Positions 1 to 64,000 of a stretch of 64,000 bases of DNA are shown here, one piece after another. The stretch comes from Tersicoccus solisilvae (GTDB taxonomy: Bacteria > Actinomycetota > Actinomycetes > Actinomycetales > Micrococcaceae): positions 1 to 64,000 of the forward strand of contig NZ_BMJI01000012.1 of the NCBI RefSeq assembly GCF_014643255.1. Direction: 5' to 3'. A model generated the notes under the pieces. That model was not told where the DNA came from, searched no databases, and saw only the letters and a list, made by a program, of their open reading frames with translations. The position numbers and the translations under genes were made by a program. Position 1 is the stretch's first letter. Each line of letters opens with the position of its first letter.

Positions 1-96
1 GCCCGTTCCCGCAACTCCTGCGGATACTTCCTCGGTGCCGGCATGATCATCATCCTCTCGGGGAATCAGACCCTCCACCAGACCCGGGGCGGTTCA

Positions 97-438
97 CCAC
101 TGCGGAGCCGCGGCCGCCGCACCCCAGCCCCATCACGCACCCCCGCAACCGGGCTCCGCTGCGACCGAGACCTGGGCGCCGCAGCCCAGCCCGAACAACG
201 ACGCCACCGTCCGGGCTCCAGCACCCCAGCCCGCTCCCGCACCCCCGCAACCGGGCTCCGCTGCGACCGAGACCAAGGCGCCGCAGCCCGGCCCGAACAA
301 CGACGCCACCGTCCGGGCTCCAGGACCCCGGCCCCATCACGCACCCACGCAACCGGGCTCCGCTGCGACCGAGACCAGGGCTCCAGCACCCCAGCCCCAT
401 CACGCACCCCCGCAACCGGGCCCCACTGCGGAGCCGCG
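97..438. repeat. 102-bp tandem repeat array
   Basis: A unit beginning near AACCGGGCTCCGCTGCGACC recurs at 147, 249, 351 and 414. The first two spacings are 102 bp; the last is 63 bp because one unit lacks 39 bp between two copies of GGGCTCC. All spacings and the deletion are multiples of three. The array is bounded by a 16-nt direct repeat, CCACTGCGGAGCCGCG, at 97-112 and 423-438. Frames are open on both strands, but third-position GC is well below that of the neighbouring genes, no start has a good ribosome site, and no domain is recognisable. I treat it as a non-coding or decayed repeat; a proline/arginine-rich coding repeat entering from the left edge cannot be excluded. Confidence 0.8.
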
Positions 439-473
439 CGCGCCGCAGCCAGGGACCGGCACGTCCCGCACAC

Positions 474-509
474 GACGAACGGGCCCGGGGAGACCCCGGG
501 CCCGTCGTC
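474..509 (-). terminator. Terminator hairpin of ndh
   Basis: A 12-bp GC stem (479-490 with 494-505, loop AGA), extended by a few outer pairs, lies about 30 nt past the ndh stop on the minus strand. There is no clear U-tract, as is common for Actinobacterial terminators. It also separates ndh from the repeat array. Confidence 0.7.
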
Positions 510-536
510 AGGCGGTGAAACGTGGAGCGATGAGCG

Positions 537-2051
537 TCAGCGCGTGGTGGGCGTCTGCTCCGGCGTCGTCTCGCGCGGCCCCGGGGTCAGCGGCATGACC
601 CGCCGACGGGAGTCGATGCCCTTGCGCTCGCGGCTCGGGTCCGTGCCGACCGGCACCGTCGACGGCGAGGCCATCTTCGGGGTCGGGGACGTGGCCTCGC
701 GGAACGTCCGGGTCGGGTCGTTGAGGTTGAGCAGCTGGGTGGTGTCCCGGCCGACGGCGAGGGAGATCGCCCAGTTGCCGATCACCCGGGCCTTGCGCTC
801 CACCGTGGGCATCGCCATGCCGTGGTAGCCGCGGTGCGCGAGCCAGGCGAACGGGCCGTCCATCTTGATGGTCTTGCCGCCGAGCACGATCTTCGCGACG
901 CCCTTCCACGTGCCGAAGCCGGCCACCGCACCGAGGGAGGCGTGCTTGTAGTCGACCAGCGGCTGACCGGCGCGCGCCGCCAGCAGGTTCTTGGCGAGGC
1001 GCTTGGCCTGGCGCAGGGCGTGCTGGGCGTTCGGGACGCAGAAGCCGCCGGGGCCCTCACCGGACAGATCCGGCACGGCCGCGACGTCGCCCGCGGCCCA
1101 GGCCCCGGGGATCGGGCCGTCGTCGCCGGTGATCCGCAGGTCCGCCGAGACGCGGACGCGCCCGCGGTCGTCCAGCGGGAACCCGGTGTTCTTGGCCATC
1201 GGGTTGGCCTGCACGCCGGCGGTCCAGATCAGGGTGTCGGCGTCGAACTCGTCCTTCGGCGCCTTGTCCGGCATGGAGATCAGCTTGAGGTGGCCACCCT
1301 CCGCGGAGGCGAGCGAGGTGTTCAGGTGAACCTCGATGCCGCGGCTGCGCAGGTGCTCGACGACCTTGACCGCCTGCTCCTCGGTGACCTCGGGCATGAT
1401 CCGCCCCATCGCCTCGACCAGGACGAAGCGCAGGTCGGACGGCTTGAGCCGCGGGTTGCGCTCGGCCGCCACGCGGGCCATGTCCTCGAGCTCGGCGAGG
1501 ATCTCGATGCCTGCGAACCCGCCGCCGACCACGACGAACGTCAGCGACCGCCGCTTGACGTCCTCGTCGGCGGTCAGCGACGCCGTCTCGATCAGCTCGA
1601 GGGTCTGGTTGCGGATGCCGTTGGCCTCCTCGATGGCCTTCAGGCCGACGGCGGCCTCGTCCAGCCCGGGGATGGGGAACGTGCGGGTGATCGACCCGGC
1701 CGCGATCACGATCTCGTCGTAGCTGATCTGGAACGGGTCCTCGTTGTCCACGGACTGGATCGTGGCCGTCCGGGCGTCGTGGTCGACCGCGATCACCTTG
1801 CCGTTGATCAGCTCGGTGTCCTTCAGGTGCCTGCGGTGCGAGACCACCGCGTGGCGCGACTCGATGTTGCCCGCGGCGACCTCCGGCAGGAACGGCTGGT
1901 AGGTCATGTAGGGCAGCGGATCGACGAGGGTGACGATGCCGCCCTGTTCCTTGATCTTCTTCTGCAGGCCGAGGGCGGCGTAGAGACCGACATAGCCTCC
2001 ACCGACGATCAGGATGCGCGGACGATTCACGACTTGGGGTGTAGGCGCCAT
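537..2051 (-). CDS. ndh: Type II NADH:quinone oxidoreductase
   Basis: Single-subunit, non-proton-pumping NADH dehydrogenase that passes electrons from NADH to menaquinone at the inner face of the membrane. The 504-residue product has an FAD-binding GGGYVG near residues 17-22 and an NADH-binding GGGFAG near 176-181. The C-terminal part (HRGYHGMAMPTVERK and after) is the hydrophobic/amphipathic tail typical of Actinobacterial Ndh. I chose the ATG at 2051 because a TAGCAT box sits exactly 7 nt upstream, which fits leaderless transcription. An ATG at 2060 and a GTG at 2069 are in frame but have no ribosome site. It is monocistronic, with a strong hairpin after the stop. Confidence 0.95.
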   Translation of the reverse strand: MAPTPQVVNRPRILIVGGGYVGLYAALGLQKKIKEQGGIVTLVDPLPYMTYQPFLPEVAAGNIESRHAVVSHRRHLKDTELINGKVIAVDHDARTATIQSVDNEDPFQISYDEIVIAAGSITRTFPIPGLDEAAVGLKAIEEANGIRNQTLELIETASLTADEDVKRRSLTFVVVGGGFAGIEILAELEDMARVAAERNPRLKPSDLRFVLVEAMGRIMPEVTEEQAVKVVEHLRSRGIEVHLNTSLASAEGGHLKLISMPDKAPKDEFDADTLIWTAGVQANPMAKNTGFPLDDRGRVRVSADLRITGDDGPIPGAWAAGDVAAVPDLSGEGPGGFCVPNAQHALRQAKRLAKNLLAARAGQPLVDYKHASLGAVAGFGTWKGVAKIVLGGKTIKMDGPFAWLAHRGYHGMAMPTVERKARVIGNWAISLAVGRDTTQLLNLNDPTRTFREATSPTPKMASPSTVPVGTDPSRERKGIDSRRRVMPLTPGPRETTPEQTPTTR

Positions 2052-2058
2052 AGGGGCC

Positions 2059-2064
2059 ATGCTA
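2059..2064 (-). promoter_or_regulatory. -10 box of leaderless ndh
   Basis: TAGCAT (minus strand) is followed by 7 nt and then ATG. The spacing puts transcription start at or next to the start codon. Confidence 0.55.
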
Positions 2065-2138
2065 CCCACTTCGGCATTCGCACCACGAGCCCGGGGCGGC
2101 CCGGTCCTCCCGGGTGCCGCGGGCGCGGATCGGCAGCC

Positions 2139-3590
2139 TCAGCGGCGGCGGCGCAGCGTGGTCAGATGCACCGCCGCGGCACCCGCGACGAGGGCCAGCG
2201 CGGCACCGAAGCCGACGACGATCAGGCCGGGTACGACGCCGCCGTCGGACTCGGGCCGGTCCGGCGCAGGGGCCGCGGGGACGGGCACCGCCTGCGCGGT
2301 CCGGCGGCTCGGGACGGCCGACGGCGCGGTGGTCTGCGGATCGCCGGCCCGCCGGTGCACGCGGATCCAGTCGGTGACCGAACCGAGCGGGTTCGCCGCG
2401 GCGGGCTGCACGTCGGCGGTGAGGGCCCGGGCCGCGTCGACGGCGCCGAACCCGTAGATCGGGTCGCGGCCGGCGGCGCCCTCGTCGTGGGCCGTGCTGA
2501 CGATGCGGTTCGCCACCTCGCCGGCACTCAGCTCGGGCCAGCGTGAGCGGATCAGGGCCGCCAGGCCGGAGACCAGGGGCGTGGCGGCCGAGGTCCCGGC
2601 CCACGTGCGGTAGGTGCCGCCGGGCAGTCCACCGACGAGGTCCTCGGACGGCGCGCTCACCCCGATCGAGATGCCCTGCGCGGACGCGTCCCAGCTGGCC
2701 TTGCCGGCCCGGTCGAGGCCGCCGACGGCGAGCACCCCGGGCATGGTGGCGGGCGCCCCGACCTGCGTGATGCCGCCGCCGCGGTTCCCCGCGGCGGCGA
2801 CGACGAGCACGTCCTTCTGCTCGGCGTACGCGAACGCGTCGTCCCAGCTGCGCGGCCACGACGTGCTCGTGCTGGTCAGGGACATGTTGATCACCTTCGC
2901 CCCGTGGTCGACGGACCATCGCACCGCCGCCGGGATCTGGTCCATGATGTCGCGGCCACCGGGGTTGCCGTCCCCGACCCAGGCCGAGACGGTGAGCAGC
3001 CGCGCCTCCGGGGCCACCCCGAGGATGCCGGCGGTCCGGCCCGACGCACCGGGGGTCGCCTTCGCCGACGCGGAGGCCGATGCCGTGGACGGGGAGGGGG
3101 CGTGCCCGCGGCCGGCCAGCAGGGTCGCCACCATGGTGCCGTGCTCGGGTTCGAAACCGATCGGTTCGGCGCCGTTCGCCGCGCCCGCGCCCGAGACGTC
3201 GGTGCCGCCCGCCACCGCTCCCGCCAGGTCGGGGTGGTCGGTGGCGATCCCGGTGTCGATCACGGCCACCGTGACGCCGGACCCGCGGGAGATCTTCTGC
3301 GCCTCGTCGAAGCCGTACTCGTGCAGCCAGTATTCGGCCGCGCGCATCGCGTCCGGGCCCGAGGAGGGAGCGGTGGGCCGGGGGGTGGTCGGCGTCGTGG
3401 TGCGCGTCGCGGGGGCGGGCTGGACGGGGGCGGGGACGGCGACGGCCGGCGACACCGACAGCAGCCAGCCCGATCCGGTCAGCACGCCGGCCAGCACGGT
3501 CGCCAGCACGCCGGCCGTCGCGCGCCGGGACCCGCCACGGGCGCCGGCGGCCGGGCGCACGGAAGCGGAGGAGGTCGAGCGGGACGTCAT
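2139..3590 (-). CDS. Secreted subtilisin-like (S8) serine protease, membrane-anchored
   Basis: Predicted exported S8 serine protease of 483 residues. The catalytic triad is Asp112 (in VIDTG), His150 (in EHGTMVA) and Ser334 (in GTSAATP), with oxyanion Asn269 in AAGNRGGG. There is an N-terminal hydrophobic signal near residues 25-50, a Pro/Thr-rich linker near 52-78 and a Ser/Ala-rich insert near 163-185. A single C-terminal membrane segment (about 452-475) ends in a TLRRRR tail. This layout resembles mycosin-like proteases, but no ESX genes are in the window, so a mycosin role is not supported. The ATG overlaps the ppx stop (ATGA), which fixes the start and suggests translational coupling. The substrate is unknown. 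Confidence 0.9.
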   Translation of the reverse strand: MTSRSTSSASVRPAAGARGGSRRATAGVLATVLAGVLTGSGWLLSVSPAVAVPAPVQPAPATRTTTPTTPRPTAPSSGPDAMRAAEYWLHEYGFDEAQKISRGSGVTVAVIDTGIATDHPDLAGAVAGGTDVSGAGAANGAEPIGFEPEHGTMVATLLAGRGHAPSPSTASASASAKATPGASGRTAGILGVAPEARLLTVSAWVGDGNPGGRDIMDQIPAAVRWSVDHGAKVINMSLTSTSTSWPRSWDDAFAYAEQKDVLVVAAAGNRGGGITQVGAPATMPGVLAVGGLDRAGKASWDASAQGISIGVSAPSEDLVGGLPGGTYRTWAGTSAATPLVSGLAALIRSRWPELSAGEVANRIVSTAHDEGAAGRDPIYGFGAVDAARALTADVQPAAANPLGSVTDWIRVHRRAGDPQTTAPSAVPSRRTAQAVPVPAAPAPDRPESDGGVVPGLIVVGFGAALALVAGAAAVHLTTLRRRR

Positions 3591-4639
3591 GCTCGGGGCG
3601 ACGGCCCGTCGGTGCCGGCCGGCACGCTCAGGGCGATGCCGTCGAGGATGTCGTGCTCGCTGGTGACGGCGGTGCGCACCGGCGCCGTGCCGGACCCGGT
3701 CGTCGCGGCCACCCGCTCGAGGATCTGGGACCAGATCAGCGCGCCGGCGCCGATCACGTCGACCCGACCGGGGTGCATGAACGGCATGGCGGCCCGTTCC
3801 GCGCGCGTCGCGTGCAGCAGCGCGTCCGCGCTGGCCCGCAGCGTCGCGACGTCCAGTTCCGCGCCGTGGATGGCGCCGGCGTCGTACTCTCCCAGCCCCA
3901 GGGCGTGGGCGGTGACCGTGGTGATGGTCCCGGCGACGCCGATCACGGTCGCCGTGTCCTCGAGCGGCACGACGGCGGCGGCCGCGTCGATCGCCGCGTC
4001 GATGTCCGCGGTGGCGGCGGCGATCTGCGCCTCCGTGGGCGGGTCCTCGTTCAGGTGCCGTTCGGTCATCCGCACGCAACCGACGTCGGTGCTCAGGCTC
4101 GCGCGCACCCCGTCCCGGTCGCCGAGCACGAACTCGGTGCTGCCGCCGCCGAGGTCGACGACGAGGGCGGGCAGGGGCCGGGCGGGGTCGAGAACGCTCA
4201 GGGCGCCCGCGAAGGACAGGGCGGCCTCCTCGTCCCCGCTGATCACCTCGGGCTCGACGCCGAGGATGTCGCGGACGCCGTCGACGAAGTCCTGCCGGTT
4301 CTGCGCGTCCCTCGTCGCGGAGGTGGCGACGAAGCGGACCGCCGTCACGTCGTGCTCCCGGCACTGCGCCGCGTAGTCGCGGCACGCCGCGAACGTCCGG
4401 TCGAGGGCCTGCTCGGCCAGCCGCCCGGTGCGGTCCACACCCTGCCCGAGCCGGACCACCCGCATGGTGCGCACGACGTCGGTCAGAGCGGTGCCGTCCG
4501 CCGACACGTCCGCGATCAACAGGCGGATGGAGTTGGTGCCGCAGTCGATGGCGGCCACCCGGCGGGCCCCGGGGGCCGGAGTGCCGGCGGCGGGACCGGC
4601 CGGGTCGGTGGAGGGCTCAGTGCGCGAGGCGTCGGACAT
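3587..4639 (-). CDS. ppx: Exopolyphosphatase / guanosine pentaphosphatase family protein
   Basis: Member of the Ppx/GppA phosphatase family in the actin-like ATPase fold, which hydrolyses polyphosphate or pppGpp. The 350-residue product has the phosphate-1 loop AIDCGTNSIRLL near residues 29-40 and the phosphate-2 loop DLGGGSTEF near the middle. It is the short form without the C-terminal HD-like domain of the E. coli enzymes. The first 25 residues are low-complexity. It overlaps the 3' end of the DUF501 gene by 23 bp and the next gene by ATGA, so the three are probably co-transcribed. Whether polyphosphate or pppGpp is the main substrate cannot be read from sequence. Confidence 0.9.
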   Translation of the reverse strand: MSDASRTEPSTDPAGPAAGTPAPGARRVAAIDCGTNSIRLLIADVSADGTALTDVVRTMRVVRLGQGVDRTGRLAEQALDRTFAACRDYAAQCREHDVTAVRFVATSATRDAQNRQDFVDGVRDILGVEPEVISGDEEAALSFAGALSVLDPARPLPALVVDLGGGSTEFVLGDRDGVRASLSTDVGCVRMTERHLNEDPPTEAQIAAATADIDAAIDAAAAVVPLEDTATVIGVAGTITTVTAHALGLGEYDAGAIHGAELDVATLRASADALLHATRAERAAMPFMHPGRVDVIGAGALIWSQILERVAATTGSGTAPVRTAVTSEHDILDGIALSVPAGTDGPSPRA

Positions 4640-5213
4640 GGCGGCTCAGATCCTTCGTCGGGACGGGGGCGTCGGGGTCCCAGGCGCCGGTGCAGACGCA
4701 CCGGTCCGGGGTCCAGTCCTGGGCGATGGCCGCGAGCGCCTCGTCCCCGAGGACGTCGACGCCGGGCCCGGCGGCAAGGGCGTGGCCCACGAGGGCGTGC
4801 AGGCACTTGACCCGGTCCGGCAGCCCGCCGGCGGAGATGCCGGCGATCTCGGGGACCTCTCCGGTGCCGGCCCGCCGGCCGATGCGGTCCCGCTCCGCGA
4901 GGTAGTGCTCGTGGGCGGCGCGGTGCCGGGCGGCCAGCTCGGGGTCGGCCGCGAGCCGGTCGTTCATCTGCGCCATCACCCCGGCCGCCTCGAGCCGGGA
5001 CACGGCGGCGGTCAGCACCGGGTGGGTGAGATAGAAGGTGGTGGGGAACGGGATGCCGTTGCTCAGCCGAGGCGCCGTGGCGGCGACGAGCGGGTTGCCG
5101 CACACGCAGCGGGCGCTGATCTCGACGACGTCGCGCGCCGGTCGCCCCAGCTGCAGGCTGATGGTGTCGAGATCCGCGGGTCGGGGTTCTGCTGCGTCGG
5201 GGTGAGGTCTCAC
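4617..5213 (-). CDS. DUF501 protein
   Basis: Conserved protein of the DUF501 family (198 residues), function unknown. The family typically lies between the FtsB-like septum initiator and ppx in Actinobacteria, exactly as here. A cysteine pair (ARCVCGNP, near residues 34-40), a conserved GIPFPTTFYLTHP segment and a late C-x-C (RCVCTGAWD) suggest a possible metal site, which is an inference. The GTG start at 5213 is preceded by an AGGAGAGG ribosome site. The 3' end overlaps the ppx start, indicating coupling. Confidence 0.85.
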   Translation of the reverse strand: MRPHPDAAEPRPADLDTISLQLGRPARDVVEISARCVCGNPLVAATAPRLSNGIPFPTTFYLTHPVLTAAVSRLEAAGVMAQMNDRLAADPELAARHRAAHEHYLAERDRIGRRAGTGEVPEIAGISAGGLPDRVKCLHALVGHALAAGPGVDVLGDEALAAIAQDWTPDRCVCTGAWDPDAPVPTKDLSRHVRRLAH

Positions 5214-5256
5214 GTGCCCGTCCTCTCCTGACCGGATCGGGCCCGGTGGACCCGTC

Positions 5257-6093
5257 CTACTGTTGCCTGTTCGGTGCCGACGCGCCTTCCACGGAGGTCC
5301 ACAGGGCGTCGAGCCACGGCTGCGGCCCGTCGTCGGACTCGGCCGAGGTGGCGACCGGCGGGACCTCGTCCGTGCTGTCCGCTCCGATCACCAAGTATCC
5401 CGTCTCGCCCGGCATCACGTAAAACAGCCGGTCACGGGCCTGTTGCTTGATGTAGGCCGGGTCGTTCCAGCGGGCCAGCTGGTCTTTCAGCCGGGCCTGC
5501 TCGGCCCGTTCGTCCTGGATGCTCTGCTGCAGACTGCCGATCTCGGCCCGCTGGCCGAGGTACGTGCGCACCGAGGGGGCCAGCAGGATCGTGATGGTGA
5601 CCAGGACGAGGGCGAGGGCGAGCAGGCGGCCCGAGAACGCCTTGGCGGGGACGGGCCGGACGGCGGTGGAGCCGCCGGCCGCGGGCCGGGAGGCCTCGGT
5701 GAAGGCGTAGTTGACGCGCCCGTCCTCACGGCGCACGGTGTAGCGGGTCGAGGCCGACGACGTCTCGGCCCGGCCCCGATCGCCGCGTCCGGGTCGGCGC
5801 AGCCCGCGCAGAAGCCGGAATCCGGACCGTTCGTCGCCGGTGTCCTCGGCCTGCTGGACGGCGCGGGGCGTGACGGGAAGGGCCGAGGTGACCGGCCGGG
5901 GCGGCCGCGCGGCCGACGACCCGGACTTCGCGGTACCGGACTTCGCGCCGCCGGCCTTGACGGCGCCGGTCTTCGGGGCGCCGGTCCTGCCGGCGCCTGC
6001 CGGGGCTGCCGCGGCATCGACGTCGCCCGTGCCGGGACGGCGGGGCTCGGAGGCCGGGCCGGTGCGGGGCACGTTGGGTCGTCGCGTCGACAT
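5257..6093 (-). CDS. FtsB/DivIC-like septum formation initiator
   Basis: Bitopic division protein of the DivIC/FtsB family, expected to link FtsL and FtsQ at the septum. The 278-residue product has a long, disordered Pro/Ala/Lys/Gly-rich cytoplasmic region (roughly 1-150), one membrane span (LLALALVLVTITILLAPSV), and a short extracytoplasmic coiled coil (REIGSLQQSIQDERAEQARLK region). It ends with the conserved RDRLFYVMPGETGYLV element. The ATG at 6093 has AGGAG 4-5 nt upstream and is preferred over an in-frame upstream start at 6129. The cytoplasmic extension is far longer than in E. coli FtsB but common in Actinobacteria. It lies between eno and DUF501, the usual order. Confidence 0.88.
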   Translation of the reverse strand: MSTRRPNVPRTGPASEPRRPGTGDVDAAAAPAGAGRTGAPKTGAVKAGGAKSGTAKSGSSAARPPRPVTSALPVTPRAVQQAEDTGDERSGFRLLRGLRRPGRGDRGRAETSSASTRYTVRREDGRVNYAFTEASRPAAGGSTAVRPVPAKAFSGRLLALALVLVTITILLAPSVRTYLGQRAEIGSLQQSIQDERAEQARLKDQLARWNDPAYIKQQARDRLFYVMPGETGYLVIGADSTDEVPPVATSAESDDGPQPWLDALWTSVEGASAPNRQQ

Positions 6094-6125
6094 CGTTCTC
6101 CTGCGCTGCTGGTCAGTACGTCCCC

Positions 6126-6201
6126 GCACGTGGCTCCCCGCCCCTGGGGCGGGGCGAACGTGCCGGCGGAGGGACGGCGGCCGCGGGTGCGGCGCCGTCC
6201 C
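6126..6201 (-). terminator. Hairpins between eno and ftsB-like gene
   Basis: Two dyads lie downstream of eno on the minus strand. One is a 9-bp stem 6171-6179/6193-6201 (GGGACGGCG), 28 nt after the eno stop. The second is a nested structure with GCACGT arms (6126-6131/6158-6163) around a CCCCGCC/GGCGGGG stem. The first is a likely eno terminator; the second lies in the leader of the septum gene. Confidence 0.5.
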
Positions 6202-6228
6202 CCCTACCGTAACGAGCGCGAGGACCGA

Positions 6229-8351
<2,123 letters not shown>

Positions 8352-8371
<20 letters not shown>

Positions 8372-9482
8372 AGCTCTCCGTGATCGCCTCGGCGAGCGCG
8401 ATCCGCACGCTCAGCGGCGCGAACGCGGCGTCGACGGCGTTGAGCGTGAGCGCGAGCAGATCGTCGAGGTCGTAGCCGAACGCGTCGACCAGCAGGGCCA
8501 TCTCGTCGCTGAGCGTCGTGTTGCTGACCAGCCGGTTGTCGGTGTTGACGGTGACCTTGAACCCGGTCTGGTAGAGCAGGTCGAAGGGGTGCTGGTCGAG
8601 CCGGGTGCCGAACGCGGCGATGGCCCCGGTCTGCAGGTTCGACGACGGGCACAGCTCCAGCGGGATCTGCCGGTCCAGCACCCAGCTGGCCACCGGCCCG
8701 CAGGTGACCAGGGCGGCGCCGTCCTCGAGCCCGGCGTCGAAGTCCACGGTCAGGTCCTCGGCGATCCGGACCCCGTGGCCGAGCCGCAGGGCGTGGCCGA
8801 CGGCGAGGGCCTCCGTGATGCTGTCCAGCCCGGCGGCCTCGCCGGCGTGCACGGTGGCGGGGAACAGGTTCTGCGCGAGCAGGTCGAACGCGTCGGCCAG
8901 ACGGGCGGGACCGAACCCGTCCTCGGGCCCGGCAATGTCGAAGCCGACGACGCCGCGGTCGCGGTGCCGCAGGGCGAGCCGGGCGATCTCGAGCCCGTTG
9001 TCGGCCTGCCGCATGGCGGAGACGAGCTGCCCGACCAGGATGTCCCGGCCGTCGGCGCGGGCTGCGGCGGTGGCCTCGTCGATGCCCGCCTGCACGGCCT
9101 CGACGGTCTCGTCCAGCGTCAGGCCGCCGCGCAGGTGCTGCTCGGGGGCCCAGCGGACCTCGCCGTAGACGACGCCGTCGGCCACGAGGTCCTCGACGAA
9201 CTCCCGGGCGACCCGGGCCAGATTGTCGGCGGTCTGCATGACGGCGATCGTGTGGTCGAAGGTCTCCAGGTAGCGCACCAGGGACCCGGAGTCGGCGGAC
9301 TCGACGAACCAGGCGCCGAGCGCGGCCGGGTCCGTGGTGGGCAGCGTGTGCCCGGCGCCGTCGGCGAGGTCGACGATGGTGGCCGGGCGCAGGCCCCCGT
9401 CGAGGTGGTCGTGGAGGGAGATCTTGGGCAGCACGCGGTAGTCGACCTCGGCTGCGGCGGCGGGGCTCAGGTTCTCGGTCAC
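8352..9482 (-). CDS. add: Adenosine deaminase
   Basis: Zn-dependent deaminase converting (deoxy)adenosine to (deoxy)inosine for purine salvage. The 376-residue protein has the metal ligands His24 and His26 in SLHDHLDGG. It also has TVHAGEAAG (catalytic His-x-Gly-Glu), LGHGVRI, CPSSNLQTGA and TVNTDNRLVSNTTLSDE, all hallmarks of the family. The GTG start at 9482 follows a TACAGT box by exactly 6 nt, so it is probably leaderless. It overlaps mazG. Confidence 0.96.
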
Positions 9483-9488
9483 GGTCTC

Positions 9489-9494
9489 ACTGTA
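9489..9494 (-). promoter_or_regulatory. -10 box of leaderless add
   Basis: TACAGT - 6 nt - GTG on the minus strand. No Shine-Dalgarno sequence precedes the GTG. Confidence 0.6.
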
Positions 9495-9522
9495 GCGACG
9501 ATGCGGGGCGGGGCCGACCGCC

Positions 9523-10266
9523 TCAGCCGGCGTCGTCGCCGGTGGCGCGCCGCCGGCCCCGGTCGTACTCGTGCGGTTCGGGCGCGTGGTCCCGCCGGGC
9601 GAGCCGGTGGGTGAGCCGGTCGACCACGATGCCCACCGTCACGGCGATCGCGATGGCGACCCCGGCGGCGAGCACGTGGTTGTCCCGCGCCCAGGCGCCG
9701 GCGAGCACCCCGATGACGACGGAGTAGCCCGCCCAGCTGATGCCGGCGATGACGGTGAGCAGCACGAACCGGGGCCGGGTGAAGCCGGTGGCCCCCGCGG
9801 TCATGTTCACCGCGACCCGGCCGACCGGGATGTACCGGGCGGTGAGGATGAGCAGCGCGCCGCGCCGGTCCAGTTCGCCGCGCGCCCAGCGAAAGGCCTG
9901 CTGCACGCGGCGGCGTCGCATCCACCGGAAGCGGGTCACGCCCACGGAGCGGCCGATCAGCCACGCGATGTTGTCCCCGATGATGGCGCCGGCGGCGGCC
10001 GCGACGACGATGCCGGCCAGGGCGGGGCTGCCCGTGGACACGGCGATCGCGGTCAGGGCGACCACCACCGACTCGCTCGGCAGCGGCGGGAAGAACCCGT
10101 CGCACACGCACAGCAGGAAGAGCACCGGCAGCACCCAGGCGGTGCCCGCCAGGGAGGCGATGGCGTCGTTGATCTCCTGCATCGGCCCGGCGGCGGTCGG
10201 CACCAGCACCGGCACGACGGCCGGGGCCGCCGCGGTCAGGGCCGGGAGCAGCAGCGGTCCGGGCAC
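9523..10266 (-). CDS. DedA family membrane protein (copy 1)
   Basis: Integral membrane protein of the DedA/VTT family, some members of which move undecaprenyl phosphate or other lipids across the membrane. The 247-residue product shows the family pattern: a re-entrant acidic segment (CDGFFPPLPSESVVVALTAIAV), the IGRSVGV motif, and the ARYIPVGRVAVNMTAGAT loop with its conserved Arg. At least four hydrophobic spans follow, and the C-terminus is Arg-rich. The GTG at 10266 lies 3 nt after the stop of the other DedA gene; an ATG at 10182 is an alternative start. It is paralogous to its upstream neighbour. Confidence 0.88.
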   Translation of the reverse strand: MPGPLLLPALTAAAPAVVPVLVPTAAGPMQEINDAIASLAGTAWVLPVLFLLCVCDGFFPPLPSESVVVALTAIAVSTGSPALAGIVVAAAAGAIIGDNIAWLIGRSVGVTRFRWMRRRRVQQAFRWARGELDRRGALLILTARYIPVGRVAVNMTAGATGFTRPRFVLLTVIAGISWAGYSVVIGVLAGAWARDNHVLAAGVAIAIAVTVGIVVDRLTHRLARRDHAPEPHEYDRGRRRATGDDAG

Positions 10267-10269
10267 CGG

Positions 10270-10974
10270 TCAGGCGTTCTCGCTGCGCACGTTCTCCCGC
10301 ACCGAGGCCGGGTCCGCATCGGCCGCCGGCCGCGCCGCCGTGGTCCCGCCGGCGGCCTCGGCCCGCGCCACGCGCCGGGCCCTGATCCGGGACACCCACT
10401 GCATGGCGTGATCGATGAGGAAGCCGATGGCGATGGCGATGACGATGGCCAGTCCCGCTCCGAGCAGCGGGTGCTCGTGCACCCAGGCGCCGGCCACGAT
10501 GCCGATGCCGATGCCGTACCCGATCCAGGTGGCGCACGCGATGATGTCGAGGATCGTGAACTGGCGCAGCGGGAAGCGGGTGGCGCCCGCCGTGAAGTTG
10601 ACGGCCACGCGGCCCACCGGGATGTACCGGGCGGTGAGGATGAGCATGGCCCCGCGTTTGTCCAGCTCGCGCCGTGCCCAGTGCAGCGTGGCCTGGGCAC
10701 GGGCGCCCTGCATCCACCGGAATCCGCTGGCGCCGGCGGCCCGGCCCATCCGGTACGCGACCTGGTCGCCGGCCACGGCTCCGAGGAACCCGGCGATGGC
10801 GACGAAGCCGAGATTGGGCTGCCCGGAGGAGACCGAGAGCGCGGACAGGGCGACGATCAGCGTCTCGGAGGGAAGGATCGGGGCGAAGCCGTCGATGAAG
10901 CAGAACAGCAGCAGCAGCGGGTGGATCCACCACATCGAGGCAGCGTGAATCACCAGATCATTGACGACGTGCAC
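10270..10974 (-). CDS. DedA family membrane protein (copy 2)
   Basis: Second DedA/VTT-family membrane protein (234 residues). It has the same ordered motifs as copy 1: FIDGFAPILPSETLIVALSAL, RMGRAAGASGFRWMQGAR, and ARYIPVGRVAVNFTAGATRF. The shared RRELDKRG/RGELDRRG segment points to tandem duplication followed by divergence. The GTG start at 10974 has an AAGGGAAGGGA ribosome site. A TATGAT box at 11004-11009 would give a leader of about 28 nt. The two genes, 3 nt apart, are co-transcribed. Confidence 0.88.
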   Translation of the reverse strand: MHVVNDLVIHAASMWWIHPLLLLFCFIDGFAPILPSETLIVALSALSVSSGQPNLGFVAIAGFLGAVAGDQVAYRMGRAAGASGFRWMQGARAQATLHWARRELDKRGAMLILTARYIPVGRVAVNFTAGATRFPLRQFTILDIIACATWIGYGIGIGIVAGAWVHEHPLLGAGLAIVIAIAIGFLIDHAMQWVSRIRARRVARAEAAGGTTAARPAADADPASVRENVRSENA

Positions 10975-11003
10975 GCTGTCCCTTCCCTTGCCCCCACGCC
11001 CAC

Positions 11004-11009
11004 ATCATA
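11004..11009 (-). promoter_or_regulatory. -10 box upstream of the DedA pair
   Basis: TATGAT on the minus strand, about 30 nt before the GTG of the first DedA gene. It also marks the boundary with the nucleoside operon ending at 11045. Confidence 0.5.
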
Positions 11010-11044
11010 GGGTCATCGCCGGGGCGGAGACAGGGCGGGCCGCA

Positions 11045-12385
<1,341 letters not shown>

Positions 12386-12394
12386 GGCGCCTCC

Positions 12395-12814
12395 TCAGGC
12401 GAGGTTCTCGGGGCCGAAGGCGTCGGGCAGCACCTGGTCCATGGTCCGCAGCCCGCTCACGGTGAGCAGGGTCATCCCGGTCCCGCGGTGTTCGTACAGC
12501 AGCTGGCGGCACCGCCCGCACGGCATCAGCACCGCGCCGGTGCCGTCCACGCACACGAAGGCGCGCAGCCGGCCGCCACCGGAGGCGATCAGGGCGGAGA
12601 TCAGCGAGCACTCGGCGCACAGCGTCACCCCGTACGAGGCGTTCTCGATGTTCATCCCGGTCACGGTCCGGCCGTCCTCCGTGAGGGCGGCCGCCCCGAC
12701 CGGGTAGCGCGAGTACGGGGCGTACGCCCGGCGCATCGCGTCCGTCGCGGCGGCGGTCAGGGCGTCCCAGTCGACGTCCTCGATGGTCCGCGGCCCGTCG
12801 GTGCTCGGCGACAC
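12395..12814 (-). CDS. cdd: Cytidine deaminase
   Basis: Small tetrameric Zn-dependent cytidine deaminase converting (deoxy)cytidine to (deoxy)uridine. The 139-residue product carries both zinc motifs, CAEC with the catalytic Glu (NIENASYGVTLCAECSLISA) and PCGRCRQLL. The GTG start at 12814, 5 nt after the stop of the upstream permease gene, gives the normal family length. No later Met would keep the conserved N-terminus. It is coupled in the nucleoside operon and feeds DeoA. Confidence 0.95.
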   Translation of the reverse strand: MSPSTDGPRTIEDVDWDALTAAATDAMRRAYAPYSRYPVGAAALTEDGRTVTGMNIENASYGVTLCAECSLISALIASGGGRLRAFVCVDGTGAVLMPCGRCRQLLYEHRGTGMTLLTVSGLRTMDQVLPDAFGPENLA

Positions 12815-12819
12815 CGCCG

Positions 12820-14120
12820 TCAGCCCTTCAGGTACGGCACGCCGCTGGCGGCCGGGGACTGGGAGCGCCCGACCAGGCCGGCGACCGCGAGGATGGTGAC
12901 CAGGTACGGCAGCATCGCCAGGAACTGGCTGGGCACCGGGGTGCCGAGGAACGAGAGCACGTACTGCAGGTTCGTGGCGAAGCCGAACAGCAGGGCCGCG
13001 AAGAACGCGCCGATCGGGTTCCAGCGTCCGAAGATCAGCGCGGCGAGGGCGATGAAGCCCTGCCCGCCGGTCATGTCCTTGGTGAACTGGCTGACCGAGA
13101 CGAGGGTGAAGAACGCCCCGCCCAGGCCCGCGACCACGCCGCCGAGCAGGACGTTGGTGAACCGGGTGCGGTTGACCTTGATGCCCACGGTGTCGGCGGC
13201 CCGGGGATGCTCCCCCACCGCGCGCACGCGCAGGCCCCAGCGGGTGTGGAAGAGGCCGATGTACACCGCGATCACGGCGACGTACATGAGGTAGCCGACG
13301 ATGGTCTGCCGGAAGAGGATCGGCCCGATCACCGGGATGTCGCCCAGCAGCGGGATGTTCCAGTGCGGCAGCTGCGGGGGCGAGTTGAACAGCTCGGCGT
13401 CGCGGGTGAGCACGGTGGAGAACAGGAACCCGGTCAGCCCGGAGACGAGGACGTTGAGCACGACGCCGACGATGATCTGATTGACGTAGTACTTGATGGA
13501 GAACACCGCGAGCACGAGGGCGACCAGCGCCCCGGCCACGCAGGCGGCGACCAGCCCGGCGTAGGCGTTCTGGGTGACCGAGGCGACGACGGCGGCGCTG
13601 AACGCTCCGAACAGCAGCTGCCCCTCGATGGCGATGTTGACGACGCCGGCCCGCTCGCACAGCACCCCGGAGAGGGAGCCGAAGATCAGCGGCACGGCGA
13701 GCGTCACCGAGCCGGCCAGCAGGCCGGCGAGGGACACGTTCGGCGTCTTCGCGCTGCCCACCACCCACGTGAGGAAACCGACCAGGAACGCGACCCAGAA
13801 CAGGACGGTGAGCCACCGGTTCAGCGGTCGGCCGGCCCGCACCGCGAGGAACGCGACGACGGCGACGGCGACGCACAGCAGCGCGCACACCCAGCCCAGG
13901 GCGACGGCGGACAGGGCGAGGTCGGGCAGGCCGAACGCGTCGCCCGACTCGGAGAACCGGAACACGGCGGTGGCGTTCGGCGCGCCGATCGCGAAGACGA
14001 CCAGCGCGACGACCGCGCCGATGCCGAACACGATCACGGGACGCCAGGACCGGACGGCGGCACGTCGGCCGGTCGCGGCCTCGGGGGCTCCGGACGATTC
14101 CGGGGCGGTGACGGTCGTGC

Positions 14121-14124
<4 letters not shown>
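12820..14124 (-). CDS. Nucleoside ABC transporter permease (BMP family), subunit 2
   Basis: Inner-membrane permease of the BPL_transp_2 family that partners with BMP-type nucleoside lipoproteins. The 434-residue product begins with a short polar N-terminus, then many hydrophobic spans. It carries the family motifs GVLCERAGVVNIAIEGQLLFGAF and VGIKVNRTRFTNVLLGG and ends near RSQSPAASGVPYLKG. Compared with minimal family members it has an extra N-terminal membrane portion. The ATG overlaps the stop of the previous permease (ATGA) and the gene runs 5 nt ahead of cdd. Confidence 0.92.
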
Positions 14125-15499
<1,375 letters not shown>

Positions 15500-15503
<4 letters not shown>

Positions 15504-17053
15504 GTCCGGGGTCCTTCCTCGGGCTGGGGGGCGGCGCCGGTCTCGGCGAGGGCTTCCTCGGCGGTGGACCCGGCCATCATCAGGCCGAGCACGTCACGCG
15601 GGGTGTCGGCGGGCACGATGCCCATCAGAGCGCCGTGGAACAGCACCGCGATGCGGTCGGCGAGCTGGATCACCTCGTCGAGTTCGGTGGAGACGATCAG
15701 CACCGGAGTGCCCTGGTCCCGCTCGGCGATGATCCGGCGGTGCACGAACTCGATGGAGCCGACGTCGAGCCCGCGGGTGGGCTGGGAGGCGATGAAGAGC
15801 TTGAGCGGCCGGGACAGCTCGCGGGCGAGCACGACCTTCTGCTGGTTGCCGCCGGAGAGGGTGGAGACGGCGGCGCCGATGCTCGGCGTGCGGACGTCGA
15901 ACTCGGCGACCTTCTCCTCGGCCTGGCGGCGGATGGCCACCGGGCTCATCCCGATGCCGCGGGCGAAGGGGGCACGGTCGTAGAGGTCGAGGACCATGTT
16001 CTCGGCGATGGAGAACGGCCCGACGAGCCCGTCGACGGTGCGGTCCTCGGGCACGAAGCCGACCCCGGCGGCGAGCACGTCCTTGACGGAGCGGCCGAGC
16101 AGTTCCGTCCCGTCGAGCGTGACGGCCCCGGTGACGTGCGCCTGCAGACCGAGGATCGCCTCGGTGAGCTCGGTCTGCCCGTTGCCCTGGACGCCGGCGA
16201 CGGCGAGCACCTCGCCCTGCGCGATGTCGAAGCTCACCCCGTCCAGCGGCCGGGTGCCGTTGGGTGCGGTGACGGTGAGGTCCCGGACGCGGAACGTGGT
16301 CGCGCCGCGCCGCGGCGCGTCCTTGGTCAGGTTCAGGGAGACCGAGCGGCCCACCATCAGCGAGGCCAGTTCGGTGGTGGACGCCGACGGGTCGGCGCTG
16401 CCGACGACCCTGCCGCGGCGGATCACGGTGATCCGGTCCGCGACCTCCTTGACCTCGCGCAGCTTGTGGCTGATGAAGACGACGGAGGTGCCGTCCGCCG
16501 TGAGCTGGTCGATGATGGCGAGCAGTTCGTCGGTCTCCTGCGGGGTCAGCACCGCCGTGGGCTCGTCGAGGATCAGCACCTTCGCGTCCCGGACCAGCGC
16601 CTTGATGATCTCGACCCGCTGCTGGACGCCGACCGGCAGGTCCTCGACCATCGCGTCCGGGTCGACGTCGAAACCGTACTGCTCGGAGATCGCCCGGATG
16701 CGGGTCCGGGTGGCTGCCAGGTCGAGCAGGCCGCCGCGGGTGTTCTCGTTGCCCAGGGCGACGTTCTCCGCCACCGTGAACACGGGGATGAGCATGAAGT
16801 GCTGGTGCACCATGCCGATGCCGGCCGCCATCGCGTCACCGGGTCCGGAGAAGGCGACCGGCGTGCCGTCGATCAGGATCTGCCCCTCGGTGGGCTCGTA
16901 CAGCCCGTAGAGCACGTTCATCAGGGTGGACTTGCCCGCCCCGTTCTCGCCGAGCAGGCAGTGCACCTGGCCGGGCTCGACCACCAGGTCGATGGCGTCG
17001 TTGGCGGTGAACGTGCCGAACCGTTTGGTGATGCCCTGCAGTTCGAGTCTCAT
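15500..17053 (-). CDS. Nucleoside ABC transporter ATP-binding protein (double ATPase)
   Basis: Cytoplasmic ATPase with two fused nucleotide-binding domains (517 residues), as in BMP-type nucleoside and sugar importers. The first half has Walker [10 protein letters not shown] near residues 36-44, signature [15 protein letters not shown] and Walker [11 protein letters not shown]. The second half has a degenerate Walker A ([10 protein letters not shown]), signature [15 protein letters not shown] and a weakened Walker B ([11 protein letters not shown], Asp replaced by Ala-Ser). This asymmetry is normal for the family. It is the second gene of the operon, after the lipoprotein gene and an intercistronic stem-loop. 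Confidence 0.93.
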
Positions 17054-17146
17054 GACTCATCCCGTCCTTCGTGGGGTGATCGTCGGGGGTCGTCGTGGCG
17101 CCCCGCCACGGGTGAGTCTGCCACCCGGGCCGGCGCCGGACGCACA

Positions 17147-17176
17147 GCACCGCCGGCCCGGGCGGACCGGCGGTGC
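17147..17176 (-). promoter_or_regulatory. Intercistronic stem-loop after the BMP lipoprotein gene
   Basis: A perfect 10-bp inverted repeat (GCACCGCCGG, 17147-17156, with 17167-17176, 10-nt loop) lies in the 161-nt gap between the lipoprotein stop and the ATPase start. It probably protects the upstream mRNA end or partly terminates, giving more binding protein than transporter. No other gene is seen in this gap. Confidence 0.55.
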
Positions 17177-17214
17177 CGGGCGGGACCGTCGTGGCGGTGA
17201 CGGTCGCGGCTTCG

Positions 17215-18351
17215 TCAGCCCTGGGGGCTGGCCTTCGAGGTGACCTTGATGGCGCCGGAGACGATGTCCTTCTTGATCTGGTCCAGCTCGGACTTCGTGT
17301 CCGCCGAGACGTTCGCGTCCTGGTCGTGGAACGGGGCCAGGGCCACGCCGCCGTTGTCCAGGGTGCCGACGTAGGGGGTCTTGCTGAACTTGCCGTCCAG
17401 GTCGTCCTTGACCACGGTCTCCACGGCGTCGCCCATCAGCTTCATCACGGAGGAGAGCATCTGGTCCTTGCCCTTGGTGTTCGTCTCGAAACCGTCCGAG
17501 TCGACCCAGATGAGCTTGACGTCCTTGCCGGCGTTCTTCGCGTCGACGGCGGCGTCGATGGTGCCCGCGCCCACCGGGCCGGCGACCGGCATGACGACGT
17601 CGGCGCCCTCGTTGATGAAGTTGACCGTGTTCTGCTTGCCCTTGCCGGAGTCCTCGAAGTTGCCGACGAAGGTGCCGTTCTGGCTGTCCTTGTTCCAGCC
17701 GAGCAGCTGGACGTTCTTGGACTTCTTCTCGTTGTAGTACTTCACCCCGTCGGAGAAGCCGTCCATGAAGATGGTGACGGTCGGGATGTTCATGCCGCCG
17801 TAGGTGGCGACCTTCCCGGTCTTCGTCGTCGCGGCGGCCAGGTAGCCGGCCATGAACGCGGCCTGGGCCGTGTCGTAGACGATCGGCTTGACGTTGTCGG
17901 TGAACTTCGGGTCCGAGTAGTCGATGATCGCGAAGTGCTTCGTGGGGTTCTTCGCGGCGACCTCCTTGGTGGTGTCACCGAGGTTGAAGCCGACGGTGAC
18001 GGTGAGGTTGCAGCCGCCCTGCATCATCGAGTTCAGGTTCGGCCCGAAGTCGGTCGCGGCCTGCGACTCGGCCTGCTTGGTGGTGATGCCGAGGTCCTTC
18101 TTGGCCTTCATCAGCCCGTCGTAGGAGGACTGGTTGAAGGATCGGTCGTCGAATCCGCCCGAGTCGGAGACGATGCAGCCGGTGAAGTCCTTCGCCGACG
18201 GGTTGGCGGAGCCGGCGGCGCCGGTCGAGCCGGACGACGGCGCCTGACCGCAGCCGGCCAGCAGCAGGGCCGCGACGCCGAGGGCGGCGGTGCCGACGGC
18301 GAGACGACGGCGCTGCGGCATGACGGCGCCCGTGATGTCAGTGGTGTTCAA
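17215..18351 (-). CDS. BMP-family nucleoside-binding lipoprotein
   Basis: Extracytoplasmic substrate-binding lipoprotein of the BMP (PnrA/MED) family that delivers purine or other nucleosides to the permeases. The 378-residue precursor has a type II signal peptide with lipobox LLAGC near residues 30-34. The mature region carries GCIVSDSGGFDDRSFNQSSY, characteristic of the family, then ATDFGPNLNSMMQGGCN and IWVDSDGFETN. The start is a TTG at 18351, supported by GGGAGGAA 5 nt upstream; an ATG 10 codons later would still keep the signal peptide. It heads the operon. Confidence 0.93.
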   Translation of the reverse strand: MNTTDITGAVMPQRRRLAVGTAALGVAALLLAGCGQAPSSGSTGAAGSANPSAKDFTGCIVSDSGGFDDRSFNQSSYDGLMKAKKDLGITTKQAESQAATDFGPNLNSMMQGGCNLTVTVGFNLGDTTKEVAAKNPTKHFAIIDYSDPKFTDNVKPIVYDTAQAAFMAGYLAAATTKTGKVATYGGMNIPTVTIFMDGFSDGVKYYNEKKSKNVQLLGWNKDSQNGTFVGNFEDSGKGKQNTVNFINEGADVVMPVAGPVGAGTIDAAVDAKNAGKDVKLIWVDSDGFETNTKGKDQMLSSVMKLMGDAVETVVKDDLDGKFSKTPYVGTLDNGGVALAPFHDQDANVSADTKSELDQIKKDIVSGAIKVTSKASPQG

Positions 18352-18478
18352 CGGTTCCTCCCAGGACGAGTTGCCCCCCGCTCCCGCGACCGGCTGAACG
18401 GGGTCGTCGTGGCGGTTCCGCCCGCGATGCCGGACGGTGGTGCTCGCCGCTGCGCGGCGACGGGCTGTACAGGCACCT

Positions 18479-18484
18479 ACGATA
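18479..18484 (-). promoter_or_regulatory. Candidate -10 box of the nucleoside operon
   Basis: TATCGT on the minus strand, about 127 nt before the TTG start, leaving a leader of about 120 nt with a TCGCCGC/GCGGCGA hairpin. The -35 region is poor. Confidence 0.4.
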
Positions 18485-18534
18485 ACCGAGCGGACCGGCC
18501 GTTGTTGCCCAGTTCACACCTCGACACGCGATTT

Positions 18535-18550
18535 GTTACCTACCGGTAAC
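18535..18550. promoter_or_regulatory. GTTACC-N4-GGTAAC palindrome at the M20 gene end
   Basis: A 6-bp-arm palindrome overlaps the last codons and stop of the M20 peptidase gene, about 50 bp upstream of the candidate promoter of the nucleoside operon. It could be an operator or chance; no second copy was noticed. Confidence 0.25.
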
Positions 18551-19810
18551 CCCGGCGGCACGGACGGTGCGGGCCGGCAGCGGGAACGCGGGGGCCTCGC
18601 CGGCCTCCGCGAGGGCGCGCAGGGCGGTCGCCGCCATCACCCGCACCCCGACCGCGAGGGCGTCCTCGTCGATCACGTAGTCACCGCGGTGCAGGTCGAA
18701 CGTCTCCCCGCCGGGCGTGCGGGTGCCGAGCCGGAACATCGAGCCGGGGACCTCCTGCAGGAACCAGGCGAAGTCCTCGCCGCCCATCGACTGCGGGGTG
18801 AGCACGACGACGTCCTCCCCGAGCTCGGCCCGGGCCGCGGCCTCGATCATCGCCGTCTCCGCCTCCGTGTTGACCACCGGCGGGACGCCGCGGACGTGCT
18901 CGAGCTCGACCGTCACCCCGAACGGGGCGGCCACCTGGCTGACGACGTCGTCGAGCAGCTCACCCGCCGCGAGCCACGCGTCCCCGTCGAGGCAGCGCAT
19001 GGTGCCGGACATGAACCCGGTGGCCGGGATGGCGTTCGGGGCGGCGCCCGCGTGGATCTGGCCCCACACGACCGAGACGGCGCTGCGCACGTCGATGCGC
19101 CGGGACAGCACGGCGGGCACGTTCACGGCGATCTCGGCGAGCGCGAAGACCAGGTCCTCGGTCAGGTGCGGGCGGGACGTGTGCCCGCCGCGGCCGGTCA
19201 GTTCGATCCGGACGGTGTCCGAGGCCGACGTGATGGCCCCGATCCGGGTGCCGATCTGCCCGACGTCGATCCGCGGGTCGCAGTGCAGGGCGAAGATCCG
19301 CGGCACGCCGTCGAGGACCCCCTGCTCGATGCAGGTCAGGGCGCCGCCGGGCATCGTCTCCTCGGCGGGCTGGAAGATGATCCGCACCCGCCCGGCCAGG
19401 GGGCTGGACCGGTTCAGGTCCGCGAGCACGAGGGCGACGCCGACCATCACGGTGGTGTGCATGTCGTGCCCGCAGGCGTGGCAGACGCCGCGGTTGGTGG
19501 AGGACCACGGCAGCCCCGTCTCCTCCTGCACGGGCAGCGCGTCGATGTCCCCGCGCAGGGCGGTGGCGATCGGGCCCTGCCCGATGTCGACGTACAGGCC
19601 GGTGCCCTCGAACGGGTGCGGGGTGAGTCCCGCGGCGGCCAGCCGCTCGGCGATCCGCGCGGTGGTGCGGACCTCGCGGGTGGAGAGTTCGGGGTGGACG
19701 TGCAGGTCGCGGCGGAAGGCGGTCAGCTCGGCGAGCAGCGGGCGCAGGAACGGCCCGACGACGGGCAGCTGGTCGGAGTCGGACGAGAAGCCGAAGGGTG
19801 CGCGATCCAC
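18536..19810 (-). CDS. M20-family amidohydrolase
   Basis: Metal-dependent amidohydrolase of the M20D group (N-acyl-amino-acid / hippurate-type hydrolases). The 424-residue protein has RRDLHVHPELS near the N-terminus, GDIDALPVQEETGLPWSS, the metal-binding HACGHDMHTT, QPAEETMPGG with the catalytic Glu pair, and a late MGGEDFAWFLQ metal ligand region. The substrate cannot be inferred from context. The GTG at 19810 lies 7 nt after a TAGAGT box and is probably leaderless; a GTG three codons upstream is also in frame. Confidence 0.9.
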   Translation of the reverse strand: MDRAPFGFSSDSDQLPVVGPFLRPLLAELTAFRRDLHVHPELSTREVRTTARIAERLAAAGLTPHPFEGTGLYVDIGQGPIATALRGDIDALPVQEETGLPWSSTNRGVCHACGHDMHTTVMVGVALVLADLNRSSPLAGRVRIIFQPAEETMPGGALTCIEQGVLDGVPRIFALHCDPRIDVGQIGTRIGAITSASDTVRIELTGRGGHTSRPHLTEDLVFALAEIAVNVPAVLSRRIDVRSAVSVVWGQIHAGAAPNAIPATGFMSGTMRCLDGDAWLAAGELLDDVVSQVAAPFGVTVELEHVRGVPPVVNTEAETAMIEAAARAELGEDVVVLTPQSMGGEDFAWFLQEVPGSMFRLGTRTPGGETFDLHRGDYVIDEDALAVGVRVMAATALRALAEAGEAPAFPLPARTVRAAGVTGR

Positions 19811-19817
19811 CCCATCC

Positions 19818-19823
19818 ACTCTA
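19818..19823 (-). promoter_or_regulatory. -10 box of leaderless M20 gene
   Basis: TAGAGT-GGATGGG-GTG on the minus strand. It is nearly identical to the start region of xthA (TAGAGT-GGATCGG-GTG). Confidence 0.6.
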
Positions 19824-19859
19824 GTCAGCCCGGCCGCTGCCGGCGGCGGACCGCGCCGC

Positions 19860-21026
19860 TCAGAGCACGTCGTCGGCGCCGGAGGCCTTCAGCTGCTCCA
19901 CCGTCTTCTTGACCGCCTGCGCGTTGTCCGCGGTGGTGACCAGCAGCGCGTCCGGGGTGTCGACGACGACGATGTCCGCCACCCCGATCAGGGCGATCAG
20001 CCGGTTGGTGCCGGTGACGACGACGCCGGTGGCGTTGTCGGTGACCACGCGGGCGTGTTCGCCGAGCACCGTGACCCCCGAGCCGGCCGGGTTGAGCCGG
20101 CCGATCGCGGCGAAGTCCCCGACGTCGTCCCAGCGGAAGTCGGCGGGCACGACGGCGACGTCCCCGGCGGCGGCGGCCGGCTCGGCCACGGCGTAGTCGA
20201 TGGCGATCTTCGGCAGGCCCGGCCACACCCGGGCGACGACCTCGTCGCGGTCCGGGCCGTCCCACGCGCGGGCGATCTCCATCAGCCCGGCGAACAGCTC
20301 CGGCTGGGCCGCCTCCAGGTGGTGCAGCATCAGGGCGGTCGGGGCGACGAACATGCCCGCGTTCCAGCAGTACTCCCCGGAGGCCACGTACTCGGTCGCG
20401 ACCTCCTCGGAGGGCTTCTCCACGAAGGTGCGCACGGTCAGGGCGTGCGGGGCGCCGTCCACCGCGAGCGGCTCGCCCAGCTGGATGTAGCCGAAACCGG
20501 TGGACGGGTAGGTGGGCTTGATCCCGATGGTGACGATCCGGCCGGTGGCGGCGGTGTGCACGGCCTCGGCCACGACCTCCCGGAACAGGGAGTCGGGGCT
20601 GATGGCGTGGTCCGCGGCGAACGAGCCCATGATCGTCTCCGGGTCCCGCAGGTGCAGGATCGCCGCGGCCAGGCCGATGGCGGCTCCCGAGTCCTTCGGC
20701 TCGGTCTCGATCACCACGTTGCCCTCGTCCACCTCGGGCAGTTGGGTGACGACGGCGTCCCGGTGCGCCTGCCCGGTCACCACGAGCACCCGGCCCGGGG
20801 CGAGCGGTTCCAGCCGGTCGTAGGTGGCGCGGATCAGGGTGTGCCCGCTGCCGGTCAGGTCGTGCAGGAACTTCGGCGTGGCCGCGCGCGAGAGCGGCCA
20901 CAGGCGCGTGCCGACCCCGCCCGCCGGGATCACCGCGTAGAACCGGGACAGGACGGACGCTCCCGCCTCGGACCCGGTCGCGGGCGCGTCGGTGGGCACG
21001 GGGGTCGACAGGTCGTGCTCGCTCAT
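19860..21026 (-). CDS. manC: Mannose-1-phosphate guanylyltransferase
   Basis: Makes GDP-mannose from mannose-1-phosphate and GTP for glycoconjugates. The 388-residue cytosolic enzyme has the pyrophosphorylase signature PAGGVGTRLWPLSR, DHAISPDS, and FVEKPSEEVA. It ends after the transferase domain plus a short beta-helix-like tail, without the isomerase domain found in fused versions. The ATG at 21026 is preceded by TAACGT at exactly 7 nt, consistent with a leaderless start; a GTG at 21035 is in frame. Divergent from sdhCDAB. Confidence 0.93.
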   Translation of the reverse strand: MSEHDLSTPVPTDAPATGSEAGASVLSRFYAVIPAGGVGTRLWPLSRAATPKFLHDLTGSGHTLIRATYDRLEPLAPGRVLVVTGQAHRDAVVTQLPEVDEGNVVIETEPKDSGAAIGLAAAILHLRDPETIMGSFAADHAISPDSLFREVVAEAVHTAATGRIVTIGIKPTYPSTGFGYIQLGEPLAVDGAPHALTVRTFVEKPSEEVATEYVASGEYCWNAGMFVAPTALMLHHLEAAQPELFAGLMEIARAWDGPDRDEVVARVWPGLPKIAIDYAVAEPAAAAGDVAVVPADFRWDDVGDFAAIGRLNPAGSGVTVLGEHARVVTDNATGVVVTGTNRLIALIGVADIVVVDTPDALLVTTADNAQAVKKTVEQLKASGADDVL

Positions 21027-21033
21027 TGACCCC

Positions 21034-21039
21034 ACGTTA
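21034..21039 (-). promoter_or_regulatory. -10 box of leaderless manC
   Basis: TAACGT - 7 nt - ATG on the minus strand; no ribosome site precedes the ATG. Confidence 0.55.
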
Positions 21040-21357
21040 GTGCAGGGCGCCGATCGGGCCCGGGAGACGTCGCGGCGGTGTGGCGTCGCCCACAGCGCGG
21101 CCGGCGGCGGGACGCAGCGGGGCGGAACCGCGCCGTCACGCGCGCCGCCACGGTCACGGCGGCGCGCCCGGGAGGACTATGGTGGGTCTGACGGGCCGGG
21201 GTCTGCGACCACCCGTCGACGCTGCCGCGGCCGGCCGTACGGACGGCCACTCGCACCGGTGGCGGCTGGGAAAGATCATCGGGTTCGCAGTGCCCGGCCG
21301 AGTCGGACGCGATACCGCTGACCGCGACCGCGCTCGGACCTGCAGGGAGGTTCTTCA
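21040..21357 (+). other. Divergent intergenic region upstream of sdhC
   Basis: This 318-bp stretch has no convincing gene. It holds a 10-bp perfect inverted repeat (GCGCGCCGCC, 21140-21149 with 21158-21167, 8-nt loop) and a possible -10 TATGGT at 21178-21183, which would give an sdh leader of about 170 nt. The sdhC ribosome site GGGAGG is at 21345-21350. The long leader could carry regulation, but I recognise no riboswitch class. Confidence 0.5.
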
Positions 21358-21750
21358 GTGCCGAAAACATCCATGGGCACCCTGTACCGCGGCCGTGAAG
21401 GCATGTGGTCCTGGGTCGGTCACCGCATCACGGGCGTGGTGATCTTCTTCTTCCTCCTCGTCCACGTGCTGGACACGTCGCTGGTGCGGGTGTCCCCGCA
21501 GGCGTACGACGCCGTCATCGAGCAGTACAAGAACCCGCTGATGGCGCTCGGCGAGGCCGGCTTGGTCGGCGCCATCGTCTTCCACGCGCTCAACGGCCTG
21601 CGCATCATCCTGGTCGACTTCTGGAAGCAGGGCACGAAGTACCAGCGGCAGATGCTGTGGGCCGTCGTCGTCGGCTGGTTCGTCATCATGATCCCCTTCC
21701 TGGTGCGCCACCTGTCCCTCGCCTTCACGTTCGCCTTCGGAGGTCACTGA
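21358..21750 (+). CDS. sdhC: Succinate dehydrogenase cytochrome b subunit
   Basis: Membrane anchor of succinate:quinone oxidoreductase (130 residues, three membrane spans). The conserved [11 protein letters not shown] segment supplies a heme b ligand His, and [14 protein letters not shown] a second family motif. The GTG start at 21358 has GGGAGG 7 nt upstream. It is first of four tightly linked genes, and its end carries the ribosome site of sdhD. Confidence 0.95.
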
Positions 21751-21752
21751 TC

Positions 21753-22235
21753 ATGTCCGGGATCGTCGTCGAGTCTCCTCGCTCCCCCAACAACTCCGGT
21801 GGCCGCATCGCCCCGCAGTACCGCCGCAGCAAGGGCAAGGGCGGCAACTTCGAGATGCTGGCCTGGCTGTTCATGCGCCTCTCCGGCGTGGTGCTGATCG
21901 TCCTCGTGTTCGGGCACCTGTTCGTCAACCTGATGGCGGGCGACGGCGTGCACGCCGTCGACTTCGGCTTCGTGGCCGGCAAGTGGGCCAGCCCGTTCTG
22001 GCAGGTGTGGGATCTGGCCATGCTGTGGCTGGCCCTGCTGCACGGCACCAACGGCGTGCGCACCATCATCAACGACTACGCCGAGCGGAACGCGACCCGG
22101 CTCTGGCTCAAGACCGTGCTGTACATCGCCTCGGGCACGATGATCGTGCTCGGCACCCTGGTGATCTTCACCTTCGATCCCTGCCCGGTGATCGACGGCG
22201 TCGCCACCGTCAGCAGCTTCTGCCCCGCCCCCTGA
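21753..22235 (+). CDS. sdhD: Succinate dehydrogenase hydrophobic anchor subunit
   Basis: Second membrane anchor of the complex (160 residues). It has a polar N-terminus rich in Ser/Asn/Lys, then three spans including [21 protein letters not shown] and [21 protein letters not shown], with conserved His residues for heme and quinone sites. The ATG at 21753 follows the sdhC stop directly and uses CGGAGG inside the end of sdhC, so translation is coupled. Confidence 0.94.
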
Positions 22236-22273
22236 GACGCCTGGCGACCACGAGAGAAAAGAGTCATCGAAGC

Positions 22274-24049
22274 ATGCAGGTCCACAAGTACGATGTCGTG
22301 ATCGTGGGCGCCGGTGGCGCCGGGATGCGCGCGGCGATCGAGTCAGGTCAGCGCGCGCGTACGGCGGTGCTGACCAAGCTGTATCCGACGCGTTCCCACA
22401 CCGGTGCGGCCCAGGGCGGCATGTGCGCGGCCCTCGCCAACGTCGAGGAGGACAACTGGGAGTGGCACACCTTCGACACGGTCAAGGGCGGGGACTACCT
22501 CGTCGACCAGGACGCCGCGGAGGTGATGGCCAAGGAGGCCATCGACGCCGTCCTCGACCTGGAGAAGATGGGCCTGCCGTTCAACCGCACGCCGGAGGGA
22601 CGCATCGACCAGCGGCGCTTCGGCGGGCACACCCGTGACCACGGCAAGTCGCCGGTCCGGCGGGCCTGCTACGCCGCGGACCGCACGGGCCACATGATCC
22701 TGCAGACGCTGTACCAGAACTGCGTCAAGCACAACGTCGAGTTCTACAACGAGTTCTACGTCCTCGACCTGCTGCTCATCGACGAGACCGGCGCGGACGG
22801 GGTGCCCGGCAAGCGCGTGGCCGGCGTCGTCAGCTACGAGCTGGCCACCGGCGAGATCCACGTGTTCCAGGCCAAGAGCGTCGTGTTCGCCTCAGGTGGC
22901 GTCGGCAAGGTCTTCAAGACCACCTCCAACGCGCACACCCTGACCGGTGACGGCATGGGCATCGCGTTCCGCCGGGGCCTGCCCCTGGAGGACATGGAGT
23001 TCATCCAGTTCCACCCGACCGGCCTCGCGGGCCTGGGCATCCTGCTCTCCGAGGCCGCCCGCGGCGAGGGCGCGATCCTGCGCAACTCCGAGGGCGAGCG
23101 GTTCATGGAGCGGTACGCCCCGACCATCAAGGACCTCGCGCCGCGCGACATCGTCGCCCGGTCGATGGCCAACGAGGTGCGGGAGGGCCGCGGCTGCGGA
23201 CCGAACAAGGACTACGTGCTGCTGGACCTGACCCACCTGGAGCCGGCGCACATCGACGCGAAGCTGCCGGACATCACGGAGTTCGCCCGCACCTACCTGG
23301 GCGTCGAGCCCTACACCGAGCCGGTGCCGGTGTTCCCGACCTGCCACTACGCGATGGGCGGCATCCCCACCAACATCAAGGGCGAGGTCCTCGCGGACAA
23401 CGACACCGTGGTGCCTGGCCTGTACGCGGCCGGCGAGGTGGCCTGCGTGTCCGTGCACGGCTCCAACCGGCTGGGCACCAACTCCCTGCTGGACATCAAC
23501 GTGTTCGGCAAGCGCTCGGGCATCAACGCCGCCGAGTACGCCAACCGCGCGGAGTTCGTGGCGCTGCCGGAGAACCCGGCCGCGTACACGGAGGACCTGC
23601 TCGACGTCGTCCGCACCGGGGAGGGCTCCGAGCGGGTCGCGAAGATCCGGTCGGAGCTGCAGGAGACCATGGACGCGAACATGCAGGTGTTCCGCACCGA
23701 GACGTCCATCCGGCAGGCCCTGGACGACATCGTGTCCCTGCGGGAGCGGTACCGGGCCATCTCCGTGCAGGACAAGGGCAAGCGGTTCAACCTGGACCTG
23801 CTCGAGGCCGTCGAGCTGGGCTTCCTGCTGGACATGGCCGAGGTCATGACCGTCTCCGCCCTGCACCGCAAGGAGTCCCGCGGCGGGCACTACCGCGAGG
23901 ACTACCCCGATCGTGACGACGCGAACTGGATGAAGCACACCATGGTGTACCGGGACCCCGACTCCGAGATGGAGGGCGTCCAGGGGATCCGGTTCGACAC
24001 CAAGCCGGTGATCTTCACCCGTTACGAACCGATGGAGCGCAAGTACTGA
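22274..24049 (+). CDS. sdhA: Succinate dehydrogenase flavoprotein subunit
   Basis: Catalytic subunit with covalent FAD, oxidising succinate to fumarate in the TCA cycle. The 591-residue protein shows the dinucleotide fold [14 protein letters not shown] at its N-terminus. The [14 protein letters not shown] region contains the His that binds [27 protein letters not shown] and [15 protein letters not shown] complete the active site. The ATG at 22274 is 38 nt after sdhD. The stop overlaps the sdhB start (TGATG). Confidence 0.98.
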
Positions 24050-24831
24050 TGAGCACCCAGACAGCCGAACCGGCATCCAAGGTCGAGCTCCCCGCGTCCG
24101 CGGGCGGGGGCGGCGAGATCCCCACGTTCGACGTGACCCTGCGGGTCCGCCGGTACAACCCGGAGGTCTCGGACGAGCCGCACTGGGACGAGTTCTCGCT
24201 CACCATGTACGGCACGGACCGCGTCCTCGACGCGCTGCACAAGGCGAAGTGGGAGCACGACGGGTCGCTCTCGTTCCGCCGCTCGTGCGCGCACGGCGTG
24301 TGCGGCTCGGACGCGATGCGGATCAACGGCCGCAACCGCCTGGCCTGCAAGACGCTGCTCAAGGACCTGGACACGTCCAAGCCCATCCTGGTGGAGCCGA
24401 TCAAGGGCCTGCCGGTGGAGAAGGACCTGATCGTCGACATGGAGCCGTTCTTCCAGTCCTACCGGGAGATCATGCCGTTCCTCGTCAACCGCGGGCACGA
24501 GCCGACGAAGGAGCGCCTGCAGTCCGCCGAGGAGCGCGAGCGGTTCGACGACACCACCAAGTGCATCCTGTGCGCGGCATGCACGTCGTCCTGCCCGGTG
24601 TTCTGGACCGACGGCCAGTACTTCGGCCCGGCCGCCATCGTCAACGCGCATCGGTTCATCTTCGATTCGCGCGACGACGCCGGCGACATGCGCCTGCAGA
24701 TCCTCAACGACAAGGAGGGCGTGTGGCGCTGCCGCACGACCTTCAACTGCACCGAGGCGTGCCCGCGCGGCATCCAGGTGACCAAGGCCATCGCCGAGGT
24801 CAAGCAGGCGGTGCTCGCCCGCGCGATCTGA
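24049..24831 (+). CDS. sdhB: Succinate dehydrogenase iron-sulfur subunit
   Basis: Electron-transfer subunit linking SdhA to the quinone site (260 residues). It has a ferredoxin-type [2Fe-2S] motif (RRSCAHGVCGSDA plus later Cys in RLACKTLL), and two C-terminal clusters with Cys in CILCAACTSSCPV and FNCTEACPRGIQVTKAI. A 20-residue Ala/Gly-rich N-terminal lead precedes the domain. Translation is coupled to sdhA by overlapping stop and start codons. Confidence 0.98.
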   Translation: MSTQTAEPASKVELPASAGGGGEIPTFDVTLRVRRYNPEVSDEPHWDEFSLTMYGTDRVLDALHKAKWEHDGSLSFRRSCAHGVCGSDAMRINGRNRLACKTLLKDLDTSKPILVEPIKGLPVEKDLIVDMEPFFQSYREIMPFLVNRGHEPTKERLQSAEERERFDDTTKCILCAACTSSCPVFWTDGQYFGPAAIVNAHRFIFDSRDDAGDMRLQILNDKEGVWRCRTTFNCTEACPRGIQVTKAIAEVKQAVLARAI

Positions 24832-24848
24832 CCGGACGCGGACGCCAC

Positions 24849-24900
24849 GACACACGACGAGGGCCCGGGCGAGGAACCGCCCGGGCCTTCGTCGTGTGTC
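24849..24900. terminator. Bidirectional terminator after sdhCDAB
   Basis: A stem of about 22 bp (arms GACACACGACGA... at 24849-24871 and 24878-24900, one interior mismatch, 6-nt loop) lies between sdhB and the convergent RNA-ligase-like gene. It is 17 nt after the sdhB stop and can serve both. Confidence 0.85.
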
Positions 24901-24910
24901 CTGGTGCTCC

Positions 24911-25429
24911 TCAGCCGCCGAGCGGGACCTCCCCCACCTGCTCCCACTCCTGCTCGCCCGCGCGGAACACGCCGAGCGCGCGCGCCGGGAAGGTGGCGGC
25001 GAAACCGGCGAAGCGGATCAGCGCCTCGTCCAGGGCCTGCCGGTCGACGCCCTGGGCGAGGGTGACGTGCGGGTGGTACGGGAACCGGGCGCCGCTGCCG
25101 ATGCCGGCCGCGAGGATGCCCTCGTGCAGGTCGACGCACTCCCGCGCCCCGGTGGCCAGGCGCAGGAAGGCGACCGGCGAGTGTGGCAGGAAGCTGCCGG
25201 TGCCGCGCAGCACCACGGTGAACGGAGCGGTGCGGGCCGCGACCGCGGCCACCGCCGTGACGGCGGCGTCGACGTCGTCCGTGATCCCGTGGGTCAGGAT
25301 GGTCACATGGGGCGGGACGAGCGCCTCGGCGGCCTCCCCGAAGGAGGCGCGCCACCCGTGCAGCTGCGCCGCGAGCGGCCCCGGGACGGCGATCACCACC
25401 CCGAGGGCACCCTCCGTCAGCGCCTCCAC
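24911..25429 (-). CDS. 2'-5' RNA ligase / 2H phosphoesterase family protein
   Basis: Member of the 2H phosphoesterase superfamily (172 residues), which includes bacterial RNA 2'-5' ligases and cyclic phosphodiesterases. Both diagnostic H-x-T motifs are visible: PPHVTILT near residue 40 and YHPHVTLAQ near residue 118. The physiological substrate is not known for most family members. The GTG start follows the trpS stop by 2 nt, so the two are co-transcribed. That may hint at a tRNA or RNA role, which is only inference. Confidence 0.85.
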   Translation of the reverse strand: MEALTEGALGVVIAVPGPLAAQLHGWRASFGEAAEALVPPHVTILTHGITDDVDAAVTAVAAVAARTAPFTVVLRGTGSFLPHSPVAFLRLATGARECVDLHEGILAAGIGSGARFPYHPHVTLAQGVDRQALDEALIRFAGFAATFPARALGVFRAGEQEWEQVGEVPLGG

Positions 25430-25431
25430 GG

Positions 25432-27465
<2,034 letters not shown>

Positions 27466-27499
27466 CCGCCGGGCTCCCCCGCGCCCCCCGGCCCCCCTG

Positions 27500-27570
27500 G
27501 CCAGCTCGTCAATAGATGTTCGATCCGGCCCTTCGCAACCGCTTGCGTCGACATCTATTGACGAGCTGGC
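27500..27570. repeat. Dispersed inverted-repeat element, copy A
   Basis: Perfect 20-bp arms (GCCAGCTCGTCAATAGATGT at 27500-27519 and its complement at 27551-27570) enclose a 31-nt loop. The loop carries a second hairpin, CGCAA-CCGC-TTGCG, at 27534-27547. The same arms occur at 41263-41334 with an unrelated loop. This copy starts 18 nt past the stop of the minus-strand membrane gene and lies upstream of the xthA promoter. The arms are about 50% GC, much lower than the surroundings. Terminator, structured RNA or mobile miniature element are all possible. Confidence 0.9.
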
Positions 27571-27588
27571 GGAAGGTGAGGGCGCGGG

Positions 27589-28218
27589 TCAGTCGACGAC
27601 GGTGCCGCTGAGGGGACCGTCGTCGGTGCCGTCGCGGCGAGGACGGTCGTCGACACCGAGCATGCCGAGCGCGTTGTGGGCCGTGATCTGGATGGTCTCC
27701 AGCGCCCGCGCCACCTGGTCCGGGTCGGTGCCCAGATGCTGCTCGATCACCCGGCCCTGCACCGCCACGATCCGCAGGCTGTGCGCCAGCTTCTCGTCCC
27801 GGACGGGGTCGGCGGCCGCGGCGGAGACCACCCGCGTGCCGGCGGTGGCACCCGAGGGGGGCAGCCCGGCGGCGGAGCGCAGCGTGTCGTTGGCGCTGGC
27901 GAGCTGGGTGGCGCCGAAGCGGGCGGCGCGGCGCACGGCGAGGAAGACGACGAGGGCCAGCACCAGCCACCCCGCGGCGACGATCGCGACCAGCCAGCCG
28001 ACGACGTCGTTCTGATTGGCGGCGAACACGACGGCGACGAGGAACACCACCATGACGACGGCGAGCATCAGCCCGCCCCCTCCCAGCGGCGACCGGCGAG
28101 CGCCGGTGACGGCGCCGTCGTAGGCGCGGCCCGCGAACCCGGTGCCGGAGAGCAGGCCCCCGGCGGGCGCACCGGTGCGGGAGTCGGATCGGGGATCGGG
28201 ACGCGTCGAGCCAGCCAT
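27589..28218 (-). CDS. Membrane protein of unknown function
   Basis: Unrecognised 209-residue protein. A polar, Gly/Arg-rich N-terminus of about 45 residues is followed by two adjacent membrane spans (LMLAVVMVVFLVAVVFAA and WLVAIVAAGWLVLALVVFLAV). A soluble, partly helical C-terminal region contains RDEKLAHSLRIVAVQGRVIEQHLG. The ATG at 28218 has GGGAG upstream; a GAGAAT box 6 nt before it would also allow a leaderless start. The inverted repeat copy A lies 18 nt after the stop. Confidence 0.75.
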   Translation of the reverse strand: MAGSTRPDPRSDSRTGAPAGGLLSGTGFAGRAYDGAVTGARRSPLGGGGLMLAVVMVVFLVAVVFAANQNDVVGWLVAIVAAGWLVLALVVFLAVRRAARFGATQLASANDTLRSAAGLPPSGATAGTRVVSAAAADPVRDEKLAHSLRIVAVQGRVIEQHLGTDPDQVARALETIQITAHNALGMLGVDDRPRRDGTDDGPLSGTVVD

Positions 28219-28277
28219 GGCCCCATTCTCCCGTACCGCCGGGCCGGGGCGGCGGCGTTCCACCGGAGGCGAACGGG

Positions 28278-29111
28278 CTACTTGAGGAACAGCGCCCGCA
28301 GCCGGCTGGTGGTCAGTGCCAGCCCGATCACGATCATCACGACGTAGTACAGCAGGTGCAGGGCGGTCTCCCCGGTGAGGACGCCGACGCTGAGCTGGCG
28401 CATCAACTCCACCCCGTGCCACAGCGGCAGCGCCTGGACCACCCACCGGATCGGCTCCGGGTAGACGGAGAGGGGGTAGAACGTCGCGCTGAACAGGAAC
28501 ATCGGCATCATCACGAACGTGACGATGTCCATCTGCTGGAAGGTCTTCATGTAGCTGGTGACGGCCATGCCGAAGCTGGCGAACCCGAAGGCGACCAGCA
28601 CGGCGGCGGGGATCAGCAGCAACGTCCAGGCGGACTGCGCGAGGCCGAACACGACCATCACCCCGGTGAAGCCCACCGCGTACAGGGCGCCGCGCACCAG
28701 GGCCATGACGATCTCGCCCACGGCCACGTCCAGCGGCCCGAGAGAGGTCGACAGCATGCCCTGGTACAGCTTGCCGAACGTCATCTTGAAGAAGACGTTC
28801 CAGGTGGAGTCGTAGACGGCGCCGTTCATCGCGGAGACCGCCAGCAGCGCCGGCGCGATGTACGCGGCGTAGCTCACGGTGGTCCCGCCGGGGCCCTCGA
28901 CCTGACCGACGAGCGTGCCGAGCCCCACCCCGAGGGAGAGCAGGTAGAAGACCGGCTCGAAGAACCCGGAGACGAGGATGATCCAGTTCTGGCTGCGGAT
29001 CACCCGGAACCCGCGCCCGATGACGGCGCTCGCATTGCGGGAGTAGAGCACCGCGAGCGGCCGGCGCGACGGGGTCAGGCGCGGCGTCGTGACGCCGCCG
29101 GGGGCGGTCAT
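28278..29111 (-). CDS. ABC-2 type exporter permease, subunit 2
   Basis: Membrane subunit of a drug/polysaccharide-type ABC exporter (ABC-2 family, DrrB/NodJ-like), 277 residues with about six spans. The segment GFFEPVFYLLSLGVGLGTLVG and the typical MPMFLFSATFYPLSVYPEPIRWVVQALPLWHGVELMRQL are diagnostic. The ATG overlaps the stop of the previous permease (ATGA). The transported substrate cannot be inferred. It forms one operon with the next two genes. Confidence 0.9.
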   Translation of the reverse strand: MTAPGGVTTPRLTPSRRPLAVLYSRNASAVIGRGFRVIRSQNWIILVSGFFEPVFYLLSLGVGLGTLVGQVEGPGGTTVSYAAYIAPALLAVSAMNGAVYDSTWNVFFKMTFGKLYQGMLSTSLGPLDVAVGEIVMALVRGALYAVGFTGVMVVFGLAQSAWTLLLIPAAVLVAFGFASFGMAVTSYMKTFQQMDIVTFVMMPMFLFSATFYPLSVYPEPIRWVVQALPLWHGVELMRQLSVGVLTGETALHLLYYVVMIVIGLALTTSRLRALFLK

Positions 29112-29958
29112 CGACCCAGCCTGCGGGTGAAGAACCGGCGGGCCAGCGTCATCCCCGTCACGGCGAGCGCGACCAGGACCACCAGATGGACGACCATTAG
29201 CCACGGCGGCACCGCCAGCCCGAACGACACGACCCGGGCCAGCTGCGTCGTGTGCCACAGCGGGGAGATCCAGCCGATCCACTGCAGCCCGGCCGGCATC
29301 GTCTCGAGCGGGTAGAAGGTGCCCGAGAACAGGAACAGCGGGGTGATCACGAACCGCTGGATCATGGAGAACTGGAAGCCCTCGCCCTCGAGCGTCGCCG
29401 AGTACGCCATCACCGGCGCCCCGAAGGCGAGCGCCCCGAGGACCGCGATCGGCACGATCAACCAGCCGGTGCCGAGCGACGGGACGGCGCCGAACAGGTG
29501 GAGGATGCCGACGTAGGCCACGGTCTGCACGGTGAGACGGACCCCCACGGCCATCAGGTGGCCGGCCGCGATCTGACCCGGGGTGAGCGGGGAGGCGTTG
29601 GGGCCGTAGTAGACCCGGCGCCATTTGAAGCCGTCCATCACGGGGAACATCATCTCCAGGCCCACGGTCATCAGCGCGGCCGAGGTGACCAGGGCGGGCG
29701 CGACGAACTGCAGGTAGCTCACCCCGTTCGCGGCGACACCGTTGCGGTCCACGAGCACGGCCAGGCCGACGCCGAGGGCGTAGAGGTAGAGCAGCGGGGA
29801 GCCGATGCTCTCCAGCGCGATGGTGCCGGCGTAGGCGCGCATGCTGCGCAATGCGTGCTCGGCGTAGTAGAGGGCGCCCCACCGGCGGGCCTTCGCGGCG
29901 GACACGGCGGGGCCGTGGGCGCGCCCGGAGTAGGTCAGGGCGGTGGGGGTGCTCCCGC

Positions 29959-29962
<4 letters not shown>
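29108..29962 (-). CDS. ABC-2 type exporter permease, subunit 1
   Basis: Second ABC-2 permease (284 residues), paralogous to its neighbour. It has ESIGSPLLYLYALGVGLAVLV near the N-terminus and ITPLFLFSGTFYPLETMPAGLQWIGWISPLWHTTQLARV near the end. The GTG start overlaps the TGA of the ATPase gene (GTGA), showing translational coupling. Confidence 0.9.
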
Positions 29963-30957
<995 letters not shown>

Positions 30958-30964
30958 TCGTGAC

Positions 30965-30970
30965 AGTGTA
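30965..30970 (-). promoter_or_regulatory. -10 box of the leaderless ABC exporter operon
   Basis: TACACT-GTCACGA-GTG on the minus strand. It lies 57 bp from the divergent FAD oxidase start. Confidence 0.6.
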
Positions 30971-31026
30971 GGAAATCACACCGACAGATCACAGCATTGA
31001 CGCGACGTACTCGAGGAGCACCGACG

Positions 31027-32451
31027 ATGACCGCACCCGGCACCCTTCCGCCCCGGCCCGGGCCCGCCGATCATCTCCCGGCCGCCACCGACCCCGAGGT
31101 CCTGCGCCGGCTGACCGAGGCCCTCGGGGACAAGGTCCGCACCGACCCGGCCTCCCTGGCGGCGGCGCGGACCGACGAATCGGGGCACGCGACCGACGCC
31201 GCCCCCCTGGCGGTGGTCGAGGCACAGGAGATCGAGGACGTCCAGGCCGTGTGCCGGATCTGCACCGCGACCGGCACCCCGATCGTCACCCGCGGCGCGG
31301 GTACCGGGCTGGCCGGGGGCGCCATCGGCGGGGCGGGCGAGGTGGTGCTCTCGACGGCGCGGATGGACCGGATCCTGGAGATCTCCCCGCAGAACCGGCT
31401 GGCCGTCGTCCAGCCCGGCATCCTCAACGGCACCCTGAACGCGGCCCTCGCCGAGCAGGGGCTGTGGTGGCCGCCGGACCCCGCGAGCAAGGACATCTCG
31501 TCCGTCGGCGGCAACATCGCGACCAACGCCGGCGGGCTGCTGTGCGCCAAGTACGGGGTCACCCGGGAGTCCGTGCTGGCGCTGAAGGTGGTGCTGGCCG
31601 ACGGCACGCTGATCAGCGTCGGGCACCGCACCGTCAAGGGCGTCACCGGGCTCGACCTCTGCGCCCTGATGATCGGCTCGGAGGGCGTGCTCGGCGTGAT
31701 CGTCGAGTGCACGCTCAAGCTGCGCCCGGCCGTCACCGGCCCGGTGCCCACCATCGCCGCGTTCTTCGAGGACGTCGAGGCGGCCGCCGCGGCCTGCTCG
31801 GCCGTCACCGCCGCCCACCTGGAGCCGGCGGTGATGGAACTGCTCGACGAGCAGATCCTCGCCGCCGTCAGCGCGCACACGGGCGTCGACCTGATCGACC
31901 GGGGCCGGTCCTACGTGCTGATCCAGACGGACGGCCCGGGGGCGGAGGCGACGGCGCAGGCGATCCGCGCGGTGCTGGAGGCGAACGGGGGCCGGGTCGA
32001 GTTCGCCCGGGACCCGGCCGAGGCGGCCCGGCTGGTGCAGGTGCGGCGCGAGGTGCATCCGGCGATGACCCGGCTGGGGACCGCCCTGATCGAGGACGTC
32101 GCCGTGCCCCGGGATCGGCTCGCCGCCATGTACGCGCGGATCGCCGACATCGCCGACCGGTACGACGTGGCCATCCCGACCAACGCCCACGCCGGTGACG
32201 GCAATCTGCACCCGACGTTCGTGTTCGCGGGCACGGAGGTCCCCCCGCGGGTGTGGGACGCGGCCGACGAGCTGTTCCAGTACGCCATCGAGCTCGGCGG
32301 CACCCTGACCGGCGAGCACGGGGTGGGCGTGCTCAAGAGGCGCTGGCTCGGGGACGAACTCGGTACCGACCAGCTGGCCCTGCAGCGCCGGATCAAGGCG
32401 GCGTTCGACCCGGACGGCCTGCTCAATCCCGGCAAGGTCTTCGCGCCGTAG
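31027..32451 (+). CDS. FAD-linked oxidase (GlcD / D-lactate dehydrogenase type)
   Basis: Flavoprotein of the VAO/PCMH fold oxidising a 2-hydroxy acid, such as glycolate or D-lactate. The 474-residue protein has the FAD-binding VTRGAGTGLAGGAIGG and DISSVGGNIATNAGGL segments. The FAD_oxidase_C domain ends with AHAGDGNLHPTFVF and GEHGVGVLKRRWL, typical of GlcD and Dld. The ATG at 31027 has GAGGAG 9 nt upstream. No glcE or glcF partner is present, so a stand-alone D-lactate or related dehydrogenase is more likely. Confidence 0.9.
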   Translation: MTAPGTLPPRPGPADHLPAATDPEVLRRLTEALGDKVRTDPASLAAARTDESGHATDAAPLAVVEAQEIEDVQAVCRICTATGTPIVTRGAGTGLAGGAIGGAGEVVLSTARMDRILEISPQNRLAVVQPGILNGTLNAALAEQGLWWPPDPASKDISSVGGNIATNAGGLLCAKYGVTRESVLALKVVLADGTLISVGHRTVKGVTGLDLCALMIGSEGVLGVIVECTLKLRPAVTGPVPTIAAFFEDVEAAAAACSAVTAAHLEPAVMELLDEQILAAVSAHTGVDLIDRGRSYVLIQTDGPGAEATAQAIRAVLEANGGRVEFARDPAEAARLVQVRREVHPAMTRLGTALIEDVAVPRDRLAAMYARIADIADRYDVAIPTNAHAGDGNLHPTFVFAGTEVPPRVWDAADELFQYAIELGGTLTGEHGVGVLKRRWLGDELGTDQLALQRRIKAAFDPDGLLNPGKVFAP

Positions 32452-32473
32452 CCGCCGGGCGCCGGCGAACCAG

Positions 32474-32513
32474 CGCTGAGCCGGGCCGGGGCCCGGGTCG
32501 AGGCGCCTCAGCG
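32474..32513. terminator. Bidirectional terminator between FAD oxidase and glyA
   Basis: Convergent gene ends flank CGCTGAG (32474-32480) and CTCAGCG (32507-32513) arms, with an inner CCGGGC/GCCCGG pairing. It lies 22 nt after one stop and 8 nt before the other. Confidence 0.6.
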
Positions 32514-32521
32514 GGAGGCGC

Positions 32522-33808
32522 TCACCACTCCTCGAGGCCCTCGTACAGCGGGAAGTCGCCGGCGAGCTTCTCCACGCGAACGCGCAGCGCGTCGATGTCG
32601 GCGCCGGGCTTGAGGGTCTCCGCGATGACGTCGGCCACCTCGGTGAACTCGGCGTCGCCGAAGCCGCGGGTGGCCAGGGCCGGGGTGCCGATCCGCAGGC
32701 CCGAGGTGACCATCGGCGGGCGCGGGTCGAACGGGATGGCGTTGCGGTTGACGGTGATGCCCGCGCGGTGCAGCAGGTCCTCGGCCTGCTTGCCGTCCAG
32801 CGCCGAGTCCTTCAGGGAGACGAGCACGAGGTGCACGTCGGTGCCGCCGGTCAGCACCGACACGCCGTGCTCGGTGACGTCGGCGGCGGAGAGCCGCTCG
32901 GCGAGGATCCGGGCACCGTCCAGGGTGCGGCGCTGCCGCTGCGCGAACTCCTCCCCCGCGGCGATCTTGAACGCGACGGCCTTGGCGGCGATGGCGTGCA
33001 TCAGTGGGCCGCCCTGCTGGCCGGGGAACACCGCCGAGTCGATCTTCTTCGCGTACTCGGCCTTGGAGAGCACGAGCCCGGAGCGGGGACCGCCGAGGGT
33101 CTTGTGCACGGTGGAGGTGACGACGTCGGAGTGCGGCACGGGGTTCGGGTGCAGGCCCGCGGCCACCAGGCCGGCGAAGTGCGCCATGTCCGTCCACAGC
33201 AGCGCGCCCACCTCGTCGGCGATCGACCGGAAGGCGGCGAAGTCGAGCTGCCGCGGGTAGGCGGACCAGCCGGCGATGATCACCTGCGGCCGCTCCGCGA
33301 GGGCCTGCTCCCGCACGTGGTCCATGTCGATGCGGTAGGTGTCCGGGTCCACGCCGTAGGCGGCGACCTCGTAGAGCTTGCCGGAGAAGTTCAGCTTCAT
33401 GCCGTGCGTCAGGTGCCCGCCGTGCGCGAGGGTGAGCCCGAGCAGCTTGTCGCCGGGCTGGATCATGGCGGCGAGCGCGGCCGCGTTGGCCTGGGCCCCG
33501 GCGTGGGGCTGCACGTTGGCGTGCTCGGCCCCGAACAGCGCCTTGACCCGGTCCCGCGCGAGGTTCTCGGCGACGTCGACGTACTCGCAGCCGCCGTAGT
33601 AGCGCCGCCCGGGGTAGCCCTCGGCGTACTTGTTGGTCAGCACGGAGCCCTGCGCCTGCAGCACGGCCCGTGGCACGAAGTTCTCGGAGGCGATCATCTC
33701 GAGGGTGCCCCGCTGGCGGCCGAGCTCGTCCGCGAGCACCGCGGCGATCTCGGGGTCGACCTCGGTCAGCGGCTGGGTGTTCAGGGCGGCGGTGGCGGAA
33801 TGGCTCAA
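32522..33808 (-). CDS. glyA: Serine hydroxymethyltransferase
   Basis: PLP enzyme interconverting serine and glycine while loading tetrahydrofolate with a one-carbon unit. The 428-residue protein shows [25 protein letters not shown], the conserved [11 protein letters not shown], and the PLP lysine in [14 protein letters not shown]. The start is a TTG at 33808 with AGGAG 8 nt upstream; no ATG or GTG gives a normal N-terminus. A ZTP riboswitch occupies the leader, so expression should rise when ZTP signals folate or one-carbon shortage. Confidence 0.97.
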
Positions 33809-33862
33809 CGTGATCTCTCCTGCGGGGGCGGTCGTGGCGGTCGGGCACGCGGTCGTCGTGGA

Positions 33863-33940
33863 CTCCACCCAGGCGTGCGGCCGGTCCCTCACCGGGCGCG
33901 CTCCCCGGTGGTCCTCCACCTCACGCCAGTCACGCGTCCC
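33863..33940 (-). ncRNA. ZTP riboswitch (pfl motif) upstream of glyA
   Basis: The minus-strand leader of glyA has every core element of the pfl motif. A 5' P1 strand GGGaCGCG (33940-33933) pairs with CGCGCCC (33900-33894). The conserved GTGACTGGCG follows (33933-33924). Next is a P2 hairpin GGTGG-AGGA-CCACC (33920-33907), then GGGGAGC (33906-33900). The 3' hairpin element has CGCCTGGGT (33875-33867). ZTP/ZMP riboswitches control one-carbon and purine genes, and glyA is a standard target. The regulated step (terminator or translation) is not obvious; about 50 nt separate the aptamer from the ribosome site. Confidence 0.88.
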
Positions 33941-33950
33941 GTCGTGGCTC

Positions 33951-33956
33951 ACGGTA
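33951..33956 (-). promoter_or_regulatory. Candidate -10 box of glyA
   Basis: TACCGT on the minus strand would place transcription start at the first bases of the riboswitch P1 stem. The -35 region is weak. Confidence 0.45.
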
Positions 33957-33991
33957 CACCGAAGGCGCCGGACGCCGAGGGGCCGGCTGGT

Positions 33992-33997
33992 TAGGAT
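33992..33997 (+). promoter_or_regulatory. -10 box of leaderless gamma-carbonic anhydrase gene
   Basis: TAGGAT-CGGGCC-ATG. It is divergent from and close to the glyA promoter. Confidence 0.6.
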
Positions 33998-34003
33998 CGG
34001 GCC

Positions 34004-34522
34004 ATGGCGACCATCCTCCAGCACGGTGACCACTCCCCGCGGATCGACCCGTCCGCCTTCGTGGCGACGAATGCGACCGTGATCGGCGACGTGAGCGTCG
34101 GTGCCGGCTCCGGCGTCTTCTACGGCGCCGTCGTGCGCGGGGACACCGCCACGATCCGGCTGGGCGCCGGCAGCAACCTGCAGGACAACGTCGTCGTGCA
34201 CGCCGATCCGGACTTCCCGGCGACCATCGGCGACGGGGTGAGCGTCGGCCACAACGCCGTCGTGCACGGCTGCACGGTCGAGGACGACTGCCTGATCGGC
34301 ATGAACGCGACCGTGCTCAACGGCGCCGTGATCGGGACGGGTTCCCTCGTGGCCGCCGGAGCCGTCGTCCTCGAGGGCACCGTCGTGCCCCCGGGCTCCC
34401 TCGTCGCCGGCGTCCCGGCGAAGGTGCGCCGGGAGTTGACCGACGACGAGCGGGCGGGGGTCCGGGAGAACGCCGCCCACTATCGCGCCCTCTCCCGCCA
34501 GCACGCGGGTCGTTCCTCGTGA
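34004..34522 (+). CDS. Gamma-carbonic anhydrase family protein
   Basis: Left-handed beta-helix protein of the gamma-carbonic anhydrase/PaaY-like family (172 residues), a probable trimer binding metal at subunit interfaces. Hexapeptide repeats run through most of the chain. The conserved VVVHADPD and [15 protein letters not shown] segments supply the metal-binding His residues. The [13 protein letters not shown] exit and a short C-terminal helix are typical. True carbonic anhydrase activity is not certain for this subgroup. The ATG at 34004 lies 6 nt after TAGGAT, indicating a leaderless mRNA. Confidence 0.9.
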
Positions 34523-34554
34523 CTGTGCGTTTGACACCGCTTGCATTAACTTCT

Positions 34555-34583
34555 TGACGACAACCGTCTCCGTGGGGCACGCT
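34555..34583 (+). promoter_or_regulatory. Promoter of the ROK regulator gene
   Basis: TTGACG (34555-34560), 17-nt spacer, CACGCT (34578-34583), then 7 nt to the ATG, implying a leaderless message. The 10-nt motif CTTGACGACA at 34553-34562 recurs at the promoter of the downstream sugar importer. Confidence 0.55.
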
Positions 34584-34590
34584 GTCCGGT

Positions 34591-35850
34591 ATGCCTGTCG
34601 ATGACGACGTCCGCCCTGCCCGCCGGCGCGGCATCGACCACGCCTCCCTCCCGACGCCGTCCGCGCCGCCCTACGCCGGCGCCGCGTCCCGCAACACCGG
34701 CTCCCAGCGGGCCCTGCGCGACTTCAACCAGCAGCGCATCCGCGAGGTGCTGGCCGGCTCCGGCCCCGCCACGCAGGCCGAACTCGCGCGCCGCACCGGC
34801 CTGTCCACCGCCACCATCTCGAACATCGTGCGGAGGATGGCGGCGGCCTCGCTCGTCACCACCGAGCCCACGACGAGCTCGGGCCGCAAGGCCACCCTGG
34901 TCAGCCTCAACGAGGACGGCAGCTTCGCCGCCGGCATCGACTTCGGCCGCCGGCACATCCGCATCATCCTGGCGACACCGAGCCACACCATCCTGGCCGA
35001 GCGGTTCCAGGACGTGCCCGTGGGCCTCGGCGCGAGCGAGGTGATCGCCGAGGCGGACCGGCTGCTGCAGCGCATGCTCGACGAGACCGGCCGCCGACGG
35101 GAGGACCTGCTCGGCTGCGGGGTGGGCGTCCCCGGCCCGGTGGACCGCCGCACCGGCGAGATCGTCTACGGCGCGATCCTGCCCGAATGGGTCGGCATCC
35201 ACGTCCTCGACCGGCTGCGCAGCACCCTGCGCACCCCCGTGCACCTGGACAACGACGCCAACCTGGGGGCCCTGGCGGAGGTCACCTGGGGCCCGCACGC
35301 GGACGCCCACGACCTCGCGTTCGTCAAGGTCGGCTCCGGCATCGGCATGGGTCTGATCCTGCGGGGCGAGCTGTACTACGGCAACGTCGGCCTGACCGGC
35401 GAGCTGGGCCACACGACGGTGGTGGAACAGGGCCAGATCTGCCGGTGCGGCAGCCGCGGGTGCCTGGAGACGGTGGCGTCGACGTCCTACATGCTCGATC
35501 TGCTCGCCCGCACCCGCCGTTCCGACCGGCCGCTGACCACCGCCGACCTGGTGGAGGCGGCCGCCGGGGGCGACCCGGCCGCCCGGCGGGTGGTGGCCGA
35601 CGCCGGGCAGGCCCTCGGCCGTGCGCTCGCGTCGATGGCCAACATCCTCAACCCCGAGCGGATCATCGTCGGGGGCCCGCTCGCCGCCCTCGGCGCCGTG
35701 CTGCTCGACCCGGTGCGGCAGGGCATGCACCGGCACGCCATCCCCGCCGTCACCGCGACGACGGAGCTCGCGATGGCCTCGCTGGGCGACCGCGCGGAGG
35801 CACTGGGCGCCTGCACACTCGCCTTCCAACAGGTCGCGGTGCCGGCCTGA
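34591..35850 (+). CDS. ROK-family transcriptional regulator
   Basis: Sugar-responsive repressor of the NagC/XylR (ROK) family, 419 residues. The N-terminal winged helix-turn-helix is at about residues 45-105 ([38 protein letters not shown]). The ROK sugar-binding domain follows with [21 protein letters not shown], and the zinc motif [22 protein letters not shown] low-complexity lead precedes the DNA-binding domain. It lies just upstream of, and in line with, a three-gene sugar ABC importer that it probably controls. The sugar is unknown. Confidence 0.9.
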
Positions 35851-36023
35851 TGGACGGCGTCCTCCATTCATCCACTGGCGTATTACTCGCCGGTATGCGT
35901 TCATTACTTGACGACAGCGGAGTGATGCAGTTAACTCATCTCTCGAACCAGCTGTGCGCCCGGGGGCGGGTCCGCCGGCCGGTCGCCGTTCGACAACGAG
36001 GTCATTCGAGGTGAGGCCGGGGT
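35851..36023 (+). promoter_or_regulatory. Promoter region of the sugar ABC operon
   Basis: A good promoter is present: TTGACG (35908-35913), 17 nt, TTAACT (35931-35936). The motif CTTGACGACA (35907-35916) is shared with the ROK gene promoter. A GGCG-N7-CGCC dyad lies just upstream (about 35877-35894). The leader of about 80 nt ends in a GAGG ribosome site for the ATG at 36024. Confidence 0.6.
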
Positions 36024-37571
<1,548 letters not shown>

Positions 37572-37604
37572 CCGCCGTCCACCCGCACCACACCAAGGAC
37601 ACCG

Positions 37605-38879
37605 ATGAAACACCTCAAGGACATCTTCGGCGGCGATCTCCGCCAGTTCGGCATGGTCTTCGCCCTCGTGGCGCTGCTGCTGTACTTCCAGATCGCCACG
37701 GGCGGGCTCGTGCTCACCCCGGAGAACGTGATCAACCTGTTCAACGGCAACGCCTACATCCTCGTCCTCGCCGTCGGCATGGTGCTCGTCATCATCGCCG
37801 GGCACATCGACCTGTCCGTCGGCTCGGTCGCGGCGTTCACCGGCATCGTCGTGGCCAAGTGCATGAGTGACTGGCAGCTCACCGGCTTCGGGGGCGCGCT
37901 GATCGGCGTCCTCGTCGGCCTCGTCGTGGGCGCCCTGATCGGTGCGTGGCAGGGCTTCTGGGTCGCGTACGTCGGGATCCCGGCGTTCATCGTCACCCTG
38001 GCCGGCATGCTCATCTTCCGCGGCGGCAACCAGTGGGTCGGCAAGTCGAACACGATCCCCGTCTCGGACCAGTTCCAGTACCTCGGGGCGGGGTACCTGC
38101 CCGAGTTGGGTCCGAGCACCGGCTACAACAACCTCACCCTGCTGATCGGCCTCGTCCTCGTCGCCCTGCTCGTGATCGGGGCGGTGCGCACCCGGCGCAA
38201 CCAGCGCCGCATCGGCGCCGACCTGGAGCCGCTGTGGGTGCTCGTCACCCGGCTCGTGCTGATCTGCGCCGCCATCCTCTACGCCACCTACCTGTTCGCC
38301 ACCGGCCGGCCGGGCACCTCGTTCCCGATCTCCGGCGTCATCCTCGGCGTGCTCGTGGTCATCTATGGGTTCCTCGCCAGCCGCACCATCATCGGCCGGC
38401 ATGTCTACGCGGTCGGTGGCAACCGCCACGCCGCCGAGCTCTCGGGTGTGAAGTCCAAGCAGGTCAACTTCCTGGTCATGATGAACATGTCCGTGCTGGC
38501 CGCCATCGCCGGCATGATGTTCGTCGCCCGCTCCAGCGCCTCCGGCCCGTTCGACGGCGTCGGCTGGGAGCTGGACGCCATCGCGGCCGTCTTCATCGGC
38601 GGCGCCGCGGTCTCGGGCGGTGTCGGCACCGTGGTCGGCTCCGTCATCGGTGGTCTGGTGATGGCGGTGCTGAACAACGGTCTGCAGCTGCTCGGCGTCG
38701 GCGCCGACTGGACGCAGATCATCAAGGGCCTCGTGCTGCTGATCGCGGTCGCCTTCGACGTCTACAACAAGTCGCAGGGCAAGCGCTCGATCACCGGGCT
38801 GCTGCTCAAGAACTTCGGGGGGACCAACGCGAAGCGGGAGACCACCGAAACCTCTCAGGTCGTCGGCGCCGACGCCTGA
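37605..38879 (+). CDS. mmsB: Multiple-monosaccharide ABC transporter permease
   Basis: Inner-membrane channel of the CUT2 importer (MmsB/GguB-like), 424 residues with about ten spans. Family features are VGMVLVIIAGHIDLSVGSVAAFTG near the N-terminus, VTLAGMLIFRGGNQWV, GRHVYAVGGNRHAAELSGV and the late GGAAVSGGVGTVVGSVIGG. The ATG at 37605 has AAGGA 7 nt upstream, 33 nt after the ATPase stop. It has a short charged cytoplasmic tail. Confidence 0.92.
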   Translation: MKHLKDIFGGDLRQFGMVFALVALLLYFQIATGGLVLTPENVINLFNGNAYILVLAVGMVLVIIAGHIDLSVGSVAAFTGIVVAKCMSDWQLTGFGGALIGVLVGLVVGALIGAWQGFWVAYVGIPAFIVTLAGMLIFRGGNQWVGKSNTIPVSDQFQYLGAGYLPELGPSTGYNNLTLLIGLVLVALLVIGAVRTRRNQRRIGADLEPLWVLVTRLVLICAAILYATYLFATGRPGTSFPISGVILGVLVVIYGFLASRTIIGRHVYAVGGNRHAAELSGVKSKQVNFLVMMNMSVLAAIAGMMFVARSSASGPFDGVGWELDAIAAVFIGGAAVSGGVGTVVGSVIGGLVMAVLNNGLQLLGVGADWTQIIKGLVLLIAVAFDVYNKSQGKRSITGLLLKNFGGTNAKRETTETSQVVGADA

Positions 38880-38921
38880 GGCCCAACCCGTCCGTTGCGG
38901 ACACAACAGAAAGAGATGAAC

Positions 38922-40022
38922 ATGCGCAATGTCGTCAAAGCGATGGCGGCCGTGGCGGCCATCGGCACCCTCGCGCTGACCGGCTGCGGCCGCAGCGACT
39001 CGGGCTCCTCCGCCAGCGGCGGCGCCTCGGGCGGCTCGGGCGGGTTCGCGAAGGACTCCCTCATCGGCGTGGCCCTGCCGCAGAAGACCTCGGAGAACTG
39101 GGTCCTCGCGGAGAACCTGTTCAACACGGACCTCAAGGACGCCGGTTACAAGGCCGACGTCGAGTTCGCCAACGGTGGCGTGTCCGAGCAGCAGAACCAG
39201 ATCCAGTCCATGGTCACCAAGGGCGCGAAGGTCATCGTCGTCGGCGCCATCGACGGCGCCCAGCTCTCCACCCAGGTCAAGGCCGCGAAGGACGCCGGCG
39301 TCACCGTCATCGCGTACGACCGGCTGCTGAAGAACACCAACGCGGTCGACTACTACGTCGCGTACGACAACTTCAAGGTCGGCCAGCTGCAGGGCCAGGC
39401 CCTGCTCGACGGCATGAAGGCCAAGAAGCCGAGCGGCCCGTACAACATCGAGGTCTTCGCCGGCTCCCCCGACGACGCCAACGCCAAGGTGTTCTTCGAC
39501 GGCGCCATGTCCGTGCTGCAGCCCAAGATCGACGACGGCACCCTGAAGGTCACCTCCGGGCAGAAGTCCTTCGAGCAGGCCGTGACCCAGGGCTGGAAGG
39601 CCGAGAACGCGCAGAAGCGGATGGACACGCTGCTGTCGGCGAACTACGGCTCCACCACCCTGGACGGCGTCCTGTCCCCGAACGACACCCTGGCCCGCGC
39701 CATCCTGACCTCGGTCAAGGGCGCCGGCAAGCCGACCCCGATCGTCACCGGCCAGGACTCCGAGGTGGAGTCGGTCAAGTCGATCATGGCGGGCGTGCAG
39801 TACTCGACCATCAACAAGGACACCCGCAACCTGGTCAAGCAGACCATCGCGATGGTGAACAGTATCCAGCAGGGCCAGAAGCCGGAGATCAACGACGACA
39901 AGTCGTACAACAACGGCACCAAGGTCGTCCCGGCCTACCTGCTGCCGCCGCAGATCGTCACCAAGGCCAACGCCAAGGAGGCGTACGCCAACGACCCGAC
40001 GCTGTCCAAGCTGACCCAGTGA
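38922..40022 (+). CDS. Sugar-binding lipoprotein of the CUT2 importer (ChvE-like)
   Basis: Extracytoplasmic sugar-binding protein (366 residues), ChvE/XylF-like periplasmic-binding fold. A type II signal peptide ends at a lipobox (LALTGC near residues 18-23), then a Gly/Ser-rich linker. Sugar-binding segments are ALPQKTSENW, AYDRLLKNTNAVDYYVAYDN and TGQDSEVESVKSIMAGVQYSTINKD. The ATG at 38922 is preferred; another ATG two codons upstream and an earlier in-frame start at 38895 exist but would lengthen the signal peptide. It is the last gene of the importer. Confidence 0.9.
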   Translation: MRNVVKAMAAVAAIGTLALTGCGRSDSGSSASGGASGGSGGFAKDSLIGVALPQKTSENWVLAENLFNTDLKDAGYKADVEFANGGVSEQQNQIQSMVTKGAKVIVVGAIDGAQLSTQVKAAKDAGVTVIAYDRLLKNTNAVDYYVAYDNFKVGQLQGQALLDGMKAKKPSGPYNIEVFAGSPDDANAKVFFDGAMSVLQPKIDDGTLKVTSGQKSFEQAVTQGWKAENAQKRMDTLLSANYGSTTLDGVLSPNDTLARAILTSVKGAGKPTPIVTGQDSEVESVKSIMAGVQYSTINKDTRNLVKQTIAMVNSIQQGQKPEINDDKSYNNGTKVVPAYLLPPQIVTKANAKEAYANDPTLSKLTQ

Positions 40023-40037
40023 CCTGCTGAGGTCGTC

Positions 40038-40114
40038 GCCCGTCCCGACGGGCACCACCGACGAGGGCCCCGCCGCGCTTTTTTGTTCTTTCCGGACAGT
40101 GCGGCGGGGCCCTC
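40038..40114 (+). terminator. Terminator region of the sugar importer
   Basis: There are two hairpins. A small GCCCGT-CCCG-ACGGGC is at 40038-40053. A perfect 14-bp stem follows (GAGGGCCCCGCCGC, 40063-40076, with 40101-40114). The 24-nt loop of the second contains a T6 run, unusual because the T-run lies inside the loop rather than after the stem. Confidence 0.65.
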
Positions 40115-40155
40115 CGTCGTCCCCGGTGACGGCGGTATCCGCCGGGTCGGCACGG

Positions 40156-40161
40156 CATGAT
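40156..40161 (+). promoter_or_regulatory. -10 box of the leaderless oxidoreductase gene
   Basis: CATGAT-GGGGGC-ATG. The spacing fits leaderless expression, separate from the importer operon. Confidence 0.45.
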
Positions 40162-40167
40162 GGGGGC

Positions 40168-41250
40168 ATGACCCGCCTCTTCCCCGCCCCGCCGTCGCTC
40201 GCCGCCGACGCCCCCGCTCCCCTGACGGCCACCGGCCGGCCACTGCGCTGGGGCATCGTCTCCACCGGATCCATCGCCGCGACCATGGCCGGCGAGCTCG
40301 CCCTCCTCGAGGACGCCGTCCTGCACGCCGTCGCGTCCCGGTCCCAGGACTCGGCGGACGCCTTCGCGTCCGAGCACGGGATCGCCCGCGCGTACGGCGG
40401 CGCCGACGACCTCACCGGGCTCGAGCGGATGGCGGCGGACCCCGACGTCGACGTCGCCTACATCGGCTCCCCGCACAGCGAGCACGCCGCCGACGCGGAG
40501 CTGCTGCTGCAGGCCGGCAAGCACGTGCTGTGCGAGAAGGCGTTCACGGTCACGGCCGCGCAGGCGCGTCGGCTGGCCGACGTCGCCCGCGCCAACGACC
40601 GGTTCCTGATGGAGGCGGTCTGGACCCGGTTCCAGCCCGGGCCGAACCGGCTGTGGGACCTGATCGCGGACGGCGCCGTCGGGCAGGTCCGCTGGCTCGC
40701 GGCCGACCTCGCGTTCGCCGCGGACCAGCCGCCGCAGCACCGTCTCTGGAACCGGGAGCTCGCCGGGGGCGCCCTGCTGGACCTGGGTCCCTACACGACG
40801 CTGTGGCCCCTGACCATCCTCGGCCGGCCGGTCTCCGTCACCGCGACCGGCACGCTCACCGAGGCCGGGGTGGACGCGCAGGAGGCGCTCACCCTGGTCT
40901 ACCCGGACGGGGTGCACGCCCAGCTGACGAACGCCCTGAACTCCTTCGGCCCGCGTCACCTGACCGTCGGGGGCACCGAGGGCTGGCTGCGCGCCGGTCC
41001 CTCCGTCACGCGCATCACGGAGCTCACGCTCCAGCGGGGCGCCGGCGAGCCGACCCACGAGCGGTTCGACCGGGACCCCGCCGGCAGCCGCGGCTACGTG
41101 TGGCAGCTGCGCGAGGTGACCCGCTGCATCCAGCAGGGCCTGGCCGAGTCCCCGACCATGCCGTTGGCCGACTCGGTTGCGAGCATGGAATTGTTCGACG
41201 CGGTGCGGGCCCAGCTCGGTGTCCGCTACCCCGCCGACGACGACGCCTGA
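40168..41250 (+). CDS. Gfo/Idh/MocA-family oxidoreductase
   Basis: NAD(P)-dependent sugar/diol dehydrogenase, 360 residues. An N-terminal Rossmann fold has GIVSTGSIAATMA near residues 30-42, YIGSPHSEHA, and the catalytic Lys in LCEKAFTV (EKA where most members have EKP). The C-terminal GFO_IDH_MocA domain includes MEAVWTRFQPG and GGALLDLGPYT. It resembles the dihydrodiol-dehydrogenase/glucose-fructose-oxidoreductase branch. It follows the sugar importer and may act on an imported sugar, but has its own promoter. Inverted repeat copy B begins 12 nt after the stop. Confidence 0.88.
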   Translation: MTRLFPAPPSLAADAPAPLTATGRPLRWGIVSTGSIAATMAGELALLEDAVLHAVASRSQDSADAFASEHGIARAYGGADDLTGLERMAADPDVDVAYIGSPHSEHAADAELLLQAGKHVLCEKAFTVTAAQARRLADVARANDRFLMEAVWTRFQPGPNRLWDLIADGAVGQVRWLAADLAFAADQPPQHRLWNRELAGGALLDLGPYTTLWPLTILGRPVSVTATGTLTEAGVDAQEALTLVYPDGVHAQLTNALNSFGPRHLTVGGTEGWLRAGPSVTRITELTLQRGAGEPTHERFDRDPAGSRGYVWQLREVTRCIQQGLAESPTMPLADSVASMELFDAVRAQLGVRYPADDDA

Positions 41251-41262
41251 GGCCGGAAACGA

Positions 41263-41334
41263 CGCCAGCTCGTCAATAGATGTTCACGAAGGCCCGGAAT
41301 CGGGCCCGATGGAGCATCTATTGACGAGCTGGCG
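41263..41334. repeat. Dispersed inverted-repeat element, copy B
   Basis: Arms CGCCAGCTCGTCAATAGATG (41263-41282) and its exact complement (41315-41334) match copy A at 27500-27570 over 19 nt. The 32-nt loop is unrelated in sequence but also holds a hairpin, GGCCCG-GAAT-CGGGCC (41291-41306). The element sits between the convergent ends of the oxidoreductase gene and livF, 12 nt and 23 nt from their stops. A bidirectional terminator role fits this location. Confidence 0.9.
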
Positions 41335-41357
41335 AGGGGTGCGGTGGGAGCGCCGGG

Positions 41358-42071
41358 TCAGGCGCTGCCCAGGTACGCCTCCTTGATGGCGTCGTCGGCG
41401 AGCAGTTCCTTGCCGGTACCGGTGCGGGTGATCTCGCCCGTCTCGAGCACGTAGGCCCGGTGGGAGCGGGACAGGGCCTGGTTGGCGTTCTGCTCGACGA
41501 GCAGCACCGTGGTGCCCTGCTCGTTGATCTCCGTCACGATGCGGAAGATCTGCCGGATGAACTGCGGGGCGAGGCCCATGGACGGCTCGTCCAGCAGCAG
41601 CAGGCGCGGCCGGGACATCAGCGCGCGCCCGATCGCGAGCATCTGCTGCTCGCCACCGCTCATCGTGCCGCCGACCTGCTTGCGCCGCTCCTTCAGCCGC
41701 GGGAACAGGTCGAACACCCGCTCCAGCTCCGCGGCGATGCCGGACCGGTCCTTCCGCGCGTAGGCGCCCATCTCGAGATTCTCGATCACCGTCATGCCGG
41801 GGAACACGCCGCGGCCCTCGGGCGACTGGGAGATGCCCCGCACCACGCGCAGGTGCGCCCGGGTGTGGGTGATGTCGTCCCCGTCGAACGTGATGCTGCC
41901 CGCGGAGGGGTTGAGCAGACCGGAGATGGTCTTCATCGTGGTGGTCTTGCCGGCGCCGTTGGCCCCGATCAGGGACACCACCTCCCCCTCCTCCACGGTG
42001 AAGGAGAGGTCCCGGACCGCGCGGATCCGGCCGTACTGGACGCTGACGTCCTTCAACTCAAGCAACGTCAT
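41358..42071 (-). CDS. livF: Branched-chain amino acid ABC transporter ATPase LivF
   Basis: One of two cytoplasmic ATPases of the HAAT-class importer (237 residues). It has Walker A GANGAGKTTTMK, a Q-loop SQSPEGRGVFPGM, signature MSGGEQQMLAIGRAL and Walker B LLLLDEPSMGLAP. The start lies 14 bp inside the end of livG, so expression is coupled. It is the last gene of the operon. Confidence 0.95.
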   Translation of the reverse strand: MTLLELKDVSVQYGRIRAVRDLSFTVEEGEVVSLIGANGAGKTTTMKTISGLLNPSAGSITFDGDDITHTRAHLRVVRGISQSPEGRGVFPGMTVIENLEMGAYARKDRSGIAAELERVFDLFPRLKERRKQVGGTMSGGEQQMLAIGRALMSRPRLLLLDEPSMGLAPQFIRQIFRIVTEINEQGTTVLLVEQNANQALSRSHRAYVLETGEITRTGTGKELLADDAIKEAYLGSA

Positions 42072-43086
42072 CGTCGGGCTCCCCGAGGTAGGCCGAGATG
42101 ACGCGCGGGTCCGAGGTGACCTCGGCCGGCGTCCCGTCGGCGATCTTCTTGCCGAACTCGAGCACGACGATGCGGTCGGTCACCCCGGTGACCAGCTTCA
42201 TGTCGTGCTCGATGAGCAGCACCGTGTAGCCGCCGGCGGCGATCACCCGGATCAGCTCCATCAGCTCTTCCTTCTCCGCCGGGTTGAAGCCCGCGGCGGG
42301 CTCGTCCAGGCAGAGCAGCTTCGGCTCGGTGGCCAGGGCGCGCGCGATCTCGAGCCGGCGCTGGTAGCCGTACGGCAGGTGCCGCGACAGCCGGCCGGCC
42401 TGGTCGGCGATGCCCACGAAGTCCAGCAGCGCCATGCCGTGGTCGATGGCGCTCTTCTCCTCCCGGAAGTGCCGCGGCAGCCGGGTGAGCGCCCCGAAGA
42501 CGCTGGTCCGGTGCCGGGCGTCCAGGCCGACGACGACGTTCTCGAGCGCCGTCATCTCCCCGAACAGGCGGATGTTCTGGAACGTGCGGGCGATCCCGGC
42601 GCGGGTGATCTTGTGCTGCGCCATGCCGTTGAGCCGCTTGCCCTCGAGCAGAACCTCCCCGCTCGTGGGCTTGTAGACCCCGGTCATGGCGTTGAAGCAC
42701 GTCGTCTTGCCCGCACCGTTGGGCCCGATCAGCCCGAGGATCTCGCCGCGCTTGATCTCGAAGGACACGTCCTCCATCGCGGTCAGACCACCGAACTTCA
42801 TGGTCAGGTTCCGGATCTCGACGAGCGTCTCGCCGATCCGGGCCGCGATGTCGCGATCCGGCACGACGGCCTCGACGACCTCCGGGTCCAGGTGCGCCTC
42901 GCGGAGCACCCCGGTGTCCACGGCGGGGTTGGCGCGCAGGTTCCGCACCGCCTCCTGCCGTGCCGGGTCGCCCGTGATGGGCGGCTCGGCACCGTCGCCG
43001 GTGCCGGCGACGGCGAGGGGCTCGTCGGTGCTCGAGCGCTGCGGCTCGGGCTGCTGCGGCGTCTCGCCGCCGGCCACGTGGCTCAT
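42058..43086 (-). CDS. livG: Branched-chain amino acid ABC transporter ATPase LivG
   Basis: Second ATPase of the importer (342 residues). Walker A is [16 protein letters not shown], the signature [15 protein letters not shown] and Walker [17 protein letters not shown]. The ATPase fold starts near residue 88 ([13 protein letters not shown]). The preceding extension is acidic and rich in Ala, Pro and Glu, and is absent from typical LivG of about 255 residues. The long start is supported by a GGGAG site and by ATGA overlap with livM, so the extension looks real. Confidence 0.93.
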
Positions 43087-44333
43087 GCCCCGTCTCCCTT
43101 CTGCGTGGTCCGGGCCGCGCTAGAGCCGGTCCCGGTGCTACCCGTGCCCACCGCGGGGATGATGCCGGTGTCGCTGCGCCGCGGCGGCAGGACGCCGCCC
43201 TTGCGAGCCGCTTCCACGACCTTCCCGTAGGCCTGCCGGGCGTAGGTGAGCAGGTGCTGCCGGGCGCCGAGCAGGCCCTTGGACCGGAAGATCATGATGA
43301 CGACCAGCAGCACGCCGAAAATGAAGAATTTGTAGTTCGCGATCTCGACGAACCGCAGCGGCAGGTAGGCCACCAGCGCACCGCCGATCACCGCGCCCAC
43401 CTTGTTGCCGGTGCCGCCGATGACGACGGCGGCCAGGAACAGGATGGAGGTCTGCACGTCGAACCGCTGGTTGTTCACGAAGCCGATCTGCCCGGCGAAC
43501 AGGGAACCGGACAGGCCGCCCACCCCGGCGCCGAGCGCGAACGCCCACACCTTGTACTTGAAGGTGGGCACGCCCATCGCCTCGGCGGCGTCCTCGTCCT
43601 CGCGGATGGCGACCCACGCGCGACCCACGCGGGACCGCTCCAGGTTGCCGGCCAGCAGCATGACGATGATGAGCACCGTGAGGATCAGCCAGTACCAGGG
43701 CACGCCGTTCGAGTTGGAGAACAGCGGGGTGCCGTCCGCCTGGGTGCCCGGGGGCGCCCCGACGTTCTGGAAGCCGACCTGGCCCTTGGCGGCCGGGATG
43801 ATGGTCGCCAGGATGCGGATGATCTCGCCGAAGCCCAGCGTCACGATCGCGAGGTAGTCGCCCCGCAGGCGCAGCGTCGGCACGCCGAGGATGACGCCGG
43901 CGCACATGGTGACCGCGATGGCGACCGGCAGGGTCCACAGGTACGGGATCTTGATGAACGGCGAGTCCGGGCTGGTGAGCATCGCCGCCGTGTAGGCGCC
44001 GACCGCGAAGAACGCGACGTACCCGAGGTCCAGCAGGCCGGCGTAGCCGACGACGATGTTCAGCCCGACGGCCACCAGGGCATAGCGGGCCATCTCGGCG
44101 CAGGTGAGCGCGAAGTTCGTGCCGGGCTCGGTGGAGATCAGCGGCGGGTTCAGCAGCGGCAGCGCGTACGCGGCCACGACGATGATGGCCACCCACGCCC
44201 ACTGCTGCTGCCGGGACAGTTGCGTCCAGCGGCGTCGCAGCGGACCGAAGAACTCACCGCGGCCGGACTCCCGGTCGACGGCGTCCTTGGCCGCCTCGGC
44301 CGAGGGCATCGGGGTCTTGCTGGCCATGCTCAT
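43083..44333 (-). CDS. livM: Branched-chain amino acid ABC transporter permease LivM
   Basis: Permease subunit (416 residues, about nine to ten spans). Family motifs are [48 protein letters not shown] and [24 protein letters not shown] polar N-terminus of about 40 residues and a Gly/Ser/Thr-rich tail of about 45 residues extend beyond the core. The ATG at 44333 overlaps the livH stop (ATGA). Confidence 0.94.
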
Positions 44334-45340
44334 GCCTTGCTCCTTCCGAGGGTCTGGCCGAGGATGCCGGACGGCCGGACCAGCAGGACGAGGACGAGGA
44401 CGACGAAGGCGACGACGTCGGTCCACTGCGAGTCACCGAGCAGCAGCTGCCCGTAGTTGCCGATCAGGCCGAGCAGCAGGCCGCCCACGAGCGCGCCGCG
44501 GACGTTGCCGATGCCGCCGAGCACGGCGGCCGCGAACGCCTTGATGCCGAGGATGAACCCGCCGTTGTACTGGACGCCGGAGGGCACCTTCATCACGTAG
44601 AACAGGGCGGCGACGCCGGCGAGCAGGCCGCCGATGATGAACGTGGTGACGATGATCCGCTCCTTGTTCACCCCCATCAGGGTCGCCGTGTCCGGGCTCT
44701 GGGCGACGGCCCGGATGCCGCGCCCGGTCTTGGACCGGGAGATGAACTGGTCGACGATGACCATCATGACCACGGCCGCCACGATGATGACGATCTGCTG
44801 GCTGTCGATGATGGTGCCGAAGACGTCGAACACCGGGGTCGGCCGGAACATGATGACAGCCGGCTCGGCCGACGGTCCCCGCCAGATGAAGAAGATGTAC
44901 TGGATGACGAACGACATGCCGATCGCGGTGATCAGGAAGACCAGGCGCGGGGCGTTGCGCTTGCGCAGCGGCCGATAGGCGATGCGTTCGAGCAGGAACG
45001 CGGTCACGGCGGAGGCCACCATGGCGACCAGCACCGCGATCACGAGATTGATGACGATGGCCCAGAGGCCCAGCCGGGGAATGGACGGGCCGAAGCCGAA
45101 GCCGAGGGTCAGGGTGAACACGATGGCGTAGCAGCCGACGATGAACACCTCGGAGTGGGCGAAGTTGATCAGGTTCAGCACGCCGTAGACGAGCGTGTAA
45201 CCGAGGGCGACGAGGGCGTAGATGGCGCCGAAGGTGAGGCCGTCGAACGTGGCGGGCCAGAAGTTCTGCACCAGCGAGTCGACGTCGAAGTTGATCCAGT
45301 CGCTGGCCATGGGCAGCGCAGCGGTCAGGGTTGCGAGCAT
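44330..45340 (-). CDS. livH: Branched-chain amino acid ABC transporter permease LivH
   Basis: Partner permease (336 residues). Diagnostic segments are GAIYALVALGYTLVYGVLNLINFAHSEVF, GRGIRAVAQSPDTATLMGVNKERII and GFILGIKAFAAAVLGGIGNVRGA. The ATG at 45340 has AAAGGA 7 nt upstream. It is preceded by a GC-rich stem-loop that separates it from the binding-protein gene. Confidence 0.95.
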   Translation of the reverse strand: MLATLTAALPMASDWINFDVDSLVQNFWPATFDGLTFGAIYALVALGYTLVYGVLNLINFAHSEVFIVGCYAIVFTLTLGFGFGPSIPRLGLWAIVINLVIAVLVAMVASAVTAFLLERIAYRPLRKRNAPRLVFLITAIGMSFVIQYIFFIWRGPSAEPAVIMFRPTPVFDVFGTIIDSQQIVIIVAAVVMMVIVDQFISRSKTGRGIRAVAQSPDTATLMGVNKERIIVTTFIIGGLLAGVAALFYVMKVPSGVQYNGGFILGIKAFAAAVLGGIGNVRGALVGGLLLGLIGNYGQLLLGDSQWTDVVAFVVLVLVLLVRPSGILGQTLGRSKA

Positions 45341-45395
45341 GAAGATCCTTTGAGGCGGACGGGAACGGGCAGCGGGACAACGGTCCGCACGCAGC

Positions 45396-45435
45396 GGTGC
45401 CGCGGGGTCAGCGCCGAGCGCTGCCCCGCGGCACC
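45396..45435 (-). promoter_or_regulatory. Intercistronic stem-loop after livK
   Basis: A near-perfect stem (GGTGCCGCGGGG at 45396-45407 with 45424-45435, one bulged T, then an inner CAGCG/CGCTG) lies in the 108-nt gap between the binding-protein stop and livH. It is a likely partial terminator or mRNA-stabilising end. Confidence 0.65.
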
Positions 45436-45448
45436 ACGAACACGGGTG

Positions 45449-46693
45449 TCAGCCGATCTTGCCGACCGGGACGATCTTGCCGCCCTCGACCTTGTAGCCG
45501 TAGACGTCCGGCTTGGCCAGCTCGCCCTTGTCGTCCCACTGGTAGTGCTTGGACAGGCCGTCCTTGTCGTAGGTCTTCACCCAGTCCAGCAGGGCCGGGC
45601 GGGTGTTCTTGCCGCCGTCGATGCCGGCGAGCAGCACGGTGGCCGCGTCGTAGCCCTCGATGGAGTAGGTGCCCGGCTCGGCGCCGTTGCTGACCTTCTT
45701 GTATCCGTCGGAGAAGCTGGAGATCAGCTCGCCCGGGATGCAGGGGCAGGTGAAGTAGGCGCCGTCGGACGCGTCACCGGCCTGCTTGATGAACTGGTCG
45801 TCCTTCAGCCCGTCCGGGCCGAGGAACACACCGGTGTAGCCCTTGCCGGCCAGCTGCTGCTGGAACGGGGCACCCTCGGCGTAGTAGCCCGAGTAGAACA
45901 CGGCGTCCGGCTTGGCGTTGACGATCTTGGAGATCACGGCCGAGAAGTCCTTCTGGCCGGTGGTCACCTTGTCGGTGCCGGCGACGGCGTCGCCGAGGGC
46001 CTTCGAGGTCGACTCGCCCAGGCCGATGCCGTAGTCCGAGTCGTCCTGGACCACGTAGACCTTCTTGGCCTCCAGCTTGGTCTTGAGGAACTCGGCCGCC
46101 GCCGGGCCCTGCACCGCGTCGTTGCCCAGGCCCCGGAAGAAGGTCTTCCAGCCGTTGGTGGTCAGCGTCGGGTTGGTGGCGGCCGGCGTGATGTGCACGA
46201 GGCCCTTCTGCTCGAAGATGTTGCCGGTGGCCTTCGACTCACCGGAGAACGGCAGGCCGACGACGCCGACGATGTTGTTCTCGCTGACGGCCTGGGTGAC
46301 CGGGCCGGTGGCCTTGTTGGGATCGCCCTCGGTGTCGAACTTCTTGAACTGCACCTGGCAGTTCGGGTTGGCGGCGTTGTGCTCGTTGATCGCCAGCTGC
46401 ACGCCGTTGTAGATGTTCACGCCGAGCTGGGCGTTGGGACCCGTCTGGGCGCCCACGTACGCCAGCGTCGTGGAGGCGTCACAGGTCGCCTTGCCGTCGC
46501 CCTTCGGCAGCACGGCGTCCTTCGGGGTGTCGATGGAGCTGATGGCGGGCAGGTTGACCCGCCCGCTGCCGCCCGCGTCACTGGACCCACCGGAAGCGCC
46601 CCCGCTTCCGGCACCCGGGTTGGCGCAGCTGGCCAGGGCCATCGCGATGGCTGCCCCCGCAGCCAGTGTGGTCAAGGTCTTCCTCGACGCCAT
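45449..46693 (-). CDS. livK: Branched-chain amino acid-binding lipoprotein
   Basis: Extracytoplasmic binding protein of the Leu/Ile/Val type (414 residues). The type II signal peptide ends in a lipobox (ALASC near residues 19-23), followed by a Gly/Ser-rich linker. The type I periplasmic-binding fold shows AYVGAQTGPNAQLGVNIYNGVQLAINEHNA and VVQDDSDYGIGLGESTSKAL. The ATG at 46693 has GAGAGGCGG upstream; a GTG six codons earlier is less likely. It heads the livKHMGF operon and is divergent from hsp20. Confidence 0.93.
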   Translation of the reverse strand: MASRKTLTTLAAGAAIAMALASCANPGAGSGGASGGSSDAGGSGRVNLPAISSIDTPKDAVLPKGDGKATCDASTTLAYVGAQTGPNAQLGVNIYNGVQLAINEHNAANPNCQVQFKKFDTEGDPNKATGPVTQAVSENNIVGVVGLPFSGESKATGNIFEQKGLVHITPAATNPTLTTNGWKTFFRGLGNDAVQGPAAAEFLKTKLEAKKVYVVQDDSDYGIGLGESTSKALGDAVAGTDKVTTGQKDFSAVISKIVNAKPDAVFYSGYYAEGAPFQQQLAGKGYTGVFLGPDGLKDDQFIKQAGDASDGAYFTCPCIPGELISSFSDGYKKVSNGAEPGTYSIEGYDAATVLLAGIDGGKNTRPALLDWVKTYDKDGLSKHYQWDDKGELAKPDVYGYKVEGGKIVPVGKIG

Positions 46694-46886
46694 GGTGATT
46701 CCGCCTCTCACGACGAATCGGCAGCCGTTCCGAACGGTGGCTGCACCCGATATGTGTGGTTGAGACTACACACAAAATGCGGACGCGGTGGTGAAGGTCA
46801 CATTTCCGTGATGTTGCGTGGCGAATGACGGGTGTTGCGTCGCCCACACCCCGGCGGGAGTCCTTGCGCGTCACCGCACGAGGGTC

Positions 46887-46916
46887 TTGGCAGGGCTTCG
46901 ACCTGAGTGCTAACCT
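46887..46916 (+). promoter_or_regulatory. hsp20 promoter
   Basis: TTGGCA (46887-46892), 18 nt, TAACCT (46911-46916). The HAIR operator begins 9 nt downstream, so bound HspR would block initiation. Confidence 0.6.
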
Positions 46917-46924
46917 CCTCAATA

Positions 46925-46945
46925 GTTGAGTCAAATCGACTCAAC
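46925..46945. promoter_or_regulatory. HAIR operator (HspR-binding inverted repeat)
   Basis: GTTGAGT-CAAATCG-ACTCAAC matches the HspR-associated inverted repeat CTTGAGT-N7-ACTCAAG at every position but the outermost base pair, which is swapped yet still complementary. It lies between the hsp20 -10 box and ribosome site. A second overlapping dyad, CTCAA-TAG-TTGAG, is at 46917-46929. Confidence 0.88.
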
Positions 46946-46974
46946 CAGGTGAAGAAAGGCCAAGGAGAGAGATC

Positions 46975-47445
46975 ATGCCGACGAACTACGACCCCTTCCG
47001 GGAACTGGATCGCGTCGCCACCTCACTGTTCGCCGGGCGGCAGAGCCCGAGCCGGATGCCGATGGACCTGTACCGCGAGGGCAACCGCTACGTGCTGCAC
47101 GCCGACCTGCCGGGCATCGACCCGCGGAGCGTCGACATCGACGTCGACGGTCAGCTGCTGACCATTCGCGCCGAACGGCAGGTGCCCGCCGTGGAGGACG
47201 TCAAGTGGATCGCGCACGAGCGCCAGTCCCAGTCGTTCCTGCGCCAGCTCAACCTGGGGCAGGGCATCGACATCGAGAACATCACCGCCCGCTACGAGAA
47301 CGGCGTGCTCACGGTCGACATCCCGGTCAGCCCGCGCGCCCGGCCCCGCAAGATCCAGGTGAGCACCGGCGACGGTGAGACGGTGGTCGGCCAGCTCGAC
47401 CAGGACGGCGGCTCGTCCGCCGACGAGGTGACCGAGGCCGACTGA
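46975..47445 (+). CDS. Hsp20-family small heat shock protein
   Basis: ATP-independent holdase chaperone of the alpha-crystallin family (156 residues). The crystallin domain spans roughly residues 22-125 with PMDLYREGNRYVLHADLPGID at its start and the conserved YENGVLTVDIPVS near its end. A short acidic C-terminal tail follows. The ATG at 46975 has AAGGAG 7 nt upstream. The HAIR operator predicts repression by HspR and induction by heat or protein-folding stress. Confidence 0.94.
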   Translation: MPTNYDPFRELDRVATSLFAGRQSPSRMPMDLYREGNRYVLHADLPGIDPRSVDIDVDGQLLTIRAERQVPAVEDVKWIAHERQSQSFLRQLNLGQGIDIENITARYENGVLTVDIPVSPRARPRKIQVSTGDGETVVGQLDQDGGSSADEVTEAD

Positions 47446-47470
47446 GGCCATCACCACGCCCCCACCCGCA

Positions 47471-47505
47471 CAGCGCCGCTGCCGACCTCGTCGGTGGCGG
47501 CGCTG
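47471..47505. terminator. Bidirectional terminator between hsp20 and the phosphatase gene
   Basis: A long imperfect hairpin: CAGCGCCGC and GCGGCGCTG arms with an inner CCGAC/GTCGG stem and TG/TG mismatches. It lies between convergent gene ends. Confidence 0.7.
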
Positions 47506-47516
47506 GCGCGTCGGGG

Positions 47517-48140
47517 TCACCCCGCCGGGGGCACCACGTTCAGGTCGAGCAGTTCGGCCCGGTGGCCCGAGATCCGCACCGTCGTGACGGACCCGTTGCG
47601 GATCTCGGGGAAGACGGTGCGGTAGCGGTCGATGTCGATCCAGAGCAGGGCGCACAGCAGCAGCCGGATCAGCGTGCCGTGGCTGACGACGAGCACGTGC
47701 CCGTCCGGGTGGGCGCTCTCGAGCTCACGCAGGGCGTCGGACCCGCGCGCGATCGCCGTCGCCCCCGGCTCGCCGCCGGGCAGCGGGATCACCCCCGGGT
47801 GCGCGAAATGGGCGGCGCTGGCCTCGGGGAACCGCTCGTCCATCTCCACCCGGGTCAGGCCCTCCCCCGCACCGAAGTCCACCTCGCCGAGCCGGGCGTC
47901 GGTGGCCAGGGTGAGTCCCAGGGCCTCGGCGGCGGGGCTCGCGGTGTCCACCGCCCGTCGCAGGGTCGAGGACCGGACAGCAGTGAAGGCCTCGCCGCCT
48001 GGCCGCTCGACGGCCCACGCCGCCAGGGCGTCCGCCTGGGCCCTCCCGGTCGCGGTCAGCGCGATGTCGGAGACGCCGGCGTAGCGGCTCTCGTCCTGCC
48101 AGGAGGTGCGGCCGTGCCGCACGAGGGAGAAGGTGGTCAC
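47517..48140 (-). CDS. Histidine phosphatase (phosphoglycerate mutase-like)
   Basis: Member of the histidine phosphatase superfamily (207 residues), probably a broad-specificity phosphatase rather than a true mutase. The catalytic RHG is in SLVRHGRTSWQ near residues 6-16, the second His in VVSHGTLIRLLL, and Arg in STLRRAVDTASP. The GTG at 48140 follows TAGCGT by 6 nt, indicating a leaderless mRNA. Confidence 0.9.
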   Translation of the reverse strand: MTTFSLVRHGRTSWQDESRYAGVSDIALTATGRAQADALAAWAVERPGGEAFTAVRSSTLRRAVDTASPAAEALGLTLATDARLGEVDFGAGEGLTRVEMDERFPEASAAHFAHPGVIPLPGGEPGATAIARGSDALRELESAHPDGHVLVVSHGTLIRLLLCALLWIDIDRYRTVFPEIRNGSVTTVRISGHRAELLDLNVVPPAG

Positions 48141-48146
48141 GGCCTC

Positions 48147-48152
48147 ACGCTA
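48147..48152 (-). promoter_or_regulatory. -10 box of the leaderless phosphatase gene
   Basis: TAGCGT-GAGGCC-GTG on the minus strand; no ribosome site is present. Confidence 0.55.
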
Positions 48153-48157
48153 CGCCA

Positions 48158-48188
48158 GCGGGCCCCGTCCACGAGGGACGGGGCCCGC
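48158..48188 (-). terminator. Terminator of icd
   Basis: A perfect 13-bp stem (GCGGGCCCCGTCC, 48158-48170, with 48176-48188, 5-nt loop) lies 23 nt downstream of the icd stop. Confidence 0.75.
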
Positions 48189-48211
48189 CGGGTGCCGGGA
48201 CCGGGAGACGG

Positions 48212-52210
<3,999 letters not shown>

Positions 52211-52212
52211 TC

Positions 52213-52218
52213 AGCTTA
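52213..52218 (-). promoter_or_regulatory. -10 box of purH
   Basis: TAAGCT on the minus strand, giving a leader of about 33 nt. Confidence 0.45.
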
Positions 52219-52284
52219 GGCACGGGGCCCGGGTGGCGGCACGTCGATGACGACGGGTGGCCGGCCGGGTCAGAACGGTGCCGG

Positions 52285-53991
52285 TCAGAACGGTGCCGGG
52301 TCATCGGCTGGACTCAGGTACCGGCGCCCCGCCGGCGAGGTCCACGCCAGCACGCTCGCGTCCGGTAAGAGCGAGCCGGCATCGGGGTCGGCACGTCCGG
52401 ACATGGCGGCCCTCGGCGTCGTGTCCCTCGTCGCGTCCGGTCCGCCCTCGCTCCTGACGGTCCAGGCGGAGTGGTGCTTGAGGACGTGGTGCTTCCGGCA
52501 CAGGTGGGCCAGGTTCTCCGGCACCGTGGAACCGCCGTCGGCCCACGCGACCACATGGTCGACGTCGCATCGCATCGCCGACCGACGACACCCCGGGAAC
52601 CGGCACGTCCCGTCGCGAACCACCAGCGCCCGGCGCAACGCTGCCGGCACCCGGTACTGCCGCTCCCCGGTCACCACCACCGGCACCACCACGGGCGGTG
52701 GCCAGGGCGGCCAGGGCGGGTCGCCACCGGGCCCGGGCGGACCACCGAGCCGACCGTTCGACCCAGCCGCGGTGACCGCCAGCGAGACGGAGGTGGCCAG
52801 TAGGGCGAGTCGACGCGCGTCCTCGGCAGCGATCGGCCCGAACCCGCTGATCCACCCGGGATCGGCGCCGCCGAGCACGGTCTCCGCCGGAAGAGTCAGC
52901 AGCACCGCCGGGGGCGGCGGATCGCCGTCACGGCACGACGACCCGCGACTGCGGGCCGCGACCGCGAACCCGGCGTCCAGGGTGGAACCGTCCAGCCCGC
53001 CGAGCAGGTCGGCGAGGACGTCGGCGCGCAGCTGCGCGACCGTCCGCCGAGGGGCGTCGCCGCCATGGTGTTCGCGGCCCTCCCCCGTCACCTCCCGCGC
53101 GAGACGACTCAAGCGACCGTCGATGCGGTGGGCCACCGCGGCCGGCAGCACCGCCGACAACCGGGCCATCCCGTCCGGCAGCCGGCTCACCCGCACGCAC
53201 CGCTCCGCGACGGCTGCCGCATGCCGCTGCTCGAATGTGCTCGGGTGGCAGCGTTCGCGGACCTTCACCGCACGATCGCGCAACCAGCCCGTCGACCGGC
53301 CCGCGCGAGCACCCGACAGCAGGTCCGCCTCCGTCATCGCCACAGCATCCTCCAGCGCGCGGACCGTCGCCTCGTCGGTGCCGGTGGAGGCGAGCAGGTC
53401 CGCGTACTCCCGTACTTCCCCGGCGACCAAAGACCCGGCTGAGCCCGTGATCTCTCCCGACGCCATCGCCTCCACCGTGGCGGGCAGCAGACCCGTCAGC
53501 GCCTCCGCCCGGCGCAGCAACCCGTGCACGGCTTCCTCCCCCACCCGCAGCACGGCCGCTGCCTCCGCGACCCCCGATCGTTCACCCACCGCCAACCGCT
53601 CGCGTCGGGAGAGGCCGCGTGGACCCGCCTGCACGTATCCCGGGATGCCGCCCTCCGCGTCGTCGAAGGCGGGGTGCGAATCGACCCACCGGGTCTGCCG
53701 ATCCCGCGACGCCCGCACCACGTCCAGCACCAGCCGGTGTTTGTGCCACGTCAACCACGCCTCCACGCGGCGCACCTGCTCGAGCGCGCCGACGGCGGCC
53801 TCCAGGTCCGCGCCGTCACCGGTGGCGGCGATCAGGCGCCATGCCCCGGCGGGCTCCCACGACGGGCCGGACGGGACAGCGCCGGTGATCGCCGGACCGA
53901 CCGGTGCGACGCCGACCCGGTCGAGGCCGGGAAGCATCGCCGGGTCGGTCATCGACTCGATCCCCTGCGGTGCGACCGTCGGCGTCTCCAT
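52285..53991 (-). CDS. DUF222 / HNH endonuclease domain protein (13E12-type)
   Basis: Actinobacterial protein of the DUF222-HNH type (568 residues), widespread as multicopy genes; biological role unknown. DUF222 occupies the middle. The C-terminal HNH domain has the zinc/metal pattern CRFPGCRRSAMRCDVDHVVAWADGGSTVPENLAHLCRKHH in segments, with the catalytic His in DHVV. A Pro/Gly-rich linker precedes the HNH part. The ATG at 53991 is chosen because the duplicated 45-bp segment at 53983-54027 spans this start. The frame is open further upstream but without conserved sequence. Confidence 0.88.
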   Translation of the reverse strand: METPTVAPQGIESMTDPAMLPGLDRVGVAPVGPAITGAVPSGPSWEPAGAWRLIAATGDGADLEAAVGALEQVRRVEAWLTWHKHRLVLDVVRASRDRQTRWVDSHPAFDDAEGGIPGYVQAGPRGLSRRERLAVGERSGVAEAAAVLRVGEEAVHGLLRRAEALTGLLPATVEAMASGEITGSAGSLVAGEVREYADLLASTGTDEATVRALEDAVAMTEADLLSGARAGRSTGWLRDRAVKVRERCHPSTFEQRHAAAVAERCVRVSRLPDGMARLSAVLPAAVAHRIDGRLSRLAREVTGEGREHHGGDAPRRTVAQLRADVLADLLGGLDGSTLDAGFAVAARSRGSSCRDGDPPPPAVLLTLPAETVLGGADPGWISGFGPIAAEDARRLALLATSVSLAVTAAGSNGRLGGPPGPGGDPPWPPWPPPVVVPVVVTGERQYRVPAALRRALVVRDGTCRFPGCRRSAMRCDVDHVVAWADGGSTVPENLAHLCRKHHVLKHHSAWTVRSEGGPDATRDTTPRAAMSGRADPDAGSLLPDASVLAWTSPAGRRYLSPADDPAPF

Positions 53992-54215
53992 GACCTGACT
54001 CAACCACCCGCCACCGACGGAACTCGCCCGTTCGATGATTCCGGCAACGACCTGGGGATAACGCGCTCGACGCCCTCGGTGAGCCGGCGCCCCGGCAGCA
54101 TGGGAGGCCGCCCGACACCGCAACTGCCAGGGCCACCGGGCCGAGACCGTCCGCACCGTGATGCCCCCATCGTCTCCATGACCTGACTCAACCACCCGCC
54201 ACCGACGGAACTCGC
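53983..54215. repeat. 45-bp direct repeat at the start of the HNH gene
   Basis: The same 45 bp occur at 53983-54027 and 54171-54215, 188 bp apart, with no mismatch. Copy 1 includes the HNH gene start codon and about 36 bp upstream; copy 2 carries the same start context. Confidence 0.92.
54001..54182 (-). pseudogene. Probable remnant 5' end of a second DUF222/HNH gene
   Basis: From the start codon in repeat copy 2, a frame reads METMGASRCG..., contains PPMLPGRRL and stops just inside copy 1. The intact neighbour starts METPTVAPQG... and has DPAMLPGLD at a similar distance. The resemblance is short, so this is a tentative remnant left by duplication or recombination of these multicopy genes. 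Confidence 0.4.
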
Positions 54216-54253
54216 GACACCGAAGAGCACCCCCGGACACCCACCCGACGTGG

Positions 54254-54259
54254 GACGCT
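54254..54259 (+). promoter_or_regulatory. Weak candidate -10 box before the 54266 gene
   Basis: GACGCT-GGGCGC-ATG. Spacing fits a leaderless start, but the box lacks the initial T. Confidence 0.3.
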
Positions 54260-54265
54260 GGGCGC

Positions 54266-55168
54266 ATGGAGTGGACCGACGACGTCGCGCGCGGGGCCTG
54301 GATCGGCGAGCGGACGCACTGGGGCTCGACGGTGACGGTGGCCGTGCCGGACGGCTACGAGCGGTACGCCCGGGTGTTCCACCCGGTGCCGGTCTCGCGG
54401 CTGATCACCGACCCGGACGAGCTCGCCGCGATGCCGCCGATCCCCGGGCTGCCCGAGGATCGGGCGGACGAGCCACGGCATGCCGAGGAACAGTGGACCT
54501 GGGCGCGGACGGCCGAGGCGCTCGGGACGACGATGCACGCCACGGCCCAGTGGGCGGCTATCACCGGGAACGCCGACGGTTTCGCGACCCTGCCCGACGG
54601 CCGCAGCCTCGGCCAGACGCGCGACGGCCACCTGCCGCCGGAACAGCTCGCCGCCCTGGTCCGCCTGCTGCCGACGACGACGCCGGACGACCTGACCGTT
54701 GCCATCTGGTCCGGATGGGGCGAATTCAACGTCGGTGGGCGCAGTGTCATGTTCTTCCCGCCGGACTCGTCACGCTCCGAAGAGCGTCGCGCCGAGGAGG
54801 CGTGGTACCGCGAGCGAAATGGGGCCGTCTCTCCCGAGGTCTTCGACGCCGTCCACCGTCAGCGGGGCCTGCTCGAGCTGCCGAACCGTGAGTACGTGCT
54901 ACTGGCGACCACGGTGGACGAGCTGGCCGACCCGACCTGGCCGGAGCGAGCCGGGATCGGGTGGACGAGTGGCGACGGCCCGATGCCAGCGCTGGTGTGG
55001 CCGGCGGACCGGGCCTGGTGCATCGGCAGCGAGATCGATTTCGACAGCACCCTGGTCGGCGGCACGGCCGAGGCGATCGCCGCGGTCGCGCAGTCGGAAA
55101 CGCTGGAGGCACTCGTCGTCCACCCCGAGGACGACCTCGGCGCGTTCGCCGACCACGTCAACGGCTGA
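54266..55168 (+). CDS. Conserved hypothetical protein
   Basis: Soluble, acidic protein of 300 residues with no signal peptide or membrane span; I do not recognise a named domain. It is rich in Trp (for example EEQWTWARTAEAL, IWSGWGEFNVGG, GIGWTSGDGP) and contains LVWPADRAWCIGSEIDFDSTLVGGT, which reads like a conserved core. It has normal high-GC codon use. It is divergent from the HNH gene and convergent with a membrane protein gene. Function unknown. Confidence 0.75.
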   Translation: MEWTDDVARGAWIGERTHWGSTVTVAVPDGYERYARVFHPVPVSRLITDPDELAAMPPIPGLPEDRADEPRHAEEQWTWARTAEALGTTMHATAQWAAITGNADGFATLPDGRSLGQTRDGHLPPEQLAALVRLLPTTTPDDLTVAIWSGWGEFNVGGRSVMFFPPDSSRSEERRAEEAWYRERNGAVSPEVFDAVHRQRGLLELPNREYVLLATTVDELADPTWPERAGIGWTSGDGPMPALVWPADRAWCIGSEIDFDSTLVGGTAEAIAAVAQSETLEALVVHPEDDLGAFADHVNG

Positions 55169-55177
55169 CGCAGCGGC

Positions 55178-55882
55178 TCAGGCGATGCCGGCGTCGGGCC
55201 CGGGAGTCCAGGACCGGCGGGGCTGACGTCGTCCGGCGCCGGTCCCGACGATCCAGCCGAACCACCAGCCGGCCGTCACGACGAGGACGCCGAGGCCGGC
55301 CGTGACCAGGGCAAGGGAGAACAGGACCGATGCGTCCGGCACGGCCGGGGCGAAGTACTCGTCCGACAGGGGCGCGTAGGCGAACCACCCGAACGAGCGT
55401 TGCGGAGCCGCCATCAACCCGACGGCGAAGCCGGCGACGACGAGCACGACGGCGATCCCTGCGCCGGCGAGCAGTTCCCGCACGGGTCGCGCCTTCGCTG
55501 CGACGGCATGCTGCGCCAGTGCCCAGCCGACCGTGAACACCAGGACGACGGCGCCCGCGAGGATCAGCAGCGGTCCCACCAGATCGGCTGGTCCGGACCC
55601 CGGCACCCAGTCACCGGGCTGCAGCGACTCGTACGAACCGGAGTAGAGGACGGCGGGCTCGTCCGACACCGTGTACTCGGCATAGCGAGCCGGACCGGCG
55701 CCGGTGATCGCGCCGGCGTTCGTCACCACCATCGTCACGATCCCGGCGACGAGCAGACCGAGGCCCACCAGTGCGGTGACCAGCCGGGGCCACGGAAGGG
55801 GGCGTCGGCCGGCCCGTTGTCGGGACGGCTGCTGGGCTGAGGGTGAGGCCGGCCGATCGGCGTCCCCCACGTCGTCGGTCAT
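55178..55882 (-). CDS. Membrane protein of unknown function
   Basis: Unrecognised 234-residue protein with four predicted spans (near residues 33-55, 100-122, 138-158 and 187-210). An extracytoplasmic loop after the first span contains ARYAEYTVSDEPAVLYSGSYESLQPGDW. Both termini are polar and Arg-rich. The ATG at 55882 lies 6 nt after TACGAT, a leaderless arrangement. Divergent from the MFS gene. Confidence 0.75.
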   Translation of the reverse strand: MTDDVGDADRPASPSAQQPSRQRAGRRPLPWPRLVTALVGLGLLVAGIVTMVVTNAGAITGAGPARYAEYTVSDEPAVLYSGSYESLQPGDWVPGSGPADLVGPLLILAGAVVLVFTVGWALAQHAVAAKARPVRELLAGAGIAVVLVVAGFAVGLMAAPQRSFGWFAYAPLSDEYFAPAVPDASVLFSLALVTAGLGVLVVTAGWWFGWIVGTGAGRRQPRRSWTPGPDAGIA

Positions 55883-55888
55883 GACCGG

Positions 55889-55894
55889 ATCGTA
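55889..55894 (-). promoter_or_regulatory. -10 box of the leaderless membrane-protein gene
   Basis: TACGAT-CCGGTC-ATG on the minus strand. Confidence 0.6.
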
Positions 55895-55917
55895 GCCTCA
55901 GGTGACGCCGGACACGC

Positions 55918-55940
55918 GGACATGCGCTACAGTGATGTCC
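55918..55940 (+). promoter_or_regulatory. Operator-like dyad over the MFS promoter
   Basis: GGACAT (55918-55923) and ATGTCC (55935-55940) flank an 11-nt spacer holding TACAGT (55928-55933), a plausible -10 box for the MFS gene. A protein bound here would compete with RNA polymerase. The regulator is not known. Confidence 0.4.
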
Positions 55941-56029
55941 ACTTCCGGCGCCCCGTGGTGACGCAGCATGCTATCCCGGTCGGAGGTCGCCCGCTCGTCG
56001 CGGGAATCACGCCAGGAAAGAGGTCCACC

Positions 56030-57415
56030 GTGACCAGTTCTCTCCATACCCAGAATGCTCCGCTTCCCGCGGGTGACGCCGTCGTCCAGGACCTGCCCTG
56101 GCGCTGGGGCGTGCAGGGGAAGATCTTCCTCATCGGCGGCCTCGGCTTCATGTTCGACGCCTGGGACGTCACCCTCAACGGCTTCCTCATCCCGCTGCTC
56201 TCCACCGAGTGGCACCTCACCGCCGGCCAGGCCGCCTGGGTCGGCACCGCCAACCTCATCGGCATGGCCGTCGGCGCGTTCGCGTGGGGCGGGATCGCCG
56301 ACGCGGTGGGCCGCAAGCGCGCCTTCACCCTGACCCTGCTCATCTTCTCGGTGTTCACGCTCCTCGGGGCCCTCTCCCCCGACCTGCTCTGGTTCTGCGT
56401 GTTCCGGTTCGTCGCCGGTTTCGGTCTCGGCGGGTGCATCCCCGTCGACTACGCCCTCGTCGGCGAGTTCACCCCGCGCCGGCAGCGCGGCCGGGTCCTG
56501 ACGGCGATGGACGGTTGGTGGCCGATCGGCGCCACCCTGTGCGGCGTCGTCTCCGCCGCCCTGGTGGCCGCGTTCGCCGACTGGCGCCCGTTGATGCTCG
56601 TGATGATCATCCCGGCCCTGCTCGTCTTCTGGGTGCGCACCGGCGTGCCGGAGTCACCGTTGTTCCTGGTCGGCAAGGGGCGGCGCGACGAGGCGAAGCG
56701 CGTCATCGACGACCTGATCGCCCGCACCGGCGCCACCGTGGGCCCGTGGCGGCTGCCCGACCCGGAGGAGGCGCCGAAACTGGCCATCGGCTCCCTCACG
56801 AAGCAGGTCGGGCTGCTGTGGCGGTTCGACTGGAAGATCACCCTGACGGCGTGGAGCCTCTTCGTGACGATCCTGCTCGTCTACTACGGCGCCCTCACCT
56901 GGATGCCGTCGATCCTGGTCAAGGCCGGCTACCCGGAGTCCAGCGCCTTCCTGCGCACGGCGGGCATGACGGCGATCGGCCTGGTCGGCGCCCTCGTCGC
57001 CGCCGCCCTCGTCGAGCGGCTCGGCCGCAAGTGGCTGCTCGCGGTCGCCGGCCCCCTCTCGGCCGTGAGCCTCGTGGTGTTCGCCCTGTTCCTGGACGCC
57101 GAGGCGCCGCTGGCCGCGAACGCGACGCTGCTCTTCTTCGGCTTCGTCGTCCAGGTCGCCATCCCGGTGCTCTACACCTACGTCTCCGAGCTGTACCCGA
57201 CGCAGCTGCGCGGGTCGGGCTTCGGCTGGGCGTCGACGGCGTCGCGGGTCGGCGCGGGCCTGGTGCCGCTGATCTTCGGATCGCTGCTGTGGCCGGTCCT
57301 CGGGCTACCGCTGACGTTCGCCGTCACCGGGGCCCTCGTCGTGGTCGCCGTCGTCATCATGGCGGTGTGGGCCCCGGAGACCCGCGGCCGGGAACTGGCG
57401 ACGCTCGAGCACTGA
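56030..57415 (+). CDS. MFS transporter of the metabolite:H+ symporter / NiaP-like group
   Basis: Major facilitator of 461 residues with 12 predicted spans. It has FDAWDVTLNGFLIPLL in helix 1, the DAVGRKRAF loop (MFS motif A), FRFVAGFGLGGCIPVDYALVGEFTPRRQRGR and ELYPTQLRGSGFGWASTASR. The pattern resembles NiaP/SV2-like and aromatic-acid/metabolite porters, so nicotinate or a small organic acid are candidate substrates, not proven. The GTG at 56030 has AGGAAAGAGG 6 nt upstream; an open frame from 55922 lacks a ribosome site. A 23-bp-stem terminator follows. Confidence 0.87.
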   Translation: MTSSLHTQNAPLPAGDAVVQDLPWRWGVQGKIFLIGGLGFMFDAWDVTLNGFLIPLLSTEWHLTAGQAAWVGTANLIGMAVGAFAWGGIADAVGRKRAFTLTLLIFSVFTLLGALSPDLLWFCVFRFVAGFGLGGCIPVDYALVGEFTPRRQRGRVLTAMDGWWPIGATLCGVVSAALVAAFADWRPLMLVMIIPALLVFWVRTGVPESPLFLVGKGRRDEAKRVIDDLIARTGATVGPWRLPDPEEAPKLAIGSLTKQVGLLWRFDWKITLTAWSLFVTILLVYYGALTWMPSILVKAGYPESSAFLRTAGMTAIGLVGALVAAALVERLGRKWLLAVAGPLSAVSLVVFALFLDAEAPLAANATLLFFGFVVQVAIPVLYTYVSELYPTQLRGSGFGWASTASRVGAGLVPLIFGSLLWPVLGLPLTFAVTGALVVVAVVIMAVWAPETRGRELATLEH

Positions 57416-57466
57416 GCACGACGGCGGCCCCGGGAATCGCGGAGATTCCCGGGGCCGCCGTCGTGC
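57416..57466. terminator. 23-bp perfect terminator stem
   Basis: Arms 57416-57438 and 57444-57466 are exactly complementary with a 5-nt loop, between the convergent MFS and gluconokinase genes. The left arm begins directly after the MFS stop codon. Confidence 0.88.
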
Positions 57467-57482
57467 GTCGTGAGAGGCGGGC

Positions 57483-58019
57483 TCAGTCGCGAGCGCGGAT
57501 GCCCGCGACCGCCTGCCGCACGAGACCGTCCACCGGCTGCGCGATGTCGAGCACGAACCCGGGCTCCCCCGGGGCCAGCGGCTCGAGCGTCGCCAGCTGG
57601 GAGCGCAGCAGGCTGGGCGGCATGAAGTGGTCGCTGCGGCCCTCCATCCGCTCCTGCAGCACCTCCACGGTGCCGGCCAGGTGCACGTACACCGTGCCCG
57701 GCGCCTCGGCCAGGATGGTGTCGCGGTAGGCCCGCTTCAGTGCCGAGCAGGCGACGACGAGCCCCTGCCCGGACGTGCCGGCGGAGGCCAGGTGCTCCCC
57801 CACGCGGCGCAGCCACGGCCAGCGGTCCTCGTCGGTCAGCGGCGTCCCCGCGGCCATCTTGCGCACGTTCTCGATCGGGTGCAGCCCGTCGCCGTCGACG
57901 AACGGGACCCCGAGCTCATCGGCGATCAGGGCGCCGATGGTCGTCTTCCCGGACCCCGACACCCCCATCACCACGACCAGCGGGGCCGACGAGGAGGCGT
58001 GGCCGGCGGCGTCGCTCAC
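57483..58019 (-). CDS. gntK: Gluconokinase
   Basis: Small P-loop kinase of the GntK type (178 residues) phosphorylating D-gluconate to 6-phosphogluconate. Walker A is [13 protein letters not shown] near residues 17-29. Family motifs [31 protein letters not shown] and the lid region [21 protein letters not shown] are clear. The GTG start overlaps the stop of the dehydratase gene (GTGA). A kinase for gluconate beside a ManD-type dehydratase raises the question of the real pathway substrate. Confidence 0.95.
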
Positions 58020-59245
58020 CAGTCGTGCACCGTGCCGTCGGCCAGCCGGTTGTAGGGCAGGTAGGCCGGCTGGTACGCGTACTTCGCGGCCTCCTCCTCG
58101 TTCAGCTCGACGCCGAGCCCCGGCTTGTCGCCCGGGTGCAGCAGGCCCTCGACGAAGGTCAGCGACTGCTCGAAGACACTGTTCGTCTTCTCGGAGTGCT
58201 CCATGTACTCCTGCAGCCCGAAGTTGTGGATCGCCATGCCGACGTGCATCTGCGCGGCCAGGCCCACCGGGGAGACGTCGGTCGGGCCGTGGAACCCGGA
58301 CTTGACCTGGTAGACGGCGGCGAAGTCCATCACCTTCTTCAGCGGCGAGATGCCGCCGAAGTGGGTCGACGCGCACCGGACGTAGTCGATCAGCTGTTCG
58401 CTGATCAGGTCCTTGATGTCGTAGATGGTGTTGAAGACCTCGCCGATGGCCAGCGGCGTCGTGGTGTGCTGGCGCACCAGGCGCAGGGCGTCCTGGTTCT
58501 CCGCGGGCGTGCAGTCCTCGAGCCAGAACAGGTCGTACGGCTCCAGGTCCTTCCCGAGCTTCGCGGCCTGCAGCGGCGTCATCCGGTGGTGGCCGTCGTG
58601 CAGCAGGGCCAGGTCCGGGCCGAACTCGTTGCGCACGGCCTCGAACACGCCGGGGATGTGCCGCAGGTACGCGCGGGTGTCCCAGTCCTCCTCGACCGGC
58701 AGGGCGGTGCGCTGGGCCGGCTCGTAGTCGTACCGCTCGCCGGAGGCCTGCGCCTGCGCGGCCACGCCGTAGAGGGCCTTGATGCCGGGCACCGAGGTCT
58801 GCACGCGGATCGCGGAGAACCCGTGCTCCTTCTCGTGCCGGATCGAGTCGAACAGCTCCGGCAGGTCCCGGCCGGAGGCGTGGCCGTAGGTGGACAGGCC
58901 GCGCCGGGAGGCGCCGCCGAGCAGCTGGTAGACGGGCATCCCGGCGACCTTGCCCTTGATGTCCCACAGCGCCATGTCGACCGCGGCGATCGCGGCCATG
59001 GTGACCGGCCCGCGCCGCCAGTAGCCGGAGCGGTAGAGGAACTGCCAGGTGTCCTCGATGTTCGCCGGGTCCCGGTTCAGCAGCAGCGGGACGACGTGCT
59101 CCTTCAGGTACGCGGCGACGGAGAGCTCGCGGCCGTTCAGGGTGGCATCCCCCAGGCCGGTCACCCCCTCGTCCGTCGTCACCTTCAGGGTGACGAAGTT
59201 GCGGGTCGGGCTGGTGATGATGACGTCGGCCGCGACGATCTTCAT
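58016..59245 (-). CDS. ManD-type sugar-acid dehydratase (enolase superfamily)
   Basis: Mg2+-dependent dehydratase of the mannonate dehydratase (ManD/RspA) subgroup, 409 residues. It would convert D-mannonate (or D-gluconate) to 2-keto-3-deoxygluconate. Catalytic Arg147 and Tyr159 (AIRVQ, ALYG), metal ligands Asp217, Glu243 and Glu269, and His219 are present. The [25 protein letters not shown] block is typical. Pro321 follows the active-site His319 in FHGPTD. The ATG at 59245 has AAGGAGA and overlaps the symporter stop. No KDG kinase, KDPG aldolase, UxaC or UxuB gene is nearby. Confidence 0.9.
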
Positions 59246-60714
59246 GGTCGGTCTCCTTCTTCGATGGGGGCGGGTGCGGGTCGGTCGCCCGAGCGGGGCG
59301 GGGCGAAGTCGTCGGCGACGCGGTGCACGCGCCGGCGCACGATCACGGTCATCAGCTGGGCGAATCGCTTCTCGGTCAGGGGGTAGGTGGCCATCACGCC
59401 CACCGCGATCAGGAAGATGGCCGCCGGCAGCAGGCCCGCCCACAGGGCGATCCCGTCGGCGACGGCCGGGTCCTGCTCGGCGCGGGTGCCGTCGTAGGCC
59501 ACCAGGGCCAGGATGTAGGACGCGAGCGCCGCGCCGACGGCCTGGCCCACCTTGCGGGTGAAGGAGAACGCCGCGTAGGTCGCTCCCTCCGTGCGCAGGC
59601 CGGTGCGGAACTCCCCGAACTCGACGGTATCGGCTTCCATCGCCCACGTCATGGTGTTCAGCAGTCCCATGCCGAAGCCGACGAGGAACAGGCCGAGCAG
59701 GCTCAGCGGCAGGCTGTGCCACAGCGAGTTGCTGGCGGCGAACAGCAGGCCGCCGACCACGGAGCCCAGGCCGGCGAGCACGAAGCCGCGCCGCTTGCCG
59801 AGCAGGCGGGTGACCATCGGCCCGATCGGGCCGACGTAGATGACCGCGCCGGTGGTGATGATGATGACGACGGTGGCGAGCCAGTTGCCGCCGCCGGGAT
59901 AGCGCGCGAGGACGTCGTTGGCGACGTAGACACTGATCGCGGAGACCACGTTCTGGGCGGTGAGGTAGAAGAACGAGGAGACGCACAGCCGCAGCAGCGG
60001 CCCGTTGGCCCGCAGCGTGTGCAGGGTCTGGCGCAGGGACACGCGGTCCACGTCGCGCACCACCGTCTCGCGGGAGGTGAAGAACGTGGTGGCGAACATC
60101 GCGGCGCCGACGACGAGGAACGCGACCGCGGTCAGCGCGAACGTCGTGGCCAGGTCGTCCGAGCTCTTCAGCTGGGGGGCCAGGACGATGGAGAGGAGCA
60201 GGATGGTCACGCCGGACCCGACCATGCGCGCCGAGGCGAGCCGGGACCGGTCGACGGGGTGCTGGCTCATGGCCCCGGCGAGGGAGCCGTAGGGGATGTT
60301 GACCATCGAGTACAGCAATCCGAGCAGGGCGTAGGAGACGGTGGCCCACGCCAGTCTGGCCCCGTAGCCGTCGACCGGGATCCAGAAGCACAGCAGGTTG
60401 GCCGCGAGCAGCGGCACCGAGTACCAGAGCAGGAACGGCCGGAACTTGCCCCAGCGGGTCATCGTGCGGTCGACGATCCGGCCGGCGACGAGGTCGGCGA
60501 ACGCGTCCCAGATCTTGACGAACAGGAAGATGTTGCCGGCGTGCGCCGGTTCGATGCCGACGACGTCCGTGTAGAAGACCAGCAGGAAGAGGCCGGTCAT
60601 CTGGAACGCGACGTTGCAGCCGGCGTCCCCGAAGCCGTAGCCGACGACGCTGCGCCACCGCAGTCGTGGCATCGCTCCCGCGGTGCGGATCGCCGGGCTG
60701 CTCACCGATGACAT
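59242..60714 (-). CDS. GPH-family sugar:cation symporter (copy 1)
   Basis: MFS-like symporter of the glycoside-pentoside-hexuronide family (490 residues, 12 spans). Motifs include [51 protein letters not shown], and [23 protein letters not shown]. It probably imports a hexuronide or sugar acid for the coupled dehydratase. The ATG at 60714 has AAGGAG 5 nt upstream. It has exactly the same length as its downstream neighbour at 60833-62305, so the two are tandem paralogues. Confidence 0.92.
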
Positions 60715-60832
60715 GGAACTCCTTCGCGGTGCGTGGGCGTCCCGTCGCGGCGGGACACTGGTCGGTCGTGGCCGCCGGCCCCGGACGCACACCGGGGCCG
60801 GCGACACTCGTGGTCGAGCGTCGGTCAGCGGC

Positions 60833-62305
60833 TCATCGGGCCGGCTCGTCGGGCGGGGTCTGCCGGTCCGGCCGGGAGTGGGTCTCGCGCTCGAGCTCCT
60901 GCTCCAGCACGACGGGGATGCGCCCGGTCTCCCGGCGGATCCGGATCTCCTCGACCAGCCCGCCGTGCACCTTCTCGGTCAACGGGTAGGCGAGCATGAC
61001 GAGCACGGCGAGCAGGGCGAGCACGGCGGGGACGAGCCCGGCCGAGGTCTGGATGCCGCCGAGCGCCTGGTCGCTCTGGGTCGCCGACCCGGCCACGTAC
61101 CCGCCGAGGGAGAGACCCCAGCCGGCGATGCCGCCGCCGATCGCCTGGCCGCACTTGCGGGTGAACGAGAACACCGCGTAGATCGAGCCCTCGGACCGGA
61201 CGCCCGTCTTCCACTCCCCGTACTCGACGGTGTCCGCCTCCAGGGCGAAGACGACGACGTTGTTGCCCAGCGTCCCGAGGGTGGCGACGACGAGACCGGT
61301 GAACCCGAGCGCGGGGACGGAGCTCGGCGTCAGCCAGATGATCAGGCCGCCGAGCACCACGAAGCCGCCGAAGATCAGGTAGAGCCGCTTCTTGCCGAGC
61401 CGGCGGACCAGCATCGGCATCAGGGCGACGAACACGAAGGTCAGCACGAGCTGCGCCAGTGACAGCACCGGGAACAGGGCCGGGGAGCGCAGCACGTCGC
61501 GGATGTAGTAGAGCTGCACGGTGTTCAGGGCGAGGAACGCGCTGAGGAACAGCAGCGAGGACGCCATCAGCAGGAGCAGCGGCTTGTTCTGGCCGACGGC
61601 CCGCAGGCTGTCCCGCATCGAGACGCGGGCCACCGGGCGCTGCACCCGCTCGCGGGCGGTCGCGAAGCAGACCAGGTACAGCACGAAGCCGATCACCATG
61701 AGCACGAGCAGGACCGTGGTGAAGATCCCCTGCAGGTCCGCACCGGTCTTGAGCAGCGGGGACACGAAGGTGCCCAGGCCTGCACCCACGAGGGTGGCGC
61801 CGACCACGCGAGCGGCCCCGAGCTTGGCCCGGTCGCTGCCGGTCTGGGTCATCGCCGCGGCCATCGAACCGTAGGGGATGTTCACCAGCGAGTAGGCCAG
61901 GCCGAGTGCCGCGTAGGTCAGATACGCGTAGATCAGCATCCCGGACTGCCCGATGGCGGGCACGTGGAAGCACAGGAACGCGAGGATCAGCAGCGGGACG
62001 GAGCCGAACAGGATGAACGGACGGAACTTGCCCCAGCGGGTCACCCTCGCGCCGTCGACCACGCGGCCGGCGAAGACGTCGGCGAAGGCGTCGAAGATGC
62101 GCACCACCAGCAGCAGGGTGCCCGCGGCGGCGGCGGAGATGCCCGCGACGTCCGTGTAGTAGACGAGCAGGAACATCGTCGTGGTGGTGAAGGCGACGTT
62201 GTTCGCGGCGTCACCGGCGCCGTAACCGGCGACCTGCCACCAGGGCAGCGGGCGGTGCGCGGCATCGACCGGGGCCGCCGGCGCGGCGGCGCTGGACTGC
62301 TTCAT
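60833..62305 (-). CDS. GPH-family sugar:cation symporter (copy 2)
   Basis: Second GPH symporter (490 residues). It has [53 protein letters not shown], and LVNIPYGSMAAAMTQTGSDRAKL aligned with copy 1. The C-terminal tail is charged. The ATG at 62305 has AAAGGAG 5 nt upstream. A 118-nt gap to copy 1 has no evident gene. Different substrates for the two paralogues are likely but not shown. Confidence 0.92.
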   Translation of the reverse strand: MKQSSAAAPAAPVDAAHRPLPWWQVAGYGAGDAANNVAFTTTTMFLLVYYTDVAGISAAAAGTLLLVVRIFDAFADVFAGRVVDGARVTRWGKFRPFILFGSVPLLILAFLCFHVPAIGQSGMLIYAYLTYAALGLAYSLVNIPYGSMAAAMTQTGSDRAKLGAARVVGATLVGAGLGTFVSPLLKTGADLQGIFTTVLLVLMVIGFVLYLVCFATARERVQRPVARVSMRDSLRAVGQNKPLLLLMASSLLFLSAFLALNTVQLYYIRDVLRSPALFPVLSLAQLVLTFVFVALMPMLVRRLGKKRLYLIFGGFVVLGGLIIWLTPSSVPALGFTGLVVATLGTLGNNVVVFALEADTVEYGEWKTGVRSEGSIYAVFSFTRKCGQAIGGGIAGWGLSLGGYVAGSATQSDQALGGIQTSAGLVPAVLALLAVLVMLAYPLTEKVHGGLVEEIRIRRETGRIPVVLEQELERETHSRPDRQTPPDEPAR

Positions 62306-62477
62306 GAGGGCTCCTTTGCCCACGGCGGAGCCGACCGGCTCCGGAAGGATGGGGTTGAACGGCCACGAGGCCGGGGCACGCGACACAGGCGCGTGGCGTG
62401 ATTCACCTATCGTGTGCCTCGCGCCACCGCGCTTGAAGGAGTTTCCAGCAGTTGCCTCCGGCCCGGTGCCGGCGGCC
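62306..62477 (-). promoter_or_regulatory. Promoter region of the GPH/ManD/GntK operon
   Basis: This 172-bp gap after the LacI-type gene has no gene. A weak promoter (TTCAAG, 17 nt, CACGAT, minus strand) may lie around 62417-62445, with a nearby TGGAAACTCC segment that recalls half of a LacI-type operator. No full palindrome is seen. Confidence 0.35.
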
Positions 62478-63527
62478 TCAGCCGGCGGCGTCGGCGGGGC
62501 GGGCCGGCGTCGAGCGCCGTTCGACGAGCCGGGTGGGCAGCAGCACGGGCCGGTCCACCGCGGGATGGCTGCCGCGCTCGAGCGCGAGCAGGTGATGAAC
62601 GGCGGTGGCCCCGATCCGCGCCAGGGGCGTGGCGATGCTCGAGAGGGCCGGCACGACGAGGCCGGCGAGGATCGAGTCGTCGAACCCGACGACGGCGACG
62701 TCCTCGGGCACGCGCACGCCCGCGGCGAGCACCGCGCGCTGGAAGCCGATGGCCATCAGGTCGTTGTAAGCGAGCACGGCGGGGGTCGGGCGGGCCAGCC
62801 AGGCCGCGGCGGCCGCCTCCCCGCCGGCGATGTCCGGGGCGAACGGTCCCAGCTGCCGGGGCCGCAGCCCGAGCCCGGGCGCGGCGTCGACGAGCGCACG
62901 CCAGCGCACGCCGTTCGCCCACGACGCCTCCGGCCCGGCCAGGTAGGCGACCCGGGACCGGCCGGCCGCCGCGAACAGCTCGGCGGCGTGCCGGATGCCG
63001 GTCGCGTCCCCGACGACGCAGGGTACCCCGGTGACGAACCGGTTGAGCACCACCGTCGGCTTCTGCCGGGCGATCAGCCGGATGCCGGCGTCGGACATCC
63101 GGGAGCTGGTCAGCAGCAGGCCGTCCACGGAGTCCAGCACGCGTTCCAGGATGCTGCGCTCCAGCCGGTCCGACTCCTGGGTGTTGGCCAGCAGCAGCGT
63201 GTAGCCGGCGGCGGTGACCGCCTCCTCGGCGCCACGGATGATGTCGATGAACACCGGGTTGGTGATGTCGGCGACGAGCAGGGCGATGGTGCGGGCCGGC
63301 GGCCGGGCGGTGGGTCCGCGGCGCTGGGTCATCTCCGGCCGGTAGCCGACCTGCTCCGCCGCGCGCCGCACCTTCTCGGCGGTCGCGGCGGTGACCCGGC
63401 CGGGCCGGGCGAACGCCCGGGACACGGTCGACGGCGCGACACCCGCGGCCCTGGCCACGTCGTAGATCGTCACCCGGTCCGTGGGAGCGGCCCCGTCGGC
63501 GGCCGGCAGCGGCCCGTCCTCGGTCAC
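62478..63527 (-). CDS. LacI-family transcriptional regulator
   Basis: Sugar-responsive repressor (349 residues). The N-terminal helix-turn-helix and hinge read VTIYDVARAAGVAPSTVSRAFARPGRV then AAEQVGYRP, residues about 18-60. The periplasmic-binding-like domain follows, with IALLVADITNPVFIDIIRGAEEA and VAVVGFDDSILAGLVVPALSSIATPL. The GTG at 63527 has GAGG 7 nt upstream, 8 nt after purN. It lies upstream of the symporter/dehydratase operon on the same strand and is its likely regulator. Confidence 0.9.
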   Translation of the reverse strand: MTEDGPLPAADGAAPTDRVTIYDVARAAGVAPSTVSRAFARPGRVTAATAEKVRRAAEQVGYRPEMTQRRGPTARPPARTIALLVADITNPVFIDIIRGAEEAVTAAGYTLLLANTQESDRLERSILERVLDSVDGLLLTSSRMSDAGIRLIARQKPTVVLNRFVTGVPCVVGDATGIRHAAELFAAAGRSRVAYLAGPEASWANGVRWRALVDAAPGLGLRPRQLGPFAPDIAGGEAAAAAWLARPTPAVLAYNDLMAIGFQRAVLAAGVRVPEDVAVVGFDDSILAGLVVPALSSIATPLARIGATAVHHLLALERGSHPAVDRPVLLPTRLVERRSTPARPADAAG

Positions 63528-63535
63528 GGCCGGCC

Positions 63536-64000
63536 TCAGCGGGGCACGACGCCGGTGGGCCGCGCGCCCGCGGCGGGCACGAGGGGCGCGGGGTCGAGGT
63601 CCGCGGCGAGCTCGCCGAGGACCTCGACGAGCAGGCGGTGCTCGACGTCCTTCAACCGGGCGTGCAGTGACTGCTCGTCCTCCCCCGGCGCGATGTCGAC
63701 GGCGCGCTGGGCGAGGATCGGGCCGGTGTCCACCCCGTCGTCGACGACGTGCACGGTGACGCCGGTGACCCTGGCGCCGTAGGCCAGCGCGTCGCGGACG
63801 CCGTGGGCGCCCGGGAAGGCCGGCAGCAGGGCCGGGTGGGTGTTGACGATGCGGAACCGGCGCACGACGCCGGGGCCGACGATGCGCATGAAACCGGCGA
63901 AGAGGACGAGGTCGGGCTCGTGGGCGGCGATGGCCGCCTCGAGCGCGTCGTTCCACGCCGCCCGGTCCTCGAAGCGGTCCCGCGGCACCGCGAAGGTCGG
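63536..64000 (-). CDS. purN: Phosphoribosylglycinamide formyltransferase (5' end beyond window)
   Basis: C-terminal 154 residues of GAR transformylase, which adds a formyl group from 10-formyl-THF in purine synthesis. Visible are LFAGFMRIVGPGVVRRF, the catalytic region NTHPALLPAFPGAHGVRDALAYG (His), and VHVVDDGVDTGPILAQ (Asp). The N-terminal part with the glycine-rich GxGSN phosphate loop would lie past position 64000. The frame is open to the window edge. A GTG at 63988 is internal, not the start. Confidence 0.95.
   Translation of the reverse strand, partial: PTFAVPRDRFEDRAAWNDALEAAIAAHEPDLVLFAGFMRIVGPGVVRRFRIVNTHPALLPAFPGAHGVRDALAYGARVTGVTVHVVDDGVDTGPILAQRAVDIAPGEDEQSLHARLKDVEHRLLVEVLGELAADLDPAPLVPAAGARPTGVVPR

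Follow-up and report, generated by a model that had tools for sequence, protein, structure and literature searches.

In Tersicoccus, a family of about 70 palindromes of near-constant length is located just 3′ of genes. An earlier note on the window, i.e., the complete stretch of 64,000 nucleotides from Tersicoccus solisilvae analyzed here, had described two copies (A and B) with identical arms. Both copies lie at the coordinates given there, their starts are 13.76 kb apart, and their 19-nt arms are identical, but the two-copy repeat had to be corrected to 67 places in the T. solisilvae genome, which were obtained in a search with a covariance model (R1) built from 32 elements. The exact arm occurs 31 + 32 times in this genome and was matched in none of 100 shuffles. 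Relaxed matching yielded 137 arms for the 67 pairs, and arms are essentially never single. Among the congeners, R1 recognized approximately 50 elements in Tersicoccus sp. Bi-70 and four in a third Tersicoccus species. When 84,980 species genomes were searched, with the records of T. solisilvae itself left out, the exact pair pattern was present in Bi-70 only.

The pair pattern had no match among viral contigs, and a viral origin was rejected. No Rfam family scored above its gathering threshold for the element, so that a known RNA family was rejected; relaxed Rfam scans returned mostly microRNA precursors, as expected for any long hairpin. The findings that, according to the earlier note, would have spoken against its view (two copies only, without inner pairing in relatives, or a match to an element already described) were not made, as there are many copies and no Rfam match at the gathering threshold. 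The searched literature contained no description of such elements in Micrococcaceae, which does not prove that none exists.

The two copies in the window

Copy A is a palindrome of 71 bp (27500..27570). Its left arm, GCCAGCTCGTCAATAGATG plus T, covers 27500..27519 on the plus strand, and the right arm (27551..27570, minus strand) is the reverse complement of the left one. Copy B (41263..41334) consists of a 70 bp palindrome and one additional outer C-G pair; its arms are located at 41264..41282 (plus strand) and 41315..41333 (minus strand). Ten of the 19 arm nucleotides are G or C. The inner pairings claimed in the earlier note are present, CGCAA/TTGCG at 27534-27538/27543-27547 in copy A and GGCCCG/CGGGCC at 41291-41296/41301-41306 in copy B. 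In copy A, the pairing is the own hairpin of an 18-nt half-module, TCGACGCAAGCGGTTGCG, on the minus strand (27534..27551), the last base of which overlaps the right arm. In copy B, it belongs to the central hairpin GGCCCG-GAAT-CGGGCC (41291..41306), the family core that covaries.

The closeness to gene stops was also confirmed. Copy A is separated by 18 nt from the stop of a minus-strand gene without a Pfam match (27589..28218); the next gene downstream (26538..27461, minus strand) encodes a protein of the endonuclease/exonuclease/phosphatase family (PF03372). Copy B lies between two convergent genes, 12 nt behind the end of a plus-strand gene for a GFO/IDH/MocA oxidoreductase (40168..41250) and 23 nt from the stop of a minus-strand gene for an ABC transporter ATPase (41358..42071). 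Ordinary long GC-rich inverted repeats with loops of 5–6 nt, found in the window at 24849-24900 and 57416-57466, probably represent the kind of terminator that is usual in this genome. The window also contains a ZMP/ZTP riboswitch (Rfam RF01750, 51.3 bits) at 33860-33943 on the minus strand, close to where the minus-strand gene 32522-33892 starts.

Length, covariation, and position at gene ends

Each element is composed of two arms of approximately 20 bp, a belt of approximately 10 nt on either side, and a small central hairpin. The length from arm to arm is 71 bp in 73 of the 112 intact Tersicoccus copies, 70 bp in 36, and 69 or 72 bp in the remaining three. Orthologous copies differ in length by 0 (17 cases) or 1 nt (8 cases), and the spacer between stop codon and element differs between orthologues by a median of 8.5 nt.

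Covariation by position was assessed by permutation within genomes. It was detected in the arms at positions 3, 5, 6, 8, and 13 (z 3–8) and in the core at positions 30–35 (z up to 4). The belt (positions 20–29) showed no covariation, with negative values at positions 24 and 27. Pair-wise covariation was likewise absent from the flanks; for this reason, an extension of the stem into the flanks, which are C-rich on the left and G-rich on the right, was rejected. When 44 elements were combined in a mixed alignment, 91.9% of the arm cells were paired compared to 82.6% in shuffles, none of 500 shuffles being as high, and 16 of the 20 arm pairs had changes on both sides (3–8 in slid controls). The arm positions T7, G9, C11, and G19 never vary in the 112 elements while adjacent pairs do, indicating that the arm sequence is held as well as the pairing.

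The earlier note had regarded the loops of the two copies as unrelated. The inner hairpin of copy A and the central hairpin of copy B are indeed not homologous, but loops throughout the family are drawn from a limited set of half-sequences. One of these, the 18-nt module (reverse strand) that forms the inner hairpin of copy A, is found unchanged in seven elements of three species, including copy A itself. The half-module with ACGCAAGCGGTTGCG, which is present at 27534-27551 and in about 10 other elements, presumably resembles an operator of the LacI family. The compensating inner stems that had been proposed apply, weakly, to the innermost pairs and not to the 10 nt beside each arm, where covariation is missing. 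The folding energy of the loop alone was barely better than that with swapped halves (z −2.1).

According to gene calls made with a simple codon-usage caller, 29 of the T. solisilvae copies lie between convergent, 27 between tandem, and two between divergent genes. The corresponding numbers for Bi-70 are 27, 20, and 0, and all four copies of the third species are tandem. Taken together, the three species have 56 convergent, 51 tandem, and two divergent copies, compared to 108 divergent ones among all 672 junctions of the stretches concerned. The distance between stop codon and element is mostly 8–40 nt with a mode of 12–24 nt. Sequences are C-rich after the stop codon and G-rich after the element.

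The elements are usually the sole strong inverted repeat in their gaps. Another strong stem was found in 4% of the convergent gaps with an element and in 30% of those without, a difference that is partly due to the little room left, since an element leaves only about 37 nt of its gap free. A first comparison of hairpins, between genes with and without an element, was confounded by segment length, with random windows close to the control, and was superseded by that of the convergent gaps. As claimed in the earlier note, a U-tract is missing: at least five T within 8 nt were present on just one of 165 3′ sides. The arms of tandem copies contain as many G-U as A-C mismatches (20:20), so there is no sign of selection for pairing in the sense RNA.

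Inheritance in place and arm dialects

Of 31 sites that could be compared between species, 25 are occupied in both, which indicates that the elements are inherited in place; the sample is, however, biased towards occupied sites because the fetched stretches had been picked around elements there. A site was taken as comparable when the sequences on both sides of it had a match in the fetched stretches, and nearly all comparisons were made with Bi-70 (one with the third species). The flanks of the shared sites are 83–93% identical. The site of copy B is occupied in both T. solisilvae and Bi-70.

Loops keep a locus-specific ancestry, and arms do not. The loop similarity is 10.5 for orthologues versus 4.9 for random cross-species pairs. 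In the arms, orthologues differ on average at 5.08 of 40 positions and random cross-species pairs at 5.33, and arms within the T. solisilvae genome are most alike (3.58). A loop inversion between species is not claimed, as just two of 25 inverted loops exceeded the 95th percentile of random pairs. At six of the 31 sites, R1 recognized no element in the second species, yet three of these retain remnants or another type of palindrome. An example of the latter is GCCAGCTCG-CGGACTT...AAGTCCG-CGAGCTGGC, which again has 71 bp and the same outer arms.

Flush direct repeats and those offset by 1 nt, as expected from a target-site duplication, occurred at the level of shuffled sequences. A Y1 (PF01797)/RAYT transposase was found in none of the three Tersicoccus genomes, whereas the control was positive in five of 14 genomes. 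Of the two possibilities considered in the earlier note, a family of structured 3′ elements agrees with the genome-wide occurrence, the placement at 3′ ends, the covarying arms, and the occupation of the same sites in a second species. A miniature mobile element that is active today does not agree with the 25 of 31 shared sites, the absence of a target-site duplication, and the absence of a Y1/RAYT transposase, though an ancient spread of the element may still have taken place. A direct repeat of 12 bp, GGGGTACGTGCG, flanks one T. solisilvae copy (C3:193750) at a distance of a few nucleotides, and the corresponding site in Bi-70 lacks the element.

With R1 and a broader model (R2), the same architecture was found in further genera of the Micrococcaceae. 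The outer arms of these genera are different (AACTGGCCCG, CTGGCGGTC). Two genomes of one genus contain the pattern CTGGNGGTC...GACCNCCAG, with 11 and seven occurrences; two of the 11 look coding and deviate in length, and all remaining occurrences in both genomes have 66–67 bp. One orthologous site, located behind a gene that we take to be gatB, has flanks that are 84–92% identical over approximately 2 kb. The inner arm at this site is AATAGATGACC-like on both sides in two species and GAATCCGCCCC on both sides in a third, while the outer arm CTGGAGGTC is the same and the loop core is recognizably common across the exchanged inner arms. Searches of relatives for the outer arm alone gave only background outside Tersicoccus. 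Exact AATAGATG pairs were absent from 395 further genomes sampled from the order, and R2 returned a single unrelated long hairpin from 34 genomes that belong to other families in the order, a search in which low copy numbers could be missed. Tentatively, these palindromes might form a Micrococcaceae-wide class of fixed-length gene-end elements, in which an arm "dialect" co-evolves with a sequence-specific factor and can be rewritten on both sides while the outer arm, the loop, and the location of the element stay as they are.

Possible role and relation to known repeats

A function of the fixed-length palindromes as bidirectional hairpins at gene 3′ ends is suggested by their placement, their covarying stem, and the rarity of other hairpins in the same gaps; judging from sequence, we assign it about an even chance. 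As the element is a palindrome, RNA from either strand would fold alike, into a stem of about 20 bp, followed by an internal bubble and capped by a short hairpin. Such a hairpin might end or protect both transcripts of a convergent gene pair, either by termination without a U-tract or by blocking read-through and 3′-5′ exonucleases. A trans-acting factor with sequence specificity may read the arm, or correction may run from arm to arm and from copy to copy; the factor or the correction would keep the arms alike within a genome and give rise to the dialects, while the loops drift at each locus. The missing U-tract and the 20:20 ratio of G-U to A-C mismatches in tandem copies speak against a 3′-end hairpin. 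A plain terminator requires neither a conserved arm sequence nor a fixed length. That the DNA itself or an arm-reading factor matters too is suggested by the constant length, the arm positions that never vary, and the equality of G-U and A-C mismatches.

A role at the DNA level is a serious rival because there is neither a U-tract nor a bias of G-U over A-C. The element would then comprise two inverted protein-binding sites at gene 3′ ends with a fixed spacing of about five helical turns from center to center, and the palindrome would be the shape of the site and not of an RNA. The reader could be, for example, a nucleoid protein or a topoisomerase handling supercoils between convergent genes; BIMEs are involved in such handling of supercoils. 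The conservation of the arm beyond pairing (T7, G9, C11, and G19), a length of 70–71 bp that is held while the sequence between the arms drifts, the lack of a G-U over A-C bias in tandem copies, and arms that are uniform in each genome and unlike between genera are all consistent with paired binding sites. Nevertheless, no binding protein is known, the arms of other genera have little sequence in common, and the innermost hairpin, which a mere spacer would not need, also covaries (z 2–4). On balance, we consider this role possible but doubtful.

The same arms at dozens of unlinked sites, the half-modules common to several loci, the six of 31 sites that differ between species, and the insertion sequences that hit the arms as they do in REPs (PMC1525189) would suit a REP-like selfish or once-mobile palindrome that was spread by an unknown enzyme, is now mostly fixed, and is found at 3′ ends because insertions are tolerated there. 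Such an origin is nonetheless unlikely in view of the 25 sites common to both species with flanks of 83–93% identity, the missing target-site duplication, and the absence of Y1_Tnp/RAYT from three genomes with a positive control; moreover, a copied element would carry its loop along, but the loops differ. It is quite improbable that the elements have no selected function and are maintained by mutation only, template switching at quasi-palindromes and short ectopic conversions keeping the arms symmetric and alike. Arms without an orthologue signal (5.08 vs. 5.33 of 40) next to loops with one, and the inner arm exchanged on both sides between the kept outer arm and loop core behind the presumed gatB, fit such upkeep. 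However, it leaves the placement at 3′ ends, the near absence from divergent gaps, and the fixed length unexplained, and correction should extend into the belt, which does not covary.

Like REPs and BIMEs, the elements are short palindromes scattered over the genome at the 3′ ends of genes, many of them in convergent gaps, and form genome-specific families that are favored targets of insertion sequences (PMC1525189). In contrast to these, they have a total length of 70–71 bp with nearly perfect 20-bp arms and a variable center of 32–33 nt, are inherited in place, and occur in three genomes without a Y1 transposase, on which ground a RAYT-type REP was rejected. A unit of 70–71 bp without a GTAG foot also differs from the REP unit of 20–40 nt with a conserved foot such as GTAG. 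DNA uptake sequences (DUS/USS) are known to occur in lineage-specific "dialects," a trait that they have in common with the arms. In Neisseria and Pasteurellaceae, they are paired in terminators (PMC1852404), and a genome-wide conserved sequence that makes up the two arms of 3′-end hairpins is a feature shared with the Tersicoccus elements. The latter, though, number tens of copies and not 1000 or more, and have no U-tract; while uptake sequences are found hundreds to thousands of times, often singly, the arms occur essentially in pairs only. An uptake sequence was therefore rejected, since the arms do not occur singly.

Hairpin terminators without a U-tract have been proposed in actinobacteria. 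With intrinsic terminators, the elements share a stem-loop 12–24 nt after the stop codon that is usually the only strong hairpin and is bidirectional in convergent gaps, but they differ by the lack of a U-tract, the conserved arm sequence, the fixed length, and the internal bubble. They resemble MITEs and Correia elements in being dispersed and non-coding with terminal inverted repeats, but have no target-site duplication, a variable interior, and sites common to different species. Due to the failed RAYT test, the different length and stability, the arms that are never single, and the missing T-tail, we place them in neither the REP/BIME nor the DUS family, but regard them as a new variant among the palindromic repeats found at gene ends. 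The usual explanation of such repeats is either a mobile REP or a terminator whose stem sequence is arbitrary. The Tersicoccus elements, with stable sites, a fixed length, and arms that alone evolve in concert, are a clean system for studying what keeps non-mobile palindromes alike throughout a genome, and they raise the question of whether high-GC actinobacteria mark gene ends by a sequence-specific signal instead of a U-tract.

Several copies at contig ends of T. solisilvae (C3:226986, C5:84, C8:113015, C9:100155, C10:97, C10:95697, C23:48677, and C27:27440) are broken off within an arm, in most cases at CATCTATT, and continue into recurrent IS-like ends (TGTGRTGTCCAGGGACGTTGTCC, CAGTGAGGATGATGG, and one other). 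Two copies of Bi-70 (C14:306242 and C18:140546) are likewise broken inside an arm. REPs are targets of insertion sequences (PMC1525189), and the arm breaks, in which insertion sequences are recognized from the IS-like ends alone, resemble this targeting. One of the IS types appears to duplicate TCTATT/TCTATC.
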